A program made the position numbers and the translations under genes. A stretch of DNA of 63,183 nt from Methylotenera sp. (GTDB taxonomy: Bacteria; Pseudomonadota; Gammaproteobacteria; Burkholderiales; Methylophilaceae), in NCBI GenBank assembly GCA_020622105.1, contig JAHRYP010000001.1, positions 1 to 63,183 on the forward strand, in the 5' to 3' direction. The notes under the pieces are model-generated. The model searched no databases and had not been told where the DNA came from. It saw only the letters and a program-made list of their open reading frames with translations. Positions within the stretch are counted from its first letter, which is position 1; each line of letters begins with the position of its first letter. Of the stretch, positions 1 through 63,183 are shown one piece after another.

Positions 1-126
1 ATGTTAAAACGCCTATGCTAAGCATAACTTCTAAAATATTACAGTCCCAAACACCTTTTGGAGGTATTGTAGGCAATAATTTGGCAGTCCCTGCAGAGGT
101 ATCAGTTCTAAAATTAATTTGCTTAA

Positions 127-3100
127 TCATGGCATGAAGCCATTACTAAAACTATCAAACGAATCCGCCTTAGCAAAATGCACATCTTGCCCCAGTGCTT
201 CAAAGTGTTTTGCGCCGCAATCAATTTTGGCCTGCTCAACTGGACGTAACTCGCTGGCGAACAATGTGCCTTTGGTTTCAACCACAAAGTACAGTTTCTC
301 TTGGTCATCTTTGTTAACTAAGATAGCCCAGTCAGGATTGTAGGTGCCTAAAGGCGTATCAATCTTGAACCAGCTTGGTAGCTTTGCATAAACCTTGATG
401 TCAGCGTTCTTCTCGCATGAAGCAGCAAATTGTTGTTCAACATCCGAGTCATACACCACATGGTCATATACTGACTTTTGGGCTTCCAGCATGTTTTTAT
501 TGAGATAGCCCATGAGTTCTTCTGTCTCAAATAGCTCTTGTGCGAAAAACTGATCGTCACCGATTTTGCGGTATTTAATACCATCAGTAATGAACAAGCG
601 CATTTGCATTTTGATGATAGAAGTCGCCTGCTCAATAAACTTTTGCGGATTTATTTTAAAGCTGTCTAGTCGATCTGATTGAATTAGAATATCCACAATA
701 GAGCGGCGGGTAAGGTTGGTTTCTTCTTGCAAATAGCCAACAACATCAGGCAGTGCATAATCTTGCAAATTAGCAGAGTGTTGTTTTGTTTGCTGATCAG
801 TACCTGTTACGCCAGCTTCAGTAATGTCAATTGTAGTTTTGGTATAGGTGAACTTTGGTTTACCCACAATTAGGTTCTTTTTGATTTCGGCAGCACACTG
901 TTCAACCAGCTTGGCCGAATCAAAATCAACGCGGTAAACCGTTTTGAATTTGATTTTGTCCCACAATGCTTTGAAGTCTTCGCCTATAAATACTTGCTTA
1001 TTAAGCTTGATCGGGCGCTTATCCGCATTATTTTTAATGTTAAGGCCGCCAGCAATTTTCTTCAGCACATTTAAAACATCAGCAGCTTGATCTTGCACGA
1101 CTTCAGGTAAGCTAACAGTATTGTTTTTAATTGCAGTTTTGAGTGCATCTTGCACTTTGCCATGCGTGTCTATGTAGCCTTGATTGATTAATACAGCAAA
1201 TCAGTTCAGATGTTGCAATTGCAAGGTATGTTGGCTTCGCCTTCATGCTGAACAGCGATATTAGCAATTGATGTGGTTCTACCACCGTTTACCTTCATCT
1301 TCTTCAATTTCTTTTTGCAGCTTATCTACAAACTCTTTGTAAGATTCATTCGCCATCACGGTCAGCGTATTTACTTCAAAGCCATAAACACGTTCACCAT
1401 CTTGGTTGACTGCCAAGCGCATACCACGACCAATTTCTTGACGCTTTTTAATCACAGATGTTGATTCATTCAGTGTGCAGATTTGGAATACATTCGGGTT
1501 ATCCCAGCCTTCACGGAGCGCTGAGTGTGAGAAAATGAAGCGTAATTTTGAGTATTTTGAAGTTAAGCTTAGTAACTCCTCTTTGTCTCTCATAATAAGA
1601 TTGTAAACAGAATCATCGGCAGCAGTTGTGCCAGATGAGTCTTTTAAAACCTCAACCGATTTGCCACCGATTTTCTTTTTGTCGATAGCGAAATAACCAT
1701 TATGGACTTCACCTGCAAATAAGGCTAAATCAACTTCGCCAAACAATGATTTAAATTTTGGTCTGGCTGCAACCGCAATGTATTCTTCTTCAAACCACTG
1801 GGCATACTTGCCTTTAACTGCGTTGCCTTCAGCATCATATTCGCGGTAATTTGCAACTCGATCAATAAAGAAAAGGCTCAATACCTTAATGCCCATTGGG
1901 TTGAGCAACAGCTCTTTTCAAGATGCTCTTCAATAGTTTTGCGGATTTGCAGGCGTTTCAAACTCTCTTGATCCACACCACCAATATTTTCACCTAGGCG
2001 AATAATCTCTGGTTTGCTGGTAAAGTCGATATATTCTCACCAGCCGCGCAGTAAATATCATTCACTACATAGCCATCATAAATCTCACGGCCACCTGATA
2101 TTTCCAGTAGATCATCACCACTCTTTATTTTCTTTTTAATCCGATCAACTGCGCCACCTCTAACTACATCCAGCTCAATTTCAGCTGTAATGGGTGATCT
2201 TCTGTTATCCACCTTAATGAGCTTAATGTAAGCATTATTGTGGTTATCGCCTATTTCAAGTTCGGCGACCTCAATCTGCTTAACGAGTTTGCGTTGGTAG
2301 GCATCTACGGCATCCAGCTTATAAAGCTGATGATGTTTTTCTACATGCGTGGCTGAAAACCTAAATGAGCAAAGTGGATTCAATGACTTAATTGCTTCTT
2401 TTGATTTAGCCGTGGTATCTACACTTTGTGGTTCATCAATAATCAAAATCGGGTTAGTTGCCTTAATAAACTCAATCGGCTTCATGCCGCTTAATCTATC
2501 GTCTGGACGGTGAATCAGGTTAGCTTTACTTTCTTCGTCAGGATTCTCAAACCCCTTGCGGAAAGCATCAATATTAATGACCATGATTTGTACATAATCA
2601 TTGGTGGCAAAACTGCGCACCTGCTCACGTTTGGATGAATCGTAAATGAAGTAATCGTAGCGGATATTGGTGTATAAGTTTTTAAAGTGCTCTTCAGTAA
2701 TTTGTAGCGTTTTGTATACGCCCTCTTTAATGGCGATTGAAGGCACTACGATAATGAATTTGGTGAAACCATATTGCTGGTTTAGCTCAAATATTGAGCG
2801 CAAATACACATAGGTTTTACCCGTGCCTGTTTCCATCTCAATGGTGAAGTCACGGTTAGCCAATGGTGGGTTAGACTCTTTAAGGCCATTAGCAAGCTGC
2901 ACTGCTTGAATGTTTTCTAGCAAATCTTCATTCAACAGTTGCAGGCGGTTACCAATACCTAAGTCTGAAAACTCACTGGCAGCAAACAAATCAGCATGGC
3001 TTGAATTTTTGGTTGGGTTTGCCACAGTGAACATACTATTACAGACCTTTTGACCATCAAATACGCCTGTAATCGCGTTAATGGCATCCTGCTGGTAATC

Positions 3101-3127
3101 AAGGTCACTAGAGAATTGAATCTTCAT
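127..3127 (-). pseudogene. res: Type III restriction enzyme Res subunit, frameshifted
   Basis: Restriction/translocase subunit of a type III restriction-modification system, expected to work with the Mod protein just upstream. The N-terminal piece (to about 1994) has the Walker A motif ETGTGKT and a DEPQ box; the middle piece (1279-1908) has the helicase C-terminal features HSALREGWDNPN and QEIGRGMRLAV; the last piece (127-1155) ends with the endonuclease-like stretch VVETKGT. ATG at 3127 is preferred to an upstream GTG because AAGGTGG lies at the right distance. The reading frame is lost near 2035, 1916, 1285, 1267 and 1231. Each break is repaired by adding one base (two at 1231) to a short run, after which the protein reads through conserved-looking sequence. 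Either the gene is decaying or these are sequence errors; I cannot tell which. Confidence 0.9.
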
Positions 3128-3137
3128 GGTAGCCACC

Positions 3138-5057
3138 TTAAATACTCTTCACATCATCAATGCCATATTGCTTGAGTACTTGCACGGCATTTACCTTGGC
3201 TGCATCACTCGCAAAGCTACTATCTTTAAATACTACGCGCATTACTTCAGGTTCTAGTTCCTCTTTGAGTTTGCCTATGCCCTCAGCTACAGCTTCAGTA
3301 ACGCCATCATCCAAACAAACAATCAAAGCGCCAGCGCCTACTTCATAAACTGTTTTACCAGCTATAGAGCGAGTATCAATTGGCAAGGTAAGGTCTAGGC
3401 CATATTTGAGTAGTATCTCAAATAGCACATCATCAGCATTGCGGTCAGCCTTCACCACTTGAGTGGCTTCGGCTAAGTCATGAGCCAGTGAGTCAAAATT
3501 AGCATCCCATGTTTTAAGGTTACTGGAGCTTAGTTTAAATACTTTGAAGCCTAAGTCACCTTGGGTCTCTGGGTTGTCCTTTTTAACCTTTATACTGGCT
3601 CTACGTAGGCGTTCCTTTGTAAGTTCAGCAATATTTCTTGGTTTTCCTAATAAATCGCAAAACTCTGAAGCGACCTTCTGCTCTTTTTTTGCTGGATCGA
3701 GTGCTTCTGGCAGTTGTACAAGAATGAACTTTCTTTTAACACCATCAACATTTTGGAGCATTGTTGCATGAGCAGTTGTCCCAGACCCCGCAAAAAAGTC
3801 CATTACAATGTCATCTGAATTAACTACTGTTTCGATTAACAATTTGATTAAATCAGTAGGTTTTGGAAAGTCAAAAATATTTTCTGCTAAAAGTGCTTTT
3901 ATCTCACTGCTTCCCCCTTTAGTAGAGATGCCTTCAATAATTGACTTAGGATGAATTGTGCCTTTTTCTTTTTCATACTGTAGAACACCGTTACTTTTAA
4001 AGAAAAAGCGAACAACTTTTTGTCCTTTCTGATCAATTACGTCCTGACCATCAATCCATTGTTCTATCATATCCTTCATAGTCCAAGCAGCTTCTAGAAC
4101 TACCTCATTAAGCAATTTGCCATCTTTTGCTTCAAATATTCCCTCAACTACTTTAACAGGCTCTCCCTCACCAAATAAATTAGGGAATCGTTTATCCTCA
4201 GATTCAAAATCAAGCCCAGCGGGGAATCTAATAGTTGATACAGGATTTTTTTCTGAGGGTTTTTTTATAGCTCTATCAGAAATATTCGCATCACCAGAAA
4301 AAATAAAAAATGGCAAGGTTGCCTTATTTTTTGCAAAGCAAACTATATATTCATGTTCATTTGTGAAATGTGCTGCTGCAGTTCTTCCATTCCGCCATAT
4401 TAATTTGGAAATAAAGTTTTCCTCGCCAAAAATTTCACTGCAAACTTTATGTAAGTTATCGACCTCGCGGTCGTTGATGCTTATAAATATAATGCCATCA
4501 TCTTTTAAAAGATTGCGAGCTAATTTCAATCTTGGGTAAATCATATTTAACCAATCGGTATGAAATCGGCCAGATGCTTCAGTATTTGTTCCTAACTTCC
4601 TTCCCGACTTAACTTGCCCTGTCAACTCTAAATAATTCTGAATATTATCTTTAAAATTATCTGGATATACAAAGTCACTTCCAGTGTTATAAGGGGGGTC
4701 AATGTAAATCATCTTAACTAGTTTGTGGTAGCTTTTTTGCAGCAGTTTTAACACTTCAAGGTTATCACCTTCAATAAAGAGATTTTTCGTGTCATCCCAA
4801 TCCACACTTTCTTCTTGGCAAGGTCTGAGTGTGCCAGTGCTGGGAGTTTGAGCTAGTTTACGCGCCTGTGTTTTCCCATGCCAGTTGAAGCTGTAACGTT
4901 CATCTTCGACTTCAATCTCTTCACCCAGTAATGCTTGGAGTGCTTTGAAGTCAATTTTATTTTCAGCGAGTATTTCAGGGAATAGTTCTTTCAGTTTAGT
5001 AATATTGTCTGCCACAATATCCATACTTTGGCCTGCTGATTTATTTAGTTTTTCCAT
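3138..5057 (-). CDS. mod: Type III DNA methyltransferase Mod subunit
   Basis: Adenine-N6 DNA methyltransferase and specificity subunit of a type III restriction-modification system, 639 residues. The catalytic motif IDPPYNTGSDF (motif IV) is near residue 120 and the S-adenosylmethionine motif DFFAGSGTTAHA is near residue 415. This IV-before-I order, with the target-recognition region between, is that of beta-class Mod proteins. The frame is intact. The start is supported by an AGGGAAG ribosome-binding site. The gene follows the DUF4391 gene by 17 bases and its stop lies 10 bases before the res start, so the four genes look like one operon. With res broken as read, Mod could act as a lone methyltransferase. 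The recognition sequence cannot be deduced from the protein by eye. Confidence 0.95.
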   Translation of the reverse strand: MEKLNKSAGQSMDIVADNITKLKELFPEILAENKIDFKALQALLGEEIEVEDERYSFNWHGKTQARKLAQTPSTGTLRPCQEESVDWDDTKNLFIEGDNLEVLKLLQKSYHKLVKMIYIDPPYNTGSDFVYPDNFKDNIQNYLELTGQVKSGRKLGTNTEASGRFHTDWLNMIYPRLKLARNLLKDDGIIFISINDREVDNLHKVCSEIFGEENFISKLIWRNGRTAAAHFTNEHEYIVCFAKNKATLPFFIFSGDANISDRAIKKPSEKNPVSTIRFPAGLDFESEDKRFPNLFGEGEPVKVVEGIFEAKDGKLLNEVVLEAAWTMKDMIEQWIDGQDVIDQKGQKVVRFFFKSNGVLQYEKEKGTIHPKSIIEGISTKGGSSEIKALLAENIFDFPKPTDLIKLLIETVVNSDDIVMDFFAGSGTTAHATMLQNVDGVKRKFILVQLPEALDPAKKEQKVASEFCDLLGKPRNIAELTKERLRRASIKVKKDNPETQGDLGFKVFKLSSSNLKTWDANFDSLAHDLAEATQVVKADRNADDVLFEILLKYGLDLTLPIDTRSIAGKTVYEVGAGALIVCLDDGVTEAVAEGIGKLKEELEPEVMRVVFKDSSFASDAAKVNAVQVLKQYGIDDVKSI

Positions 5058-5074
5058 TACTTCTTCCCTAACAC

Positions 5075-5854
5075 CTATGCTGATAGCTGATTTGTTATAT
5101 GTTGAATTTGTTGTTTTAGCTGCTTAATCTGCACATTGCCTTCTAGCTTGCGATTAAACTGAGTTTCATTTTTCACTTGCGCTTTTAAGCTCACAAGTTG
5201 TAGCTCTAATTGCTTTAAAGTTTGCAAATGTTGTTGGCGAAGTTTATCAGCTTCAACATCTGCTGTGAGTGCAAATTTACCTGTATGTTTAGCCGCTTCT
5301 AGTGCATTAAAGCGGGTAATGATTGATTGGTAAAATGCATATAAGTCTAACTGAGCTAGTTGTGTAAACCCAAGGCTTGAGCCAAACTGGGTTATGACTT
5401 CAGATGGAGCTGCTAAACCGTTAAGCCAGCCAGATTCAAAAAACTGCTCTACAGTTAGCTTACTACTATCTGCGCGGTTAATGCGTTTTTCAGCAAGGCA
5501 AACCCATAGGTTATTATCATGTTCAAACACCACAATAAGTGGGTAAGGTATGGCACGTTGCACCACTTCACTCAGGCGTTTAACGTGTGTGTTGGCTTTT
5601 AGTGTGATGTGGAGTAATGCAATCTCAATATATTCGCGCTCGGCATCTTCATATTTTGGTATGGCTACCGTGGCTGGCTTGAGCGTGTAACGCCACTCAA
5701 TGGATTCAATATCTTCATTGATCCATTTTCGGTCCGAAATGGTGAGGTCTGCATTTTCTAGCAATTGTTTTTTATAAATGCGTGCTTGTAGTAAGGCTTT
5801 TTCAGGCAAGCCTAACTGCTGGTAAAACCAAGTGGAATTAATAGACTCACTCAT
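5075..5854 (-). CDS. DUF4391 domain protein
   Basis: A 259-residue protein that I assign to the DUF4391 family from its overall character and from its position between a SNF2-type helicase and a type III Mod gene. The family function is not established. The first ~200 residues look globular and include EREYIEIALLHITLKANTHVKRLSEVVQRAIPYPLIVVF; the last ~50 residues are strongly charged and helical with glutamine-rich heptads, probably a coiled coil. The start overlaps the end of the helicase gene by four bases (ATGA), so translation is probably coupled. By context it is an accessory part of the restriction or defence operon, perhaps bridging the helicase and Mod/Res. No catalytic motif is visible. 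Confidence 0.7.
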   Translation of the reverse strand: MSESINSTWFYQQLGLPEKALLQARIYKKQLLENADLTISDRKWINEDIESIEWRYTLKPATVAIPKYEDAEREYIEIALLHITLKANTHVKRLSEVVQRAIPYPLIVVFEHDNNLWVCLAEKRINRADSSKLTVEQFFESGWLNGLAAPSEVITQFGSSLGFTQLAQLDLYAFYQSIITRFNALEAAKHTGKFALTADVEADKLRQQHLQTLKQLELQLVSLKAQVKNETQFNRKLEGNVQIKQLKQQIQHITNQLSA

Positions 5855-8800
5855 TTTAGAATGAGGTAGCTGATCACTTCAAAGTCATCTATGCCCTGTG
5901 AGCTTGAAGCTGTTAATACGGTGCCACCACGACTAAATAAGCTTTGTACGCCTTTTTCTTGGCTTTTACCTGCAATACTATCAATCGCTAATGCGAGCAA
6001 TTGCTGGTAATGCGCCATATCTGCACCTTGCTTGGTTTGCTTGTTGAATAGCGAGATTGCATGGGGTTCAATGGCATTGCCATTTGAAGACTGCTTTTTG
6101 AGAATGTCCAAACAGTGTTTAGGAGTAGTAAACGGGTATTTAATTTCACCACTATCAGCTATGTACACCAAGAAGTAGGGCGCTAGTGCATAGCTGGAAT
6201 CTACCTGTACGGTATTGCGAATATTTTTTAGGCAGAAAATCACGCCTGCAGGTAAGCCATCTGCTATAAGCGCATTATCAAGGTTGCACACCGCAAATAA
6301 GCCTGTAGGGGCAAGTTCCAGCTCTTTGATGTATGACTGCATGTAAGCAGATAAATCCATGCGGAAATCATTGAGGGTTAAGTCGGTAATAGACACGCCA
6401 CCTGCAATATCTTCTAAATCCACCACGGCTTCTTGCAATTGCTCTAATTGCTTGCGGCGATATTCCAAGTCGTTCATGCGATTGGTTTCATCTTGCTCAA
6501 TGACGTTTTCTTCACCTGTGGCAGAAATATCCAGCAGTACCATGCGGCCGCTGACTCTGGCTTCAAGGTTGATATATTCATCTAGCGCCATATTAGGCCA
6601 GAAGTTAATGAGCTGAATTTTGCTGTTTTGTGAACCTAGGCGATCAATACGTCCAAAACGCTGAATAATGCGTACTGGATTCCAGTGAATATCATAATTA
6701 ATCAGCGCATCACAATCCTGCAAGTTTTGGCCTTCAGAAATACAATCGGTAGCAATAAGTAGATCAATCTCTGTGCTGGCAGATTCATCAATCTTGCTGC
6801 GCTCTTTTGAAATAGGTGAGAAGTTAGTCAGTATTGCACCTAGATCACTATTTATGCCTTTAAGTGTGCATTTGTTGGTACCTGCCCCAGTTACTAAAGC
6901 TGAATGAATGCCCAGCTCATGATTTGCCCAATGCGCCAAATGCTTATACAGGTAGTTAGCTGTATCTGCGAAGGCCGTGAAAATGATTAGTTTCTTATTG
7001 CCATCGTTAATTGGGTTATTCACCTTGTTTTGAATGACCGTTTTAAGCTCCTGCAACTTAGCATCACGGCTTGCATCAATCAGGTTTGAGTCCGCTAACA
7101 AGTGTTGAAGCTGGTAAAGGTCTTCTTGCAAGTCTTGCTTCCAAAGTACCAAGTCCATATCTTGTACTAGCACTTTAATTTTATTGCCTATGAGCAAGCT
7201 TTCTAATTCTGGCGCATCTAAATCAATATCTTCAATACTTAGTACTTCAATCTCACTGACTTGGTGTTGCTCAATAACCGTTAACAGACTGCTCACTGTA
7301 TTGAGTAGTGATTCAACCGTTTGTCCAAAGGAGTGAATCGAACTCTCCATGCGTTTAAGCAAGTTGATGCGCATCAAGTGAATCAAGCTTTGCTCACGGT
7401 CAGCTTGCTTGAATACGCCGCCTTTACCATCTTTAACCGCCATATCGTATTTGCGGTTGTACTCTTCACGCTTTTCCATGCGCACATACTTAATTGGTGA
7501 GTAAGCGCTTAGATGCAACTTGCGTATCATGCGGTTAACTTCAAAGAGTGCTGGATATTGGTTCTGGGTATCAATATCTGCTTTGATGTTTTGTGGTTTT
7601 AAGCGCTCAGGGAATTTACCTATATCCGCAGTGCCGTAGTATTTTTCAATATGTTTGCGTGAACGCGCAATGGTCAGAATGTCTAGCAACTTGAAGTAGT
7701 CAAAGTTCATGCTGTCCATGAGCGCCTCGACTGTGCGTGCTTTAGGGTCTTGTTTTACCCATTGATTGAAGCGACTTTGCGCCTGTTTAAGGGTTTGCTC
7801 GACACTGTGAATGCCATGATCAGCCAGTGCATCATCTTTACCTTCGGTAATGAATGACACCTGATTTTTAAGGTCATTCATGCGGTTATTCACAGGTGTT
7901 GCTGAGAGCATCAGCACTTTAGTTTTTACACCAGAGCGGATCACATCTTGCATCAACTTCGAATAGCGGGTTTTGCCATCCTTGCGCGGGTTGTTATTGC
8001 GGAAGTTGTGAGATTCATCAATCACGATTAAATCGTAATTGCCCCAGTTAATGCTCTCAAGGTTAATTTCACCTGACTTGCCATCTTCACGGGTGAGATC
8101 GGTGTGGTTCAGAACATCATAGTTAAAACGATCATCAGCAAATAAATTGCGCTTATCGTTGACGGTAAACAGGGTCCAGTTATCACGTAACTTCTTAGGG
8201 CATAGCACCAGAACACGATCATTACGCAATTCGTAGTATTTGATAATGGCTAAGGCTTCAAAGGTTTTGCCAAGACCCACGCTATCGGCAATGATGCAGC
8301 CGTTGTAACGTTCAATTTTATCAATAGCGCCTAGTACACCATCTCGCTGAAATTTGTATAGTTTGTTCCAGACTATAGTATTTTTAAAGCCCGTTTTACT
8401 ACGGATGATTTTTTCTTCATCAATATCTTCAATGAAATCTTTGAAGATGTTGTATAGGGTCAGGAAATAAATGAATTGTGGCGGCTGATCTTTAAAAAGC
8501 AATTCAAGCTGCTTCTGCAACAAGCTTTTAGCTTCTTGCACTGCTGCTTGGTTGTTCCAGATAGAGTCAAACCACGACAAGAGCGCGGATGTATTTTCCG
8601 CATCCGTAAAGCCCATGTTCATATCAAAGCTGCTGGACTCAGTGTAACCCAGCCCAGCAGTTGTGAAGTTTGAGCTGCCTTGAATGGCTAGGTTTGAAGA
8701 ATCACCAGCAACATGATAAAGCGTTTGACTCACTGCGCCAGAGCGTTGAGTGATGTTGACGTGAGACTTGCTTGCTATCCAGTTTGCACACTCACGGGCA

Positions 8801-9066
8801 ATCTTCGACTGATTTAATTTGTTTCGCAAACGGGTTTCATTATCATCACCCGTTAGACTAATGTTGAGGTGATCATTAGCGTCAACATTTGCTTTGGTGC
8901 GCGATAACAATAAACGCACGGAGTCAATCTTCTCTAGCTCTGTCTTTAGCGCGTCATACGCATAAATTGAGAATAACCCTGAAATGATTGAGAGCTTAGA
9001 GTTATGCTGAATGCTTTCTTTTAGTTTGTCGCCGATTTTGGCGTTATTTTTATTGTCGATGAGCAA
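5851..9066 (-). CDS. SNF2-family helicase with N-terminal phospholipase D-like domain
   Basis: A 1071-residue superfamily 2 ATPase of the SNF2/RapA-like type, first gene of the defence operon. Residues ~1-200 resemble the phospholipase D-like domain of such helicases: AIQGSSNFTTAGLG matches the block after the HKD motif, but the expected His-x-Lys just before it is absent (the residues there read VSQTLYHV), so nuclease activity is doubtful. ATPase motifs follow: ADSVGLGKT (Walker A), VIDESHNFRNN (Walker B), LSATPVNNR (motif III), ATDCISEGQNLQ and QRFGRIDRLGS (motifs V and VI). The start is a TTG at 9066 with AGGGAAG upstream; I see no better in-frame ATG nearby. The protein may translocate on or remodel DNA for the restriction system, or act as a separate defence protein. 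Confidence 0.85.
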   Translation of the reverse strand: MLIDNKNNAKIGDKLKESIQHNSKLSIISGLFSIYAYDALKTELEKIDSVRLLLSRTKANVDANDHLNISLTGDDNETRLRNKLNQSKIARECANWIASKSHVNITQRSGAVSQTLYHVAGDSSNLAIQGSSNFTTAGLGYTESSSFDMNMGFTDAENTSALLSWFDSIWNNQAAVQEAKSLLQKQLELLFKDQPPQFIYFLTLYNIFKDFIEDIDEEKIIRSKTGFKNTIVWNKLYKFQRDGVLGAIDKIERYNGCIIADSVGLGKTFEALAIIKYYELRNDRVLVLCPKKLRDNWTLFTVNDKRNLFADDRFNYDVLNHTDLTREDGKSGEINLESINWGNYDLIVIDESHNFRNNNPRKDGKTRYSKLMQDVIRSGVKTKVLMLSATPVNNRMNDLKNQVSFITEGKDDALADHGIHSVEQTLKQAQSRFNQWVKQDPKARTVEALMDSMNFDYFKLLDILTIARSRKHIEKYYGTADIGKFPERLKPQNIKADIDTQNQYPALFEVNRMIRKLHLSAYSPIKYVRMEKREEYNRKYDMAVKDGKGGVFKQADREQSLIHLMRINLLKRMESSIHSFGQTVESLLNTVSSLLTVIEQHQVSEIEVLSIEDIDLDAPELESLLIGNKIKVLVQDMDLVLWKQDLQEDLYQLQHLLADSNLIDASRDAKLQELKTVIQNKVNNPINDGNKKLIIFTAFADTANYLYKHLAHWANHELGIHSALVTGAGTNKCTLKGINSDLGAILTNFSPISKERSKIDESASTEIDLLIATDCISEGQNLQDCDALINYDIHWNPVRIIQRFGRIDRLGSQNSKIQLINFWPNMALDEYINLEARVSGRMVLLDISATGEENVIEQDETNRMNDLEYRRKQLEQLQEAVVDLEDIAGGVSITDLTLNDFRMDLSAYMQSYIKELELAPTGLFAVCNLDNALIADGLPAGVIFCLKNIRNTVQVDSSYALAPYFLVYIADSGEIKYPFTTPKHCLDILKKQSSNGNAIEPHAISLFNKQTKQGADMAHYQQLLALAIDSIAGKSQEKGVQSLFSRGGTVLTASSSQGIDDFEVISYLILK

Positions 9067-9224
9067 TCTATTTCTTCCCTGAAGTAACAGCTAGAGTTTC
9101 ACAAGGTATCACTGCGTGTTATCTTAAGTGAAATGCACGGATAACGCTATCGAATACGGCGGCAGTATGATTCTGAGCAATTGTAGTGAATTTAAAAAAA
9201 GTTACTTCCAATGACAACACGTCA

Positions 9225-9440
9225 ACATAAAATTCCTTTTTGACGTTTCTTCTCGAGAAAATCGTCATTAATGACTTTTAATCGTCATCATTAACGGATG
9301 ACAAAGAGGATGTCAGCATCAATATTTGTTAATTTCGAGCCAGTTTTGATGTCAAAACAGATTGAATCCTATTTTTAACCGGATGACAGTGTCATCTGGT
9401 GCACCCCTCTTGATAGCTATATTATCAATTTGATGACATC
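9225..9440. promoter_or_regulatory. Cluster of TGAC/GTCA half-sites and palindromes
   Basis: About ten copies of (A)TGAC or GTCA(T) occur in roughly 215 bases between the divergent SNF2 operon and the NUDIX pair. Several form palindromes: GTCATTAATGAC near 9266 and GATGACAGTGTCATC near 9383, and GTCATCATTAACGGATGAC near 9284 is an imperfect inverted repeat. This looks like multiple operators for one dimeric regulator that could control both divergent operons. No regulator gene lies next to it in this window. The identity of the regulator is unknown. Confidence 0.5.
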
Positions 9441-9770
9441 GTTGTTAAGCCAGCCAGTAAAGCTGGTCGTGCTCCGTACGGAATAAGGGCCACAAGTTGG
9501 GCTGCGCGGAAGAAAACAATGATGAATGACCGGAGTGACCCGCTCCCCGGAAACGGATATACAGACTAGCCGGGTAATTACCGGCCTATGCCCAAATTCA
9601 CCGCGCTAGATTTATTAGCTAGACTGCAAGATTGTCACCATACAAGCTTGCCTGTGACGGTGAGGCAGACGGTGTGGCCCACCGAAGACTAACAAGTCAG
9701 GACGTCTGGTAAAGGTGTTCTCCCCCAATGATTGATTGTTCAAGGTTGGGCAGATGAACGGGTTAGGGTT
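9436..9770 (+). ncRNA. Candidate structured RNA or long leader, unidentified
   Basis: No plausible gene is present, but the stretch is full of short complementary arms. Examples are CCAGC/GCTGG at 9450-9466, a TCCG/CGGA hairpin at 9472-9482, GGAG/CTCC near 9531-9546, GCCGG/CCGGC around a GTAATTA loop near 9569-9585, GTCAC/GTGAC near 9634-9659, CACC/GGTG enclosing AGAC/GTCT near 9680-9717, and GTTCA/TGAAC near 9738-9758. It also has several GGA triplets. It lies directly upstream of the NUDIX gene on the same strand, so it may be a 5' leader or an independent RNA. It does not match tRNA, tmRNA, RNase P or group II intron landmarks I know. The strand is assumed from the downstream genes. Confidence 0.4.
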
Positions 9771-9831
9771 GCTCTCTCAAGGTTATTAAACGCAATTTCT
9801 AACAGTGTGAAATTTATTCAATGGGAAATTC

Positions 9832-10473
9832 ATGACCACTTATCACCCGAATCTAGACGAAAATGGCGCAAAGGTTGTGCTGACAACACCAAGCCAGCCA
9901 TCACCACTATCAGCATGGAGCAATCCTATAGAAGTAGCCACTGTGATACCGAATGGCGTATTACCTACAGCGCTGAATGGAATCCCTTTGTCCAACTGGA
10001 CTGCCGCTCCGAACACTCTTAGCGCATGGGAAGCACTTGCTGCACAATCGAATGTTAGCGAGCCAGTCTTTACCCCACCTCCCCACAAAAAACATGCTGC
10101 AGGTGTTGTCATTGAAGAGTCTGATGGCAGAATCTGGCTGATGTCACCATCTAACAGTCATGGAGGCTACATCAACACCTTACCCAAGGGTCAGGTCGAC
10201 CCCGGCGCCAGTAAACAGGCCACCGCGATAAAAGAAGCTTTTGAAGAATCAGGTCTGCATGTAGAGCTAACAGAGTTTTTAATAGATACGGACCGAACAA
10301 CCAGCTACACACGCTATTACCGAGCAAAGCGCATCGGTGGCAATCCTGCTGATATGGGCTGGGAATCACAAGCGATACATTTAGTCCCGAGAAATATGTT
10401 AAATCTGCATCTAATTCATCCGAGTGACCAGCCATTATTGAAGCTACTTTTAAAGGAAAAGAATGAAATCTGA
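9832..10473 (+). CDS. NUDIX hydrolase
   Basis: A 213-residue NUDIX-family protein that probably hydrolyses a nucleoside diphosphate-X substrate. The box lies at about residues 123-145 (GQVDPGASKQATAIKEAFEE, then SGL). Compared with the family pattern Gx5Ex7REUxEExGU, the first Glu is Ala and the Arg is Lys, while the metal-binding EExG core is intact. The first ~80 residues are proline-rich with no recognised domain. The gene ends inside the start of the ADP-ribosylglycohydrolase gene (overlap of 11 bases), so the two are probably co-translated and may share an ADP-ribose or NAD-derived substrate. A good ribosome-binding site is not obvious upstream of the ATG, which follows the candidate structured RNA. 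Confidence 0.85.
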   Translation: MTTYHPNLDENGAKVVLTTPSQPSPLSAWSNPIEVATVIPNGVLPTALNGIPLSNWTAAPNTLSAWEALAAQSNVSEPVFTPPPHKKHAAGVVIEESDGRIWLMSPSNSHGGYINTLPKGQVDPGASKQATAIKEAFEESGLHVELTEFLIDTDRTTSYTRYYRAKRIGGNPADMGWESQAIHLVPRNMLNLHLIHPSDQPLLKLLLKEKNEI

Positions 10474-11374
10474 ACTTATTGATCGCGCACGTGGTTGCCT
10501 GCTTGGATTGGCAATTGGTGATGCCATTGGCACCACAGTGGAGTTTAAGCCAAGAGGTAGTTTTACGCCGATGACTGATATGGTTGGTGGTGGGCCATTT
10601 CATCTCAAAGCTGGTGAATGGACGGATGACACCTCCATGGCTTTATGTCTTGGTGCCAGTCTGCTAGAAAAAGGCTTTGACCTGCACGATCAAATCACAA
10701 AATACGTGAAGTGGTACCGAGAAGGATACATGAGTAGTAATGGCAGGTGTTTCGACATCGGGATCGCAACCCGTGAAGCTTTGAGCCGTTTTATTGCAAG
10801 CGGCAACCCAGAGGCAGGGTCTACCAACCCAAGAAGCGCTGGCAACGGTTGTATCATGCGCTTGGCCCCAGTCCCCATCATGCATGCAGACAATCCAGAG
10901 AACGCAGCAAGATTATCTGCAGAACAATCCAAAACGACGCATGGCGCAACTGAGTGTATTGAAGCCAGCCAGCTATTTGGTGGAATCCTAGCCCGTGCGA
11001 TAAAAGGTGAGCATATCAAAGCACAGATTCTAGTGCCGGAGGTAAAAAGCAGTTTCCAGTATTCTTCCGCCCGCATTCAAACTATCGCTAATGGCGCGTA
11101 TTTTGAATATGACAGTCTGCAGGTTAGAGGCACTGGTTATGTAGTCGACAGTCTAGAAGCTGCGCTATGGTGTTTCCACATTACTGACAATTTCAAAGAT
11201 GCTGTATTAACTGCCGCAAATCTTGGTGATGATGCTGACACCACAGCTGCAATCACCGGCCAGATTGCTGGTGCTTATTATGGCGAAGCTGACATTCCTC
11301 AACACTGGCTAGACAAAGTCGTTATGGCTAAATCGATTGGTGAGATGGCAGAACAACTGTCACAAAGATCATAA
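10463..11374 (+). CDS. ADP-ribosylglycohydrolase (DraG/ARH family)
   Basis: A 303-residue protein of the DraG/ARH family, which removes ADP-ribose from proteins or small molecules using two metal ions. Visible family motifs are GCLLGLAIGDAIG at the N-terminus, the metal ligands in WTDDTSM near residue 55 and the second metal site NLGDDADTTAA near residue 253. The length is normal. The ATG overlaps the end of the NUDIX gene and is preceded by AAGGAAAAG. Together the pair could release ADP-ribose and then cleave it, but the substrate is unknown. An 81-base remnant matching the 3' end of this gene lies at 21149-21229, so a paralogue once existed in the same island. Confidence 0.92.
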   Translation: MKSELIDRARGCLLGLAIGDAIGTTVEFKPRGSFTPMTDMVGGGPFHLKAGEWTDDTSMALCLGASLLEKGFDLHDQITKYVKWYREGYMSSNGRCFDIGIATREALSRFIASGNPEAGSTNPRSAGNGCIMRLAPVPIMHADNPENAARLSAEQSKTTHGATECIEASQLFGGILARAIKGEHIKAQILVPEVKSSFQYSSARIQTIANGAYFEYDSLQVRGTGYVVDSLEAALWCFHITDNFKDAVLTAANLGDDADTTAAITGQIAGAYYGEADIPQHWLDKVVMAKSIGEMAEQLSQRS

Positions 11375-11643
11375 AGAATTAATTACTGAAAACCCTGATT
11401 TACCAGTTGTGCCGAATTAATTAACTTAATGCATAACTAGTAGCTCACAGCACTACCGGTTATTTATTTCCACTTAAAGGCTGCCGATCACGATAGAGAT
11501 GCACGAAAGAAGTATTCAATAGCGGCTTATTCTTGATTCATGGCTTCTTGAGAACCTAACGCCGGGCATGTCCTTTCAATAGCAAAAGCCTGATTCGTTT
11601 GGAAGTTGATGTAGCAACAACTCATACGACGTCCTTTTTTGAC

Positions 11644-14343
11644 TTATTTGCTCACCGGTGTAAGGACACGACGACTTGAGAGAAGAGCAACGTCCTTAGA
11701 ATTGGCGCTGCGGCGGAGGCGCTGTAAAACACCTTGCTGAGTTTCAGGTGTCCAAAAAATCCGAAGTCGCTCACGTGCTCTAGTTACGGCTGTGTAGAAG
11801 ATGCTGTGTGTGATATCGTCTTCATTGGCATCGGTGATGACAATTTTGACAGAGTCATACTCGAGTCCCTGCGCCTTGTGGATTGACACGGCATAGGCAA
11901 CCTGAAAAGGCACAGTGGTATTTAATGAGTCGTCATCCTCATCGCTTACGTCTGTCTCGTAGACCGAGAAGCGCACTGTCGAGCCAGAAATCCATTCGAG
12001 ATCAACACCATCAACGTCAAACTCGCTGAGTGGTCGATCAAGCTCAATGTCGAACTGGATCCTACCAGGATCGTATTTAATGTCGACGATTTGCCCCTTC
12101 AAGTTGTTGTAGATAACCGGTCGAAACCTCTCGGTCTCGTTAAAAAGAACAGGATCACCTATTTTGTACGTGGAGTCCCGCCAATTGGTTGCTAAACCGG
12201 GATTGTTACTTTGCAAGAATCGGTTAATATTGTTGATTCCATAGAGACCATCGTAGTTCAGACACAAGATGATCTCGTCTTGACCATGACTCTCGAAAAG
12301 TGTCTTATCGAGCACGGTCGAATACCCATTGCGGGCAATGATTTCGGCGATATCATCTTCGATGGCTCTAACCTTGTTCCAAAAGCTTAAGAGTGATTCG
12401 TTCTTGGTTCTAAAGGGCGTTGTCAGCTCGAACACTGACGTGCTTGGGATGAATGATCGAATAATGCCGAACCAGTTTCCGAATTGGATCGATTCGATTT
12501 GGTAGACGTCGCCGACGAGCACGAGTAACTTGAAAGAGGTCTTCTCCATGACCTTGATGAGTTCTGCATTGCTGACTGTGCTGCATTCGTCAATGACGAG
12601 GAGATCGTATTCTGGATCGGTGGCATTCCTGTATATCTGGCTGCTGATCGTTCGGAAGGTCGAATTCTGCGCGGTAACTTTGCGCTTTAGATTATCGATC
12701 GCTGGATTAGTGTGGGCGAGGAAGAGCTTACTCTTGTCGTTAAAGTAGTGCCCGATGAGATCCACCATCGTGGACTTGCCAGTGCCAGCTGCCCCGTAGA
12801 TTAGGGCGACACGTGACTGGCTAAATAATTGCTTAAGCGCAGCCATCTTCACAGGGTCGTCGATAACAAGTGATGTTTCATCTAACCAGCGTTCTACTGC
12901 ATGTGTATAGCCCTCGATCCGGGACGATGCGTATTCTTGGAGCTTCTCGATGATGGAGACAGTTTCATTCTCATAGCCACTCATGAAGACGTGCCCCTTG
13001 TCGAACACAAGCCGGCGCTCTGTATGCGTGCGGTAGAGCTTGTTGTTGTAAGTGGAGATCAAAGCGTTTACGTCTCCGAACTCCTCGAGGTCGATCACAG
13101 GTGTATAGAGGATCCCGTGACTCTCTACATTGTTCCTCACGCGCCTAACAAGTAATTCGTGGTTCCGCCCAGTCGCATTGACACTCTCAATGAGATCCCA
13201 GTATCTTGGGTTGTGCCCTGGCAAAGAAGTGCAGAAAGGCAAGGTTTCGAAGGGGATGCAGGCGTACGGAAGCTTCATTCCAGAAAGAAGGTCACAGCCG
13301 TCCCGGTTATATTGCGACTTGAGTATTTGGTTGTGCATCCGCAGTATGAGGTAGCAAAGAACGTTGTGACTCGGAGCGGCTGATCTCACGAGACGACGCA
13401 CTTCATCCAGCACTGGGAAGATTAGCTGCTTGGCGACGCCAGCTGTACCTTCCGCTCTAACCGCCAAGTACAAATTGTCGGGCATGTCAAGAAGACCGAG
13501 CAGACTATCTGAACTCGTCGTCAGGCGGTGCATCAGATAGCGATACTCCGGCGAATTGGTTTGAACAGCTATAGACTTACCCAGTAGGCGTGCGAAATTG
13601 TTGAACTCACACGGCCGGATCGAAACCTCCCAATCGCGGATGATTGTGATCGGCATCGTCTGGCCGAGCACTTCAATCGAGTCCCGCCAGAGCGTCAACA
13701 TGGCCGCGTATTTGTCAGTCATGTCGATATTGGTGAAGGCGATGATGCGATCAAACTTGCTTACCTTATTGATGGCACGGTAGAAGGTAACCTCGTAGTA
13801 AATGCGCCCACCCACGAAGAATGGGCGCGTTTTGTGGATATAGTAACGATCCCGGGAGCTGTTATTCGACGGAGTTGAGAGGACCGTATTAATTCTAGTG
13901 GCAATCTTCTCGTGATACTCCCGCAGCGATGGGTCTAAGTCGACTGGAAAGGCCTCAAGGTTCGCCAATACAGCGACTCCAAAGTAGTCTTGAAGCAAAC
14001 TACGAATGCGATGGAGATACTCGTAATATTTGAGCATCAAACGTTCGGAAGCATCCCCATCAAGCGTGTAGTGGGAAGCACTTTTCTGAATAAGATTGTG
14101 GAACTTACCTAGGAAGTTGAATCTTGCCCTGCTTTTGGCAAAGGCGAGTCCCGGTTCTACCGCGGCATAGTGGAATTCGGCATCGGGTGAGTCCGTGTGG
14201 AGACGGACCACTACTCCCTCAACTAGGTTTCGTAAATGTGAAAGAATGTTCTGCGAGAGTAATGCCCGCTGGTCAGCGAGCAATTCGATATTCCGACATA
14301 TCGCTTCGTCAGCGCTCTGAATCTGCATGCTGACCGTGGTCAT
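11644..14343 (-). CDS. Superfamily 1 helicase/ATPase with unrecognised N-terminal half
   Basis: An 899-residue protein. Residues from about 510 to the end form a superfamily 1 (RecD/UvrD-like) ATPase: IYGAAGTGKSTMVD (Walker A), LLVIDECSTVSNAE (Walker B), LVGDVYQIESI (motif III) and, near the C-terminus, AVSIHKAQGLEYDSVKI with FYTAVTRARERLRIFW (motifs V and VI). The first ~500 residues have no domain I recognise; this is where a nuclease or sensor might sit. The gene stands alone, with no partner closer than 250 bases on its strand. Its base composition looks more GC-rich than that of neighbouring genes, which suggests separate acquisition. By context it is probably a defence helicase, but it could also serve recombination. 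Confidence 0.75.
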   Translation of the reverse strand: MTTVSMQIQSADEAICRNIELLADQRALLSQNILSHLRNLVEGVVVRLHTDSPDAEFHYAAVEPGLAFAKSRARFNFLGKFHNLIQKSASHYTLDGDASERLMLKYYEYLHRIRSLLQDYFGVAVLANLEAFPVDLDPSLREYHEKIATRINTVLSTPSNNSSRDRYYIHKTRPFFVGGRIYYEVTFYRAINKVSKFDRIIAFTNIDMTDKYAAMLTLWRDSIEVLGQTMPITIIRDWEVSIRPCEFNNFARLLGKSIAVQTNSPEYRYLMHRLTTSSDSLLGLLDMPDNLYLAVRAEGTAGVAKQLIFPVLDEVRRLVRSAAPSHNVLCYLILRMHNQILKSQYNRDGCDLLSGMKLPYACIPFETLPFCTSLPGHNPRYWDLIESVNATGRNHELLVRRVRNNVESHGILYTPVIDLEEFGDVNALISTYNNKLYRTHTERRLVFDKGHVFMSGYENETVSIIEKLQEYASSRIEGYTHAVERWLDETSLVIDDPVKMAALKQLFSQSRVALIYGAAGTGKSTMVDLIGHYFNDKSKLFLAHTNPAIDNLKRKVTAQNSTFRTISSQIYRNATDPEYDLLVIDECSTVSNAELIKVMEKTSFKLLVLVGDVYQIESIQFGNWFGIIRSFIPSTSVFELTTPFRTKNESLLSFWNKVRAIEDDIAEIIARNGYSTVLDKTLFESHGQDEIILCLNYDGLYGINNINRFLQSNNPGLATNWRDSTYKIGDPVLFNETERFRPVIYNNLKGQIVDIKYDPGRIQFDIELDRPLSEFDVDGVDLEWISGSTVRFSVYETDVSDEDDDSLNTTVPFQVAYAVSIHKAQGLEYDSVKIVITDANEDDITHSIFYTAVTRARERLRIFWTPETQQGVLQRLRRSANSKDVALLSSRRVLTPVSK

Positions 14344-14646
14344 TAACTGTCCAGTTCCGTTTGATTAAAGATAGTCATTAGCATCCTCTTAGCATTACTG
14401 GTGCTAAATAGTTAGGTAGAATGCCTAATGTTTTGAAAGTAGATTCTGGCATATTATTTTTCTTATACAATCGTATATCTATAGATGATAAGTTTTGAAG
14501 CTATAGTAAATAATAGCAAAACCAGATGCAATCTAATAATGTATTAGGTCATTTTTAATATTTTATGGTTTTTATTACTGTTTCTGAATTAACACTTTGG
14601 GCCGATAGCTGAATTCAAAAAACCTGAGCTGAACGGCAGCTTTGTA
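14344..14646. other. AT-rich gap without a gene
   Basis: This stretch between the helicase gene start and the cassette array is AT-rich and holds no convincing gene. The promoter of the helicase gene should lie here. Towards its end (from about 14598) is a phrase, GGGCCGATAGCTGAA, that recurs in varied form at 18416 (GGGCCGATTGCTGAA), suggesting repeated cassette-type DNA. Confidence 0.5.
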
Positions 14647-14725
14647 CCGCTTTATTGTCATACACTAAATTTTAGGTCGCAAATAAATTGGCAGATTTAT
14701 TCGCAAAGCTGACGGTTGAATTTAA
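14647..14725. repeat. Direct repeat, copy 1 (with 16337-16415)
   Basis: About 79 bases are shared, with only a few differences, with 16337-16415, in the same orientation. Both copies start at GCTTTATTGTCA and run through TTTTAGGTCGCAAATAAATT to GCAAAGCTGACGGT. Each lies just beyond an attC-like site, so the repeat seems to travel with cassettes. It has no gene. Confidence 0.8.
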
Positions 14726-14758
14726 CAGGAAAACTACTGCCATCGGCCCAAAGCAGGC

Positions 14759-14818
14759 CTATAACGTTTGGCAAGAGGGGCTGGCTTTAGTCAGCCCCTC
14801 TTGAATGATGGGTTAGAC
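14759..14818 (-). repeat. attC site 1
   Basis: Integron cassette recombination site read on the minus strand. R'' is GTCTAAC and already contains the stop codon of the 86-residue gene; L'' contains ATTCAAGAG; a strong stem GGGGCTG(A)/CAGCCCC follows; L' is CTCTTGCCAAA and R' is GTTATAG. The layout matches the classical 60-base element, but R' departs from GTTRRRY at one purine position. Confidence 0.8.
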
Positions 14819-15073
14819 ACGTACGCCATTGTTTTTAATTAAATTCGCTAAATCATCTGCTGAAATTTGATAACGCTCTTCTTTGAGAGTGCTGCCTGCA
14901 ATTTTAAGAAAGTTCTTTGAGCCATAGGTCTTAACTAGGATGACATTTTTACCGTCCTCCGTGCTTTCAAGTTTTAAATCATCATATGTTTCAACATGCC
15001 CGCTACTTGATTCCGTCCATGAGCGTTTAAGCCACATATCTCCCTTTACACCATGGTGTTCGCTATTTGCCAT
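14813..15073 (-). CDS. Cassette-borne small protein, unknown
   Basis: An 86-residue protein that I do not recognise. It is hydrophilic, has no signal peptide or membrane segment, and has alternating strand-like segments (KNVILVKTYGSKNFLKIAG) followed by a helix ending in NLIKNNGVRV, so it is probably a small soluble alpha/beta protein. Its stop codon TAA lies inside the R'' box of attC site 1, the typical arrangement of an integron gene cassette. Translation probably starts at the ATG at 15073, with AAGGAAAA upstream. Confidence 0.65.
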   Translation of the reverse strand: MANSEHHGVKGDMWLKRSWTESSSGHVETYDDLKLESTEDGKNVILVKTYGSKNFLKIAGSTLKEERYQISADDLANLIKNNGVRV

Positions 15074-15089
15074 TTATTTTCCTTAAATT

Positions 15090-15173
15090 GTGTAATGTTT
15101 GAGTTTAGTCGCTGAATGCCAGATGCGACCGGCCTAAGTGAGTGAAACGACCAACTCGAACAAATTGTTAGAT
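15090..15173 (-). repeat. attC site 2
   Basis: Minus-strand cassette site between the 157-residue and 86-residue genes. R'' is ATCTAAC; L'' (TTGTTCGAGT) is matched by L' (ACTCAAACA) with an unpaired base, as in genuine attC sites. The R' position reads ATTACAC rather than GTTRRRY, so recombination may be weak. Confidence 0.65.
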
Positions 15174-15180
15174 TCCGATT

Positions 15181-15654
15181 TCATTCAACCAAGCTTCCGC
15201 ATATAGCAGACACAGCAACAACATCGATACGTGCCCGTATCCACTTCTCAGTATTTCGAGAGATGCAGATCAGCTTTGGTTTAAACGGTTGCATGAGATC
15301 CCATTCAAAGCCAACCGCGTGAATTATCTTATTAGCAACCTCCCTCAATTTGAGTTCTTTGACCGAACCATCCTGAAATTCTAGTTGGCCAAACTGAAGG
15401 GTTTCTTGATCGTAGTATGCACTTAAGTCCTCTTCGTCGTCCAAGTACCGAAGGAATATCGCTAGTTCAAGGCACGCCTTTTCAGCCCGCTGCTCGGAGA
15501 GCACGAAAACTGTTTCTTGAAACTGTTTCCATTCTCCGGAAAATGTTTTTTCGACAAGATTCTGTAATGGTGCTTTGGAGAAAGCGTAGGTCATGAGAAC
15601 AGAGATGTTCTCTCGTACAAGTCTGGTGACAGGAAGTGAGAGTTTAGGAATCAT
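15181..15654 (-). CDS. Cassette-borne protein, unknown
   Basis: A 157-residue protein of unknown family. It is acidic in the middle (YLDDEEDLSAYYDQET), has no signal peptide or clear membrane span, and ends in a hydrophobic stretch VDVVAVSAICGSLVE-like in character. It lies between attC sites 2 and 3 and is therefore a gene cassette. The first ATG, at 15654, falls inside the R' box of attC site 3 (GTTATGA), so the start codon appears to be supplied by the recombination site itself and there is no clear ribosome-binding site; a later in-frame Met at residue 21 is an alternative. Confidence 0.6.
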   Translation of the reverse strand: MIPKLSLPVTRLVRENISVLMTYAFSKAPLQNLVEKTFSGEWKQFQETVFVLSEQRAEKACLELAIFLRYLDDEEDLSAYYDQETLQFGQLEFQDGSVKELKLREVANKIIHAVGFEWDLMQPFKPKLICISRNTEKWIRARIDVVAVSAICGSLVE

Positions 15655-15710
15655 AACGTGGAGTTAAGCGGCTGCCGCTTGCGGCGGTTCGCTTGAACGC
15701 GGGGTTAGAG
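15651..15710 (-). repeat. attC site 3
   Basis: A clear attC on the minus strand: R'' CTCTAAC, L'' CGTTCAAGCG, a GC-rich stem with CCGCCGCAAGCGGC-like self-complementarity, L' CGCTTAACTCC and R' GTTATGA. It is the best match in this array to the classical 60-base element. Confidence 0.85.
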
Positions 15711-15714
15711 GATT

Positions 15715-16206
15715 TCAACTTCTTGTGCCTAGCCAAAGAAGGAAGGCTGCGATTCCTAGTTTCGCCATGTCGTCAGATTCTTTTCTCTTTTTCTCAGACT
15801 GTAATCGTTCATGCTTCTTGGTGTACTCACGCATAATGATTTCTTCTGCCTTATACAGCGCTTGGGGCACATCCTCAAACATGGGGATGTACTTTACGTT
15901 TGAGACAAACCCAGATGGCGGATGTTCTTTGTCAAGGACTAGTGGAAGGATCGGCTTGTGGAGAGCTAGTGCTTGACCGATTTCCTGAGATACCCAGCCT
16001 GACTCTTTGGCATTTTTGCTCCAGACAACGACAAATAGGTCGCAGCCAGATATGCCGCCCTTAATCTTCTCGGAGAGATTCTCTCCTGGAGTTACAGAGT
16101 GCTCCGCAATAAATACGTTGATAGGTGTGTTGCTCAACTGGGAGCGCAATAGTTCAACCTGTGCAAGATCAAGTGTTGAGTAACTTACAAAGATACGGAA
16201 TTCCAT
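15715..16206 (-). CDS. TIR-domain protein with C-terminal hydrophobic tail
   Basis: A 163-residue protein made of a TIR domain plus a short tail. FRIFVSYSTLDLAQVELLRSQL near the N-terminus is the TIR beta-A/alpha-A segment; GCDLFVVVWSKNA is the central strand; the presumed catalytic Glu is residue 75 in SGWVSQEIGQAL. Enzymatic TIR domains cleave NAD or make cyclic ADP-ribose variants. A charged stretch (KKHERLQSEKKRKES) leads to a final hydrophobic segment AKLGIAAFLLWLG that may anchor it in the membrane. ATG at 16206 is chosen because AGGAAAGG precedes it and the TIR domain starts at once; longer starts would translate the attC site. It sits in a gene cassette between attC sites 3 and 4. Confidence 0.85.
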   Translation of the reverse strand: MEFRIFVSYSTLDLAQVELLRSQLSNTPINVFIAEHSVTPGENLSEKIKGGISGCDLFVVVWSKNAKESGWVSQEIGQALALHKPILPLVLDKEHPPSGFVSNVKYIPMFEDVPQALYKAEEIIMREYTKKHERLQSEKKRKESDDMAKLGIAAFLLWLGTRS

Positions 16207-16223
16207 TTTGGCCTTTCCTAAGC

Positions 16224-16270
16224 CTCTAACAGATATTAAGCGGACGCACACGTCCGTATAATAATAAATA
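16224..16270 (-). repeat. attC-like site 4 (partial)
   Basis: Minus-strand site immediately upstream of the TIR gene. The 3' half is good: a CGGACG/CGTCCG hairpin, CGCTTAATATCT as L' and GTTAGAG as R'. The 5' half is degenerate and I cannot place R'' with certainty, so the left limit on the minus strand is approximate. Confidence 0.5.
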
Positions 16271-16336
16271 GCAAGTCCGGACACAAGCAATTGGGCAATT
16301 CATTTGAAGTTGTTTAATTTCAAATGACCGCTTCGT

Positions 16337-16415
16337 CCCGCTTTATTGTCATGCACTAAATTTTAGGTCGCAAATAAATTGGCAAATTTATCCGCAAAGC
16401 TGACGGTCAAATTTA
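16337..16415. repeat. Direct repeat, copy 2 (with 14647-14725)
   Basis: Second copy of the ~79-base repeat, same orientation, a few substitutions. It sits between attC-like sites 4 and 6 in a stretch without a gene (16300-16450), so it may be the body of a gene-less cassette. Confidence 0.8.
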
Positions 16416-16449
16416 GAAGCTAACCGACTGTGATCGGCACATAGCGGAC

Positions 16450-16498
16450 CTTCAACATTTGAGATAAGGGGCATGTCCTCTCGATTGAAGGGTTGGGC
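16450..16498 (-). repeat. attC-like site 6 (short)
   Basis: Minus-strand site eight bases after the stop of the HEPN gene. R'' GCCCAAC is good; L'' TTCAATCGAGAGG pairs imperfectly with CCTTATCTCAAATGTTGAA, and R' reads GTTGAAG. Its short stem and imperfect R' make it weaker than sites 1, 3 and 5. Confidence 0.55.
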
Positions 16499-16505
16499 GT
16501 CACGG

Positions 16506-17300
16506 CTAAGGCCTTGCCTTGGTTCCAGCCTTTATCTCCGCCAGGTGCTGCCGGTAACCGGCCACCAGCTTCTTTGGGATGTAGGCATATTTCACCAATT
16601 CGTCCAGCATCTCTGGATAGAGGTACAGAAGTGGATTCTGCGCACTCCAGTGACTCTTGACCCGTATAGTGGCTCGTTTTCGAACGCCAAAACATGGGTT
16701 GTTCCAGAGCAGTGCCGGACGACTTGGATGCTTTCTTTCATCGAGGATTTTCTCCAGAAGTCCGTTCTGCAGCCGAAACTTGTGCCGAGGTTCCGTCTTG
16801 CTATCAGCCAAGTCCGATCGCGCTGCATCAAGTAGTTTCTGCTCTTTGAGCGGAAGTGCTTTCCCAAAGACATTGAGAACTTGGCAATAGCGACGAATCT
16901 CCCAAACAGCCAGGTCAAGGTCGACCAATATGTGACCGTGGACGTGAAAAGGGATATCGATGTATCGGAACTCGCCTACCTTCGCGAGGTGAGCAATGAA
17001 CTTGCGGCTTCTAGACGAAAGTTCGATTTGCAACGGCAGGCCTTCTGTGAGTGAAAGCGCTAGAGCTAAGTCGTGAACTACGTTAGTGGCCTTCACGCGG
17101 TTGTAGAGAAGGATGGCCTTCAGGTACTTCTCTATTGCTTGATGCGCAGCCCAAAGAAACTGCGGAAACAGTTCATAGCGACAGGCCAGGCGAGCAGCAA
17201 CATAGTCCCGATCTGCTTGGTCTCGGAAAGATTGCGTAGCGAACGAGTTGATATAGCGGTCCAGCTTGTCTTGCTCACTCATGTAGGGCGCGAAGGACAT
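16506..17300 (-). CDS. HEPN-domain protein
   Basis: A 264-residue cassette-borne protein. AAHQAIEKYLKAILLYN is the characteristic first-helix region of HEPN proteins, and RKFIAH at about residue 103 fits the Rx4-6H motif of HEPN ribonucleases. HEPN domains are frequent in toxins and abortive-infection proteins, where they cut RNA; whether this one is active is inference. ATG at 17300 is chosen because longer starts would run through attC site 5. The C-terminal ~100 residues (KHPSRPALLWNNPCFGVRKR onward) are not recognised. There is no companion antitoxin in the same cassette. Confidence 0.7.
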   Translation of the reverse strand: MSFAPYMSEQDKLDRYINSFATQSFRDQADRDYVAARLACRYELFPQFLWAAHQAIEKYLKAILLYNRVKATNVVHDLALALSLTEGLPLQIELSSRSRKFIAHLAKVGEFRYIDIPFHVHGHILVDLDLAVWEIRRYCQVLNVFGKALPLKEQKLLDAARSDLADSKTEPRHKFRLQNGLLEKILDERKHPSRPALLWNNPCFGVRKRATIRVKSHWSAQNPLLYLYPEMLDELVKYAYIPKKLVAGYRQHLAEIKAGTKARP

Positions 17301-17332
17301 TTCATCGACCTCGATGGCTGCGGGTTTGTGAC

Positions 17333-17422
17333 GCCCAACGTCTGACTTGACCGGCGACCATGGAAGGGAGCCGCGCAAGAGGCGCACGCCCGTGGGCGTC
17401 CGCGTCGAAGGACTTGTTAGCC
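17333..17422 (-). repeat. attC site 5
   Basis: Minus-strand cassette site of about 90 bases between the DUF5677 and HEPN genes. The stop codon of the upstream gene (TAA) lies within R'' GGCTAAC; L'' includes AAGTCCTTCGACGCGG; L' includes CCGGTCAAGTCAGAC and R' is GTTGGGC, a perfect GTTRRRY. The central part is GC-rich and self-complementary. Confidence 0.75.
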
Positions 17423-18205
17423 TGCAACGTCGCTCTCGATGAGTTTGTTCACGCGCACCCTCAAAGCTTCGAGTTCGGCGGTAGGGCCGTTTCCGAATAA
17501 TTTTTCAACTGCAAAGCACGCCATGAGCGCATAGTCCATGGCGTGGCCGAACAGTTCCGGGACAGGCACATCCTCCGGCCCCCAACGCATGCCGTCAATG
17601 CCGCCTTCTCCATCCAACTGAATGTGCCGCTCAAGGTCCTTCGCAACGCTGTGGGCAGCCTCGGACGAGAAGGAGTAGTCGGTCAGATAGTAGGTCTCCA
17701 ATCCGGCCGCCTTGGCGTAGTCCGCAGCGGAGGGCCCCTTACGTCCACTTGTCTTACTCTTTAACTCCGTGATCTTCGCCTCGATCAGAGGAAGAGTGAT
17801 CTCCGGCTCCAGAGCATCTCGAATCGGCAACGGGAGTCGCTTCATCTTCTTGTAGATCTCCAAGACGCGCCCCGCATCGGTAGCTAGGAACCGTTCTACA
17901 TACTCAGCATCTTGAACGATCGCACCCAAGACGAAAAGGGCCTCGAGAATGGACCGCCGCTGAACCAAGCCTTGCGTATGCATGCCACGCTCGCCCAACA
18001 ACAGAACTGCCTCGAACCCAGCAACGACTCGCTGAAACAAGAGCGAAGCGAGGAGCTCCCGAACCTCACCCACATGAACGTCGAGTCGTTGGAGTAGCGA
18101 TGACGCGTAAGCCGCAATCGCCTCCGCCTCTGCAAACCACACGGGCGCTCGACTCCGCAATTGTGCGATCACCGCCGTTGGATCTGAGCCGAGATATCTG
18201 TCCAT
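17417..18205 (-). CDS. DUF5677-like protein
   Basis: A 262-residue, mainly helical protein that resembles DUF5677 proteins, which are common in cassettes and defence islands and have no established function. Family-like stretches are QRRSILEALFVLGAIV near residue 82 and YSFSSEAAHSVAKDLERH near residue 175, the second with the conserved Glu-x-x-His pattern. The gene is clearly more GC-rich than the surrounding DNA, as expected for a mobile cassette. Its stop lies in the R'' box of attC site 5, and its start follows a GTTAGCC core four bases upstream, so the coding region fills its cassette completely. Confidence 0.65.
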   Translation of the reverse strand: MDRYLGSDPTAVIAQLRSRAPVWFAEAEAIAAYASSLLQRLDVHVGEVRELLASLLFQRVVAGFEAVLLLGERGMHTQGLVQRRSILEALFVLGAIVQDAEYVERFLATDAGRVLEIYKKMKRLPLPIRDALEPEITLPLIEAKITELKSKTSGRKGPSAADYAKAAGLETYYLTDYSFSSEAAHSVAKDLERHIQLDGEGGIDGMRWGPEDVPVPELFGHAMDYALMACFAVEKLFGNGPTAELEALRVRVNKLIESDVAG

Positions 18206-18209
18206 TGCA

Positions 18210-18250
18210 GGCTAACAGTTAATATAGAGACCCATGGGTCCGTATATTAA
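18210..18250 (-). repeat. Palindrome with attC core upstream of the DUF5677 gene
   Basis: On the minus strand the core GTTAGCC is preceded by a near-perfect hairpin of 15-base arms (TTAATATA...GACCC paired with GGGTC...TATATTAA, as read across the centre CATG). It stands where an attC or attI would be expected but lacks a recognisable R'' box. Confidence 0.55.
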
Positions 18251-18309
18251 TAATTGAATGTTCGTGGCACATGGCTGGAATCCCTTGTCTTTTCTTACTT
18301 TTATTGTTT

Positions 18310-18347
18310 CTGTGTCTCTATATTAAAATATTAATATAGAGACACAG
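18310..18347. repeat. Perfect 17-base inverted repeat
   Basis: CTGTGTCTCTATATTAA and its exact reverse complement flank a four-base AATA loop. One arm repeats the GTCTCTATATTAA of the palindrome 100 bases away (18219-18250), so the two are related. It may be a terminator-like structure, a recombination site or an operator. Confidence 0.75.
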
Positions 18348-18468
18348 CATGGATCAATTTAATTGTAATTGAAGAACTACATTTACAGAAAATTAACACG
18401 CATGAAGGTCTGCTTTGGGCCGATTGCTGAAATCTGAAAACATAAACTAAAAAGCAGCTTTGTCCCGC

Positions 18469-18963
18469 TTAACTGCCGGAATTACGCTTAGGCTTTCTCC
18501 ATTCCCATGGCGCTATGGGATTGGAATCAGTCCAAAGACCACGTCTAGCATTCCTGGCTTCCTCTTCAATCGCGTACAAATGCTCATACCCTTTGTCGTA
18601 TTTACGATATACCCAGGCTAGACCTGATTCAACCATCGCTTCATTGGCATTGATGCCGGCACAATCAATATCGCCAACAGTACGCCCATAACGATCCATA
18701 CTTATGACATTGATGCTCGCACTTTTGTCATAACAAATCTCTGATAACTTTTGTTTAGCGCGCTGACCAAATGGTTGAGCTTTCTCTGGTGCATCGATAG
18801 CCGCCAGCCTTATTCTAAATTGCGTATTGCTTGCATCCAGGATAGTGAGCGTATCGCCATCCGATATTCCGACAACAAGGCCGTTGATTGTTTCACCGTG
18901 CGCAAGAACGGAAAAGGATAAGGTCAAATAGAACAAAAATTTTTGTAGGATGTTGCTAGTCAT
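18469..18963 (-). CDS. Secreted thermonuclease-like (SNase) nuclease
   Basis: A 164-residue protein of the staphylococcal nuclease family, with an N-terminal signal peptide (FLFYLTLSFSVLAHG) that suggests export. Family features are VVGISDGDTLTIL (metal-binding Asp), FRIRLAAIDAPEKAQPFG (catalytic Arg, Asp and Glu), DRYGRTVGDI (second catalytic Arg) and a C-terminal GLWTDSNPIAPWEWRK. The domain is complete, so it probably degrades DNA or RNA outside the cytoplasm. Such genes are common on plasmids and islands near mobilisation or SOS genes. The gene is followed directly by cassette-type repeat DNA. Confidence 0.9.
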   Translation of the reverse strand: MTSNILQKFLFYLTLSFSVLAHGETINGLVVGISDGDTLTILDASNTQFRIRLAAIDAPEKAQPFGQRAKQKLSEICYDKSASINVISMDRYGRTVGDIDCAGINANEAMVESGLAWVYRKYDKGYEHLYAIEEEARNARRGLWTDSNPIAPWEWRKPKRNSGS

Positions 18964-18993
18964 TATTATTGTTTTCGCGATAGATAATTACAG

Positions 18994-19275
18994 TTAGTGC
19001 GATGGCTTCGTATCAAATCCTTGCACAATGCCACCCAGCAGCCCAACCATGGTTTCCATGCCATTCGTTATTAAATCAATCTGTGCCTGATTAGGGGTTT
19101 CTGCATAAGCCATCTCCAGCGTTTCATCTAAAGGAAGCGCCCCATAGACTGACTGATAATGTGCAACATTTATGGCAAGCAATCGTGCGCATTCTGCTAA
19201 ATCTTCTTTAGTCGCTACATTTGCTAATTGATTAGCGAGTGTCAGGTATTGGTTGAATCGGTTCATGTCAGTCAT
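18994..19275 (-). CDS. Small helical protein downstream of SRAP gene, unknown
   Basis: A 93-residue protein that I do not recognise. The start at 19275 (MTDMNRFNQYL) overlaps the end of the SRAP gene by 8 bases, so it is probably translated by coupling. A longer frame upstream only reads the SRAP gene out of frame. The sequence is helical and acidic, with NQLANVATKEDLAECARLLAINVAHYQSVYGALPLDETLEMAYAE as its core; the Tyr-Gly-Ala-Leu-Pro turn divides two helical parts. By its position it may belong to the SOS-linked module of SRAP and UmuC. Confidence 0.65.
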   Translation of the reverse strand: MTDMNRFNQYLTLANQLANVATKEDLAECARLLAINVAHYQSVYGALPLDETLEMAYAETPNQAQIDLITNGMETMVGLLGGIVQGFDTKPSH

Positions 19276-19717
19276 GGACAATACTTTCAGTTTGGTGTGT
19301 TTTTTGAATGATCCTAGGCCAACGGTCATGAATATAACTAAACTCTGACGGTGTATCAGTGGTAACGACATAGACTCTGGCAGCGCCATCATGCACAGTG
19401 AGTAGTCCTTGTAATACTTCACCAGCTCTGATATCAAACCAGTGGCTCACCTTTTCAGCATCTTTTTCCATGAAGGATTGAATGGGTAGTAACACCGGTC
19501 GTGGTTGATAGCGCTGCCATTTACCCTCCTTGATGGAATCTAATCTGGCCCATCCCCCATTTGGGAATGCCTGCGCATCCTCTTCCTTGCGCTTACCCCA
19601 AATCACCCATTCAATTTCACCATTTTTCTTCAGCACAGGCAAAGCTGCCTTCGGACTTGGGAAATACACTGTCCAAGTCTTGCTCTCTATGTCTGTATAT
19701 TTAACTCCGCCGCACAT
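19268..19717 (-). CDS. SRAP (YedK/HMCES-like) protein
   Basis: A 149-residue, short and divergent member of the SOS-response-associated peptidase family. Family proteins cross-link through Cys2 to abasic sites in single-stranded DNA. Cys2 is present (MCGG in place of the usual MCGR), as are a region resembling the acidic active-site segment (GLLTVHDGAARVYVVTTD) and the HDRWPRI block, which corresponds to the conserved His-x-Arg-Met-Pro. Length is below the usual ~220 residues. It is divergent from the umuC-type gene, from which it is separated by 75 bases, and both are known to be DNA-damage functions. Confidence 0.75.
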   Translation of the reverse strand: MCGGVKYTDIESKTWTVYFPSPKAALPVLKKNGEIEWVIWGKRKEEDAQAFPNGGWARLDSIKEGKWQRYQPRPVLLPIQSFMEKDAEKVSHWFDIRAGEVLQGLLTVHDGAARVYVVTTDTPSEFSYIHDRWPRIIQKTHQTESIVHD

Positions 19718-19792
19718 GTCTCAAGTTTATCAGATGCAGCAAGATTGATTATCAGTAACTGAAATCAATTAATTATTGTTACAATAATCAAA

Positions 19793-21094
19793 ATGAAGAC
19801 ATCATACTTTCCCTCACCATCCCGTCATATCGCTCTCATTGATGTGAACAACTTCTACGTCAGCTGTGAGCGTGTGTTTAATCCTAAGCTTAACGGTAAG
19901 CCTGTGGTAGTGCTAAGTAACAACGATGGATGCGCTGTAGCACGCAGTAATGAGGTTAAAGCGCTAGGTGTGCAGATGGGAGCGCCATGGTTCAAGTTAA
20001 AAGACTTGGCAAGGCAGCATGGCATCATTGCGCTGTCTAGCAACTACGCGCTTTATGCTGATATGAGCAATCGCGTCATGAGTATCTTGCGCGAGTACAG
20101 TCCGGATCAGGAAGTGTATTCAATAGATGAATCCTTTCTGGACCTGAGCGGCTTCCAGTCTCGTGATTTAACTCGCTATAGTCAGCATATGCGAAAACGT
20201 ATCCTAAGATGGACGGGCTTACCGGTATGTGTCGGTGTAGGGGCAACCAAAACCTTAGCAAAGCTGGCTAACCATTGCGCCAAGAAACGACCAGTGTTTA
20301 ATGGTGTCTGTAATTTTAATGTGATGACTGAGACTGGATTGAATGCTCTATTGTCAGAAATTGAAGTCGGTGAAATATGGGGTGTTGGACGTAAACTTGC
20401 TCCTAAACTTGAAGCTTTAGGCTTCAAAACAGTATTAGATTTGAAACGGGCTAATCCTCAAAGACTAAGGCAGCAGTTTAGCGTTGTAATGGAGAAAACC
20501 ATCCGTGAATTGAATGGTACAGTCTGTATTGAGATGGAAGATGTCTCACCACCTAAAAAACAAATCCTTAGTTCAAGAAGCTTTGGGCATCCAGTGCATG
20601 ACTATAATTGTCTTGCTGAATCCATCACGCTTTACATGTGTCGTGCGGCAGAGAAACTGCGTAGACAACAATCATTTGCAGGAAGTGTGTATGTCTATAT
20701 TAGAACATCGCCATTTAAACCCGATGATCCGTTTTATAGCAATGGGCTGACAATCCCGCTTTCATCACCTACTGATGATTCAAGGCAATTAGTACAAGTC
20801 GTGTTATGGGGTCTCAGACAAATATATAAACCCAATTATAACTATGCAAAAGCTGGTGTCATGTTGTCCGAACTGGTGCCTGCTGAAGGTGTGCAAACTG
20901 ACTTATTCAGTCAAATGCAATCCAAACTCAATTCAGACGAACTTATGGCCACGATGGATAAGATCAATCACAAGATGGGGAAGGATTCTATCAAGCTTGC
21001 CAGTGAAGGATTTAAGCGACCTTGGAAAATGCGGCAGGAGAACAAGAGTCCCAGCTATACGACTAGATGGGAGGATGTTCCAAGGGCAGAATAG
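19793..21094 (+). CDS. umuC: Y-family DNA polymerase, UmuC subunit of polymerase V
   Basis: A 433-residue translesion DNA polymerase. [21 protein letters not shown] N-terminus (here [18 protein letters not shown]) carries the first catalytic Asp, [12 protein letters not shown] carries the second Asp-Glu pair, and [20 protein letters not shown] is the thumb-proximal helix. The length is normal for UmuC. No umuD lies beside it, so it would need UmuD' from elsewhere or act without it. An SRAP gene diverges from it, and a LexA operator was looked for in the 75 bases between and not found. UmuC genes on mobile islands and plasmids are common. Confidence 0.95.
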
Positions 21095-21148
21095 AAGCCC
21101 ATGTCTAAAGCTCGCAGATAAATGCAGATAGCTGAAAATCCCTACTGG

Positions 21149-21229
21149 ATTCCTCAATACTGGCTAGATAAAGTCGTTATGGCTAAAGAGATTGGTGAGA
21201 TGGCAGAGAAGTTGTCACAATGGACATAA
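21149..21229 (+). pseudogene. Remnant of a second ADP-ribosylglycohydrolase (3' end)
   Basis: These 81 bases match the last 27 codons, including the stop, of the ADP-ribosylglycohydrolase gene at 10463-11374 (bases 11294-11374). By eye about 70 of 81 positions agree, without gaps, and the frame reads IPQYWLDKVVMAKEIGEMAE, ending KLSQWT. The rest of the gene is missing. The differences show that it derives from a paralogue and is not a very recent copy. The remnant lies between umuC and attC site 7. Confidence 0.85.
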
Positions 21230-21325
21230 GAATTGAATTGCCGAAAGCTGACTTCCAAACTTGTTATTTTAACTAAACCCCGAATAATTATGAACGGCTG
21301 AAATACCACCAACACGGATTCGGAC

Positions 21326-21393
21326 TGTCAACATTTTAAATTCACTGGACCTACGCAGCTTTTAGCGTAGGTCCAGTGAATGAATGGTTGGAT
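21326..21393 (-). repeat. attC site 7
   Basis: Minus-strand cassette site of 68 bases just after the stop of the 149-residue gene. R'' is ATCCAAC; the stem TTCACTGGACCTACGC pairs perfectly with its reverse complement around a short AGCTTTTA loop; R' reads GTTGACA. It shows that the cassette array extends beyond umuC. Confidence 0.75.
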
Positions 21394-21396
21394 GTT

Positions 21397-21846
21397 TTAT
21401 TCATCTTCGCTGACAGGACAATAGACATATGGCCTTCCGGTCTCTATGGCATCTTCCAACAAATGAATTTCTTCAAGTAAAGATAGGTTCGGACTAGCAA
21501 AGCATTCCAGCCCGAATTGCATCGAATATTCGTGTCTGAGCCTTTCGACAGATTCAAGAAGAACTGCTGTGTCTGTGAACTCACCCACGGTTTCGGCTTC
21601 CTCAACTACAACACTGTCAGTGGCCGACGTTTCGCTGTAGAACGGAAACTGCTCTTTATCGAGATAGATTGCCGGTAACAGTTTCTTCGCGAGGAAGTGC
21701 CTAACTTTTGCAAATGCATGGTCAATGCTGGCGTTGTCGGGAACGTTTGCTGCGGAAAGCAGTGCAGTAAAGAACTCTTCAGATACGCCAGCTCGCTTTG
21801 AGGCAAGGGCTAGGCGATCCTTTTCATTCTTATTATAAAAGGTCAT
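21397..21846 (-). CDS. Cassette-borne protein, unknown
   Basis: A 149-residue acidic protein that I do not recognise. It is predicted soluble, with helical N-terminal and C-terminal parts (NEKDRLALASKRAGVSEEFFTALLSAAN; SLLEEIHLLEDAIETG) and an acidic linker (VVVEEAETVGEFTD). Its stop is three bases before attC site 7, so it is a cassette gene. Just upstream of its start is a hairpin (CTTGGCG/CGCCAAG, 21859-21882) that may belong to a further, degenerate attC. No strong ribosome-binding site precedes the ATG. Confidence 0.6.
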   Translation of the reverse strand: MTFYNKNEKDRLALASKRAGVSEEFFTALLSAANVPDNASIDHAFAKVRHFLAKKLLPAIYLDKEQFPFYSETSATDSVVVEEAETVGEFTDTAVLLESVERLRHEYSMQFGLECFASPNLSLLEEIHLLEDAIETGRPYVYCPVSEDE

Positions 21847-22028
21847 AGTTAAATTCTTGGCGCGTATTAAGACGCCAAGCAGTAATTAAAGGAGCCATGA
21901 GTCAGTATATTTAGAATTGATATGATAGGACCAATGGATGTAATGATTCTAAATGAACTTTAACAATTAATGAAATTTATCCTATTAATTTCATTAGCTT
22001 TTTGCTCGGTTAGTCGACACTCTGTAAA

Positions 22029-22802
22029 TTATTTGGTGATAACAAATATATTGTTCTGACCAAGACGTTTACGAACATACTGTTCGCAAGTAGCCTTAAA
22101 GCCTAAGCGCATAATTGCCGATACACGGTCAGGGTCAAATAATCGAGTCGCATTAGATGCATGCATGCTAGGACCATTCGAAATACAGCAGCCAATCTCT
22201 AACAAACGCTGACTCAACCAGTTGGAGTAACCACGTAAGCCTTTGGTCGGTAAACCTTGAATTTTCCAACACTCGCCGGCGGTCAATCCACGACGATCGC
22301 TTATTTGTGTGTTTGCAATTTCATCGCGAATCATGGAGGGTAGGAGACGAGAAAAGACATCGGCAATAGACTCATCCATCTGCTCAATAGAGATAGCTTC
22401 CATCATTTCATATAATTGTTTCATCTGTTCAGGCGTAAATAAATCACCAGACGGCTGAAACGGATGATAACTGTCGGTAACCAGAGCATCATAGGTGCGG
22501 ATAACATTCAAATAGAAATCCGGGCTGATCCAGTGCGCGTAAACATAGATAAGCTCCTTGCATACGAACGTTCCACCATTGCGACCGGGAACGGATGACA
22601 CGGCATTAAAGGTGGGATTCCCCACCTTTTCTATCTCACGCACCAAAGCTTCAGTGGAAGCAAGACGCAAGAACTGAACTGGCTTGTGGCGATCCTCTTC
22701 CCCGGATGCGCGATGCAAATCATTAAGGCTATAACGCCCTTGGGCGTCTTGATGGACAACAACGCCAGCAACGGTTAGGTTCTGGCTACGGACTAAATTC
22801 AT
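22029..22802 (-). CDS. KilA-N domain protein
   Basis: A 257-residue protein with an N-terminal KilA-N (APSES-like) DNA-binding domain: QDAQGRYSLNDLHRASGEEDRHKPVQFLR, then GTFVCKELIYVYAHWISPDFYLNVIRTYD. KilA-N proteins are typical of phages and mobile elements; their exact role is usually unknown. The C-terminal part (from about residue 140) includes ISDRRGLTAGECWKIQG and PTKGLRGYSNWLSQRL, which look like a second nucleic-acid-binding module. ATG at 22802 is preferred because GGAG lies six bases upstream; a longer frame has no such site. It probably belongs to the integrated element with the relaxase and integrase. Confidence 0.85.
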   Translation of the reverse strand: MNLVRSQNLTVAGVVVHQDAQGRYSLNDLHRASGEEDRHKPVQFLRLASTEALVREIEKVGNPTFNAVSSVPGRNGGTFVCKELIYVYAHWISPDFYLNVIRTYDALVTDSYHPFQPSGDLFTPEQMKQLYEMMEAISIEQMDESIADVFSRLLPSMIRDEIANTQISDRRGLTAGECWKIQGLPTKGLRGYSNWLSQRLLEIGCCISNGPSMHASNATRLFDPDRVSAIMRLGFKATCEQYVRKRLGQNNIFVITK

Positions 22803-23061
22803 ATAGGCTCCACGGTATGATTGGAATGCGGTCGAGGCGGGTCGCCCCATACCGAGCGACGTTCGGAGGTAAGCCCTAGCCCCAACCAACATATTCATTT
22901 TGATATCACGACCTATTTTGAAGTTTGAATCAATGGTTAATTAGCTCAATAAGACAACACGCTCAATTACCTTAAATTAATATGAATAATAAATTGTTAG
23001 ATGTTAGTGCCGTGCAAACCGGTAAAACCTTGTCGGGTTGTAATCCATACGATAGAAGAAA

Positions 23062-23125
23062 TGAAACCCTATACACAGGATAGGGTTCACTAGTATTTTG
23101 ACTTAATTCCCTATACATAGGGTTT
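23062..23125. repeat. Two adjacent hairpins, possible oriT or terminator
   Basis: AACCCTAT/ATAGGGTT around ACACAGG, then CCCTAT/ATAGGG, share the same arm sequence and stand directly after the relaxase gene; the relaxase stop codon TAA (23124) is in the second structure. Related Mob/Pre elements often carry inverted repeats near oriT, but these are not next to the start of the gene, so a terminator is as likely. Confidence 0.4.
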
Positions 23126-24025
23126 ATCTAATAAAAGTTCCCCTCCCTGCTGAACGCTTATGGTCAACAAATGATTTGGCTTTTGTTCGTGAAGCTGGGC
23201 CCAATTGGACTGATAATATTTGTGCATATGGTGACGGGTCACTATAAATTGCATTGCGTACGCAAGACCAAATGCTAGATTGCATTACTGGATCATTTTT
23301 TAAGTGAGCTAAAACTTGTTTTGCGAAGTTAACTTTATCCATACAGGATAATTGGCTTCTGTGTGACAAGCTGAGTCCATAGTTGCATCCTACCTCTGAA
23401 TGAAATAGATTATTAAGCCTATAAAGATTTCCCTTGCTACCTATCATATCGCTTCCCTGCATACGGCGATTAATCAACGGCAGAATAATCGCGTGGGCGT
23501 GAGGGGCGCTTTCATCTAAATGAACATCAAACTCAGAATCTCCCCCAAATGTTTTTAACCCACTGAAGCAATCAAAAAATGTTTAGTATCTTGTCGATGA
23601 CGGTTAATCGGTAGGCTGAAAAGAACTTCCACAGCCATGACTTGATTTTTTCGTGGCGGAAATGCTCCGGCCTTCATCATTTGCATTGTGGCGTGTAAAG
23701 CTAAATCTTCAGGTTTGTCGTTATTAACGAGTGAATAGTTTAGTGATGTTCTCGTTGCGTCAATATTTGCACCTGAGCCACGTTCTGTTTGTAAGGTTCG
23801 CTTATTATGTTTGAACGCTTCTAATATAGCATTTTTACCTTTTATGCGGCCTAACCATAACAATTGACAGGTGGCCGTTTTTTTACGGTTCATGGAGTCA
23901 ACAAGTTTTAAAGGTTGAGTCGCCGTAATTTTCTCAGTAGACTTAAAGATGTATGTATTTGGTGAGGAGGTAGGGGCTGCAACCCTTACCTCTTTGTTTT
24001 TTGCGGTCTCGATTGTGGCTAACAT
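23124..24025 (-). pseudogene. Mob/Pre-type plasmid recombination/relaxase protein, frameshifted
   Basis: A Mob/Pre-like (MobV) relaxase of about 300 residues, which would nick and mobilise the element. The first part (24025 to about 23575) includes RGSGANIDATRTSLNYSLV and PPRKNQVMAVEVLFSLP; the second, in another frame, includes HLDESAPHAHAIILPLINRRM, the metal-binding HxDE-PHxH relaxase motif. The frames meet at a run of six T (minus strand) near 23574-23579, in the setting T TTT TTG, which has the form of a -1 slippery heptamer; a -1 shift gives exactly the right frame. So it may be programmed frameshifting, a sequence error or a mutation. The start at 24025 follows the AlpA-like gene without a gap. 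Confidence 0.8.
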
Positions 24026-24027
24026 AA

Positions 24028-24270
24028 TTACACCGCCTTTGCTGCTAGGGCTGTGCGTATTTGGCCAACATTCCAAGCTGTACATCTAAGGCTCAGCTTA
24101 CTCGGCATCGGTATAGTTCCATTTTTAACGCCTCGCCAAATGCTGGCTGAAGAAATGCCATATAGTCGCTGAACAACAGGGAGTCTAATGTAGGCTGAAT
24201 TTGGTAGTTCGTCGAAATCTGCTAAAGCCGCAGGGATTTTTTTAGTTAAATCTGATTTTAATTGTTTCAT
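24028..24270 (-). CDS. AlpA-like helix-turn-helix regulator/excisionase
   Basis: An 80-residue protein with one helix-turn-helix of the AlpA/MerR-like excisionase type: YIRLPVVQRLYGISSASIWRGVKNGTIPMPSKL, followed by AWNVGQIRTALAAKA, which is the usual C-terminal helix of this group. Such proteins regulate the integrase or help excision of P4-like elements. It is closely followed by the relaxase gene, whose start is immediately after its stop. Its own promoter lies in the 140-base gap to the left of the 222-residue gene. Confidence 0.85.
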   Translation of the reverse strand: MKQLKSDLTKKIPAALADFDELPNSAYIRLPVVQRLYGISSASIWRGVKNGTIPMPSKLSLRCTAWNVGQIRTALAAKAV

Positions 24271-24411
24271 AACAATTCACTCCGTATAAGACAGCGTCAT
24301 GCCGTCGATGGATATGAATTTAAAACACTTATTTACGTGTGGATAGAATGAGGAGATTCAACCCATCGAGTGGAAAAAGGGTTGAACCCTTGCCGTAAGC
24401 CTTGCTAATAC

Positions 24412-25080
24412 TTATATTTGAGGTTCAGTTCTTTTTATTTTTGGGTTATGGTCGTGAGGCTTGATTATTGTGAACATTGCATCTGAAATATTTTCCGATA
24501 TGTCAATTTTCAGCTCTATACCTTTGTTTCGTATCCACTCACTGACCTCCTCTTTTTTAGCATCTTGGACTTTGCGTGGATTGAAGAACTCATCTGCAGC
24601 TTGATTTAATATGCTCATCAAGTCAGTAGTGTAATTGGATGACATGTTTTTTTTGGTGTTATTAGCTAGTAATGTTTTTGTTTTGGGTGCTGCATAAAAA
24701 TCCATTTCAATAGCAAAATCTAACCAAGGAATATGTATTTTTTTGGAGATTGCTAGGTCTATCCAATAGTTTGGAGGGTAGTTGCTAAGACTATTCGGGT
24801 TGAGCCAATTATGAAGATCGTTATATTTATCTTGATACTCCGACAATATGATCTCGCTTTCAATTGCAAACCCATGATCATCGCTTAAGTAATCGTAAAC
24901 TACCCCTTTAAGATTTGCAGCTGTTACAAATTTATTGTTTTCGGTTACCACCAAGCTATGTGGGTCTATGTCAGCAATCAATAAACAAGCATCAGTAAAA
25001 CTCCAGTAATCCAGCCTAAACCAGAACCAAAGGCGGCCTTCTTTTCCATTAGCATTAACATCATAAGAATTTTCACTCAT
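24412..25080 (-). CDS. Element-borne protein, unknown
   Basis: A 222-residue protein that I do not recognise. It begins with RLWFWFRLDYWSFTDACLLIADIDPHSLVV, a tryptophan-rich segment of a kind often seen in proteins next to P4-like integrases, and is otherwise soluble and acidic, ending in a lysine/proline-rich tail (HDHNPKIKRTEPQI). No catalytic motif is visible. It lies between the integrase gene (about 80 bases away) and the AlpA-like gene, in the same direction, so it belongs to the core of the integrated element. Confidence 0.6.
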   Translation of the reverse strand: MSENSYDVNANGKEGRLWFWFRLDYWSFTDACLLIADIDPHSLVVTENNKFVTAANLKGVVYDYLSDDHGFAIESEIILSEYQDKYNDLHNWLNPNSLSNYPPNYWIDLAISKKIHIPWLDFAIEMDFYAAPKTKTLLANNTKKNMSSNYTTDLMSILNQAADEFFNPRKVQDAKKEEVSEWIRNKGIELKIDISENISDAMFTIIKPHDHNPKIKRTEPQI

Positions 25081-25158
25081 AAAATCCCTTAATCTTCTCT
25101 TGTGAAATATGAAACCACACCAATTGTTTGTTGCATTGGGCTAGATGCGCGGGGTTGG

Positions 25159-26373
25159 TTAAGACTGCTTGAATTGCAGTACTGTTGCGCCAGCCTTAAG
25201 CTCGTCTAAATAATCAGCCCACTGCTGCATCATCACCTTACGTTGTTCGATAAATTTGGTGCGGTTGTAAGCTTGGCCAAGTATGTCTGGTACTTTGTGT
25301 GCTAGTTGATGCTCAATGATGGATGGGTCAATGTTAAGTCGCTCGTGAAGAATAGTTCTGGCCATAGCTCTAAATCCGTGACCTGTTATGTCTTTCTGGG
25401 TGTCATACCCCATACGCTTAAGCGCAGCATTTACTGCACTCTCGCTCATAGGTTTAAGTGGGGAATGCCCGCCTTGGAATACATATTCACCATGGCCGGA
25501 TAGTGGTTGTAGTTCTCTAAAAATTGCTACAGCTTGAGTTGAAAGTGGTACTAGATGGTCTGTTTTAGTTTTAGAAACTAGGTATTGCCAAGTGCCAGCA
25601 TCTAAATCAATATCTTTCCATTTGGCTTGTCTCAATTCACTTGGACGAGTGAAAACTAGGGGAGAGAGTTTTAGCGCACACTGTACGGTAAATGTGCCAT
25701 TAAAAGCATCAATAGCTCTTAACAGCTCTGCAATTTGCTGAGGATCAGTGAATGCTGCCATGTGCTTTACAGTAGAGGCGGGGAGTGCGCCTTTTAGATC
25801 GGCTGTTACATCTCTATCAGCTCGCCCCGTTTGGACTGCATATCTAAAAACTTGCCCGGCTGTTTGTAAGGCCCGATGAGCAGTTTCTAGCTTATTTAGT
25901 TTTTCAATCCGCTTAACAACGTCAAGCATTTGCGGCGCTGAAATACTGCTTATAGGTTTGCTACCAATCCATGGAAATAAGTAAAGCTCAAATCTTCTAA
26001 TCACTTTGTCCTTGTGGCTGTCTGCTTTGTTTTTCATGTGAGATTGCCACCATTCGCGGGCAACAACCTCAAAACTATTCTCAGCATTAGATAGATTTGA
26101 CGCTGTCTGAGCCTTTTTATGATCGCTAGGATCTACTGGAGGATCGTTTGCAAGTAACTTTCTGGCGTTATCCCTTTTTTCTCTGGCTTGTATAAGAGGG
26201 ACATCGGGATAATTACCAAGCGCCAATGTTTTTCTTTTGCCAAGAAAACGATAATCAAAGCGCCAAAGCTTACTCCCAGTGGCATTAATAATTAAATATA
26301 GCCCTTTTTCATCCGAAAGTTTGTAAGGCTTATCCTTAGGCTTAGCGTTGTTTATAGCTGTTACTGATAGCAT
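25159..26373 (-). CDS. Tyrosine-type integrase (P4-like)
   Basis: A 404-residue site-specific recombinase with a DUF4102-type N-terminal arm-binding domain (KPYKLSDEKGLYLIINATGSKLWRFDYRF, GNYPDVPLIQAREKR). In the catalytic domain the first Arg is in TRPSELRQAKWKDID, the His-x-x-Arg is in ITGHGFRAMART, the next His/Trp position is HQLAHKVPD and the nucleophile is the Tyr in GQAYNRT. All five are present, so it looks active. It lies 165 bases from a tRNA-Met gene, the usual target type for this family, so the tRNA probably marks the right end of the island. The promoter region holds four TGACGGTA half-sites. Confidence 0.95.
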   Translation of the reverse strand: MLSVTAINNAKPKDKPYKLSDEKGLYLIINATGSKLWRFDYRFLGKRKTLALGNYPDVPLIQAREKRDNARKLLANDPPVDPSDHKKAQTASNLSNAENSFEVVAREWWQSHMKNKADSHKDKVIRRFELYLFPWIGSKPISSISAPQMLDVVKRIEKLNKLETAHRALQTAGQVFRYAVQTGRADRDVTADLKGALPASTVKHMAAFTDPQQIAELLRAIDAFNGTFTVQCALKLSPLVFTRPSELRQAKWKDIDLDAGTWQYLVSKTKTDHLVPLSTQAVAIFRELQPLSGHGEYVFQGGHSPLKPMSESAVNAALKRMGYDTQKDITGHGFRAMARTILHERLNIDPSIIEHQLAHKVPDILGQAYNRTKFIEQRKVMMQQWADYLDELKAGATVLQFKQS

Positions 26374-26374
26374 T

Positions 26375-26436
26375 TGACGGTATCCTTCGGTGAGTATTTC
26401 ACTATACCGTCAACCATACCGTCAATAATGACGGTA
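26375..26436. promoter_or_regulatory. Four TACCGTCA/TGACGGTA half-sites upstream of the integrase
   Basis: TGACGGTA at 26375 and 26429 and TACCGTCA at 26405 and 26417 surround the integrase start. The last two form an inverted repeat with a four-base centre (ATAA). They may be operators for the AlpA-like protein, or arm-type binding sites of the integrase itself. Confidence 0.55.
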
Positions 26437-26469
26437 TGTCAAGATAACTTATGATATGGCTTGATACAT

Positions 26470-26506
26470 TAAAAAAGCCCCGAAGCTTTTAACTTCGGGG
26501 CTTTTG
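26470..26506 (-). terminator. Rho-independent terminator after tRNA-Met
   Basis: Stem AAAGCCCCGAAG/CTTCGGGGCTTT with a short loop, followed on the minus strand by a run of T. It lies directly after the tRNA-Met gene and separates it from the integrase. Confidence 0.85.
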
Positions 26507-26537
26507 AAGGGTTACGATGTATCGTGATTCCCTATGT

Positions 26538-26614
26538 TGGTGGTGAAAGAGGGACTTGAACCCTCGACCCCAGGATTATGAATCCTGTGCTCTAACCAGC
26601 TGAGCTACATCACC
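26538..26614 (-). tRNA. tRNA-Met (CAT anticodon)
   Basis: A 77-base cloverleaf including encoded CCA, read on the minus strand. The anticodon loop reads GATTCATAATC; GTTCAAGTC is the T loop; the D arm has AGCTCAGCTGGTTAGAGC. The sequence resembles elongator tRNA-Met more than the CAT-anticodon tRNA-Ile, but the latter cannot be fully ruled out by eye. Its 3' end faces the integrase, so it is the likely attachment site. Confidence 0.9.
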
Positions 26615-26829
26615 TTGTAAACTTGTTTGCTTGTATTTCAGCAAGGCCGCAATTCTAGTGTTTTAGTGGTGAATTGTCAAAAAAAGTTTTCACTTTTTAG
26701 GTTTATTTTTGCTAGTCTTGTTTTTAGTATGATGCATGGCTCTAAGCGAATGATTGCAGATCGTTTAAAGGTTGATAGCGCACAGCAGTAATGGGTGTCG
26801 TGCGCTTATGTCGTTAAGGATGCGTTGAT

Positions 26830-27125
26830 TAAATTCAAGTACTGGATTGCCGCGTCACTTCGTTCCTCGCAATGACGGCGTTACTGTTACTTCGCACCTT
26901 GCAATGATTGCGTTACCATCACTTTGCTTCTCGGAATGACTGCGTTAATGTTATTCCGTTCTTCTCAATGACTTTGTTACTGTTACTTCCTGTCTCGCAA
27001 TGACTGGATTATCGTCACTGCGAGCCCAAAGGGCGTGGCAGTCCAGAGTCTCTTTTTAGAACAAAACACTGGATTGCCACCCGCCACGGTATGCTCGCAG
27101 CTAAAAGCTAGGTCGCTCGCAATGA
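26830..27125. repeat. Degenerate tandem repeats of a GGATTGCC...CAATGAC family
   Basis: A stretch of roughly 300 bases without a gene, built of about six imperfect units of ~40 bases, each with (T)TCG/TTG...CTCGCAATGAC and ending GCGTTACT or similar. The last unit includes the more complete form GGATTGCCACCC...CTCGCAATGACAG. A related single copy lies near 50728-50756. These are non-coding repeats of the kind dispersed in many proteobacterial genomes. Confidence 0.75.
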
Positions 27126-27152
27126 CAGATTTATGAATAGATCAGCATCTCT

Positions 27153-27614
27153 TTAACGGATTCTTGAAATATCCACGATCAGTGATGCGCTGTAATGCTT
27201 CCATTTAATAATGATCACGTAGGCATAGGGGCGTGCCTGGTGGTCAAGGTTTTCTGGCAGGTGCGCGATTTTTTCCGGGATGGAGATGACCATGTTTTCG
27301 CCGAAATACTTGCGCGCGTTACCTGAGATGGTGTTGGCGATTTCGCCTACGGCATCGAGCAGGTTTTCATCAGATTGATTAGGTTCTTTCATGACCGTAA
27401 GCAGGTGCCGCAGCATGGCGCTGGGCGCCGAGAAGTAGAGCGCGCCTTCGTAGTCTGCACTTACTTTGATCATGCCGGTGTAGTCATTCATCGGGAATGC
27501 ATTTTTGGCCAGGTATGCCACGCCGACCGATGCCGCTTCTTTTGTAATCTGTTTGAAATAGCCTCCTATCGCTTCAATAAAGATTTCAATGTCTTTTTCG
27601 CTTAAGTCACTCAT
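27153..27614 (-). CDS. CheX-like chemotaxis phosphatase family protein
   Basis: A 153-residue protein resembling CheX/CheC-type CheY-P phosphatases. Family-like features are the N-terminal IEAIGGYFKQI segment and the helix DENLLDAVGEIANTISGNARKYFG, which carries the ExxN phosphatase motif (EIAN). Its start overlaps the end of the broken response-regulator gene by ATGA, so it is the third gene of the sensor operon. The likely substrate, the CheY-like protein, is damaged here, so CheX may act on another receiver. Confidence 0.8.
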   Translation of the reverse strand: MSDLSEKDIEIFIEAIGGYFKQITKEAASVGVAYLAKNAFPMNDYTGMIKVSADYEGALYFSAPSAMLRHLLTVMKEPNQSDENLLDAVGEIANTISGNARKYFGENMVISIPEKIAHLPENLDHQARPYAYVIIIKWKHYSASLIVDISRIR

Positions 27615-27923
27615 TCTTTTATTAGCTCCAGTAGGGCGTTGACGAGTTCTTCATCGGTAAATGGTTTGTATAAAAACCCGCTTGCGCCATTTTTAAGTGC
27701 TTCAATCGCCGTGGCTTTGTCGCTGAGTGCAGATACGATCAAGTTTTATAAAGTTGGCATCTGCGGTAAGCCATGGTGACCAGTTCCGGGCGCTCTTGTG
27801 TGAATAATGCAAATAATGGTGCCATTAGCGCTGTACCAAAACGATAAGGGGCAGTTTTGGTCTGCCAAATTTGGAAATACGGCTCCGGATAATATTGGAG
27901 TCATCGACAATCATGAGTTTCAT
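27611..27923 (-). pseudogene. CheY-like response regulator, internally deleted
   Basis: Starts as a normal receiver (MKLMIVDDSNIIRSRI) and ends as one (VSALSDKATAIEALKNGASGF, then LYKPFTDEELVNALLELIKE), but the middle is lost. The frame shifts near the residue-30 region, where a stop (TAA) appears near 27830. Comparing with the family pattern VTMDLTMP...(C)I...T..A, about 40-50 bases that would encode the phosphoacceptor Asp and the following loop are missing near 27765-27775. Both ends overlap their neighbours by ATGA (sensor kinase and CheX), so the operon structure is kept although the gene is dead. Confidence 0.85.
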
Positions 27924-30052
27924 ACAACGGCCTCGGTAGCATTTAGGTTAATTGATGGTTGGGCAGGTTTGGATATGCGGAAAGCAAACTGGGTGAAGAC
28001 ATCGGCTTTGGTGTCTATTTTGAGGTCTCCGCCGATTTCGTTAATCAAGGATTGAACCAAGTCCATGCCTACACCGCGGCCTGCATCTTTATCTGTGCTG
28101 CTTGCGGTAGAAAAGCCGGGTTCGAACAGTTTGCCAACAATTTCCTTGTCAGTTAGCTGGTTCACAATGTCAGTCGCGTAACGTCCTGAAGCCAGCATTG
28201 CGGCTCGGATACGGCTAGGCACGATGCCTTGCCCGTCATCGCGCACAATAAAGTCGATAACACCTTGCTGGTTCATGCGGGTGGCGATAGAAATTTCGCC
28301 ATGTGCCGTTTTGCCTTTAGCGAGCCTGATGTCAGCATCTTCAATGCCATGGCAAATGCCGTTGCGTATCAGTTGAATGCCTATCTGCTGTAGCTGATGC
28401 ACGGTTTTGGTGTCCATCTCATCAAGCAGCCCCAGCTCCAGTTTAAGCTGCACCTTTTTATTCTGGCTTTGGCTCACTTGTTCTGCGAGGCGTTGCAGGT
28501 TATTGCCTACACTTGTCGAGATTGAAGGCGGTTTAGCTGTGCTATTGTTGGCCTGATGATGCGCTTGCATTACATTTGAAATTGTTTCAATCTGCCTGAT
28601 CTGCTCAAGCATGCCGCTTAGCATGACTGGCAGGCTTAAAATCTCTTGTGCATCCCACTCGCTCTTTTTACGCAGTGTGACTAGATGCTCTTCAAACTCA
28701 TGTGCCAGGGTTTCAATTGCATCTAAACCCATTGCCGCAGCTTCACCTTTAATGGCATGAATGATGCGGAAGCACTGGTTGGCGAGGTCAGCATGATTCG
28801 CCGCACGTTTATCTGCATTGGCTAATATGGCGTTCAGCGATTCCAGGCTGCCATGGGCATGGCTCAGAAAATCCTGTAACTGGTAGGTATCTGCCTGCAG
28901 CAATCGTTTAAGCAGTTCCAGATTGATGCTGGATTGACCTTTAAGTGCAGATAGTTCTTCCGCCTGCGTGACTTGCTCGGTCACATCCTGCACGGTTACC
29001 AGCAAGTGCAGAACATGTTTGCCTTCAACAATGCGGTTAAACTGAAAACTCAGGTAACGCGGTGTTGTATCGTTCTTGGATTGCACCTTTACCTGTGTGA
29101 GCGGGTTAAGGCTCAGCATCAGGTTTTCTTTCACTTTGTTACCGAATAGCAGCTGAATGTAGTCTTTGGCTGAAGTGTAGATCTCGGCTGAAACCAGCTG
29201 CTCCAGTATTGGCATAAACGGCATGTTAGCACTCACTTCGTGCTGTAATATTTTACCTATTGAGCTAGAGAACTGGCTGCCCACATTCAATTCTGGGTCT
29301 AATAGGAACAAGCCTTCTTTTACTGTATTGAGAATCTCGGTAGTTTCGCGCTGTGCTTTTTCAATCTCGCCATCGGCAGAGCGGAGTTTGCGTAAGGCAT
29401 TAAATACAATGTTGGCGAACAATAACAGTGACAATACCAGCGCGATGGTTTGAATCAACTGCAGGTTGCTGGCCTTGGTTTTGGTGTTGCGTTCCAGTTG
29501 CGTGGTGAGATCATTCATCAGTTTTAATAACTTGAGGTTGTTTTCGCGCGCATAGTCCGTGGCAATGTCGAGGGTAATTTCATTCACCACGCTGCTTTCA
29601 ATGACCGGCTGCAACAGTTTTTTGTAAGGCTGCCAGATCATCAATGCATCGTCCACCGCCTTGATGGCAGCTTCGCCGCTTACTTTTTGCAGATGCACAG
29701 GTTTTTCATCACCACCTACAACCATGCCACCTGTTTTAAAACCGTTGAGCGTGGTATCAAACAGCGTACTGACTTTTTTGAGTTCTTCTGTGTTTTTAGG
29801 GTCAAACCTGCCTTGTGCAGCATCAACCTGAATTGACAGCAGTACCTTGGCAGTACGTTGTGAAAGCATACGCTGCCGCCCGGAAAGGTTGATAGAAACC
29901 GCATCGCTATCGAGCGTAGATGAGGTATAAAAGTTAAGGCCAAGCACTGCAAGGTTAAAGAGTAAGAAAAGCGTAACGGCGAATATAATGCCGCGATATT
30001 TGTTCAGCGTACCCGTTTGCTGAGGCTTATTAGGCGTAGTTTTGCTGGTCAT
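27920..30052 (-). CDS. CheA-like sensor kinase with PilJ-type N-terminus
   Basis: A 710-residue membrane sensor. Residues ~22-42 and ~203-220 are membrane segments around a periplasmic domain like the PilJ type IV pili methyl-accepting N-terminal domain (SGRQRMLSQRTAKVLL), also used in nitrate sensors. Then come a PAS-like region, an Hpt domain with the phospho-His in RIIHAIKGEAAAMG, and a CheA-type ATPase (NGICHGIE, DDGQGI, GRGVGMDLV). The CheW-like domain of CheA is absent. Its stop overlaps the start of the broken receiver gene. As it is next to nrt genes, nitrate or nitrite is a plausible signal, by inference. Confidence 0.85.
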   Translation of the reverse strand: MTSKTTPNKPQQTGTLNKYRGIIFAVTLFLLFNLAVLGLNFYTSSTLDSDAVSINLSGRQRMLSQRTAKVLLSIQVDAAQGRFDPKNTEELKKVSTLFDTTLNGFKTGGMVVGGDEKPVHLQKVSGEAAIKAVDDALMIWQPYKKLLQPVIESSVVNEITLDIATDYARENNLKLLKLMNDLTTQLERNTKTKASNLQLIQTIALVLSLLLFANIVFNALRKLRSADGEIEKAQRETTEILNTVKEGLFLLDPELNVGSQFSSSIGKILQHEVSANMPFMPILEQLVSAEIYTSAKDYIQLLFGNKVKENLMLSLNPLTQVKVQSKNDTTPRYLSFQFNRIVEGKHVLHLLVTVQDVTEQVTQAEELSALKGQSSINLELLKRLLQADTYQLQDFLSHAHGSLESLNAILANADKRAANHADLANQCFRIIHAIKGEAAAMGLDAIETLAHEFEEHLVTLRKKSEWDAQEILSLPVMLSGMLEQIRQIETISNVMQAHHQANNSTAKPPSISTSVGNNLQRLAEQVSQSQNKKVQLKLELGLLDEMDTKTVHQLQQIGIQLIRNGICHGIEDADIRLAKGKTAHGEISIATRMNQQGVIDFIVRDDGQGIVPSRIRAAMLASGRYATDIVNQLTDKEIVGKLFEPGFSTASSTDKDAGRGVGMDLVQSLINEIGGDLKIDTKADVFTQFAFRISKPAQPSINLNATEAVV

Positions 30053-30253
30053 GACTGCTCCTCATGTAATTATTATTTAGTTGCAATTTATTAGAGGTCA
30101 CCGCCGTTGGTGAGCGAATAAAACTTAGGAGTACTGATTGGCTGGTGCGGTCAAATTGATAAGCCGTTTTATCAAGTCACCAGTCAATCTATAGAGATCT
30201 GTGCCATTTCAAGTGTTGGTTTCAAATGGCACAGGGTGCTGCAGATGATTGCT

Positions 30254-31660
30254 TTAGAACGTGTACATGCCGGTCACCCAGACGACTTCTTTGTCGCCTT
30301 TGCGTGCTGCATTAGTTAATCCGCCGTATACATCGGATTCATTGAATTTTGCATATTCAAGTTTGCCGCTGATTTTGTCAGTAAATGGATACATGACGCT
30401 GGCATCAAACTCGGTACCGTATTTGTCGCCAAGTTTGCCAATTGACTGGAATTTTTCATCTGATTTAAACACATGGTATTCTGCTTGCAGCTTGGCTTTG
30501 CCGATACTGCCGGCAACCGTGACGAATGTATCTTCGATACCCTGGCGCGGTGTTGCCAGAAATTGGTCTGCCCAGCCCTGAAACAGGTGGTTGGTACCTA
30601 AAGGTGTCTGGAATGCATATTTACCGTCATTGCTGGATAGTTTTTCATGGTCGATTCTGACTGACCATGTGTTGTACATCGCGCCGCCACCGAGTTTGAA
30701 GTAGTGCGCGTCAATCAGATCGCTACCGTCTTTATAGTCGGTCTGTTTTGCATATTCAGCTGTGTAGAGTGCTTTCCAGGTATCATCAATTTTACGTACG
30801 CCATCCAGACGCAGGCCGAATGTTTTTGAGCTGGCATCTGTAGTAGCCGTTTTAACAAGATCCTGGCTAGCACCCAGACCATTGCCGCCTTGCGCGGCGG
30901 TGCTCAGCGCTAGTGGGTTGCCATTGTTCTGACCGAGGTTTGCAACATCCACCAGGTAAGCGTAGCCCACTAATGATTCGCTTGGTGAGATGCGGTACTT
31001 GGCGTTCACAATTTCAATATCGCCCTGACGTAACTCGGTATTGATCTGGCGCACCTGATCAAAGTGTGCTGCGAATATTTCAGTATCCGGAATACTTTTG
31101 TTGAGTACAGATACACCATCAAACACCTGCATATTTTGACGGAAACCGATGTCGCCAATAAAGCGTACATTGTCCAGATTCACTTGTTGGCGACCGAGGC
31201 GAACTTTGGTGTTTTTAATGCCAGTCCAGTCTACAAACAGTTGATTCACATCTGTAAAGCTTGGGTCAACGATATTGGCGTAGTTAGCTTTTCCAGGTTC
31301 GCTCAGGTTCTCGCGTCGGTCGTTAAAATTGTGATTAAACTCGTGCACGTCGGTAAGTTGTGCGGCAAAGCTGAAGTTTTTATACGGTGCGGTCTGCCAG
31401 CCGATCAAGCTGCGTAGCGTGAAGGCGTGTGCGCTATCCAGCTTTTTGCTTGCGTTAGGTGCCGGTTGAAATGCCTCCTGATCTACAGACTCGTAGCGCA
31501 GACGGAAATTGGTCATTGGCTTACCGTCTTTGATTGAGTCCAGAAAGGTATACTCGGCCATTGGCTCTTCTTCAGCATAAGCTGTTTGCGCCATGCCGGA
31601 GATAGCCATGGTGACACATGCCATGATGATGTTAAGTTTGAAAGAATTTTTAGATTTCAT
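30254..31660 (-). CDS. Alginate-export-family outer membrane porin
   Basis: A 468-residue outer-membrane beta-barrel with a Sec signal peptide (MACVTMAISGMAQTAYAEEE). The aromatic-rich, alternating strands and the segment MTNFRLRYESVDQEAF...FTLRSLIGWQT, with NVRFIGDIGFRQNMQVFDG, fit the alginate_exp porin group. The last residues (VVWVTGMYTF) end in Phe, as barrels usually do. It follows nrtD by 70 bases in the same direction, so it probably lets nitrate or nitrite through the outer membrane; alginate is an unlikely substrate in this setting. There is a hairpin (GTGCCATTT/AAATGGCAC, 30203-30233) after its stop. Confidence 0.85.
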   Translation of the reverse strand: MKSKNSFKLNIIMACVTMAISGMAQTAYAEEEPMAEYTFLDSIKDGKPMTNFRLRYESVDQEAFQPAPNASKKLDSAHAFTLRSLIGWQTAPYKNFSFAAQLTDVHEFNHNFNDRRENLSEPGKANYANIVDPSFTDVNQLFVDWTGIKNTKVRLGRQQVNLDNVRFIGDIGFRQNMQVFDGVSVLNKSIPDTEIFAAHFDQVRQINTELRQGDIEIVNAKYRISPSESLVGYAYLVDVANLGQNNGNPLALSTAAQGGNGLGASQDLVKTATTDASSKTFGLRLDGVRKIDDTWKALYTAEYAKQTDYKDGSDLIDAHYFKLGGGAMYNTWSVRIDHEKLSSNDGKYAFQTPLGTNHLFQGWADQFLATPRQGIEDTFVTVAGSIGKAKLQAEYHVFKSDEKFQSIGKLGDKYGTEFDASVMYPFTDKISGKLEYAKFNESDVYGGLTNAARKGDKEVVWVTGMYTF

Positions 31661-31729
31661 GATTACCCCTAGAATAAATATAAAGTTTAGATATAAGTTT
31701 TTATGTGAAATATGTTGGTAACAAACTGT

Positions 31730-32551
31730 TTACGCCGCTTTTTTGGCATGGCGCTCATACAGAAAGCGCAATACTTCGCTGCGTAGATGGTTGTATTCCT
31801 GGTCTTCAGCCAGTTCCAGACGTGCTCGTGGGCGTGCGAGATTCACATCCAGAATTTCACCGATGGTGGCAGACGGGCCATTGGTCATCATGACAATACG
31901 GTCTGATAGCAATACAGATTCATCCACATCGTGTGTCACCATCACTGCGGTACAGCCGGATTTCGCCATGATCTTCATGAGCTCATCCTGCAGGTTGGCA
32001 CGTGTCAGCGCATCCAGTGCACCAAACGGCTCGTCCAGCAGCAGCACTTTAGGCTCCATTGCCAAGGCACGTGCAATACCGACGCGCTGTTTCATGCCGC
32101 CTGATATTTCATTCGGGCGCTTTTCGGTAGCATGGGTCAAACCAACGAGTTCCAGTGCAGCATGGGTACGTGCTGCGAGTTGGGCTTTAGTCTCAGTGCC
32201 GAATACGCGTTCAACTGCCAGATAGATGTTTTCATAACAGGTCAGCCAAGGCAACGGCGAATGGTTTTGAAACACCACTGAACGCTCAGGGCCTGGGCCT
32301 GCAATCTCGCGGCCGGCACAGAACAGAAAGCCTTCAGTAGGTTTCAGTAAGCCTGCAATCAGGTTCAGTACTGTTGATTTACCGCAGCCTGAGTGACCGA
32401 TGATAGAAATAAACTCACCCTCGCGAATGCTCAGGTTAATGTTTTTAAGTGCATTGAATTCACCTTTTTTTGTGGTGAAGGTCATGTCAACATTCTCAAG
32501 CTGCACATATTTAGCTGCGTTTGCTTTTTCTGGTGTAGATGTGTTTTTCAT
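31730..32551 (-). CDS. nrtD: Nitrate/nitrite ABC transporter ATP-binding protein (NrtD type)
   Basis: A 273-residue ATPase. Walker A is GHSGCGKST, the signature is EISGGMKQRVGIARAL and Walker B is LLLDEPFGALD, followed by VTHDVDESVLLSDRIVMM. It resembles the nitrate/taurine group (NrtD, TauB). There is no NrtA-like C-terminal extension as in NrtC. It is the third gene of the nrtABD operon, 39 bases after nrtB. Confidence 0.92.
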   Translation of the reverse strand: MKNTSTPEKANAAKYVQLENVDMTFTTKKGEFNALKNINLSIREGEFISIIGHSGCGKSTVLNLIAGLLKPTEGFLFCAGREIAGPGPERSVVFQNHSPLPWLTCYENIYLAVERVFGTETKAQLAARTHAALELVGLTHATEKRPNEISGGMKQRVGIARALAMEPKVLLLDEPFGALDALTRANLQDELMKIMAKSGCTAVMVTHDVDESVLLSDRIVMMTNGPSATIGEILDVNLARPRARLELAEDQEYNHLRSEVLRFLYERHAKKAA

Positions 32552-32590
32552 AATGATTCCTGATCAGTAGCTGTTAAATAAATAACGGGA

Positions 32591-33514
32591 TTATTCGTAG
32601 CTGAATCTTTTAGCGATTTGCGTGAGCATTAACTCAAGCAGCAAGCCGACGATGCCTACAATAAAAATCGCGATGATGATGTGTTCAACATTGAGGTTGT
32701 TCCATTCATCCCACACCCAGAAGCCAATACCAACGCCGCCTGTCAGCATTTCGGCCGCAACAATTACCAACCATGCCACTCCGATAGAGAGACGTACGCC
32801 TGTCATCATGTAAGGCAGTGCGAACGGGAACAAAATCTTGGTGAAAATTTTCCATTCGCTCAGGTTGAGTACTTTCGCCACGTTCATATAATCCTGCGGC
32901 ACTTTGCTGACACCGACAGCCGTGTTGATGATCATGGGCCAAATCGCGGAAATAAATATGACCCAGATCGCAGCAGGGTTAGCTGCTTTGAACACGAGCA
33001 AGCCAATTGGCAGCCATGCGAGCGGAGATACAGGTTTCAACAGGCTGATTACCGGTGCTGCCATGCGGTTTGCGAATTCAAAACGCCCGATAATGAAGCC
33101 GATAGGAATCCCGATCATGGCCGCCATGCCAAAGCCCAGCGCAACACGTTTTAATGAGTTAAGGATGTTCCAGCCTACCCCCATGTCATTCGGACCATTG
33201 TTATAGAACGGGTCGCTGAACAACTCGACGGCTGAGTGCCATGTTTTTAGAGGTCCTGGCAGGTTGGGTGATTGGTAAGAGATTAATGTCCACACAGCTA
33301 ACATCATCAATACGCCAAATACCGGAGGCAGTAGCCATTTAATGAAGTTGTGGATTTTTAACCCAAACTTTTCAGGTTGCTGTTTTGTAGATACTGTGTC
33401 GGAAGTCGTCACACTATTTGCAGTATTAGCCATTGCTGATCCTTTGCTGACAACTGTATTTTTACTTTTCATGATGACTTTCAAGCTTTCTTTTTTGATA
33501 CTGATCGCGCTCAT
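32591..33514 (-). CDS. nrtB: Nitrate/nitrite ABC transporter permease NrtB
   Basis: A 307-residue inner-membrane permease. After a serine/threonine-rich N-terminal ~60 residues it has about six membrane segments (for example VFGVLMMLAVWTLISY and MAAMIGIPIGFIIGRF), with the coupling-loop motif VSKVPQDYMNVAKVLNLSEWKIFTKILFPFALPYMMTG (EAA-like). It lies 31 bases after nrtA. An alternative start at a later Met in the Ser/Thr-rich part is possible, as the first ~26 residues are poorly conserved-looking. Confidence 0.92.
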   Translation of the reverse strand: MSAISIKKESLKVIMKSKNTVVSKGSAMANTANSVTTSDTVSTKQQPEKFGLKIHNFIKWLLPPVFGVLMMLAVWTLISYQSPNLPGPLKTWHSAVELFSDPFYNNGPNDMGVGWNILNSLKRVALGFGMAAMIGIPIGFIIGRFEFANRMAAPVISLLKPVSPLAWLPIGLLVFKAANPAAIWVIFISAIWPMIINTAVGVSKVPQDYMNVAKVLNLSEWKIFTKILFPFALPYMMTGVRLSIGVAWLVIVAAEMLTGGVGIGFWVWDEWNNLNVEHIIIAIFIVGIVGLLLELMLTQIAKRFSYE

Positions 33515-33545
33515 AATTGATCCTTAATAATTGAAGCTTGAATCG

Positions 33546-34841
33546 TTAAGCTTTGATTTTGAAAGAAGCTGCGTAAGCGGCCGGATTTTTACCATCCCAT
33601 ACCACGCCGTCTATTAGCTTGCTGCTACGCATCGGGTCTTTAGGCACGCTAATGCCGAGTTGCGATGCGGCTTCTGAGTAGAGTTTGATCTGGTTGACTT
33701 TGGTTGCAACGCCCAGATAATCAGGGTCTGATTTGAGCAATCCCCAGCGTTTGTGCTGAGTCAGGAACCACATGCCGTCAGACAGGTAAGGGAAGTTGAC
33801 AGCGCCATCACTATAGAACTTCATGTAGTTAGGGTCTTTCCATTTTTTGCCGATGCCATTGTCGTAATCACCGATAAAGCGACCACCAATGACGTCTTCC
33901 GGTGCATTGACGTATGATTTTCCTGAAATCAATTTAGCCACTTTGGCGCGGTTTTCTGTAGCATCAATGAATTTACAGGCATCCAATATTGCCATAATCA
34001 TAGCGCGTGCAGTATTGGGGTTTTTAGCTACAAACTCAGCAGTTGTTCCCAACACTTTCTCCGGATGGTCAGTCCAGATGTCTTGCGAAGTCGCCACACT
34101 GAAACCTACCTTATCGTATATTGCACGTGCATTCCAAGGTTCACCTACGCAATATCCATCCATATTGCCGATACGCATGTTGGCAACCATTTGTGGTGGT
34201 GGAACTACAATGTTTTTTACATCCTTGACGGGGTCTATGCCATTAGCTGCCAGCCAGTAGTTGAGCCACATGGCATGAGTGCCAGTTGGAAAGGTCTGTG
34301 CAAAAGTGTAATCGCGGTTCTCGTTGTCGAGTAGACGTTTGAGACTTCTGCCATCTTTTACACCTTTTTCTTTGAGTTGATTTGATAGCGTAATGCCTTG
34401 ACCATTGTTGTTCAAACTCATTAAGACAGCCATATCTTTTTGCTGACCACCGATGCCTAGCTGAACGCCGTACACCATTCCGTAAAGAATATGTGCAGCA
34501 TGTAATTCACCATTTGCTACTTTATCGCGCACAGCTGCCCAGCTGGCTTCTTTGCTCGGTGTGATTTTAATGCCGTACTTTTTATCAAAACCCATCTGCG
34601 CTGCCACTACGATTGGTGCACAGTCGGTGAGCGGGATAAAGCCGATTTTAACCTCGGTAAGCTCAGGTGCATCTGAACCTGCAGCCCATGCGTAGTTGCT
34701 AATGCCGCTAGGCACAACATTCATCAAGGTAGCTGCACCTAGGATGCCGGTAATGCTGTTTCTTAAAAAGTTACGGCGAGAGTTATCAACGATAATCTCT
34801 GGTGTGCCTGGAACTAGTATTTTTTTATCTTGGTCACTCAT
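33546..34841 (-). CDS. nrtA: Nitrate/nitrite-binding protein NrtA
   Basis: A 431-residue substrate-binding protein. The N-terminus has a twin-arginine-type signal (SRRNFLRNSITGILGAATLMN), so it may be exported folded. The family shows in VKIGFIPLTDCAPIVVAAQMGFDKKYGI, FPTGTHAMWLNYWLAANGI and GNMDGYCVGEPWNARA. It binds nitrate for import by NrtBD. It is the first gene of the operon and is preceded by a 220-base leader with an ANTAR-type antiterminator/terminator, so NasT should control its expression. Confidence 0.95.
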   Translation of the reverse strand: MSDQDKKILVPGTPEIIVDNSRRNFLRNSITGILGAATLMNVVPSGISNYAWAAGSDAPELTEVKIGFIPLTDCAPIVVAAQMGFDKKYGIKITPSKEASWAAVRDKVANGELHAAHILYGMVYGVQLGIGGQQKDMAVLMSLNNNGQGITLSNQLKEKGVKDGRSLKRLLDNENRDYTFAQTFPTGTHAMWLNYWLAANGIDPVKDVKNIVVPPPQMVANMRIGNMDGYCVGEPWNARAIYDKVGFSVATSQDIWTDHPEKVLGTTAEFVAKNPNTARAMIMAILDACKFIDATENRAKVAKLISGKSYVNAPEDVIGGRFIGDYDNGIGKKWKDPNYMKFYSDGAVNFPYLSDGMWFLTQHKRWGLLKSDPDYLGVATKVNQIKLYSEAASQLGISVPKDPMRSSKLIDGVVWDGKNPAAYAASFKIKA

Positions 34842-34899
34842 TTTAAACTCCTAAAAAAATCACAAAAAACGATCAAACTAAAACATTAAAAAAGGCAAT

Positions 34900-34985
34900 A
34901 AAAAAAGGCGTCAATCCGGCTGAGTTATCACTCAACAGGAAAGACGCCTTTGTCTTGAATTTCTGTATGCTCAATCTTTGAGCCA
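34900..34985 (-). promoter_or_regulatory. ANTAR-type leader: antiterminator overlapping a terminator
   Basis: On the minus strand, upstream of nrtA, hairpin 1 (GCTCA/TGAGC, 34969-34983) is followed by hairpin 2 with stem AAGAC/GTCTT and the hexaloop AAAGGC (34941-34956), with A at position 1 and G at position 4, the hallmark of ANTAR targets. Its loop and 3' arm (AAAGGCGTC) are also the 5' arm of a terminator, AAAGGCGTC/GACGCCTTT (34904-34951), followed by a T run. The two structures exclude each other, so NasT binding would stop termination and let nrtABD be transcribed. Confidence 0.85.
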
Positions 34986-35029
34986 CTTTTATGCCGTCAT
35001 TGGCATTCAAGTGTTTACATTTAAATTTG

Positions 35030-35058
35030 TTTACTTACCCCATCGTTGGGTAAGTAAA
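35030..35058 (-). terminator. Hairpin after nasT
   Basis: A perfect 11-base inverted repeat, TTTACTTACCC/GGGTAAGTAAA, with a 7-base loop, 12 bases after the nasT stop. It may end part of nasT transcription or protect its 3' end; no long T run follows. Confidence 0.6.
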
Positions 35059-35069
35059 TGGTGTGTCGG

Positions 35070-35648
35070 TTACACTAGCAGCAGTTTTGCTGCATTCATC
35101 AGTTCATTAGCAACATCCTTTATTTTCATATTTCTTTGCATCGCCATATTGCGCAGCATATTGTAAGCTTGCTCTTCATCCAGGCCACGTTGCTTCATCA
35201 GCACCCCTTTAGCGCGCTCAATCAGTTTTCTTTCATTCAACTTATCATTGGCTTCGTTGAGCTCTTCACGCAGCAGCTTGAATTCATCAAAACGCGCAAT
35301 TGCCGCATCAATCACTGGCCGCAACCGCTCGTTCGGTATACTGCCCACTACATAAGCACTGACGCCAGCGCGTGTTGCCTGTTTGATCTGATCTTTATCG
35401 CCATCATGTGTAAACATCACAATCGGACGTGGTTCATGCATCGTCATGACGCATATATTTTCTAAAGTGTCGCGACTCGGTGATTCGGTATCAATAATCA
35501 CAATGTCAGGCTGCAGTTCGCAGCAGGCCTTGTCTAAATTGACCGTATCTTTCAGATGCGCAATAACCTCGTACCCAGAATCAAGTAGTGATTGCTTTAA
35601 CGGGGTGGTACGCTCTAAGTCGTTATCAACAATCATTACTTTTAACAT
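35070..35648 (-). CDS. nasT: ANTAR-domain response regulator NasT
   Basis: A 192-residue nitrate-responsive transcription antiterminator. The receiver has KVMIVDNDLERTTPLKQSL and IIDTESPSRDTLEN (the acidic site); the C-terminal ANTAR domain has LIERAKGVLMKQRGLDEEQAYNMLRNMAMQRNMKIKDVANEL, which binds paired hexaloop hairpins in nascent RNA. Such a target is present in the leader of nrtA just downstream. In many bacteria NasT is held inactive by NasS; no nasS gene is next to it here. The 500 bases upstream contain no gene. Confidence 0.93.
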   Translation of the reverse strand: MLKVMIVDNDLERTTPLKQSLLDSGYEVIAHLKDTVNLDKACCELQPDIVIIDTESPSRDTLENICVMTMHEPRPIVMFTHDGDKDQIKQATRAGVSAYVVGSIPNERLRPVIDAAIARFDEFKLLREELNEANDKLNERKLIERAKGVLMKQRGLDEEQAYNMLRNMAMQRNMKIKDVANELMNAAKLLLV

Positions 35649-36146
35649 TGCAGCTCTTCAATACTAGTTTGATTATTAAAAAGCAATAGTCGTGCCATAG
35701 TTGAATATCTTTTTTAAGCATCTGAAATTTAATGATTATTTATATTAAAAATGACCTGCTGATCATTTTTTTAAAGATGTGCCTTTGCACAATTTAAGTG
35801 CAGATGCACTATTAAATACACATAACTTACATGGTTAAACAATATTTGAAGATATTTTTTGAGCGATTGCATCTACTTTATCAGCATGCCATTGCCAGAT
35901 AATTGAGCACGATTTAAGTCTCAGTAGTATGTGACCAGAGCGATATCAGGATAATTAAATTCATTGATATGCTGGGTAGGCGCGCTGTATGTGCAGGCTT
36001 TGAAGCTTGATGATGTATGGGATTGATCCCAGTACTGCTGCTTAGGCTTACATCTGACACCCTGCGCCTTTGAAGCAGGGCAGCGCAGGGTGGAATGTTG
36101 AAGTGCGGATAGTTGTCGTTTAACCTCTTGAAGCTAAACGTTAAAT
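35649..36146. other. Gap of ~500 bases with one strong hairpin
   Basis: No gene is seen between nasT and ychF. The nasT promoter should lie here. CACCCTGCGC/GCGCAGGGTG (36058-36092) is a strong hairpin about 55 bases beyond the end of ychF, and may terminate ychF transcription although it lacks a T run. The rest is AT-rich. Confidence 0.6.
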
Positions 36147-37232
36147 TTAAACGTTGAATCTAAAGTGCATTACATCGCCATCCTGCACGATGTATTCTTT
36201 GCCTTCCAAGCGCATTTTCCCAGCTTCTTTAGAGCCTTGTTCGCCTTTGTTTTTTACGTATTCATCATAGGCAATCACTTCAGCACGAATAAAGCCGCGT
36301 TCAAAGTCGGTATGGATCACGCCAGCAGCCTGTGGCGCTGTTGAGCCTTTTTTCACAGTCCAGGCACGCACTTCCTGTACCCCGGCGGTGAAGTAGGTTT
36401 GCAAGCCAAGCAGATCATAAGCCGCGCGGATAACGCGGTTCAGGCCTGGCTCTTCCTGACCAAGTTCGCTCAGGAATAACAGTTTGTCTTCTTCATCCAG
36501 CTCAGAAATCTCACCTTCGATTTTGGCGCAGATGCAGACTACAGGTGCGCCTTCTGCTTTGCCGAGCGCAACAACTTTGTCCAGATGCGGGTTGTTCTCA
36601 AAACCTTTTTCATCCACGTTAGCAAGGTACATCACTGGTTTTACTGTGATCAGGCACAATGGTTTAAGCAGTTGTAGTTCGTCAGCGTCTAAGCCTAGCG
36701 TGCGTAAAGCTTTGGCTTCATTTAAGGCCGGTAATACTTTGTCTAAAACCGCCATAAGGGCGATAGCGTCTTTATCACCGCTTTTCGCTTTTTTGCCTTC
36801 GCGCTGCATGGTTTTTTCAACGGTTTCCATGTCTGCTAAAGCTAGCTCGGTGTTGATTACTTCAATATCTGAAAGCGGGTCGATTTTATTGGCGACGTGA
36901 ATCACATTGCTATCTTCAAAGCAGCGTACTACGTGGGCAATTGCATCTGTTTCGCGGATGTTGGCCAGAAACTTGTTGCCTAAACCTTCACCTTTTGATG
37001 CACCAGCTACCAGGCCAGCGATATCTACAAATTCCACAATCGCAGGTTGTACGCGCTGTGGCTTAACGATGTCGATCAGCGGCTGCATGCGGGTGTCTGG
37101 CACCTCTACAATGCCAACGTTAGGCTCAATGGTGCAGAACGGATAGTTCTCTGCAGCAATACCTGCCTTGGTAATGGCATTAAACAGGGTAGATTTGCCT
37201 ACGTTAGGTAAGCCCACAATTCCACATTTCAT
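36147..37232 (-). CDS. ychF: Redox-regulated ATPase YchF (Obg/HflX family)
   Basis: A 361-residue P-loop protein of the OLA1/YchF group, which prefers ATP and binds ribosomes. G1 is [16 protein letters not shown]2/G3 are within [23 protein letters not shown], and the C-terminal TGS domain ends in [16 protein letters not shown]. Length and ends are normal. It lies in the usual betaproteobacterial order after pth, 278 bases away, with a repeat-filled gap between them. Confidence 0.95.
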
Positions 37233-37249
37233 ATAATTCCAATCATCTT

Positions 37250-37505
37250 TTACGCAATCTCTGCGTTGTTATCAGTTTTCGGTAACTCGTCGTACTATTT
37301 GTACTGCCTCGTCCCCTCAAACTTCAACGCCTTGACCTTGCGTAAAATCTGAATGGACTTAAAGAGGTAGTCTGCCTTTTTGTTGATTACTTTGTTGTCT
37401 GCGTCTTCATCGATTCGCCGTACTTTTTGTACTGTCTTCATCTCTTCATCCTTCACGCCTTATTCTTGCGTCAAATCTGAATGGAAAACGGAGTGTTCAA
37501 GTAAG
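37250..37505. repeat. Tandem pair of dispersed repeats between pth and ychF
   Basis: Two imperfect units of about 110-130 bases. Each has CGTACT-TTTGTACTG (37291 and 37421), a CTCGTC/CTTCATC block, then CTTGCGTAAAATCTGAATGGA (37337) or CTTGCGTCAAATCTGAATGGA (37464). They have no gene. Their general plan resembles the repeat at 48050-48185. Confidence 0.7.
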
Positions 37506-37510
37506 GTGAT

Positions 37511-38086
37511 TTATTTCTTTGTATGCAATTTTAACATTGCACCTTCAAAGTCACCATTCAGTAACTGCGTTGTAACTTGCAGGCTATCATCAATACACTG
37601 GTTGATAGCGGTTTGTTCGTCTTTTGATGCTGCTTTTAATACAAAATTCACAACCTCGTTTCTGTCACCGGGGTGGCCAATGCCAAGTCGCAAGCGCCAG
37701 AAATCCGGGGTACCCAGCGCTGCGGCGATGTCTTTTAGGCCGTTATGTCCGCCATGCCCGCCGCCCTTTTTAAGTTTCACTGTTCCTGGGTTTAAATCCA
37801 GTTCATCATGAATCACTAAAATCTGTTCAGGCGTTATTTTGTAATAATTAGCCAGTGCTGCCACGGCTTTGCCACTGGCATTCATATAAGTAGTTGGTTT
37901 CAGCAGCCATGTGTCAGCAGTTGGTGCGAGTTTGCCGGCTATGCCAAAAAACTTCGCATCCAGTGCCAGTTTACTGTTGCTTGAGGCTGCAAGCTGGTCT
38001 ATCCACCAAAAGCCAGCGTTATGGCGCGTGGCTTCATATTTGTCGCCAGGGTTGCCTAAACCTACTAGTAGTTTGATTTCGCTCAT
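37511..38086 (-). CDS. pth: Peptidyl-tRNA hydrolase
   Basis: A 191-residue enzyme that releases peptides from peptidyl-t[25 protein letters not shown] holds the catalytic His (RHNAG), [15 protein letters not shown] and [30 protein letters not shown] the conserved Asn, Asp and Asn residues. The length is normal. It follows rplY by about 100 bases, with a terminator-like hairpin between. Confidence 0.95.
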
Positions 38087-38125
38087 TGTTTTATTTAATT
38101 ACTTTATTCGCTCATTGCACAAATG

Positions 38126-38158
38126 AAAAACGCGCACTTTAATAGATAAAGCGCGCGT
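38126..38158 (-). terminator. Terminator after rplY
   Basis: An imperfect stem (CGCGC...TTT with AAA...GCGCG) followed on the minus strand by a run of five T. It lies between rplY and pth and may reduce read-through. Confidence 0.65.
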
Positions 38159-38189
38159 CATTGTCATATAGCTAAAAAAGCTACTAAAC

Positions 38190-38801
38190 TTAAGCTGCTG
38201 GAGTTTCTTCTTCAGCTGCCTCTGAAACACCACCGCGTGTTTTAGCGATAGATGCAACAGCTGCGTCATCACCGTGCGCCAATTGTACAAACTCAACGCC
38301 TTTTGGCAATTTGATTTGTGACAAGTGGATTGAGTCACCAATTTCCAGTTTAGCAACATCAACTTCGATGAACTCTGGCAAGTCTTTTGCCAGGCAGCTA
38401 ACGTCAGCTTCAGTTTGAACGTGAGCAACAATACCGCCGCCAACTTTAACGCCAGGCGCTACATCAGCATTAAGGAAGTGGAAAGGCACTTTAACGTGGA
38501 TTTTTTCAGTTGCGCTTACGCGTTGAAAGTCGATGTGCTGAATGGTATTACGCACTGGGTGCATTTGGAAGTCACGTAATAATACGTTTTCTTTTTTACC
38601 TTCAATGATCAGGCTTAATACTGATGCGTGGAAGGCTTCGTGACGGAATTGCAGAAACAATTCTTTACCGTTTAATTCCAATGTAACTGCATCTTTACCA
38701 CCACCATATACTACACCTGGTACTGAACCAGCACGACGTAGACGGCGGCTCGCACCCGTACCTTTAACGTCACGTTTTACTGCATTGATTTCGATAGTCA
38801 T
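38190..38801 (-). CDS. rplY: 50S ribosomal protein L25/general stress protein Ctc
   Basis: A 203-residue long form of L25 (Ctc type). The N-terminal 5S-RNA-binding domain includes INAVKRDVKGTGASRRLRRAGSVPGVVYGG, and the C-terminal beta domain IHVKVPFHFLNADVAPGVKVGGGIV; it ends in an Ala/Glu-rich tail (SEAAEEETPAA), as usual for the long form. It follows prs by 93 bases, with a weak hairpin (CTGCTTTC/GAAAGCAG near 38852-38876) between them. The start has AGGAGC upstream. Confidence 0.95.
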   Translation of the reverse strand: MTIEINAVKRDVKGTGASRRLRRAGSVPGVVYGGGKDAVTLELNGKELFLQFRHEAFHASVLSLIIEGKKENVLLRDFQMHPVRNTIQHIDFQRVSATEKIHVKVPFHFLNADVAPGVKVGGGIVAHVQTEADVSCLAKDLPEFIEVDVAKLEIGDSIHLSQIKLPKGVEFVQLAHGDDAAVASIAKTRGGVSEAAEEETPAA

Positions 38802-38894
38802 TTTACTGCTCCTAAATTTACTACTAGGCTTTCGAGGGCCTTACTACACAAAAGCTGCTTTCCGCGACCAGAAAGCAGAAAACTTAATACTAAA

Positions 38895-39848
38895 TTAATC
38901 CATGAACAGTGAAGAAACAGAATCCTCACAGCTAATTCTGCGGATCGTTTCTGCTAATAATTCTGCAGCGCTTAATTGACGAATTTTTTTGCAATTAGCG
39001 GATTCAGCTTGCAGTTGAATAGTGTTGGTCACAACCAATTCATCTAACTCTGAATTCATAATACGTTCTGCTGCGCCACCTGATAATACCGGGTGAGTAG
39101 CATAGGCAACTACTTTGAGAGCGCCGTGCTTTTTGAGTGCAGCCGCAGCTTCACATAGTGTGTTAGCGGTATCGACCATGTCATCCATAATCACGCAGGT
39201 GCGACCAGCAACGTCACCGATAATATTCATCACTTTTGCTACGTTTGGTTTTGGACGGCGTTTGTCGATAATCGCCAGATCTGAACTCAATTGTTTTGCA
39301 GCGGCACGTGCACGCACTACACCGCCAACGTCAGGAGAAACCACCACTAAATTTTCATGGTTTTGTTTCAACAGGTCGTCTAATAAAATTGGTGTAGCGT
39401 AAATGTTATCTACCGGAATATCAAAAAATCCCTGGATTTGATCTGAGTGCAAATCCATTGTCAGTACGCGGTTAACACCGACGCCTGTGAGCATGTTGGC
39501 AACCACTTTTGCCGTAATTGCAACACGGGCTGAACGCGGGCGACGATCTTGACGTGAATAACCCAAATATGGAATAGCTGCAGTAATACGACCGGCAGAT
39601 GAACGACGCAGTGCGTCAACCATCACCATGACTTCCATCAGGCTGTCATTGGTTGGGTGGCTGGTGGATTGTAGAACGAACACATCACGGCCGCGCACGT
39701 TTTCAAGCAGTTCGACCATGATTTCGCCATCGCTGAATCTGCCAACATCTGCGCGACCAAGTTCAATACCCAAGTGAGTAGCAACTTCTTGTGCGAGCAC
39801 TGGGTTCGCGTTGCCTGTAAAGACCATCATGTTGCCGTTAGACACCAT
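38895..39848 (-). CDS. prs: Ribose-phosphate pyrophosphokinase
   Basis: A 317-residue PRPP synthetase, which makes the shared precursor of purines, pyrimidines, histidine and tryptophan. [14 protein letters not shown] at the N-terminus, the ATP-binding [27 protein letters not shown], the flexible-loop residues ([16 protein letters not shown]) and the PRPP-binding [31 protein letters not shown] segment are all present. It may use the Met at residue 7 or 8 as start. It lies right after tRNA-Gln. Confidence 0.97.
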
Positions 39849-39916
39849 TTGATTTCCTATCGTGCCGACCTGCTAAGTGTGCCAGCAGAAACTAAAAAAA
39901 GCGGACTAAAAAATAA

Positions 39917-39949
39917 AAGCGTGTAAATCAAAAATCTACACGCTTCTAA
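39917..39949 (-). terminator. Hairpin between tRNA-Gln and prs
   Basis: AAGCGTGTA/TACACGCTT with an 11-base loop, followed on the minus strand by TTTATTTTTTAG. It lies 10 bases after the tRNA and may terminate the tRNA transcript or partly attenuate prs. Confidence 0.75.
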
Positions 39950-39955
39950 AAATTT

Positions 39956-40032
39956 TGGCTGGGGAAGAAGGATTCGAACCTTCGCATGCCGGAATCAAAA
40001 TCCGGTGCCTTAACCAGCTTGGCGATTCCCCA
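39956..40032 (-). tRNA. tRNA-Gln (TTG anticodon)
   Basis: A 77-base cloverleaf read on the minus strand, with encoded CCA. The anticodon loop is ATTTTGAT, the T loop GTTCGAATC and the acceptor arm TGGGGAA/TTCCCCA. Its place between ispE and prs is typical of betaproteobacteria. Confidence 0.95.
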
Positions 40033-40057
40033 ATATTAATCAGCCTTGCAATTAAAC

Positions 40058-40936
40058 TTAAAGTCCAATTAAAGGGTGCTGATTTAACCCTTTTGCAACA
40101 AAACCACGAACTGATTCAGGTTTTGCGCTAAATATTTTGTTGGCAATCTCTTTGTTGGCGACTTCTAAAAATACCGAAGCTCCGGAGCCGCTCATTCTAG
40201 CATCACCGTATTGTTTAAGCCAGCTTAGACAATCAGAAACTTTAGGATAAAGACTGCAAACTACTTTTTCCAGGCTGTTTGTAAATTCAGATTTGATGTT
40301 TCCACCAGCTGAACTAGTAGCACTTAATTCTGCTACCCTCGAAAAGGACGACATTATCTGGGGATTCGAGTCCTTTGTCAATTGCTTATTAGCAAAAATT
40401 TCTGCGGTTGATACATGAACATCCGGAGTCAGTACCACATAGTAGGCATCCTTTAGATCAATAGGCTGTAGCTGCTCGCCGATGCCTTCTGCCCAGGCAT
40501 TTGTTCCGTAAATAAAAAAAGGCACATCTGCACCTAACTTTAGCCCTAAGTCTAATAACTCTTTGCGACTCAGGTTGAGTTGCCACAGCTGATTCAGCGC
40601 TAATAGCACTGTAGCGGCATCAGAACTGCCGCCGCCAAGGCCGCCGCCCATCGGGATTTTCTTTTCAACCATTATTTCTACACCGCGCGTACTGCCGGTG
40701 TGCTGTTGCAATAATTTTGCAGCGCGAATGCACAGATCCTGTTCTTCTGGCACGCCCTGTACGTCATTGGTGCGTTTAATTTCTCTGTTGTCAGTAGGTT
40801 TTAAATAAATCGTGTCGTAATAATCCAGCAGACGAAATACTGTTTGCAGCAAGTGATAGCCATCGGCACGCTTGCCAACAATGTGCAAAAACAGATTAAT
40901 TTTTGCTGGCGCTAGAAACGGTTGAAAATCTTGCAT
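40058..40936 (-). CDS. ispE: 4-diphosphocytidyl-2-C-methyl-D-erythritol kinase
   Basis: A 292-residue GHMP kinase of the non-mevalonate isoprenoid pathway, making the 2-phosphate of CDP-methylerythritol. Family motifs are [22 protein letters not shown] at the N-terminus, the ATP-binding [17 protein letters not shown] near residue 95 and the C-terminal [11 protein letters not shown]. The length is normal. It lies between lolB and tRNA-Gln. Confidence 0.95.
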
Positions 40937-41024
40937 GATTGATATTGCGCAGTCTGGATTTGGATATTTTTAGAACACTTATTTTAAAGAGATATCGATT
41001 AAAGCGATATTAATTCAGGTAATT

Positions 41025-41669
41025 TTACTGTTCGAGGTTATTCCACTTCTCTACCAGCAGCTTCAAATTTAATTGATCGCTTTTGAGAAAAATTTTACCA
41101 GGCAACATATAGGCACCCTGTTGTTGGTAGTTGTCGTACTCTATTTTCCAGCCATCCTGCTCGAGGTTGGTAAGTAGTCCTTGCTCGTTCCAGTGACTGC
41201 TTTGAATCGGGCTCTGTGTGGGGCGGCCGATAGACCAGTCGGCAAGGCCAGTCAGCGGCAATTTCCAGCCCAAAGTTTGCTGTGTGAGTGTTTCAGCATC
41301 TACTGCCGAAAAGCTATTACCGCCAGAGTCTTTGAGCACAACTTGATCAGCTGTTTTTGTAATGCTGGCTACCTGGCTTCCTAGTGGTGAATACAGGCTG
41401 ATGTCGTCCTCAGTGCTGCGGTGTTGCCATTGCAGGCCACCAGAAAACCCTTTGTTATTAGTTTGCACTCCAATTCGGCCCTGTACAGAGAACTGCTTGA
41501 TAGTGGCCAGTTGTTGTAAATGCTGCGCTCTGAGGTTTTGCGCAGCAGTACTGGGTTCGGTTTTGGTTGCGGGCACGCTGACACAGCCCGCAAATGCTGA
41601 TATCAAGCAAAACAAAAAAAGTGTACGGATTGCCGGCATGGGTTTCGACTGCCTAATTAATGTAATCAC
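41025..41669 (-). CDS. lolB: Outer-membrane lipoprotein insertion factor LolB
   Basis: A lipoprotein of about 204-214 residues that takes lipoproteins from LolA and inserts them into the outer membrane. A lipobox (SAFAGC) follows a hydrophobic segment (LFLFCLIS); IKQFSVQGRIGVQTNNKGFSGGLQWQH and DDISLYSPLGSQVASI are typical LolB strands. The start may be the Met at residue 11 (41639), which gives a more usual signal peptide. It lies 17 bases after the TPR gene. Confidence 0.9.
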   Translation of the reverse strand: MITLIRQSKPMPAIRTLFLFCLISAFAGCVSVPATKTEPSTAAQNLRAQHLQQLATIKQFSVQGRIGVQTNNKGFSGGLQWQHRSTEDDISLYSPLGSQVASITKTADQVVLKDSGGNSFSAVDAETLTQQTLGWKLPLTGLADWSIGRPTQSPIQSSHWNEQGLLTNLEQDGWKIEYDNYQQQGAYMLPGKIFLKSDQLNLKLLVEKWNNLEQ

Positions 41670-41686
41670 AGAAACAATTTTTAAAA

Positions 41687-43480
41687 TCAGGATTTGAATT
41701 TATTGGCAGTTGTGATCAGCACTTCGTTATCTGGATGAACGCTGATGGCGTCGTTCCAGATTTTTTTTGCCTGCTCGTGCTGGCCTTTATGCCACAGCAC
41801 CTCACCTAAGTGTGCGGCGATTTCCGGGTCCGGATTAATGTTGTAGGCATCTTGTAGGTATTGAATGGCTTTATCCAGATTGCCTTTCCTGAAGTGTGCC
41901 CAGCCCAGGCTATCCAGCATATAGTGGTCATTGGGTGACAGTTCCAGCGCTTTTTCAATGAGCTTGATTGCTTCATTCAGTTTGATATTACGATCCGCAT
42001 ACGAGTAGCCTAGCGCATTGTAAGCCGCAGCGAAGTCAGGCTTTTCGGCAATGGCTCTGCGCAACTCTGACTCCATGAGATCGAATTTCTTGATGCGTTC
42101 TGCAGCCAGTGCGTAGTCGTAAACTAGTTCTGGTGTGTTCGGCAGGTTTTTAACGGCTTTCTCAAGCAGGTCAAATGCTTCCTGATCACGCTTGGCCCTG
42201 ACTAAAATAGAGGCTTGGGCTTGAATAACGATGATTTGCTGTTCGGTATTCAGGTCCGCCAGTTCGTCTAGTATATCAATGGCTTTATCGGCTGATTGGG
42301 TACGTGCAACCAGATTGGCAAGGCTGAGCTGTGCCTCCAGATAACGTGGGCCTAACGCAATTTTTTTATACCAGTCGGCAGCGGCCTCGTTCTGATCCAG
42401 TTTTTCTGAGGTTTGACCCATGTATAGATACAATTGATCTGCATCTTTAAAGTCCATCGCCAATGCTTGCTGAAAATAGTTTTGTGCTGAAATGTAATCA
42501 GCTGACTGGTAAGAGAGTAAACCTACAACGGCTGTGACATCGGCAGTGTTCTTAGGTGAGCTGTTTTTAGACTGCTCAATGATCAGAGGGTACTCTTTCT
42601 TTGCCGCTTCAAATTGCTTCTGGTTGACTAGCAGCTTGGCCAGATTAATGCGGACCTCATTGGATTGGGGGTGTGACTTTAAGAACTCATAATAGTAGTC
42701 AATCGCAGCCTGTGGAGATTTGCGATACAGGATCTGTCCTTTGAGCAGGGCAGCAATATCCCAGCCAGCGCGAAGTTTTCCGGCTTTATTGATAGCTGTT
42801 AATGCAATTTCATCTTTATTTGCTATCCAAGCTGACTGGGCAATAGCAAATTGCGCTTCAGCAGATTCTGGGTAGGGTTGTGCCAGAAACTGCACCAACT
42901 CGAGTACTGCGGCTTTATCGGGACTTCTGTTCAGTAGCGTGTTTAGATATAAAAAACCGCTCGCTCGTGTTTCTTCTTTTGATAGCAGTTTTGATAAATA
43001 AGGTCTTGTTTCATCAAGCTTGCCAGTTGCTATCAGCATCTCTGTCATGGCTTGCTGTGCCTCTGTAGAGTCAGGGTCAAGTTCTGCCCAGAGCTGGATT
43101 GCAGGCACTGCAAGGTTGGATATATTGCCGTATGCCGCTATTTTTGCGGCGCGTTCTGCCAAACGTGCGTCTCTTTCGGTTCTTGCCAGATCATAAAATA
43201 TTGCGCCAGATGTGCCGATATCACCACGCTGACCAGCTATTTCACCTACCAGGTATCTGTAAATGAACTCTGGCTTTAATACAGACTCTTTATCAGCTTC
43301 AGCCAGTGCATTGGTGTCTGACGCAATTGTCATGGGGTCATTATTAAGGTGTTTGTTAGCTGCGCAGCCACTAAGAGCCAATATGCCGGCTGATAAAAGC
43401 ATCCATAACATCGGAGCTAGCAGCAGGGAGTTTTTATTGATATTTATAATTGCAGGTTTGGATTTAATCGTTGGGCGCAT
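41687..43480 (-). CDS. TPR-repeat lipoprotein
   Basis: A 597-residue protein with a lipoprotein signal (LLSAGILALSGC) followed by many tetratricopeptide repeats. Clear examples are PDFAAAYNALGYSYADRNIKLNEAIKLIEKALELSPNDHYMLDSLGWAHFRKGNLDKAIQYLQDAYNINPDPEIAAHLGEVLWHKGQHEQAKKIWNDAI-type repeats at the C-terminus. Such a protein commonly stands before lolB in betaproteobacteria. It probably serves as a scaffold at the outer membrane; its precise role is not established. Confidence 0.85.
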   Translation of the reverse strand: MRPTIKSKPAIININKNSLLLAPMLWMLLSAGILALSGCAANKHLNNDPMTIASDTNALAEADKESVLKPEFIYRYLVGEIAGQRGDIGTSGAIFYDLARTERDARLAERAAKIAAYGNISNLAVPAIQLWAELDPDSTEAQQAMTEMLIATGKLDETRPYLSKLLSKEETRASGFLYLNTLLNRSPDKAAVLELVQFLAQPYPESAEAQFAIAQSAWIANKDEIALTAINKAGKLRAGWDIAALLKGQILYRKSPQAAIDYYYEFLKSHPQSNEVRINLAKLLVNQKQFEAAKKEYPLIIEQSKNSSPKNTADVTAVVGLLSYQSADYISAQNYFQQALAMDFKDADQLYLYMGQTSEKLDQNEAAADWYKKIALGPRYLEAQLSLANLVARTQSADKAIDILDELADLNTEQQIIVIQAQASILVRAKRDQEAFDLLEKAVKNLPNTPELVYDYALAAERIKKFDLMESELRRAIAEKPDFAAAYNALGYSYADRNIKLNEAIKLIEKALELSPNDHYMLDSLGWAHFRKGNLDKAIQYLQDAYNINPDPEIAAHLGEVLWHKGQHEQAKKIWNDAISVHPDNEVLITTANKFKS

Positions 43481-43855
43481 ATGGTGGCTTTGATAGGTGA
43501 GTTGTTTTTAGTATTATTGGGTCTGTTTTTAAAAAATAAAGTGAGTTGGATTTATATTAAAAATTCAAAAGGTTATTTAAAAAATACCGGCGTTGAAACT
43601 GTGCAAAATAAGGCTGAAAATATTAGCAGCACTATTATTTAGAAATATGTTTTAACGCTGTATGATGCGCTGGTAGTTCTTAGTCCGTGACAGCGCTCGC
43701 AAGTTCCTACATAATTATGTGTTGACTATAACGCAAGTCGGGCGAACTTTCCAATAGGCTTTCTTTTGGAGACTTTACTTTTAGCCAACAGGCTTGCTTT
43801 ATAAGTAATCGTAAGTCTTCTGGTTGAGTTGTAACAATATTTAGTATTTAAACGA
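43481..43855. other. Divergent promoter region
   Basis: A 375-base gap between the TPR gene and the ABC transporter operon, which diverge. It must hold both promoters. I see no gene, no clear operator and no strong hairpin. Confidence 0.5.
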
Positions 43856-44830
43856 ATGTTTCAAAATCGAGTAGCTATGAATAATTTTACAGTAGAGGCA
43901 ATCGAACTTACTCGTCTTTATGGCGGCAGGGAAGCGGTAAGTAATGTAAGTTTTACCTTGAGCAAAGGTGAGGTTCTTGGTTTTCTGGGCCCTAACGGTG
44001 CCGGTAAATCAACCACCATGAAGATGCTTACAGGTAATCTGGCACCTAGCAATGGCAGCGTAAAAATCTGCGGGATTGATATCATGGAGAATCCTAAAGA
44101 AGCGAAAGCGCTGATCGGCTATCTGCCGGAAATGCGTCCATTGTATAAAGAGCTGACCGTGGATGAATATCTGACGATGGCTGCACGCTTGCATCGCGTA
44201 AGCAGCAAGTACATTAAAAGTGCAGTTGAAACTGCTAAAGAGCGCTGCGGCTTAGGCCATATGAGCAAGCGCCTGATCGAAAACTTATCTAATGGTTATC
44301 AGCAGCGTGTAGGCATTGCGCAGGCAATCATCCATCGCCCGATGGTGGTGATTCTGGATGAACCTACGGTTGGCCTGGACCCGATTCAAATCCGGGATAT
44401 CCGTGCATTGATCCGCGAAGTCGGCGGCGAGCACAGTGTGATTATTTCTACCCATATTCTGCCGGAAGTGGAAATGGTGTGTGATCAGGTACAGATTATT
44501 GATAAAGGCAGGTTGGTATTTAACGGCTCTATCGACGTACTGAAACGCCAGCGCATAGGCAATAAACTGCTGATAGGTTTACACCATGCCCCCAAAGCTG
44601 ATGAATTGCTCAAAATTAACGGAGTATCAGAAGCGGAAGTATTACCTAGCGGTTTGATGCGCGTTCGCTTTGAAGACGGCGCAGCTCCGGCGGAAGCGAT
44701 CGTACAAACTGCGGTTCAGCAAGGCTGGGGCCTGTACCAAATTGCTCCTGACCAAACCAGTCTGGAAGATGTATTTATGCAGCTGACCTATCAGGAACAG
44801 CTGATCTCCCCAGAGCAGAGCACTGCTTAA
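43856..44830 (+). CDS. ABC transporter ATPase (GldA-like)
   Basis: A 324-residue ATPase: Walker A GPNGAGKSTTMK, signature LSNGYQQRVGIAQAI, Walker B VVILDEPTVGLDPIQI, then ISTHILPEVEMVCDQVQIIDKG. It leads a four-gene operon (ATPase, permease, Gld-like protein, DUF4340 protein), an arrangement known for gliding-type (Gld) exporters but found in many non-gliding bacteria; here its substrate is unknown. The start may be the Met at residue 8 (43877), where homology to ABC ATPases begins; neither start has a strong ribosome-binding site. Confidence 0.88.
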   Translation: MFQNRVAMNNFTVEAIELTRLYGGREAVSNVSFTLSKGEVLGFLGPNGAGKSTTMKMLTGNLAPSNGSVKICGIDIMENPKEAKALIGYLPEMRPLYKELTVDEYLTMAARLHRVSSKYIKSAVETAKERCGLGHMSKRLIENLSNGYQQRVGIAQAIIHRPMVVILDEPTVGLDPIQIRDIRALIREVGGEHSVIISTHILPEVEMVCDQVQIIDKGRLVFNGSIDVLKRQRIGNKLLIGLHHAPKADELLKINGVSEAEVLPSGLMRVRFEDGAAPAEAIVQTAVQQGWGLYQIAPDQTSLEDVFMQLTYQEQLISPEQSTA

Positions 44831-44869
44831 TTTCAGGCTAATGATGCAATCGGATATATAAGGTTATTT

Positions 44870-45616
44870 ATGATTATCAATGTAGCAAGAAAAGAATTGA
44901 AAAGTATGTTTGCCTCGCCTATGGGCTGGGTCATCCTGTCTTTACTTATGTTTGCGTTCGGTACACAGTATCTCAACGCAGTAAATGATTACTTCGCTGT
45001 AATGTCAGGTGCCATGCGCCCGGCAGAACGTACTGGGGTAACACAGTTTGTGGGTCAGTCAGTGTATGGTCTGGCGTCCTTCATCATGCTGTTTGCGGTG
45101 CCGCTACTGTCTATGCGTTTGATTTCGGAAGAGCGCCGCAGCCAGACATTGCCGTTCCTGTTTAGCGCGCCAATTTCGCTGACTGAAATCGTAGTAGGTA
45201 AATTTTTAGGGCTGGTTGCTTTTTTGAGCATACTGATAGTCTTTATCGGCGTCATGTTGTGCACACTCAATATCTGGTCTGATATTGACTTTGGCTTCTT
45301 GCTGGCTAACTCATTGGGCTTGCTGCTGATGGTTGCCGGTTTTTCTGCGCTGGGTATTTATTTCTCAGGTATGACGCAACAACCGGTCATTGCAGCGATT
45401 CTTACTTTTATTGCTTTATTCGCGCTCATGATGCTGGATCGCTTTTTCGCAGGCGACCCTAATAATATCCTTGGTAGCCTGTCCTTGATGAAGCATTTTC
45501 AGTCATTCTCGAATGGCCTGATAGATACTGCCGATATTGCTTATTTCGTTTTATTTGCCGTGACATTTTTAACCCTAACAGTGCGTCGTCTAGATGCTGA
45601 CCGCTTGCGTGGTTAA
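44870..45616 (+). CDS. ABC transporter permease (GldF-like)
   Basis: A 248-residue membrane protein of the ABC-2 type with six predicted segments (for example GWVILSLLMFAFGTQYL and GLASFIMLFAVPLLSMRLISEERR). The motif MRLISEERRSQTLPFLFSAPISLTEIVVGKFLGL is the usual cytoplasmic coupling region of this family. It pairs with the ATPase upstream (39 bases away) and is followed by the Gld-like gene after 14 bases. Confidence 0.88.
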   Translation: MIINVARKELKSMFASPMGWVILSLLMFAFGTQYLNAVNDYFAVMSGAMRPAERTGVTQFVGQSVYGLASFIMLFAVPLLSMRLISEERRSQTLPFLFSAPISLTEIVVGKFLGLVAFLSILIVFIGVMLCTLNIWSDIDFGFLLANSLGLLLMVAGFSALGIYFSGMTQQPVIAAILTFIALFALMMLDRFFAGDPNNILGSLSLMKHFQSFSNGLIDTADIAYFVLFAVTFLTLTVRRLDADRLRG

Positions 45617-45630
45617 TTGGAAATTCTGCT

Positions 45631-47016
45631 ATGAACATCAATCGTAAATTACGTTTTCAATTATTAGTACAAAACTGGTTTTTTGTCGTACTGTTTTTAA
45701 TGCTAGTCGTGCTGCTGGGTTATTTTGCCAGTCAGTACCGCGTGGCAAAAGATATTACTCAGGCTAACCGCAACATTCTCACGCAAGGTAGTGTGAATGT
45801 GCTGAAGCAGATGAAAGCGCCTATCAATATCACAGTGTATGCAACCAAAGATGATGCATCGAGCGGTGACGTGTTTCGTAAAGGTATCGTAGACTTTTTT
45901 GCACGTTATCAGCGTGAAAAAAAGGATATTCGCTTAACTTTTATCAATCCGTCTGAAGAGCCGAAACTAGCGCAGGATGCCGGTGTTAAAACGGATGGTG
46001 AAGTGGTGATTGAATACCAGAAACGTGTTGAACATATTGTTCCGCCATTTGCCGAACAGGAAATAACCAATCTGCTGGTAAGACTTTCACGAACTAATCA
46101 GCAAGCGGTGATGTATCTGGATGGTCACGGCGAGCGCAACCTGTTAGGTGTTAAAAATCACGATATCGGCGAATTCGGTAAGCAGCTGGAAGCCAAAGGC
46201 TTCAAATTTGCTAACCCGGATTTAACGATTGCACAGGCTGTACCAAGCAATGGTGCCATGCTCGTGATTGCTGGCCCACAGGTTGATGTAAGTGAAGTGG
46301 AAGTTAAAAAGATCAAGGCCTATCTTGAGGCCGGCGGTAATCTGCTATGGTTGCTGGAAGATGACAATCTGCGCGGCCTGCAAGAAGTTGCTGACTACTT
46401 GGGTATGCAGGTTTCACCGGGTGTGGTGATGGATATGGCTTCAGCGCAATATGGTGCCGATGCTCGCGTGTCTTTCGCCAGCCTCTATGGCGAACATGCG
46501 ATTACCAAAAACTTTATGCTGCGTACTTTATTCCCGGAAGCACATGAAGTGACCGCCAAAGGCACTGACGAAAATGGCTGGAAGGTGAGCAATCTGGTTG
46601 AAGTAGCGCCTAATGGCTGGTTATCTGCAACCAAGTTGGCAAAAGATGCGAAGCCGGAGTTTAATGAAGCAAACGATAAGCGCGGTCCAATTAACATCGG
46701 TGTGGCTTTAGAGCGCACTTATGGCAAAAAAGGCCAGCGTATCGTAGTGATGGGTAATGCAAACTTTTTATCCAATACTTTCATTACCAACGGCGGCAAT
46801 CTGGACTTTGGCGTGAATATCGTTAACTGGCTGGCCGGTGATGATAGCCTGATTACGATTCAGCCTATGCCATTAAAAGACATCAATGTTTCGATTCCTG
46901 ATACAAAAATGGTTGTTGTTACTGCATGGACTGTGTTTCATAGCTTCCAGTACTTTATACCGCTAGGTTTCATGATTGCTGGTTTCGTGTTGTGGTGGAA
47001 ACGTAGAAGAGCCTAA
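45631..47016 (+). CDS. Gld-like (GldG) ABC transporter auxiliary protein
   Basis: A 461-residue protein with an N-terminal membrane segment (WFFVVLFLMLVVLLGYFASQYRV), a large periplasmic domain and a C-terminal membrane segment (FIPLGFMIAGFVLWWKRRRA). DSGDVFRKGIVDFFARYQREK-like sequence and GGNLLWLLEDDNLRGLQEVADYLG resemble GldG-family proteins. Its periplasmic domain is probably involved in substrate or partner binding; the substrate is unknown. Confidence 0.82.
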   Translation: MNINRKLRFQLLVQNWFFVVLFLMLVVLLGYFASQYRVAKDITQANRNILTQGSVNVLKQMKAPINITVYATKDDASSGDVFRKGIVDFFARYQREKKDIRLTFINPSEEPKLAQDAGVKTDGEVVIEYQKRVEHIVPPFAEQEITNLLVRLSRTNQQAVMYLDGHGERNLLGVKNHDIGEFGKQLEAKGFKFANPDLTIAQAVPSNGAMLVIAGPQVDVSEVEVKKIKAYLEAGGNLLWLLEDDNLRGLQEVADYLGMQVSPGVVMDMASAQYGADARVSFASLYGEHAITKNFMLRTLFPEAHEVTAKGTDENGWKVSNLVEVAPNGWLSATKLAKDAKPEFNEANDKRGPINIGVALERTYGKKGQRIVVMGNANFLSNTFITNGGNLDFGVNIVNWLAGDDSLITIQPMPLKDINVSIPDTKMVVVTAWTVFHSFQYFIPLGFMIAGFVLWWKRRRA

Positions 47017-47069
47017 GTTCTTAACAAATTATTCAGATGCTAAATGTTAGTTTTATTTGAAGGTGTGGC

Positions 47070-47965
47070 ATGAAAAAAGGTTGGTTACTCAATTTAATTT
47101 TACTTGTAGTGGTTGCAGGTCTGGTTTCATTTTTATATTTACGACCTAAGAAAGATGCGGTTGAAGAAAATAAATATGAAGTTTCCAGCTATAAACTCGC
47201 AGAGTTTAATCAAATTAAAGTAGAGTTCCCTGCAAAAGCCGCTGTAAGTTTTGAAAAAGTCGATGGCTACTGGCACTTGACCGCACCTTATAAAACACGT
47301 GCTGATCAGCCATCAGTGCAGCGCATTCTGGCAATTATTGCGGCTAATAGCCGTGAAAAAATTGTGACGGATGACGTGGCGAAATTCGGCCTGAATCAGC
47401 CTTTGCTCAAGCTTACTTTGGTCAGGGATAAAGACAATGTTGAAGAGTTTTTATTCGGTACCTATAACCCGCTCACTGATGAGCAATATATCTCGCACAG
47501 AAACACTGTTTATTTGGTTGCCAATGATTATGGTGCTGCTGCTTCAACACAGGTGATTGAACTGATTGATAAAGCGCCGCTGAGTCCGGCTGAAAAAGTA
47601 GCTGGTTTTGATTTTGGCCGTTTGGAACAATGGGAAGCGTCCGGATTGAATCTGGACATGGTGGATGGTCAGTGGAAAGTTTCGCTTGAGAAAGCCAAAC
47701 CTACGCAAAATGAATTGAATGAGTGGGTGGATTACTCATGGATTCATACCCGTGCTAAATCAGTAGAAATCTATACACCTGACCGTAAAGCGACGCATCC
47801 TTCCTTAGAAGTTAAACTGGCTAATGGCAGTAAAGTGCATTTGACAAGATTCAGGAGTCACCAGACTTGATACTGGGCCGTCCGGATGAAGGCATCATGT
47901 ACTACTTCCCTTCAGATGAAGGATTTGTGATGTTGAATCCGCCTATCAATTTGCCTAGTAAATAA
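47070..47965 (+). pseudogene. DUF4340 protein, frameshifted near its C-terminus
   Basis: A ~298-residue protein with an N-terminal membrane anchor (LLNLILLVVVAGLVSFLYL) and a DUF4340 periplasmic domain (VDGYWHLTAPYKTRADQPSVQRIL). It reads to 47870 in one frame, then the family-like ending KIQESPDLILGRPDEGIMYY...LNPPINLPSK continues in another frame to 47965. Adding one T in the run at 47840-47842 restores HFDKIQESPD. It is the last gene of the operon and a terminator follows. Sequence error is as likely as true loss. Confidence 0.82.
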
Positions 47966-47992
47966 TTTAAGTTAATAGCTATTGAATATTAC

Positions 47993-48035
47993 AAGCTATA
48001 TTGTCAGAACAGCTATCTGGCAATATAGCTTTTTT
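47993..48035 (+). terminator. Terminator of the Gld-like operon
   Basis: AAGCTATATTG/CAATATAGCTT stem with a 17-base loop and a run of six T, 28 bases after the DUF4340 gene. Confidence 0.85.
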
Positions 48036-48049
48036 GCTTTGTGATCTTT

Positions 48050-48185
48050 GTTAAAATGTTTCTTGCAGCGCATTACTGCGTTGTGCGGTACTCGCAACCT
48101 CGCTGTATATCTATACTATCTCGGTTTCTGCGTTCCGTACGCCTTGTACTTCATCTACAAGAAACACTTTATGTATATGTCTCAT
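48050..48185. repeat. Dispersed repeat before mutM
   Basis: A gene-free stretch with short inverted blocks: GTTTCTTG (48058) and CAAGAAAC (48159) bracket it, with GCGTTGTGCGGTACTCGCAACC, read in part, and TGTATATCTATACTATCTCG in the centre. Its plan (GCGTTGT..CGGTA-CTCG..TACTATCTCG..CTGCGTT) resembles the pair at 37250-37505. Confidence 0.6.
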
Positions 48186-48214
48186 TTTGATGAATGATCT
48201 AAATATAGGTTGCC

Positions 48215-49039
48215 ATGCCAGAACTCCCAGAAGTAGAAACGACCAGACTTGGTCTTATACCACTAGTTAATCAAACAGTAGCCAATGTGGTCATACGTAA
48301 TGGCTCGCTGCGCTGGCCTATTCCAGCGTCATTGCCGGAATTGCTGAATGGCCAGACCTTGCGCGCACTCACACGACGTGCCAAATACATTCTGGCGCAT
48401 TTTGACCATGGTGTTGTGCTGCTGCATCTCGGTATGTCAGGCCGTATCTGCCTGTTGGCGCAAGATGAGCCACCGCAAAAGCATGACCATTTCGATATCA
48501 GTTTCACCAGCGGCCAGATACTGCGCCTGCGTGACCCGCGCCGGTTCGGTGCTGTGCTGTGGGCAGGCAATAATCCTCAAGAACATATGTTGCTGAAAGT
48601 GCTTGGGCCTGAGCCGCTCAGTGAAGCATTTACCGGGCAATATCTACATCAGCATATGCGTACACGTTCAGCAGCCATTAAAACTACGATTATGGATAGC
48701 CATCTAGTGGTTGGCGTCGGCAATATTTATGCAAGCGAATCGTTATTTCGCGCGCGTATCCACCCTGAAAAATCTGCTAAAGAACTCACCGTTGCTGAGT
48801 GCGAAAGGCTGGTAACTGAAATCAGAAATACGCTGACAGATGCATTGGCGGCAGGGGGCAGCAGCCTGCGAGATTTTTTTGGTGCCGATGGCAACCCCGG
48901 ATATTTTCAGCAGCAGTATTTCGTTTACGGGCGCGCTAATGATAAAGGCGGTGAACCATGTCGTGTGTGCGGCGCACCGATCAAAATGATCAGGCAAGGG
49001 CAGCGCTCAACGTTTTATTGTGCACATTGCCAGCGCTAG
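48215..49039 (+). CDS. mutM: Formamidopyrimidine-DNA glycosylase MutM
   Basis: A 274-residue repair enzyme that removes 8-oxoguanine and cuts the strand. The catalytic Pro2 and Glu3 are in MPELPEVETT; the conserved Lys is in RRAKYILAHF; DNA contacts are in VVGVGNIYASESLFRA; the C-terminal zinc finger is CRVC...CAHC. The length is normal. It is transcribed alone on the plus strand. Confidence 0.97.
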   Translation: MPELPEVETTRLGLIPLVNQTVANVVIRNGSLRWPIPASLPELLNGQTLRALTRRAKYILAHFDHGVVLLHLGMSGRICLLAQDEPPQKHDHFDISFTSGQILRLRDPRRFGAVLWAGNNPQEHMLLKVLGPEPLSEAFTGQYLHQHMRTRSAAIKTTIMDSHLVVGVGNIYASESLFRARIHPEKSAKELTVAECERLVTEIRNTLTDALAAGGSSLRDFFGADGNPGYFQQQYFVYGRANDKGGEPCRVCGAPIKMIRQGQRSTFYCAHCQR

Positions 49040-49136
49040 AAATCTTTTACTGTATCTGAATAAAGCAGACGACTCAGTTAAGCAGGGTGGGGCAGATCTT
49101 GAGACAGTAGCTTACTAAAGGCGCCCATTCATATTA

Positions 49137-50606
49137 CTAATGTGGATGCTGTCTTGCAGCATGCTCATGCAGGTAACCATGCGGGGCGCTTGGGCTGCCG
49201 CCGATTTTTTGCGGTATCAGTGAGCCGATAATCATGCCTAAAATGCTAACACCTAGACCAAGAAGCTGTGGCGGTACCAGACTTTCTTCGCCGATCAATA
49301 TTTCAATCAATACCCACGTAGTAATGCCGCCGATAATCGCTGCGAGTGCGCCTTGTGAGGTTGCTCTTTTCCAGAATGCGCCGAAGACTAATGGAACAAA
49401 AGCGCCAGCTAACGTTATTTTGTAGGCAGATTCCACCATGCCAAAAATCGAACGCTCGGAGTTGAGTGCGTAAAGTAAAACAGTGATTCCAAACACAACC
49501 AGGCAAATACGCATCACGCGTAAAAAGCCTTTGTCACCTAAATGTGGTATGTAGCCGCGCACTATGTTCTCGGCAAATGTGACGGAGGGTGCAAGTAGTG
49601 TGGCAGATGAGCAGCTCATAATTGCGGATAATACTGCGCCAAAGAATATTGCCTGCGCGAAAACCGGCGTGTGCTGCAGCACTAGTGTTGGCAGCACTTT
49701 TTGTGAGTCTTCTATGACCAGTTTGCCAAAAAACGCCGGGTCAATCAGGGTGGCGGAATAAGCAATAAACATCGGTACAAAGGTAAAGCAGAAATAAACA
49801 GAGGCGCCCAAAATTGAGCCCCATAGTGCGATTTTCGCACTCTTTGCGGAGGTGATGCGCTGGAATACATCCTGCTGCGGAATTGAGCCCAGCATCATGG
49901 TCATCCAGCCGCCTACAAATGTAATCCAGACCCAAATGTCTGCGCCTTTAGGGAACAAATCAAGCTTGCCGGCAGCGCGCGCATGCTCAATAACAGGTGC
50001 TACGCCACCAGTCATGCCGGAAACAATATTGCCGATATAGAGCAGGCCGCCAATGACAACGATCATCTGCACAAAGTCGAGCACAGCGACTGAGAGCATG
50101 CCGCCCAATGTTGTATAGGTTAATACAATCGCCGTGCCCAGTATCATGCCGACGTCTTCACTCACGGCACCATCGGTAATCATGCTGAAAATGAGGCCTA
50201 GCGCCTTGATTTGCGCCGCTACCCAGCCCAGATAGGAGATGACGATGGCAATGGTTGTGAGCACCTCTACCGTGCGGTTATAGCGCATACGGTAGAAGTC
50301 ACCTAAAGTGAGTATGTTGAGTTTATATAGCTGCGTGGAGAAGAAAAAACCGGCAATGATCAGACACATACTGGAGCCGAAAGGGTCGGCGGCTACGCCG
50401 TTCAGCCCTTCGGTCACAAAGGTGGCAGAAACACCGAAAACTGCTTCAGCACCAAACCAGGTGGCAAAAACCGTTGCCATGACCACGGGCAATGGCAGGT
50501 GGCGGCCGGCTACGGCATAGTCTTTGGTATTTTTAACACGCATCGCTGCGAGAAGGCCGATACCAATAGAAATGGCTAAATAAACAATCACAAACCAGAT
50601 CAGCAT
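49137..50606 (-). CDS. Sodium:solute symporter (SSS family)
   Basis: A 489-residue transporter with about thirteen hydrophobic segments. Family features include GRHLPLPVVMATVFATWFGAEAVFGVSATFVTEGL near the N-terminus, GGWMTMMLGSIPQQDVFQRITSAKSAKIALWGS in the middle and ALNSERSIFGMVESAYKITLAGAFVPLVFGAFWKRAT near the end. The substrate (an organic acid, an amino acid or another compound) cannot be told from the sequence. It is alone on the minus strand. Confidence 0.9.
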   Translation of the reverse strand: MLIWFVIVYLAISIGIGLLAAMRVKNTKDYAVAGRHLPLPVVMATVFATWFGAEAVFGVSATFVTEGLNGVAADPFGSSMCLIIAGFFFSTQLYKLNILTLGDFYRMRYNRTVEVLTTIAIVISYLGWVAAQIKALGLIFSMITDGAVSEDVGMILGTAIVLTYTTLGGMLSVAVLDFVQMIVVIGGLLYIGNIVSGMTGGVAPVIEHARAAGKLDLFPKGADIWVWITFVGGWMTMMLGSIPQQDVFQRITSAKSAKIALWGSILGASVYFCFTFVPMFIAYSATLIDPAFFGKLVIEDSQKVLPTLVLQHTPVFAQAIFFGAVLSAIMSCSSATLLAPSVTFAENIVRGYIPHLGDKGFLRVMRICLVVFGITVLLYALNSERSIFGMVESAYKITLAGAFVPLVFGAFWKRATSQGALAAIIGGITTWVLIEILIGEESLVPPQLLGLGVSILGMIIGSLIPQKIGGSPSAPHGYLHEHAARQHPH

Positions 50607-50727
50607 TACTTTAAACCTTTAATATTTTCTTTGTATATTTATAGTTTTGAGCAGTCAAATTATGAAATTCTGATAAAACCACGCGCTTTAAGTTTGCTAT
50701 TCGTACTTGGTGGAACGCTGATCAAAT

Positions 50728-50756
50728 CGTCATTGCCGCGCTTTGCTTACAATGAC
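50728..50756. repeat. Single copy of the CGTCATTGC...CAATGAC repeat
   Basis: CGTCATTGCCGCGC near 50729 and CAATGACAA near 50750 form the short imperfect inverted repeat of the same family as 26830-27125. It lies in the 200-base gap between the symporter and ubiB. Confidence 0.5.
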
Positions 50757-50808
50757 AAACTCAATTATAGATCAAGGTTACTATCGCTTTTTAACAAACG
50801 TTTTCACA

Positions 50809-52359
50809 TTAATGCATAACAAAAGTGCTAGTTATTATTGCGATTTCAATCGCTGCCAGCGCGATAATTGCTATCACCAAGCGCTTTTGCCATTGTGCCT
50901 GCTGCTGCTGTGCTTCAATCAGTTTATCGATAGACGCTCTTAGCGGCAAATCCATTTCCGCCTGATTAGTCTGTGTTAAGAACTGGTGTGCTAATCTTGG
51001 CATTTCCGGAAGTGCTTTGGCAATATGCGGGATTTCTTTTTTTATGGTTTTAACGATTGCACGCCAGCCGATTTGCTCACTCATCCAGCTTGTCAGGAAT
51101 GGCTGTGCGCTTTTCCATAGATCCAGATTTGGATCCAGCTCGCGACCTAAGCCTTCAATGTTTAGCAAGGTTTTTTGCAGCATAATCAGTTGCGGCTGGA
51201 TGATGACACCAAAGCGGCGCGACATCTGAAACAGGCTTAACAATGTTCTTGCGAACGAAATGTCTTTGAGCGGTTTGTCAAAAATCGGCTCGCAAATAGC
51301 ACGCACCGCGGTTTCGAGTTCTTCGCGTTTGGTATCGGCGGGTACCCAGCCGGAATCGATATGCGCCTGCGCCACATCGCGGTAATCACGGTTAAAAAAT
51401 GCCAGAAAGTTACGTGCCAGATAATATTTGTCGGTATCGTTCAGTGTGCCCATGATGCCAAAATCGAGCGCGATATATTTGCCGTCATCGGCCACCTGAA
51501 TGTTGCCCGGGTGCATGTCAGCGTGAAAAAAGCCATCGCGGAATACCTGTGTAAAAAATATCTCCACACCTTCTACTGCGAGTTTCGGAATATCAATACC
51601 TTTGGCAGTTAATACGTCGCGCTGGCTAATCGGTGTGCCGTGCATGCGCTGCATGACCATGACCTCTTTACGACACCAGTCCCAATGCACTTCTGGCACA
51701 ATCAGCATCGATTTGTCAGAAAAGTTACGTCCGAGCAGACTGCAGTTAGCGGCTTCCAGTGTTAAATCCAGCTCACTTTCAGTATGGCGTGCGAACTCGG
51801 CAACCACCTCACGTGGTTTCAGTCTTTTGACTTCGGATGAAATGCTTTGCAGCAGCCATGCCATTGTATCCATGAGCAGTAAGTCATGGGCGATGGTGTT
51901 TTCAATATTCGGTCGCAGCACTTTGACTGCTACCGGTTCACCATGTGGCAGGTGTGCAAAATGTACTTGCGCCACAGAGGCGCTCGCTACCGGTACTTCA
52001 TCGAAATGCGAGAATAATTCTGTTAACGGCTTGTCAAAAGCCGTGGTAATGATTTTTTCGACGTCTGCGAAAGGAAAGGGCGGTACACGATCCTGCAATT
52101 TTGTCAGTTCATCTGCAATGTCAGCAGGTATCAGGTCGCGCCGTGTAGACAGCATTTGCCCGAACTTAACAAAAATTGGCCCCAGGCTTTCGAGCGCGAG
52201 CCTTAATCTTTCTCCACGTGGTATTTGTTTGTTGCGCCAGAATAACAGGGTATTGATGACGCATTGCAGCGGCTTTAATTTGGTATGACTGAGAATAAAC
52301 TCGTCCAGACCAAATCGTAACGCGATAAAAATAATATAAAAAAGCCGAAAAATGCGCAT
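50809..52359 (-). CDS. ubiB: Ubiquinone biosynthesis accessory kinase-like protein UbiB
   Basis: A 516-residue atypical kinase/ATPase of the ABC1/ADCK family needed for ubiquinone synthesis. The invariant KxGQ motif is in FGPIFVKFGQMLSTRRDLIP; VPVASASVAQVHFAHLPHGEPVAVKVLRPN is the nucleotide-binding part; DMHPGNIQV and ALDFGIMG carry the catalytic and metal-binding Asp/Asn residues. The end has two membrane segments. It follows ubiJ by 18 bases, in the order ubiE-ubiJ-ubiB known from many proteobacteria. Confidence 0.97.
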   Translation of the reverse strand: MRIFRLFYIIFIALRFGLDEFILSHTKLKPLQCVINTLLFWRNKQIPRGERLRLALESLGPIFVKFGQMLSTRRDLIPADIADELTKLQDRVPPFPFADVEKIITTAFDKPLTELFSHFDEVPVASASVAQVHFAHLPHGEPVAVKVLRPNIENTIAHDLLLMDTMAWLLQSISSEVKRLKPREVVAEFARHTESELDLTLEAANCSLLGRNFSDKSMLIVPEVHWDWCRKEVMVMQRMHGTPISQRDVLTAKGIDIPKLAVEGVEIFFTQVFRDGFFHADMHPGNIQVADDGKYIALDFGIMGTLNDTDKYYLARNFLAFFNRDYRDVAQAHIDSGWVPADTKREELETAVRAICEPIFDKPLKDISFARTLLSLFQMSRRFGVIIQPQLIMLQKTLLNIEGLGRELDPNLDLWKSAQPFLTSWMSEQIGWRAIVKTIKKEIPHIAKALPEMPRLAHQFLTQTNQAEMDLPLRASIDKLIEAQQQQAQWQKRLVIAIIALAAIEIAIITSTFVMH

Positions 52360-52377
52360 AAATGTATTGGACGCTAT

Positions 52378-52986
52378 CTATGAAACCGGGTTGTTAGGGT
52401 CGGGCGTGATACTAAGTTTGTTAGCTAGCTTATTCAGCCGCTTTTCCATGCGCTCAACATCTGCGCGTAGCGTTTCTACTTCTGTATTGAATTGTTCAAC
52501 ATGACGTTTTTTTGCCAGCAGCGGTTTTTCTTCCTGCCAGTATTCACTTAGCATCTCTGCCAGATTGATCGCTGTATCTTTGACTGCGCTGGCGGTGTTA
52601 CGTGAAAATTCGCCGATTTTGTGTGCTGATACATCGCCGGTCAACTTGCTCAAGTCATCCTCATAATCCCAGCGCACATGTGAAAGCACTTTAGCCAGAG
52701 CAGTCGCCAGATGGGTGTCTCCGTCTACTTTAATCTGGAGTTTTGCAGTTTCGTCTTTTGCCATCAAGCGCAATAGCAGGCTAGGAGGAATTGTGATGCT
52801 AGCATCAGGCACATTGGTTTCACCAGCGATAGCCAGGCTGCCATTTTCAAGAATGATCAGTGAAGTCTTGAGCAGCACAAAATTCAATTGCACAGACTTG
52901 CTGGCAAAAGGCTGCAACATAGGCGCGGCCCATTCGTTTTGCGCAAGCAGATGCTGAATGATGTGGGTAGACAGTTGTTTTAACAT
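52378..52986 (-). CDS. ubiJ: Ubiquinone biosynthesis accessory factor UbiJ
   Basis: A 202-residue protein with an SCP2 lipid-binding domain (NGSLAIAGETNVPDASITIPPSLLLRLMAKDETA...GDTHLATALAKVLSHVRWDYEDDLSKLTGD). The C-terminal ~60 residues form a coiled coil (EQFNTEVETLRADVERMEKRLNKLANKL). UbiJ is a scaffold of the soluble ubiquinone complex. Its start overlaps the ubiE stop by one base. Confidence 0.93.
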   Translation of the reverse strand: MLKQLSTHIIQHLLAQNEWAAPMLQPFASKSVQLNFVLLKTSLIILENGSLAIAGETNVPDASITIPPSLLLRLMAKDETAKLQIKVDGDTHLATALAKVLSHVRWDYEDDLSKLTGDVSAHKIGEFSRNTASAVKDTAINLAEMLSEYWQEEKPLLAKKRHVEQFNTEVETLRADVERMEKRLNKLANKLSITPDPNNPVS

Positions 52987-53726
52987 CAGGTTTTGTAACC
53001 TTTATGCAACGCCACAACACCGGCAGAGAGATTGTAGTAATCTACCTTGCTCAAGCCTGCATCTATCATCATCTGTTTGAGTGTTTCCTGGTCTGGGTGC
53101 ATGCGGATTGACTCAGCAAGGTACTGGTAGCTTTCAGCATCTTTAGCCAGCAGTTTTCCCATGAGCGGCAATAGCTTGAATGAGTAAACGTCATAGGCTT
53201 TAGATAGCGGCTGCCATACTTTCGAGAATTCGAGTACCAGCAGTCTGCCGCCAACTTTAAGTACGCGCTGCATTTCAGCCAGGGCGCGGTCTTTATGCGT
53301 CATATTACGCAAGCCAAAAGCCACAATTACGCAATCAAAATAATTATCCGGGAACGGTAGTTTCTCTGCATCACATTGCAACGCAGGTACATTCAAACCG
53401 GCATCCAGCATACGGTCGCGGCCAACGCCAAGCATGGAGGCGTTGATGTCGGTAAGTATGACCTGACCTTCAGCGCCGACTTTTTGTGCAAACAGTTTGG
53501 ATAAGTCGCCGCTGCCGCCGGCAATGTCCAGCACTTTGTCACCGCGATCAACACCGCTGACACTGACTGCAAAGCGTTTCCAGCCACGATGCATGCCAGC
53601 TGACATGACGTCATTCATGAGGTCGTATTTGCTGGCTACAGAATGAAAAACGTCAGCAACTTTTTTTGCTTTTTCGGATTCGGCAACCGTTTTAAAACCA
53701 AAATGTGTATTGTGTTCTGTCGTCAT
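52986..53726 (-). CDS. ubiE: Ubiquinone/menaquinone C-methyltransferase UbiE
   Basis: A 246-residue S-adenosylmethionine-dependent methyltransferase. The binding motif I is [38 protein letters not shown] is the typical N-terminal signature and [33 protein letters not shown] the central one. It ends in [17 protein letters not shown], as the family does. It is the first of the ubiEJB genes, following the DUF971 gene by 12 bases. Confidence 0.97.
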
Positions 53727-53738
53727 TTTTTACTTTTC

Positions 53739-54119
53739 TTAAGCTGTGTTTTTTCTGACATGGCCGGCCGCACTAAGTTTGCCTAAATATTCAAGCCATA
53801 GCGCTTCATAATCACGTGCTAAATTGTACAAGTAATCCCATGAGTATAAACCGGTGTTATGACCGTCTGAGAATACTAACCTAACGGCATAATTGCCCAC
53901 AGGTTCTATCGCAGTAATGTTGATATCTTCTTTGCCGATTTGCAGTACTTCCTGCCCGGGACCATGGCCTTTCACTTCGGCTGATGGTGAATATACGCGC
54001 AAAAACTCGCAAGACAGCATGCACTCCATATTGTTATCAAACTTGATTTCCAATAAACGGGAAGCCTGATGCAGTTTAATGTCTATCGGGCGAGGTGAAT
54101 CCGGTGTTAAGCCACTCAT
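53739..54119 (-). CDS. DUF971 (gamma-butyrobetaine hydroxylase-like N-terminal) protein
   Basis: A 126-residue protein with a DUF971 domain (PIDIKLHQASRLLEIKFDN...CEFLRVYSPSAEVKGHG and AIEPVGNYAVRLVFSDGHNTGLYSWDYLYNLARDYE). Some relatives take part in iron-sulfur cluster or ubiquinone-related functions; this is not certain. The start at 54119 is chosen because it fits the domain, whereas a longer start adds 21 unlike residues. It is commonly found just before ubiE in betaproteobacteria, so co-transcription with ubiEJB is likely. Confidence 0.88.
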   Translation of the reverse strand: MSGLTPDSPRPIDIKLHQASRLLEIKFDNNMECMLSCEFLRVYSPSAEVKGHGPGQEVLQIGKEDINITAIEPVGNYAVRLVFSDGHNTGLYSWDYLYNLARDYEALWLEYLGKLSAAGHVRKNTA

Positions 54120-54321
54120 AAATATGTCTAATTTCGGTAAAAATAAGATGATAACAGAATGATAAGGATTGCAGACATTCAAGCGCGTTGCCGCTTATGA
54201 TAGTAAAATAACCGCTTATCAGAATTCCATTTAAAATGAATTATTTGCCGGTTGATTTGATTTGCAATTTAAATAATGAGTGATAAAGTTATTCTACAAA
54301 AAAGCTGTTTTAAGGTCCGTC

Positions 54322-56273
54322 ATGGCAGAAAATAATTTAGCAAAACAATTTGCAGTCTATTCAGAATGGCGTAAAGGTCTGGTCGAGACTATTTGCGACT
54401 ATCGTAACTGGCTGAATGAGCAGGAGTTGAATGATGCGCAGGTGGATCAGCGTATACAGCAGCTTTTGGACAGGTTGCGTGAAGATAAATTGAATGTCGC
54501 GTTTGTGGCAGAGTTTTCACGCGGCAAGTCAGAATTGATCAATGCGATCTTCTTTGCCGGTTACGGTACGCGCTTATTACCTTCCAGCGCTGGTCGTACC
54601 ACGATGTGTCCTACCGAGTTGCTTTGTAAGACTAAACCGACCTCTATCATGATGCTGCCGATTGAAACGCGTCTGTCTGATGCGACCACCTCGGAGTACA
54701 AGCGTTATCCTGACGAGTGGAAGACGGTTATTTTTGATGTTGACTCTAACGAGAGCATGGTCAAAGCCTTTAAAGAGGTGAGTAGCACCAAGCCGGTTTC
54801 TGTACAGGAAGCCGAGAAATATGGCTTGTATGACCCTAACAGTGCTGATGACGCACTGAATCTGAATAAAGATGGCACCATTGATGTGCCGTGCTGGCGT
54901 TATGCCATGATTAACTTCCCGCATCCATTACTGGAGCAGGGACTGGTTATTCTGGATACACCGGGCTTGAATGCTATCGGTACCGAACCTGAGCTGACTA
55001 TTAACATGCTGCCAAATGCGCATGCTGTGCTGTTTATTCTGGCGGCTGATCAAGGCGTGACTAAATCTGAAATTGATGTGTGGCGTCAGTACATCAGCGG
55101 TACGCGCTGGAAGCAAAAAGGTCGCCTTGCCGTGATGAATAAGATTGATGGCCTGTGGGATGAGCTTAAAGACGAAAAAGAAATTCAGAAAGAGCTCACC
55201 AGACAAATCAAAACCAGTGCAGAGCTTCTTGGTTTAGAGACTAATCAGATATTCCCGGTATCTGCACAAAAAGGTCTGTTAGCCAAGGTGAATAAAGATG
55301 ACACCTTGCTGGCAAAAAGCCGCGTGCTGGAGCTGGAAGAAGCGCTGTCTAATCAGCTCATTCCATCCAAACAGGAAATCGTACGCGATAACACGCAGAA
55401 CGAGATTGATGACTTGATTACCAATTCTAAAGTGATTCTGGATGCGCGTTTTACAGGCATTAACGAGCAACTGGTCGAGCTGCGTGGTTTGCGCGGCAAG
55501 AATGAAGATGTAGTTGAGCACATGATGAACAAGGTTAAAGTTGATAAAGAAAACTTTGAAAAGGCTACAGCGCTTTCAGGCTTTGCGCAGTATTTTCTCA
55601 GCATACTAATCGCTTATTTACGTTGCTGGGCATGGAGTCACTCAAGGTGCATGTGCATACAACCCGCGAGACCATGATTAATGCCAGCTTTACCAAAACG
55701 ATTCGTGAAGCAATGGATAATTTCTTCAATGAATTGAAAAGCCGCATGGTTTCATCCGACTCACAAATTGATGAAATCAAGAAAATGATGGATGTCATGT
55801 ATGAGAAGTTTTCGAAAGAGCACGGCTTGCGTAAGTCTGAGCCACCGGCTTTCTCAACATTGCGTTATCAGAAAGAGTTGGCGAAACTGGAGCGTGCATA
55901 CAAAGAGCAGTTCAATACCGCTTTTAATATGATCGCCAATGAGAAGATGACGCTGACAACCAAATTCTTTGAAACGCTCGCTAGCCGTGTGATTCATGTG
56001 TACGAGGTTGCCAACCGTGATATTGAAAACTGGCTGAAAGCCGTGATTGCACCGATGGAGTCTCAAGTGCGTGAGCATCAGTTGCAGTTGCGTCGTCGTC
56101 TGGAAAGTATCAAGCGCATCTATAAAGCAACGGATACACTGGAAGACCGTATTTCAGAGCTGGAAGCGATTGAGAAGAGCATACAGGCACAGTTGGATGA
56201 TCTTAACAAATTAAGTGAGCATCTGAAGTCTGCACTTGCATTTAAACCTGCACCTGAGGCCGTTGCAGCCTAG
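54322..56273 (+). pseudogene. Dynamin-like GTPase, frameshifted
   Basis: A ~650-residue large GTPase. G1 is EFSRGKSELINAIF (GxxxxGKS-like), G3 is LDTPGLNAI, G4 is VMNKIDGL. After the frame break near 55593 the C-terminal helical (stalk) part continues to 56273 (ETMINASFTKTIREAMDNFFNEL...RRRLESIKRIYKA). Adding one T in the T4 run at 55593-55596 restores GFAQYFSQHTNRLFTLLGMESL. It likely binds membranes. The ATG at 54322 has AAGG upstream; a GTG farther upstream is less likely. This may be a sequence error. Confidence 0.82.
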
Positions 56274-56294
56274 TATTAGCAGATTCACTGACAA

Positions 56295-56324
56295 TAAAAA
56301 AGCCAGCTTATGCTGGCTTTTTTA
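56295..56324. terminator. Bidirectional terminator
   Basis: AGCCAGC/GCTGGCT stem with A and T runs on both sides, between the convergent dynamin-like and rpoH genes, so it serves both strands. Confidence 0.9.
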
Positions 56325-56373
56325 TTGATTAAATTTAGTACTTGTAAATTTTAATATTAACGCGACTCCGATA

Positions 56374-57231
56374 TTAACGGCTGGCTAACATCAGGGTTTT
56401 CATTTTTTGCATGGCTTTTTGTTCAATCTGACGAATACGCTCTGCAGATACGCCGAATTCATCTGCCAGTTCATGCAAGGTTTTACCGCCATCTTCTTGT
56501 AACCAGCGTGCTTCAACTACACGGCGGCTTCTCTCATCCAGGTTCTTAAGGGCATGTGCCAAACCGGTTGTTTCAGCCGTTTCAAACTGCTTGGCTTCTA
56601 AAGCCTCAGCCGGGGTCAGGCTTTCGTCCTGCAAATAAGCAATCGGGCTGTAGTGCTCGTCGCTGTCATCATCAATGTTAGCTTCGAGTGATATTTCATG
56701 CCCGTTCAGGCGTGACTCCATCTCCAGCACTTCTTCAGGCTTTACATTCAATTCACGTGCGATATGCGCAACTTCAGTTGGCTGCATTGTGTTGATGCCT
56801 GACTTCATGCTACGCAAATTGAAGAAAAGCTTACGTTGTGCTTTGGTGGTGGCAATTTTTACCAGGCGCCAGTTTTTCACGATGTATTCGTGAATTTCTG
56901 CTTTGATCCAGTGCATGGCAAAAGAAACCAGACGCACACCACGCTCCGGGTCGTAGCGTCGTACAGCTTTCATTAGGCCGATATTGCCTTCTTGAATAAG
57001 GTCAGCCTGAGGTAAACCATAACCGTTGTATCCACGTGCAATACTCGTCACTAAGCGCAGGTGCGATAGAATAAGTTTGCGAGCCGCTTCTAAATCATTT
57101 TCTTTCTGGAATTTTACAGCCAGAGAAAATTCTTCTTCGGCAGAAAGAATTGGATAAGCTTTAATTGCTCTTGTGTATTGCTCTAGGCTATCACTAGCGG
57201 TGAGTACTGGAACTGTTAAAGCAGTGGTCAT
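56374..57231 (-). CDS. rpoH: Heat-shock sigma factor RpoH (sigma 32)
   Basis: A 285-residue alternative sigma factor. Region 2 is HLRLVTSIARGYNGYGLPQADLIQEGNIGLMKAVRRYDPERGVRLVSFAMHWIKAEIHEYIVKNWRLVKIATTKAQRKLFFNLR, including the RpoH box (around QRKLFFNLR); region 4 ends in LADEFGVSAERIRQIEQKAMQKMK. The start has a strong AAGGAGG. A CIRCE operator lies 30 bases before the start, so HrcA should repress it. Confidence 0.97.
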   Translation of the reverse strand: MTTALTVPVLTASDSLEQYTRAIKAYPILSAEEEFSLAVKFQKENDLEAARKLILSHLRLVTSIARGYNGYGLPQADLIQEGNIGLMKAVRRYDPERGVRLVSFAMHWIKAEIHEYIVKNWRLVKIATTKAQRKLFFNLRSMKSGINTMQPTEVAHIARELNVKPEEVLEMESRLNGHEISLEANIDDDSDEHYSPIAYLQDESLTPAEALEAKQFETAETTGLAHALKNLDERSRRVVEARWLQEDGGKTLHELADEFGVSAERIRQIEQKAMQKMKTLMLASR

Positions 57232-57260
57232 TGGTTTTACGTCCTCCTTGAAATATCATT

Positions 57261-57287
57261 TTAGCACTCACCGTTTGAGAGTGCTAG
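57261..57287. promoter_or_regulatory. CIRCE operator upstream of rpoH
   Basis: TTAGCACTC, nine bases, GAGTGCTAG: only the final base differs from the consensus TTAGCACTC-N9-GAGTGCTAA. It lies 30 bases before the rpoH start, in the leader, and is the binding site of the repressor HrcA. Confidence 0.92.
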
Positions 57288-57321
57288 TGTTAAAAAGTTT
57301 CATCGATTGTTTTAAATTAAA

Positions 57322-59051
57322 TTAACTTAAGTATGAGTCAGACTTGTGTTGCTGGATAAACACGGCGAAGTCTTCTGGTGGAAGTGGTTTTGAAAACAAG
57401 TAACCCTGAAACATATCAGCACCATATTGGCAGCATAGCTGTGCTTGCTCTAATGTTTCAACGCCTTCAACAATCACGTCGAGATCTAAGCTTTTAGCCA
57501 TGACGATGATGGCTTTCAGTACCCGACAATCCGCTGCGCTTTCTGGAATATTTTGTACAAAAGAACGATCAACTTTAAGGATCGAGGCTGGAAGCCATTT
57601 TAAATAAGCCATTGATGAATAGCCTGTACCAAAATCATCGATAGCAACTTTTACCCCATAGTGTTTGATAAGGTTCAGGATTGCGGCAGTTTTGTCAAAA
57701 TCCGAGACCAGAACGCCTTCGGTAACTTCTATAGATAAGTTGTTGCCTACCATGTTCATATTGTCCAGATCGGACTTGATGATATCTTAAAAATTTCTTC
57801 TTTTATTAACTGCTCACTTGCGTTAACTGCCAGCACAAAAGACTCATCAACCAGGCCACTTGCGCGCCATTCAGCTAATTGCCTGCAGGCCAAGTGCATA
57901 TTTTCAATATCAATTGCAGATAGAAAACCAAGCTCTTCTATATCATCCAGAAACTCACTCGGCGGCAATATGCCTCTTAGTGGATGATTCCAGCGTACGA
58001 GCATTTCAGCACCGCAAACGTTGAAATCCTTTGCGTTAATGACTGGCTGATAGTACAGCAGCAGCTGGCTTTGCAGGTTGCCTGAACGAAGCTGCTGTTC
58101 AAGTACAATTTTGTTCATGACTCTATCCTGCAAGGCTTCAGTAAAGAAATGAAACCCGTTTCTTCCCATGCGTTTAACATGATACATTGCCAGATCCGCA
58201 TGCTTCAGCATGTCTTCAGCATTTTGTGCACAATTTGGATAGGTTGAAATGCCAATGCTGCAGGAAATAAAATGCTGTGTTTGTACAAGCGTGATAGGTA
58301 TGCGCAGGTTATCTATAATTCGTTGAGCAAGTGTGGCAAGAGATGTTTCTGTTTCAATATCGTGGACAATGATTGCAAATTCATCGCCACCAAGCCGGCA
58401 TACGATATCGCCTTCCCGAATGACATTCAGCAATCTGGCTGCGACCTGTTGCAGTATCTGGTCTCCAGTGTCGTGCCCTAGACTGTCGTTAATAAGTTTG
58501 AAGTTATCTATATCCAGAAAAAGTAAACCCACTATGCTGTCAAAACGTTCTGCTCGGGCAATGGCGGTGCGCAGGTGATCCTCAAAATAGTGCCGGTTTG
58601 ATAGGCCAGTCATAGGGTCATTCTCTGCCAAATACTTTAATCGCGCATATGTTTCCATCAATTGCTGATTAAGTGCATGGCGTGCCTGCGCATGAACCAG
58701 CGCTTTTGTTAAATGCCGTTGCGACAGCTCCTGCTTAAGTAAGAAATCCTGTGCACCTGCAATAATGCATTCTTTTTCTATTGCCTCATCATTAACCATG
58801 CCAGTCAGGATAACGACTGCTGCATGTTTATTGGCATGCTGGGTGAGCTTATTCAGGACTTCGAGGCATTCCATATCTGGCAGCCTGTAATCAAGGAGGA
58901 CAACATCAAATGTACCTTCATCAAAAAGTTTAAGCGCTGAAACTGCGGTGCTCGCATGAACAATATCTTTGATTAATTTAGGGCTCTGTAAAACACGCAC
59001 AACCGCCATTCTATCCAGTTCATCATCGTCAACAAGCAGCAGCCTCATCAC
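57322..59051 (-). pseudogene. Receiver-GGDEF-EAL protein, frameshifted
   Basis: A ~576-residue cyclic di-GMP protein. The receiver (LLVDDDELDRMAVVRVL; LLDYRLPD) is followed by a diguanylate cyclase (CRLGGDEFAIIVHD) and a phosphodiesterase (AEMLVRWNHP in place of EAL; DDFGTGYSS; KVDRSFV; VEGVET). The frame breaks near 57787, where ATTTTTAAGATATC needs one more A; then KDIIKSDLDNMNMVGNNLSIEVTEG reads on. It starts in an ATGA overlap with the receiver gene upstream. It may be intact in the cell if the missing base is an error. Confidence 0.85.
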
Positions 59052-59494
59052 GTCTCCTTATTTACCGGCAGTTCTACGAGTCGCCAGTAATGCTCAATCA
59101 AGCCAATCACTTCAAGAAAGTCCCTGTCCATGTGTTGTTTGAGGACATAGCCTGCAACGTGCTTGCGATAAGCGGCAACTAAATCTTCATCGGACTTTGA
59201 CGTCGTTAAAACAAACACAACCGCATGCGTCAGCATGGGGTCTGTGCGTAGTGCCTGTAAAAATTCTAAGCCGTTCATGCGCGGCATATTCAGGTCAAGC
59301 AAAATGATATAAGGGGAGGGAATCGCCCCTGAGCGCAACAGATCTAATGCTTCCTGCCCATCTCTGGCACGATGGACAGTATTCAATAACCGCAGCTTGC
59401 GTAATGCACGCTCCAAGGCAATCGCATCTATATCATCATCATCAACTACAAGTAAGGTGACTTCTTTATAGTTGTGTCTAGATTGAGTTTGCAA
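59048..59494 (-). CDS. Single-domain response regulator
   Basis: A 148-residue receiver (Rcp1-like). TLLVVDDDDIDAIALERALR has the acidic pocket, IILLDLNMPRMNGLEFL the phosphoacceptor Asp and VFVLTTSKSDEDL the switch Thr. It overlaps the sensor kinase gene by 17 bases and the GGDEF-EAL gene by four. In related phytochrome operons such a receiver takes phosphate from the PAS kinase. Confidence 0.93.
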   Translation of the reverse strand: MQTQSRHNYKEVTLLVVDDDDIDAIALERALRKLRLLNTVHRARDGQEALDLLRSGAIPSPYIILLDLNMPRMNGLEFLQALRTDPMLTHAVVFVLTTSKSDEDLVAAYRKHVAGYVLKQHMDRDFLEVIGLIEHYWRLVELPVNKET

Positions 59495-60977
59495 TTGGCG
59501 TTCTTCCTTTTATATTGACTGGCCAGGTAAAGCGAATGCTGGTGCCGCGAATACCATCTGATGCAATGCTGGTTTTTCCGCCATAGGTTTCCACTATTTT
59601 CTTAACCAATGCCAGCCCCATGCCACTGCCTTCAACTTCATCGCGCGGTCGTAAGGTTTGAAACATGACAAAAACGCGCTCATGATATTCAGGTGGAATA
59701 CCAGGTCCATCGTCTGTTACGCTGAATTCGTAATAGTCTTTATTTTTAGGCTCCCAATCCAGTTTAATGTTTCCGGTCGATTGGTCATGATGTTTTACTG
59801 CATTGGTGAATAGATTACGAAGTACCTGCTCCAGTGGAGTAGCCAGTGTAGTAAAGGTGGGCAAGTCGTCTGCAGTTGCTAAAGTGAAGCCGCTTGGGAG
59901 CGCCTGCATATCAAATATGTCATGAGCCAGCACACCGAGATCAATCTGGCTCAGACCACCTTCCATGCGCCCTGCGCGTGAATAGGCAAGTAAATCATCC
60001 AGCAGGTGTTCCATGCGGCGTAGTCGACCGCGTAATAAATTCATATGGCTTGGGATTGACAATGTATCTCCGTTACCGAGATCTTCCTCAATCCACTGCG
60101 AAATCTGGAAAATGCCACGCAGCGGCGATTTAAGGTCGTGTGATGCGACATAGGCAAAGGTTGCCAACTCTTTGTTGCTGCGCTCGAGTTCTTCATGGTG
60201 TTCAGCAAGTTTTTGACTTGCTTTTACCCGTGCTGAAATATCAGTAATGGCGGAAAGCACCTTGATGCCGTCTTCGGTTTCAATCGGATTAAGGCCAACC
60301 TCTACTGGGAATTCACTGCCATCCTTGTGTCTACCGAACAAGTCACGGCCAACGCCCATTGCGCGTGGGCGCAGGTCAGAGAAAAAGGAGCCACGATGCT
60401 GTGGATGCTGGTGGCGGAATCGTTCTGGAAGCAGGCAATCAATCGACTGACCCAGAAGTTCTTCTCTGCTGTAACCAAAAATGATCTCGGTCTGCGTGTT
60501 GACCATTTCGATGAGGCCGGATTTATCGACCATCACCATGGCGTTAGGTGCAGCTTCTACCACTTGGCGAAAACGTTCTTCCATACGTTTGCGTGCTGAA
60601 ATATCAGTAATGGCGGAAAGCACCTTGATGCCGTCTTCGGTTTGAATCGGGTTAAGCCCGACCTCTACTGGAAATTCACTACCATCCTTGTGTCTGCCGA
60701 ACAAATCACGGCCAACGCCCATTGCGCGTGGGCGCAGGTCTGAGAAAAAGGAGCCTCGATGCTGTGGATGCTGGTGGCGGAATCGTTCTGGAAGCAGGCA
60801 ATCAATCGACTGACCCAGAAGTTCTTCTCTGCTGTAACCAAAAATGATCTCGGTCTGCGTGTTGACCATTTCGATGAGGCCGGATTCATCGACCATGACC
60901 ATGGCGTTAGGTGCGGCTTCTACTATCTGACGAAAACGATCATCTGACTGCTTCATATCACTCGTATTGCTGCTCAT
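59478..60977 (-). CDS. PAS-PAS sensor histidine kinase
   Basis: A 499-residue kinase without membrane segments. Two nearly identical PAS domains (each about 120 residues, from FRQ(I/V)VEAAPNAMVMVD to VLSAITDISAR) are followed by the dimerisation/phospho-His domain (FAYVASHDLKSPLRGIFQIS) and an ATPase domain (NLFTNAVKHHDQ, VTDDGPGIPPEYH, GSGMGLALVKKIVETYGG). The N-box, G1 and G2 boxes are complete. It is the first gene of a three-gene operon (kinase, receiver, receiver-GGDEF-EAL). The PAS pair arose by a tandem duplication. Confidence 0.93.
   Translation of the reverse strand: MSSNTSDMKQSDDRFRQIVEAAPNAMVMVDESGLIEMVNTQTEIIFGYSREELLGQSIDCLLPERFRHQHPQHRGSFFSDLRPRAMGVGRDLFGRHKDGSEFPVEVGLNPIQTEDGIKVLSAITDISARKRMEERFRQVVEAAPNAMVMVDKSGLIEMVNTQTEIIFGYSREELLGQSIDCLLPERFRHQHPQHRGSFFSDLRPRAMGVGRDLFGRHKDGSEFPVEVGLNPIETEDGIKVLSAITDISARVKASQKLAEHHEELERSNKELATFAYVASHDLKSPLRGIFQISQWIEEDLGNGDTLSIPSHMNLLRGRLRRMEHLLDDLLAYSRAGRMEGGLSQIDLGVLAHDIFDMQALPSGFTLATADDLPTFTTLATPLEQVLRNLFTNAVKHHDQSTGNIKLDWEPKNKDYYEFSVTDDGPGIPPEYHERVFVMFQTLRPRDEVEGSGMGLALVKKIVETYGGKTSIASDGIRGTSIRFTWPVNIKGRTPIANSI
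60231..60956. repeat. Tandem 363-base duplication (PAS coding)
   Basis: Two copies of exactly 363 bases (121 codons), 60231-60593 and 60594-60956, are almost identical at the DNA level, with only scattered differences. They encode the two PAS domains of the kinase. Confidence 0.9.
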
Positions 60978-61236
60978 GATATTGCCTCTGCTTTTTGTTG
61001 TTACTTAGTAGGCCACCACCATAAATCCCTATTTTAAAAATGGTATTATTTATATCTAAATCAAAGACTTATTGTATAACCATTTTATTAAATAATATAT
61101 AAATTTTGATAAATTGATTATTTCTAGTGTTGTTAAGATTGGGTTCGAGTTGCATGATATTTAGTCAAACGCAGATGCGGAAGTGGCTACTGAGGAACGG
61201 CATTGGTTAGCAGGAGTGGTAAGTTGCTTTCCGTTT

Positions 61237-61261
61237 AAGCACACTAAGTGTGCATTTTTTA
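61237..61261 (+). terminator. Orphan terminator in a gap
   Basis: GCACAC/GTGTGC with a TAA loop and a T run, on the plus strand, with no gene upstream in the 61000-61240 interval. It suggests a short transcript from about 61130-61240, or read-through from unseen RNA. Confidence 0.7.
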
Positions 61262-61402
61262 GCCTAGAGTTGCATTTGTATTCTTTATGTAAAGAAACTG
61301 TCACAAAAAATCATTATATTTTAAATATAACAAACAGGATGCTGCTCTAAAAGTTGAGTGGTATCTAATAAATAACGACGTAATTAATCAAGAAAAATAT
61401 TT

Positions 61403-61915
61403 ATGATCGGTAAGACAGTCATTGGAAAAACCTACAACGTACTTATTTTAGGGTCTGGTAATTCGGCAAGAAGCATTATGGCCGAGGCATTATTCAACAC
61501 CATGGGTTCCGGTGTTTTTAAAGGCTACAGTGCAGGCAGTTCTCCAACCGGTGTGGTGAATCGCTTTGCAATTGAGGAGATTAAAAGTATTGGCTATCCA
61601 ATTAAAAGTTTAAGAAGCAAAAGTTGGGATGAGTTCTCACAGCCGAGCGCGCCAGCAATCGATTTTGTTATTACCGTTTGTGATGATATCGCAAAAAACA
61701 GGCTCCCGATTTGGCGCGGAAATCCAGTGACTGCGCATTGGGGGTTTGATGACCCCGCAACGGTTACGGGATCTTTTGAGGAGAAAAAAGAGGCTTTTAA
61801 AAAAGTTTTTCTACAAATACGCAATAGAATTGATTTATTTACCCAGCTTCCTTTAGCGCATTTGGATCAGATATCCTTAAATCGTGAAATGGGTAAATGG
61901 TTGATTGACCGGTAA
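61403..61915 (+). CDS. Low-molecular-weight phosphatase/arsenate reductase homologue lacking the catalytic Cys
   Basis: A 170-residue protein of the LMW-PTP/ArsC fold. The P-loop reads ILGSGNSARSIMAEALF: the Arg and Ser are kept but the nucleophilic Cys of the family (CTGNSARS) is Gly17. ITVCDDIAKNRLPIWRGNPVTAHWGFDDPATVTG matches the arsenate reductase type, but the second catalytic Cys (ExCPxWPG) is Leu. So it has the fold without the chemistry of the family and may bind a phosphorylated or oxyanion ligand. The GGG codon needs two changes from TGT/TGC, so it is not a one-base error. Confidence 0.85.
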   Translation: MIGKTVIGKTYNVLILGSGNSARSIMAEALFNTMGSGVFKGYSAGSSPTGVVNRFAIEEIKSIGYPIKSLRSKSWDEFSQPSAPAIDFVITVCDDIAKNRLPIWRGNPVTAHWGFDDPATVTGSFEEKKEAFKKVFLQIRNRIDLFTQLPLAHLDQISLNREMGKWLIDR

Positions 61916-61988
61916 TTAAAGCAGATTTAATTTTAAATGTGCAAGTTTGTCATACGATAACAATTAAAACTATAAAGGGTATTGAATT

Positions 61989-62237
61989 ATGGCTATTAAA
62001 AATCCAAGTGATGCGTTTATTAAACTGGCTGAGGGGCTAGATGAGGCCTCTGTGGAAAAGGTATTGTCACGAATGACCGGGAAGTTACCGAAAAGATTTC
62101 TCAAAGAGAAATTAACTAAGAGTGAAGCTATTGCTATTCAACTTGAGCTCGAAGATGAATTGCTGCAAGAATGGCGAGAAAACTTTGCAAGGGCACAACT
62201 GCGTGCCGACAAGAAGTCAAAAAACAAAGTAAATTAG
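61989..62237 (+). CDS. Small charged protein, unknown
   Basis: An 82-residue protein not recognised. Helical, with KLAEGLDEASVEKVLSRMTGKLPKRFLKEKLTKSEAIAIQLELEDELLQEWRENFARAQLRADKKS: acidic in the middle and basic at the end. It is 73 bases after the LMW-PTP-like gene on the same strand. Its function is unknown. Confidence 0.65.
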   Translation: MAIKNPSDAFIKLAEGLDEASVEKVLSRMTGKLPKRFLKEKLTKSEAIAIQLELEDELLQEWRENFARAQLRADKKSKNKVN

Positions 62238-62306
62238 TCTCAATCTGATCTGGCAGTTACTAAATTTTCAGGAGGCTGTTAGATTTGATTTTAATTCTAT
62301 GCTTAA

Positions 62307-62939
62307 TTAAATTTTCCTGTTTGTGGTTTCAGAAATCCAATCAAAAATAGGTTTCCATTGCTCAATATCCTGTGCCACAAATGAAGGACGTAAATCAAAC
62401 AAACTTACACCAAGCTCAGCAGCAGTGACATACACCTGAGAGTTCCTCAGGTAGCTAAGGATGGGCAATCCAGTATCCTGCATGAATTCTGTGAGTGTTG
62501 TAGTGGAGTTGGCTCTTGAATTAACCCGTATTCCAACCAAAGCAACCAATGTTTTGTGTTTACGCACAGCCTTTTCTCTATCTAAAGTTTCAAGAAAATT
62601 GCTGGTAGCACTGATGTCAAATATCGATGGTTGTATGGGAACAATAACGCAATCTGCTTCTTTAACCGCTTCAGACATCTTTTCATCTCTAAATCCTGCC
62701 GGAGAATCCGTAATGATCCAATCAAGTTTAGGAAGATATTGCTTTTTTTGATCACTGTAAGCGTGAATAGCAGGCATGAATGTTGGCCTGCTATTCAGCC
62801 ATTGCACTGATGATTGCTGCCGATCCAGATCAGCAATGGCAACTTTTTCCCCAATTGAAGCTAAATAGCCAGCCAGATTAGTGGCAATTGTGGTTTTGCC
62901 ACAGCCACCCTTTGAATTGGCTATCAGTATATTTTTCAT
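62307..62939 (-). CDS. ParA-family ATPase
   Basis: A 210-residue deviant-Walker ATPase: the Walker A motif is SKGGCGKTTIATNLAGYLA and the second motif is LDRQQSSVQWL with LDWIITDSPAGF. Its length matches small ParA/MipZ-like cargo-positioning ATPases. The start at 62939 is preferred to 62951, as the domain begins at MKNILIANSKGG. No ParB or cargo gene is next to it, so its cargo is unknown. Confidence 0.85.
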   Translation of the reverse strand: MKNILIANSKGGCGKTTIATNLAGYLASIGEKVAIADLDRQQSSVQWLNSRPTFMPAIHAYSDQKKQYLPKLDWIITDSPAGFRDEKMSEAVKEADCVIVPIQPSIFDISATSNFLETLDREKAVRKHKTLVALVGIRVNSRANSTTTLTEFMQDTGLPILSYLRNSQVYVTAAELGVSLFDLRPSFVAQDIEQWKPIFDWISETTNRKI

Positions 62940-63099
62940 AGATCGGTCCAATTGGTTTTGAGTTATGTTTTTATTGTAATTTTATTGAATTGCTTATACT
63001 AGCTTTATGCTTGCAATGATTACGTTCTTTTACACTGTGCGTCGTTAAAAAGCATAAAAATAAAAATTTACAGGACAACGGCTTCAAGCACAGTGAATT

Positions 63100-63143
63100 T
63101 TGTCATTAAATTTTCATGAAATTGTCATGAATTTTTCACGGCT
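63100..63143 (+). promoter_or_regulatory. Tandem Pho boxes
   Basis: Four 11-base direct repeats with the core (T/G)TCAT: TTGTCATTAAA, TTTTCATGAAA, TTGTCATGAAT and TTTTCACGGCT. This is the PhoB recognition pattern, two half-sites per box. The gene they control should start right of the window on the plus strand, probably a phosphate-uptake gene. Confidence 0.8.
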
Positions 63144-63183
63144 GGTCGGCAAAGTCACTGCCATGCAAATGCCAACCTTTATA

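Follow-up and report, generated by a model that had tools for sequence, protein, structure and literature searches.

A widespread, mostly viral class of structured RNA with a nested double-pseudoknot core, and its copy ahead of a NUDIX-ADP-ribosylglycohydrolase gene pair in Methylotenera

The window, by which we mean the whole 63,183-nt stretch of Methylotenera sp. DNA analysed here (contig JAHRYP010000001.1), carries on its + strand a gene for a NUDIX hydrolase with an extra N-terminal domain (9832..10473; PF00293, E 6.3e-12), and, overlapping it by 11 nt, a gene for an ADP-ribosylglycohydrolase (ARH; 10463..11374; PF03747, E 6.3e-80). The N-terminal domain (9832-10092, ~85 aa) is conserved, has no Pfam match, and has relatives on viral contigs also. 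The pair lies in an island (127-26614) that includes type III restriction, HKD-Snf2, PDC-S53 helicase, TIR, HEPN, SNase, Y-family DNA polymerase, KilA-N and Mob genes, and that ends with a phage-type integrase gene (25159-26373) beside a tRNA gene (26541-26614). Ahead of the pair, ORFs of 50 aa or more are absent from both strands of 9067-9731. Here lies a structured RNA element (9414..9800, + strand), whose extent we take from an interval conserved at 88% identity, over 388 alignment columns, in a second Methylotenera genome (L003), where the copy again precedes the orthologous NUDIX gene. An earlier note on this DNA had marked 9436-9831 as self-complementary and free of genes; that region is real, the conserved unit being shifted slightly with respect to it.

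Between a divergent Snf2-type gene and the RNA, TGAC/GTCA half-sites are repeated (9260-9440), and a palindrome, ACCGGATGACA-G-TGTCATCTGGT, with 11-nt arms that are 91% complementary, occupies 9378..9400; palindrome and half-sites would together make a likely operator. A candidate -10 box, TATATT (9419-9424), would place the start of transcription near 9431, with the centre of the palindrome ~42 nt before it. A promoter scan returned 7 sites against 1.6 expected, two of them on the + strand, and the proposed -10 box is not among these. In L003 the palindrome region has diverged.

The + strand of the interval has a predicted folding energy of -126.1 kcal/mol (z = -2.0), a stability equalled by 2 of 100 shuffled sequences, and the - strand is unremarkable (z = -0.5; 24 of 100 shuffles as stable). 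Given a z of only -2.0, folding energy by itself is modest evidence, and comparison with homologues is decisive. The consensus fold of the window and L003 reaches -101.3 kcal/mol, against -79 +/- 6 in column shuffles, none of which matched it (0 of 100). All 96 pairs of this fold, which was fitted to the same two sequences, are kept, and compatible changes number 2 on both sides of a pair and 8 on one side. Since the two-sequence consensus fold is nested, it draws helix S1, described below, as a 5-bp hairpin in place of helix S2.

The class is defined by its core (9467..9520, + strand), a nested double pseudoknot in which helix S1 crosses helix S2 and hairpin B crosses helix S3, and which is identified by covariation and by a match (9467-9518) to R2, a covariance model built from viral sequences only. 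S1 pairs CGU (9468-9470) with ACG (9478-9480), its variants in homologues being CGC:GCG, GGC:GCC and AGC:GCU; in the window and L003 it can be extended to 5 bp, then competing with part of S2, as in the nested fold. S2 joins CUCCG (9472-9476) to CGGAAG (9507-9512) with one bulged A, and its last pair is G:C in 8 and A:U in 7 of the 15 distinct cores recovered with the second of two search patterns (below), which left the 5' base free. Hairpin B, GGCC (9488-9491) with GGCU (9500-9503), draws on pair counts in viral cores, where its outer pair is A:U in 22, G:C in 6, G:U in 5 and unpaired in 4 of 37. S3, supported by covariation, is formed between the loop of this hairpin, GUUG (9496-9499), and CAAU (9517-9520), and reads GUUG:CAAC in L003. 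With both pseudoknots and the conserved linkers AAG, GCG and GAAAA, the window fits the class, S1 and S3 being read directly from the sequence.

Adjoining the core, also on the + strand, a 5' hairpin is predicted (CCAGC/GCUGG, 9449..9467), at the position of which GAAAC/GUUUC is seen by eye in L053, a betaproteobacterial MAG. A proposed long-range helix between UGACCC (9536-9541) and GGGUUA (9760-9765), near the 3' end, has modest support from the sequences and the consensus fold, and its counterpart in L210 would be UGACCC:GGGUCA. In the window and L003, 9437-9446 is able to pair with 9514-9523; such a pairing would compete with S3, so that a switch is possible. The body behind the core varies by subtype and is too divergent for whole-RNA alignment across body types. 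The motif GUGACCCGC is common (by eye) to the window, L210, L183, L275, L304 and L322, and a pattern for the window's own body subtype matches only L210 and L304.

We started from 80 genome contigs that carry a relative of the NUDIX gene; among them L053, found via its NUDIX gene, has a similar 55-nt stretch ahead of an ARH gene. Search patterns were composed from the shared letters and run on IMG/VR contigs: pattern 1, in which S1, S2 and hairpin B were partly fixed, recovered at least 120 stretches, and pattern 2, which fixed the 3' strands of hairpin B and S2 together with the first S3 pair, recovered 43. A core profile splits off 105 records at E <=9.8e-5 (the next has E 0.075), comprising 99 viral loci and six records for the window, L003, L053 and re-fetched copies; class copies on IMG/VR contigs therefore number at least 99, from 158 pattern-matched viral stretches listed. 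By pattern, 61 of the 120 listed pattern-1 stretches belong to the class, as do 43 of 43 from pattern 2, which helped to build the profile and so fit it by construction (five are in both). Among whole bacterial genomes, we find two convincing matches in 52 of the genus Methylotenera; 399 genomes of the order add two to the window (L340 and L341), and among 369 from the class and 398 from the phylum the window alone exceeds 25.1 bits. These tallies are lower bounds, from overlapping samples, as few of the many candidates per genome were scored. Model matches of ~20-25 bits in whole genomes were judged to be chance, several of them lying inside protein genes (by eye). The RNA is rare in whole bacterial genomes, and is mostly found on viral contigs.

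Evidence for a structured RNA, as the earlier note had supposed, comes from the Methylotenera copy, from the consensus fold that surpasses its shuffles, and above all from strong covariation in the cores of viral homologues. In 37 viral cores, with the window and bacterial relatives left out, 98.3% of pairs are standard, against 89.3% when shuffled, and pairing falls to 15-48% when partners are slid; both-side changes number 43, against 9.6 in shuffles. In a 40-sequence set the corresponding values are 98.2% of cells paired, 89.4% and 15-49%. For S3, the mean run is 2.97 pairs over 31 distinct combinations, against 0.91 when shuffled (0 of 10,000), and 3.05 against 0.93 over the 20 combinations from loci found by pattern 1 only, in which S3 was unfixed (0 of 10,000); for the 13 combinations from pattern-2 loci, counted from the second pair onward, it is 1.54 against 0.69 (1 of 10,000). 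Because the core sequences are kin, these shuffle results are not probabilities. R2, which models S2 and hairpin B only and includes neither the window nor L003 nor L053, scores L053 at 59.7 bits, L003 at 47.3, the window at 47.1 (E 3.6e-12), L340 at 30.4 and L341 at 29.5. The RNA in 9414-9800 belongs to a widespread class of structured RNAs, defined by the nested double pseudoknot at their core and found mostly on viral contigs.

This class is apparently undescribed and outside Rfam 15. The interval matches no Rfam 15 family, in agreement with the earlier note, which had not recognised the RNA as belonging to any class; at gathering and permissive cut-offs the window gave weak chance matches only, the best being Six3os1_1 (20.6 bits against a cut-off of 50). 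Likewise, no Rfam match covers the RNA in 12 class-bearing loci at the gathering cut-off, or in 8 more at E <=0.5, and matches elsewhere on those 12 are to tRNA and Proteo-phage-1 only, a Proteo-phage-1 RNA (RF03044, 65.5 bits) sharing a contig with a class copy at L295 8990-9074. Rfam families include GOLLD, ROOL, OLE, HEARO and the group I and II introns; the match to a known mobile intron by which the earlier note would have been refuted did not arise, no intron family being matched. When the window RNA and its viral counterparts were compared by blastn with annotated phages and plasmids, nothing relevant emerged (one match is 25 nt in a Klebsiella phage reductase gene), and an ARH-based viral scan came up empty. 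The class is unnamed in the literature titles and abstract openings searched, a coverage outside which most subscription papers fall.

On viral contigs the RNA keeps varied company. Among 117 neighbour ORFs from 44 non-redundant viral loci (L304, the window, L003 and L053 being left out), no family occurs more than 6 times in the matches listed, and the families named at the head of the lists (25 of 115 PHROGs, 25 of 26 Pfam families) include ParB-like (6), DNA helicase, primase, NinB, RusA, replication initiation, HNH and terminase. Such variety in the downstream genes makes a gene-specific riboswitch less likely. The nearest reliable downstream ORF is on the strand of the RNA in 22 of the 27 loci that have one (17 of the 44 have none), and on the opposite strand in 5, where it stands second to fourth in a crude ORF list. 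Four copies (L306, L314, L340, L341) start 0-13 nt after the stop codon of a phage-type primase gene; for L340 and L341, which are in bacterial genomes, the upstream genes match phage DNA primase in PHROGs (E 2.7e-28 and 1.6e-26) and Toprim. Similarly, the RNA of L296 begins 10 nt after a phage repressor-like gene, and a terminase gene lies upstream in L322 (second ORF). The copies adjacent to a stop codon leave no space for a promoter, and are consequently probably co-transcribed with the preceding gene.

A second undescribed structured RNA often ends just upstream. A T-run lies at most 45 nt before the core in 35 of the 44 loci (background 1.7), at a distance of 4-26 nt and most commonly 14 nt (11 of 35); 9 of the 44 lack it. 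Where the sequence reaches far enough (34 loci), the stretch before the T-run is predicted to fold into long hairpins, with an internal bulge whose complementarity to the 5' part spans 7.2 nt on average, against 4.3 when permuted (0 of 2,000), a test that covers 23 of the 34 upstream RNAs, some of them near relatives, the 11 without a clear bulge in the predicted fold having been dropped. Under a strict test, a perfect stem beside the T-run is present in only 11 of the 44 loci (background 0.6). This companion (e.g. in L299, L187 and L205) extends up to ~130 nt before the T-run and combines a covarying pseudoknot with a terminator hairpin that is very long, with promoter-like sequence in its upstream part (by eye). 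It has no Rfam match in the 12 carriers scanned (5 at the gathering cut-off, 7 at E <=0.5), and the window, L003 and L053 show no RNA of its type ahead of the core. A pairing of the sequence preceding the T-run with that before S1 was refuted (3.60 against 3.63 permuted; 3335 of 5000).

In the window and L003 the core lies ~310 nt before the NUDIX start, and in L053 it lies 257-293 nt before the ARH start, with NUDIX ~2 kb further on; in all three the strand is that of the gene. These are the three loci at which the RNA is near ARH genes, two of them in one genus. Of 80 bacterial NUDIX loci 2 have the RNA, and of 80 viral ones none; these loci are fetched stretches that in some cases end at contig ends (L052 and L056 start inside ARH). 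The 15 further ARH loci lack it, a single match of 10.5 bits being at chance level (L027 is counted among both the 15 and the 80). Moreover, relatives of NUDIX and ARH are absent from the 99 viral RNA loci listed (tblastn, E up to 0.1). The three counts point to local recruitment as the origin of the pairing of RNA with NUDIX-ARH in the window, L003 and L053. The tie to an ADP-ribose enzyme pair that the earlier note drew thus survives at three loci with ARH but does not extend to the class, as most copies are viral and lack both enzymes by tblastn, and most relatives of the window NUDIX lack the RNA in the stretches examined; its suggestion of a sensor, guide or substrate received no direct support.

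The neighbours of this unit are defence-like: type III restriction and HKD-Snf2 genes and PDC-S53, TIR and HEPN domains in the window, HsdR-like (by eye), HARE-HTH and SNF2-Mrr genes in L003, and Mrr in L053. An RNA-NUDIX-ARH unit with different neighbours in two Methylotenera genomes fits a mobile defence cassette. Ahead of the RNA in L003 is a gene (4599-5579) for a protein with an HRSWTG motif and no Pfam match, and in L027 (5281-6624) a sequence similar to it by eye is fused to NUDIX. On an Acidovorax plasmid (L350; NZ_AP029020.1, 1519-3909) a NUDIX-ARH pair stands, in the absence of the RNA, beside an opposite-strand RNA 2'-phosphotransferase gene, an arrangement hinting at a link to RNA repair.

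As to function, we infer that in phages the class may serve mainly as regulatory RNA of the leader type, heading an operon or lying inside it, which would act on the transcription or expression of the genes behind it, whichever genes these are. The 22 of 27 same-strand genes, the copies adjacent to stop codons and the variety of genes favour such a general leader over a gene-specific riboswitch. For the window, the reading we prefer, at somewhat less than an even chance, is that a phage-derived copy was recruited as the 5' leader of a mobile NUDIX-ARH cassette in a defence island and tunes the expression of its operon. Transcription of the cassette would start in the operator-rich region 9260-9440, the level of downstream expression would depend on the folded leader, possibly in response to phage infection, and the enzymes would then take ADP-ribose off macromolecules and hydrolyse the product. 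The enzymatic half of this proposal derives from PMC9503650, in which ARG systems that lack a linked transferase are proposed to counteract ADP-ribosylation by viruses. Several observations count against a leader: on viral contigs the RNA is often behind the terminator of another RNA, in L053 it precedes ARH with NUDIX far behind, some downstream ORFs are on the opposite strand, the window and L003 are close relatives that amount to about one event, and in the window the proposed -10 box is not among the sites given by the promoter scan and the palindrome is not shared with L003. A further step, by which recognition or processing of the RNA class during infection would switch on NUDIX-ARH and so reverse ADP-ribosylation by the phage, a captured viral RNA having become an infection-responsive defence trigger, strikes us as improbable.

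The 5 opposite-strand cases leave room for a role in trans, and an unlikely but substantial alternative to the leader is a stable RNA, processed or made from its own promoter, able to bind RNA polymerase, the ribosome, an RNase or some other host factor; the window copy would then be a passenger, or a decoy retained against the copies of phages. A strongly conserved core amid varying neighbour genes would suit this alternative, as would those 5 ORFs and the likeness to GOLLD and ROOL as large pseudoknotted RNAs (PMC12286853); however, some copies have no promoter space behind the preceding stop codon, T-runs 230-400 nt past the core start are not enriched (6 of 41 loci against a background of 6.7), and placement is leader-like at all three ARH loci. 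Could the element instead be a non-functional remnant of phage DNA, given that its source class is viral and that the island has an integrase gene beside a tRNA gene? We consider this very unlikely, as the same genes stand behind the RNA in two genomes with different surroundings, the 2 both-side and 8 one-side changes all preserve pairing, and the core is intact. That the RNA is a substrate or sensor of NUDIX and ARH, for example an ADP-ribosylated or NAD-capped RNA, is suggested by adjacency at three loci and by the related Acidovorax pair beside a phosphotransferase gene, from which the RNA is absent, yet it becomes highly improbable when the RNA accompanies just 2 of the 80 bacterial NUDIX loci, none of the 80 viral ones and none of the 15 other ARH loci (barring the chance-level match), and when relatives of either enzyme are missing, at E <=0.1, from the 99 viral loci listed. 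Terminator T-runs are a target of group IIC introns, and the RNA is often directly behind such runs; nevertheless, a mobile intron, ribozyme or known riboswitch is scarcely credible, with no Rfam match in the window or 20 other carriers and no upstream T-run in 9 of 44 loci.

The novelty here is a new RNA family, the broad kind, structured RNAs of phages, being already known. For phage RNA biology it is a new object, with at least 99 copies, a supported core, and a companion RNA in many loci. The presence of the RNA near ARH genes in two lineages also provides a testable link between phage RNA and defence against ADP-ribosylation.

Among known systems, ARG-centred anti-ADP-ribosylation conflict systems resemble the window in that ARH stands in a defence setting, often with Nudix involved (PMC9503650). 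The 19 window proteins scanned with Pfam, part of the ORFs of the island, include PF03747 and neither an ADP-ribosyltransferase nor a Nudix or WYL transcription factor, the NUDIX protein having PF00293 only. As that source describes them, ARG systems have the Nudix domain in a transcription repressor, whereas the window has a protein without a Pfam DNA-binding domain and an RNA ahead of it; a Nudix or WYL transcription factor is reported there for >42% of ARG systems, and hence is not required (PMC9503650). GOLLD and ROOL are described as large, pseudoknotted noncoding RNAs of unknown function, borne by phages and prophages (PMC12286853), and the class to which the window RNA belongs is likewise large, pseudoknotted and phage-borne. 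It differs from them in matching no Rfam family, in size (~390 nt in the window; the ROOL studied has 659 nt, and many GOLLD RNAs exceed 800 nt; PMC12286853), in its core fold, and in having nameable neighbours that are mostly replication and recombination genes, not tRNA islands. RNA-only homo-oligomeric assembly is a trait of GOLLD/ROOL-like RNA complexes. The put RNA of phage HK022, which suppresses termination in cis via RNA polymerase, is set apart from the window RNA by size and fold, being ~70 nt with two stem-loops, whereas the window has a double-pseudoknot core in a much larger RNA. Common to put and the window RNA would be the placing of a phage RNA within a transcript that it could regulate (PMC9378689).
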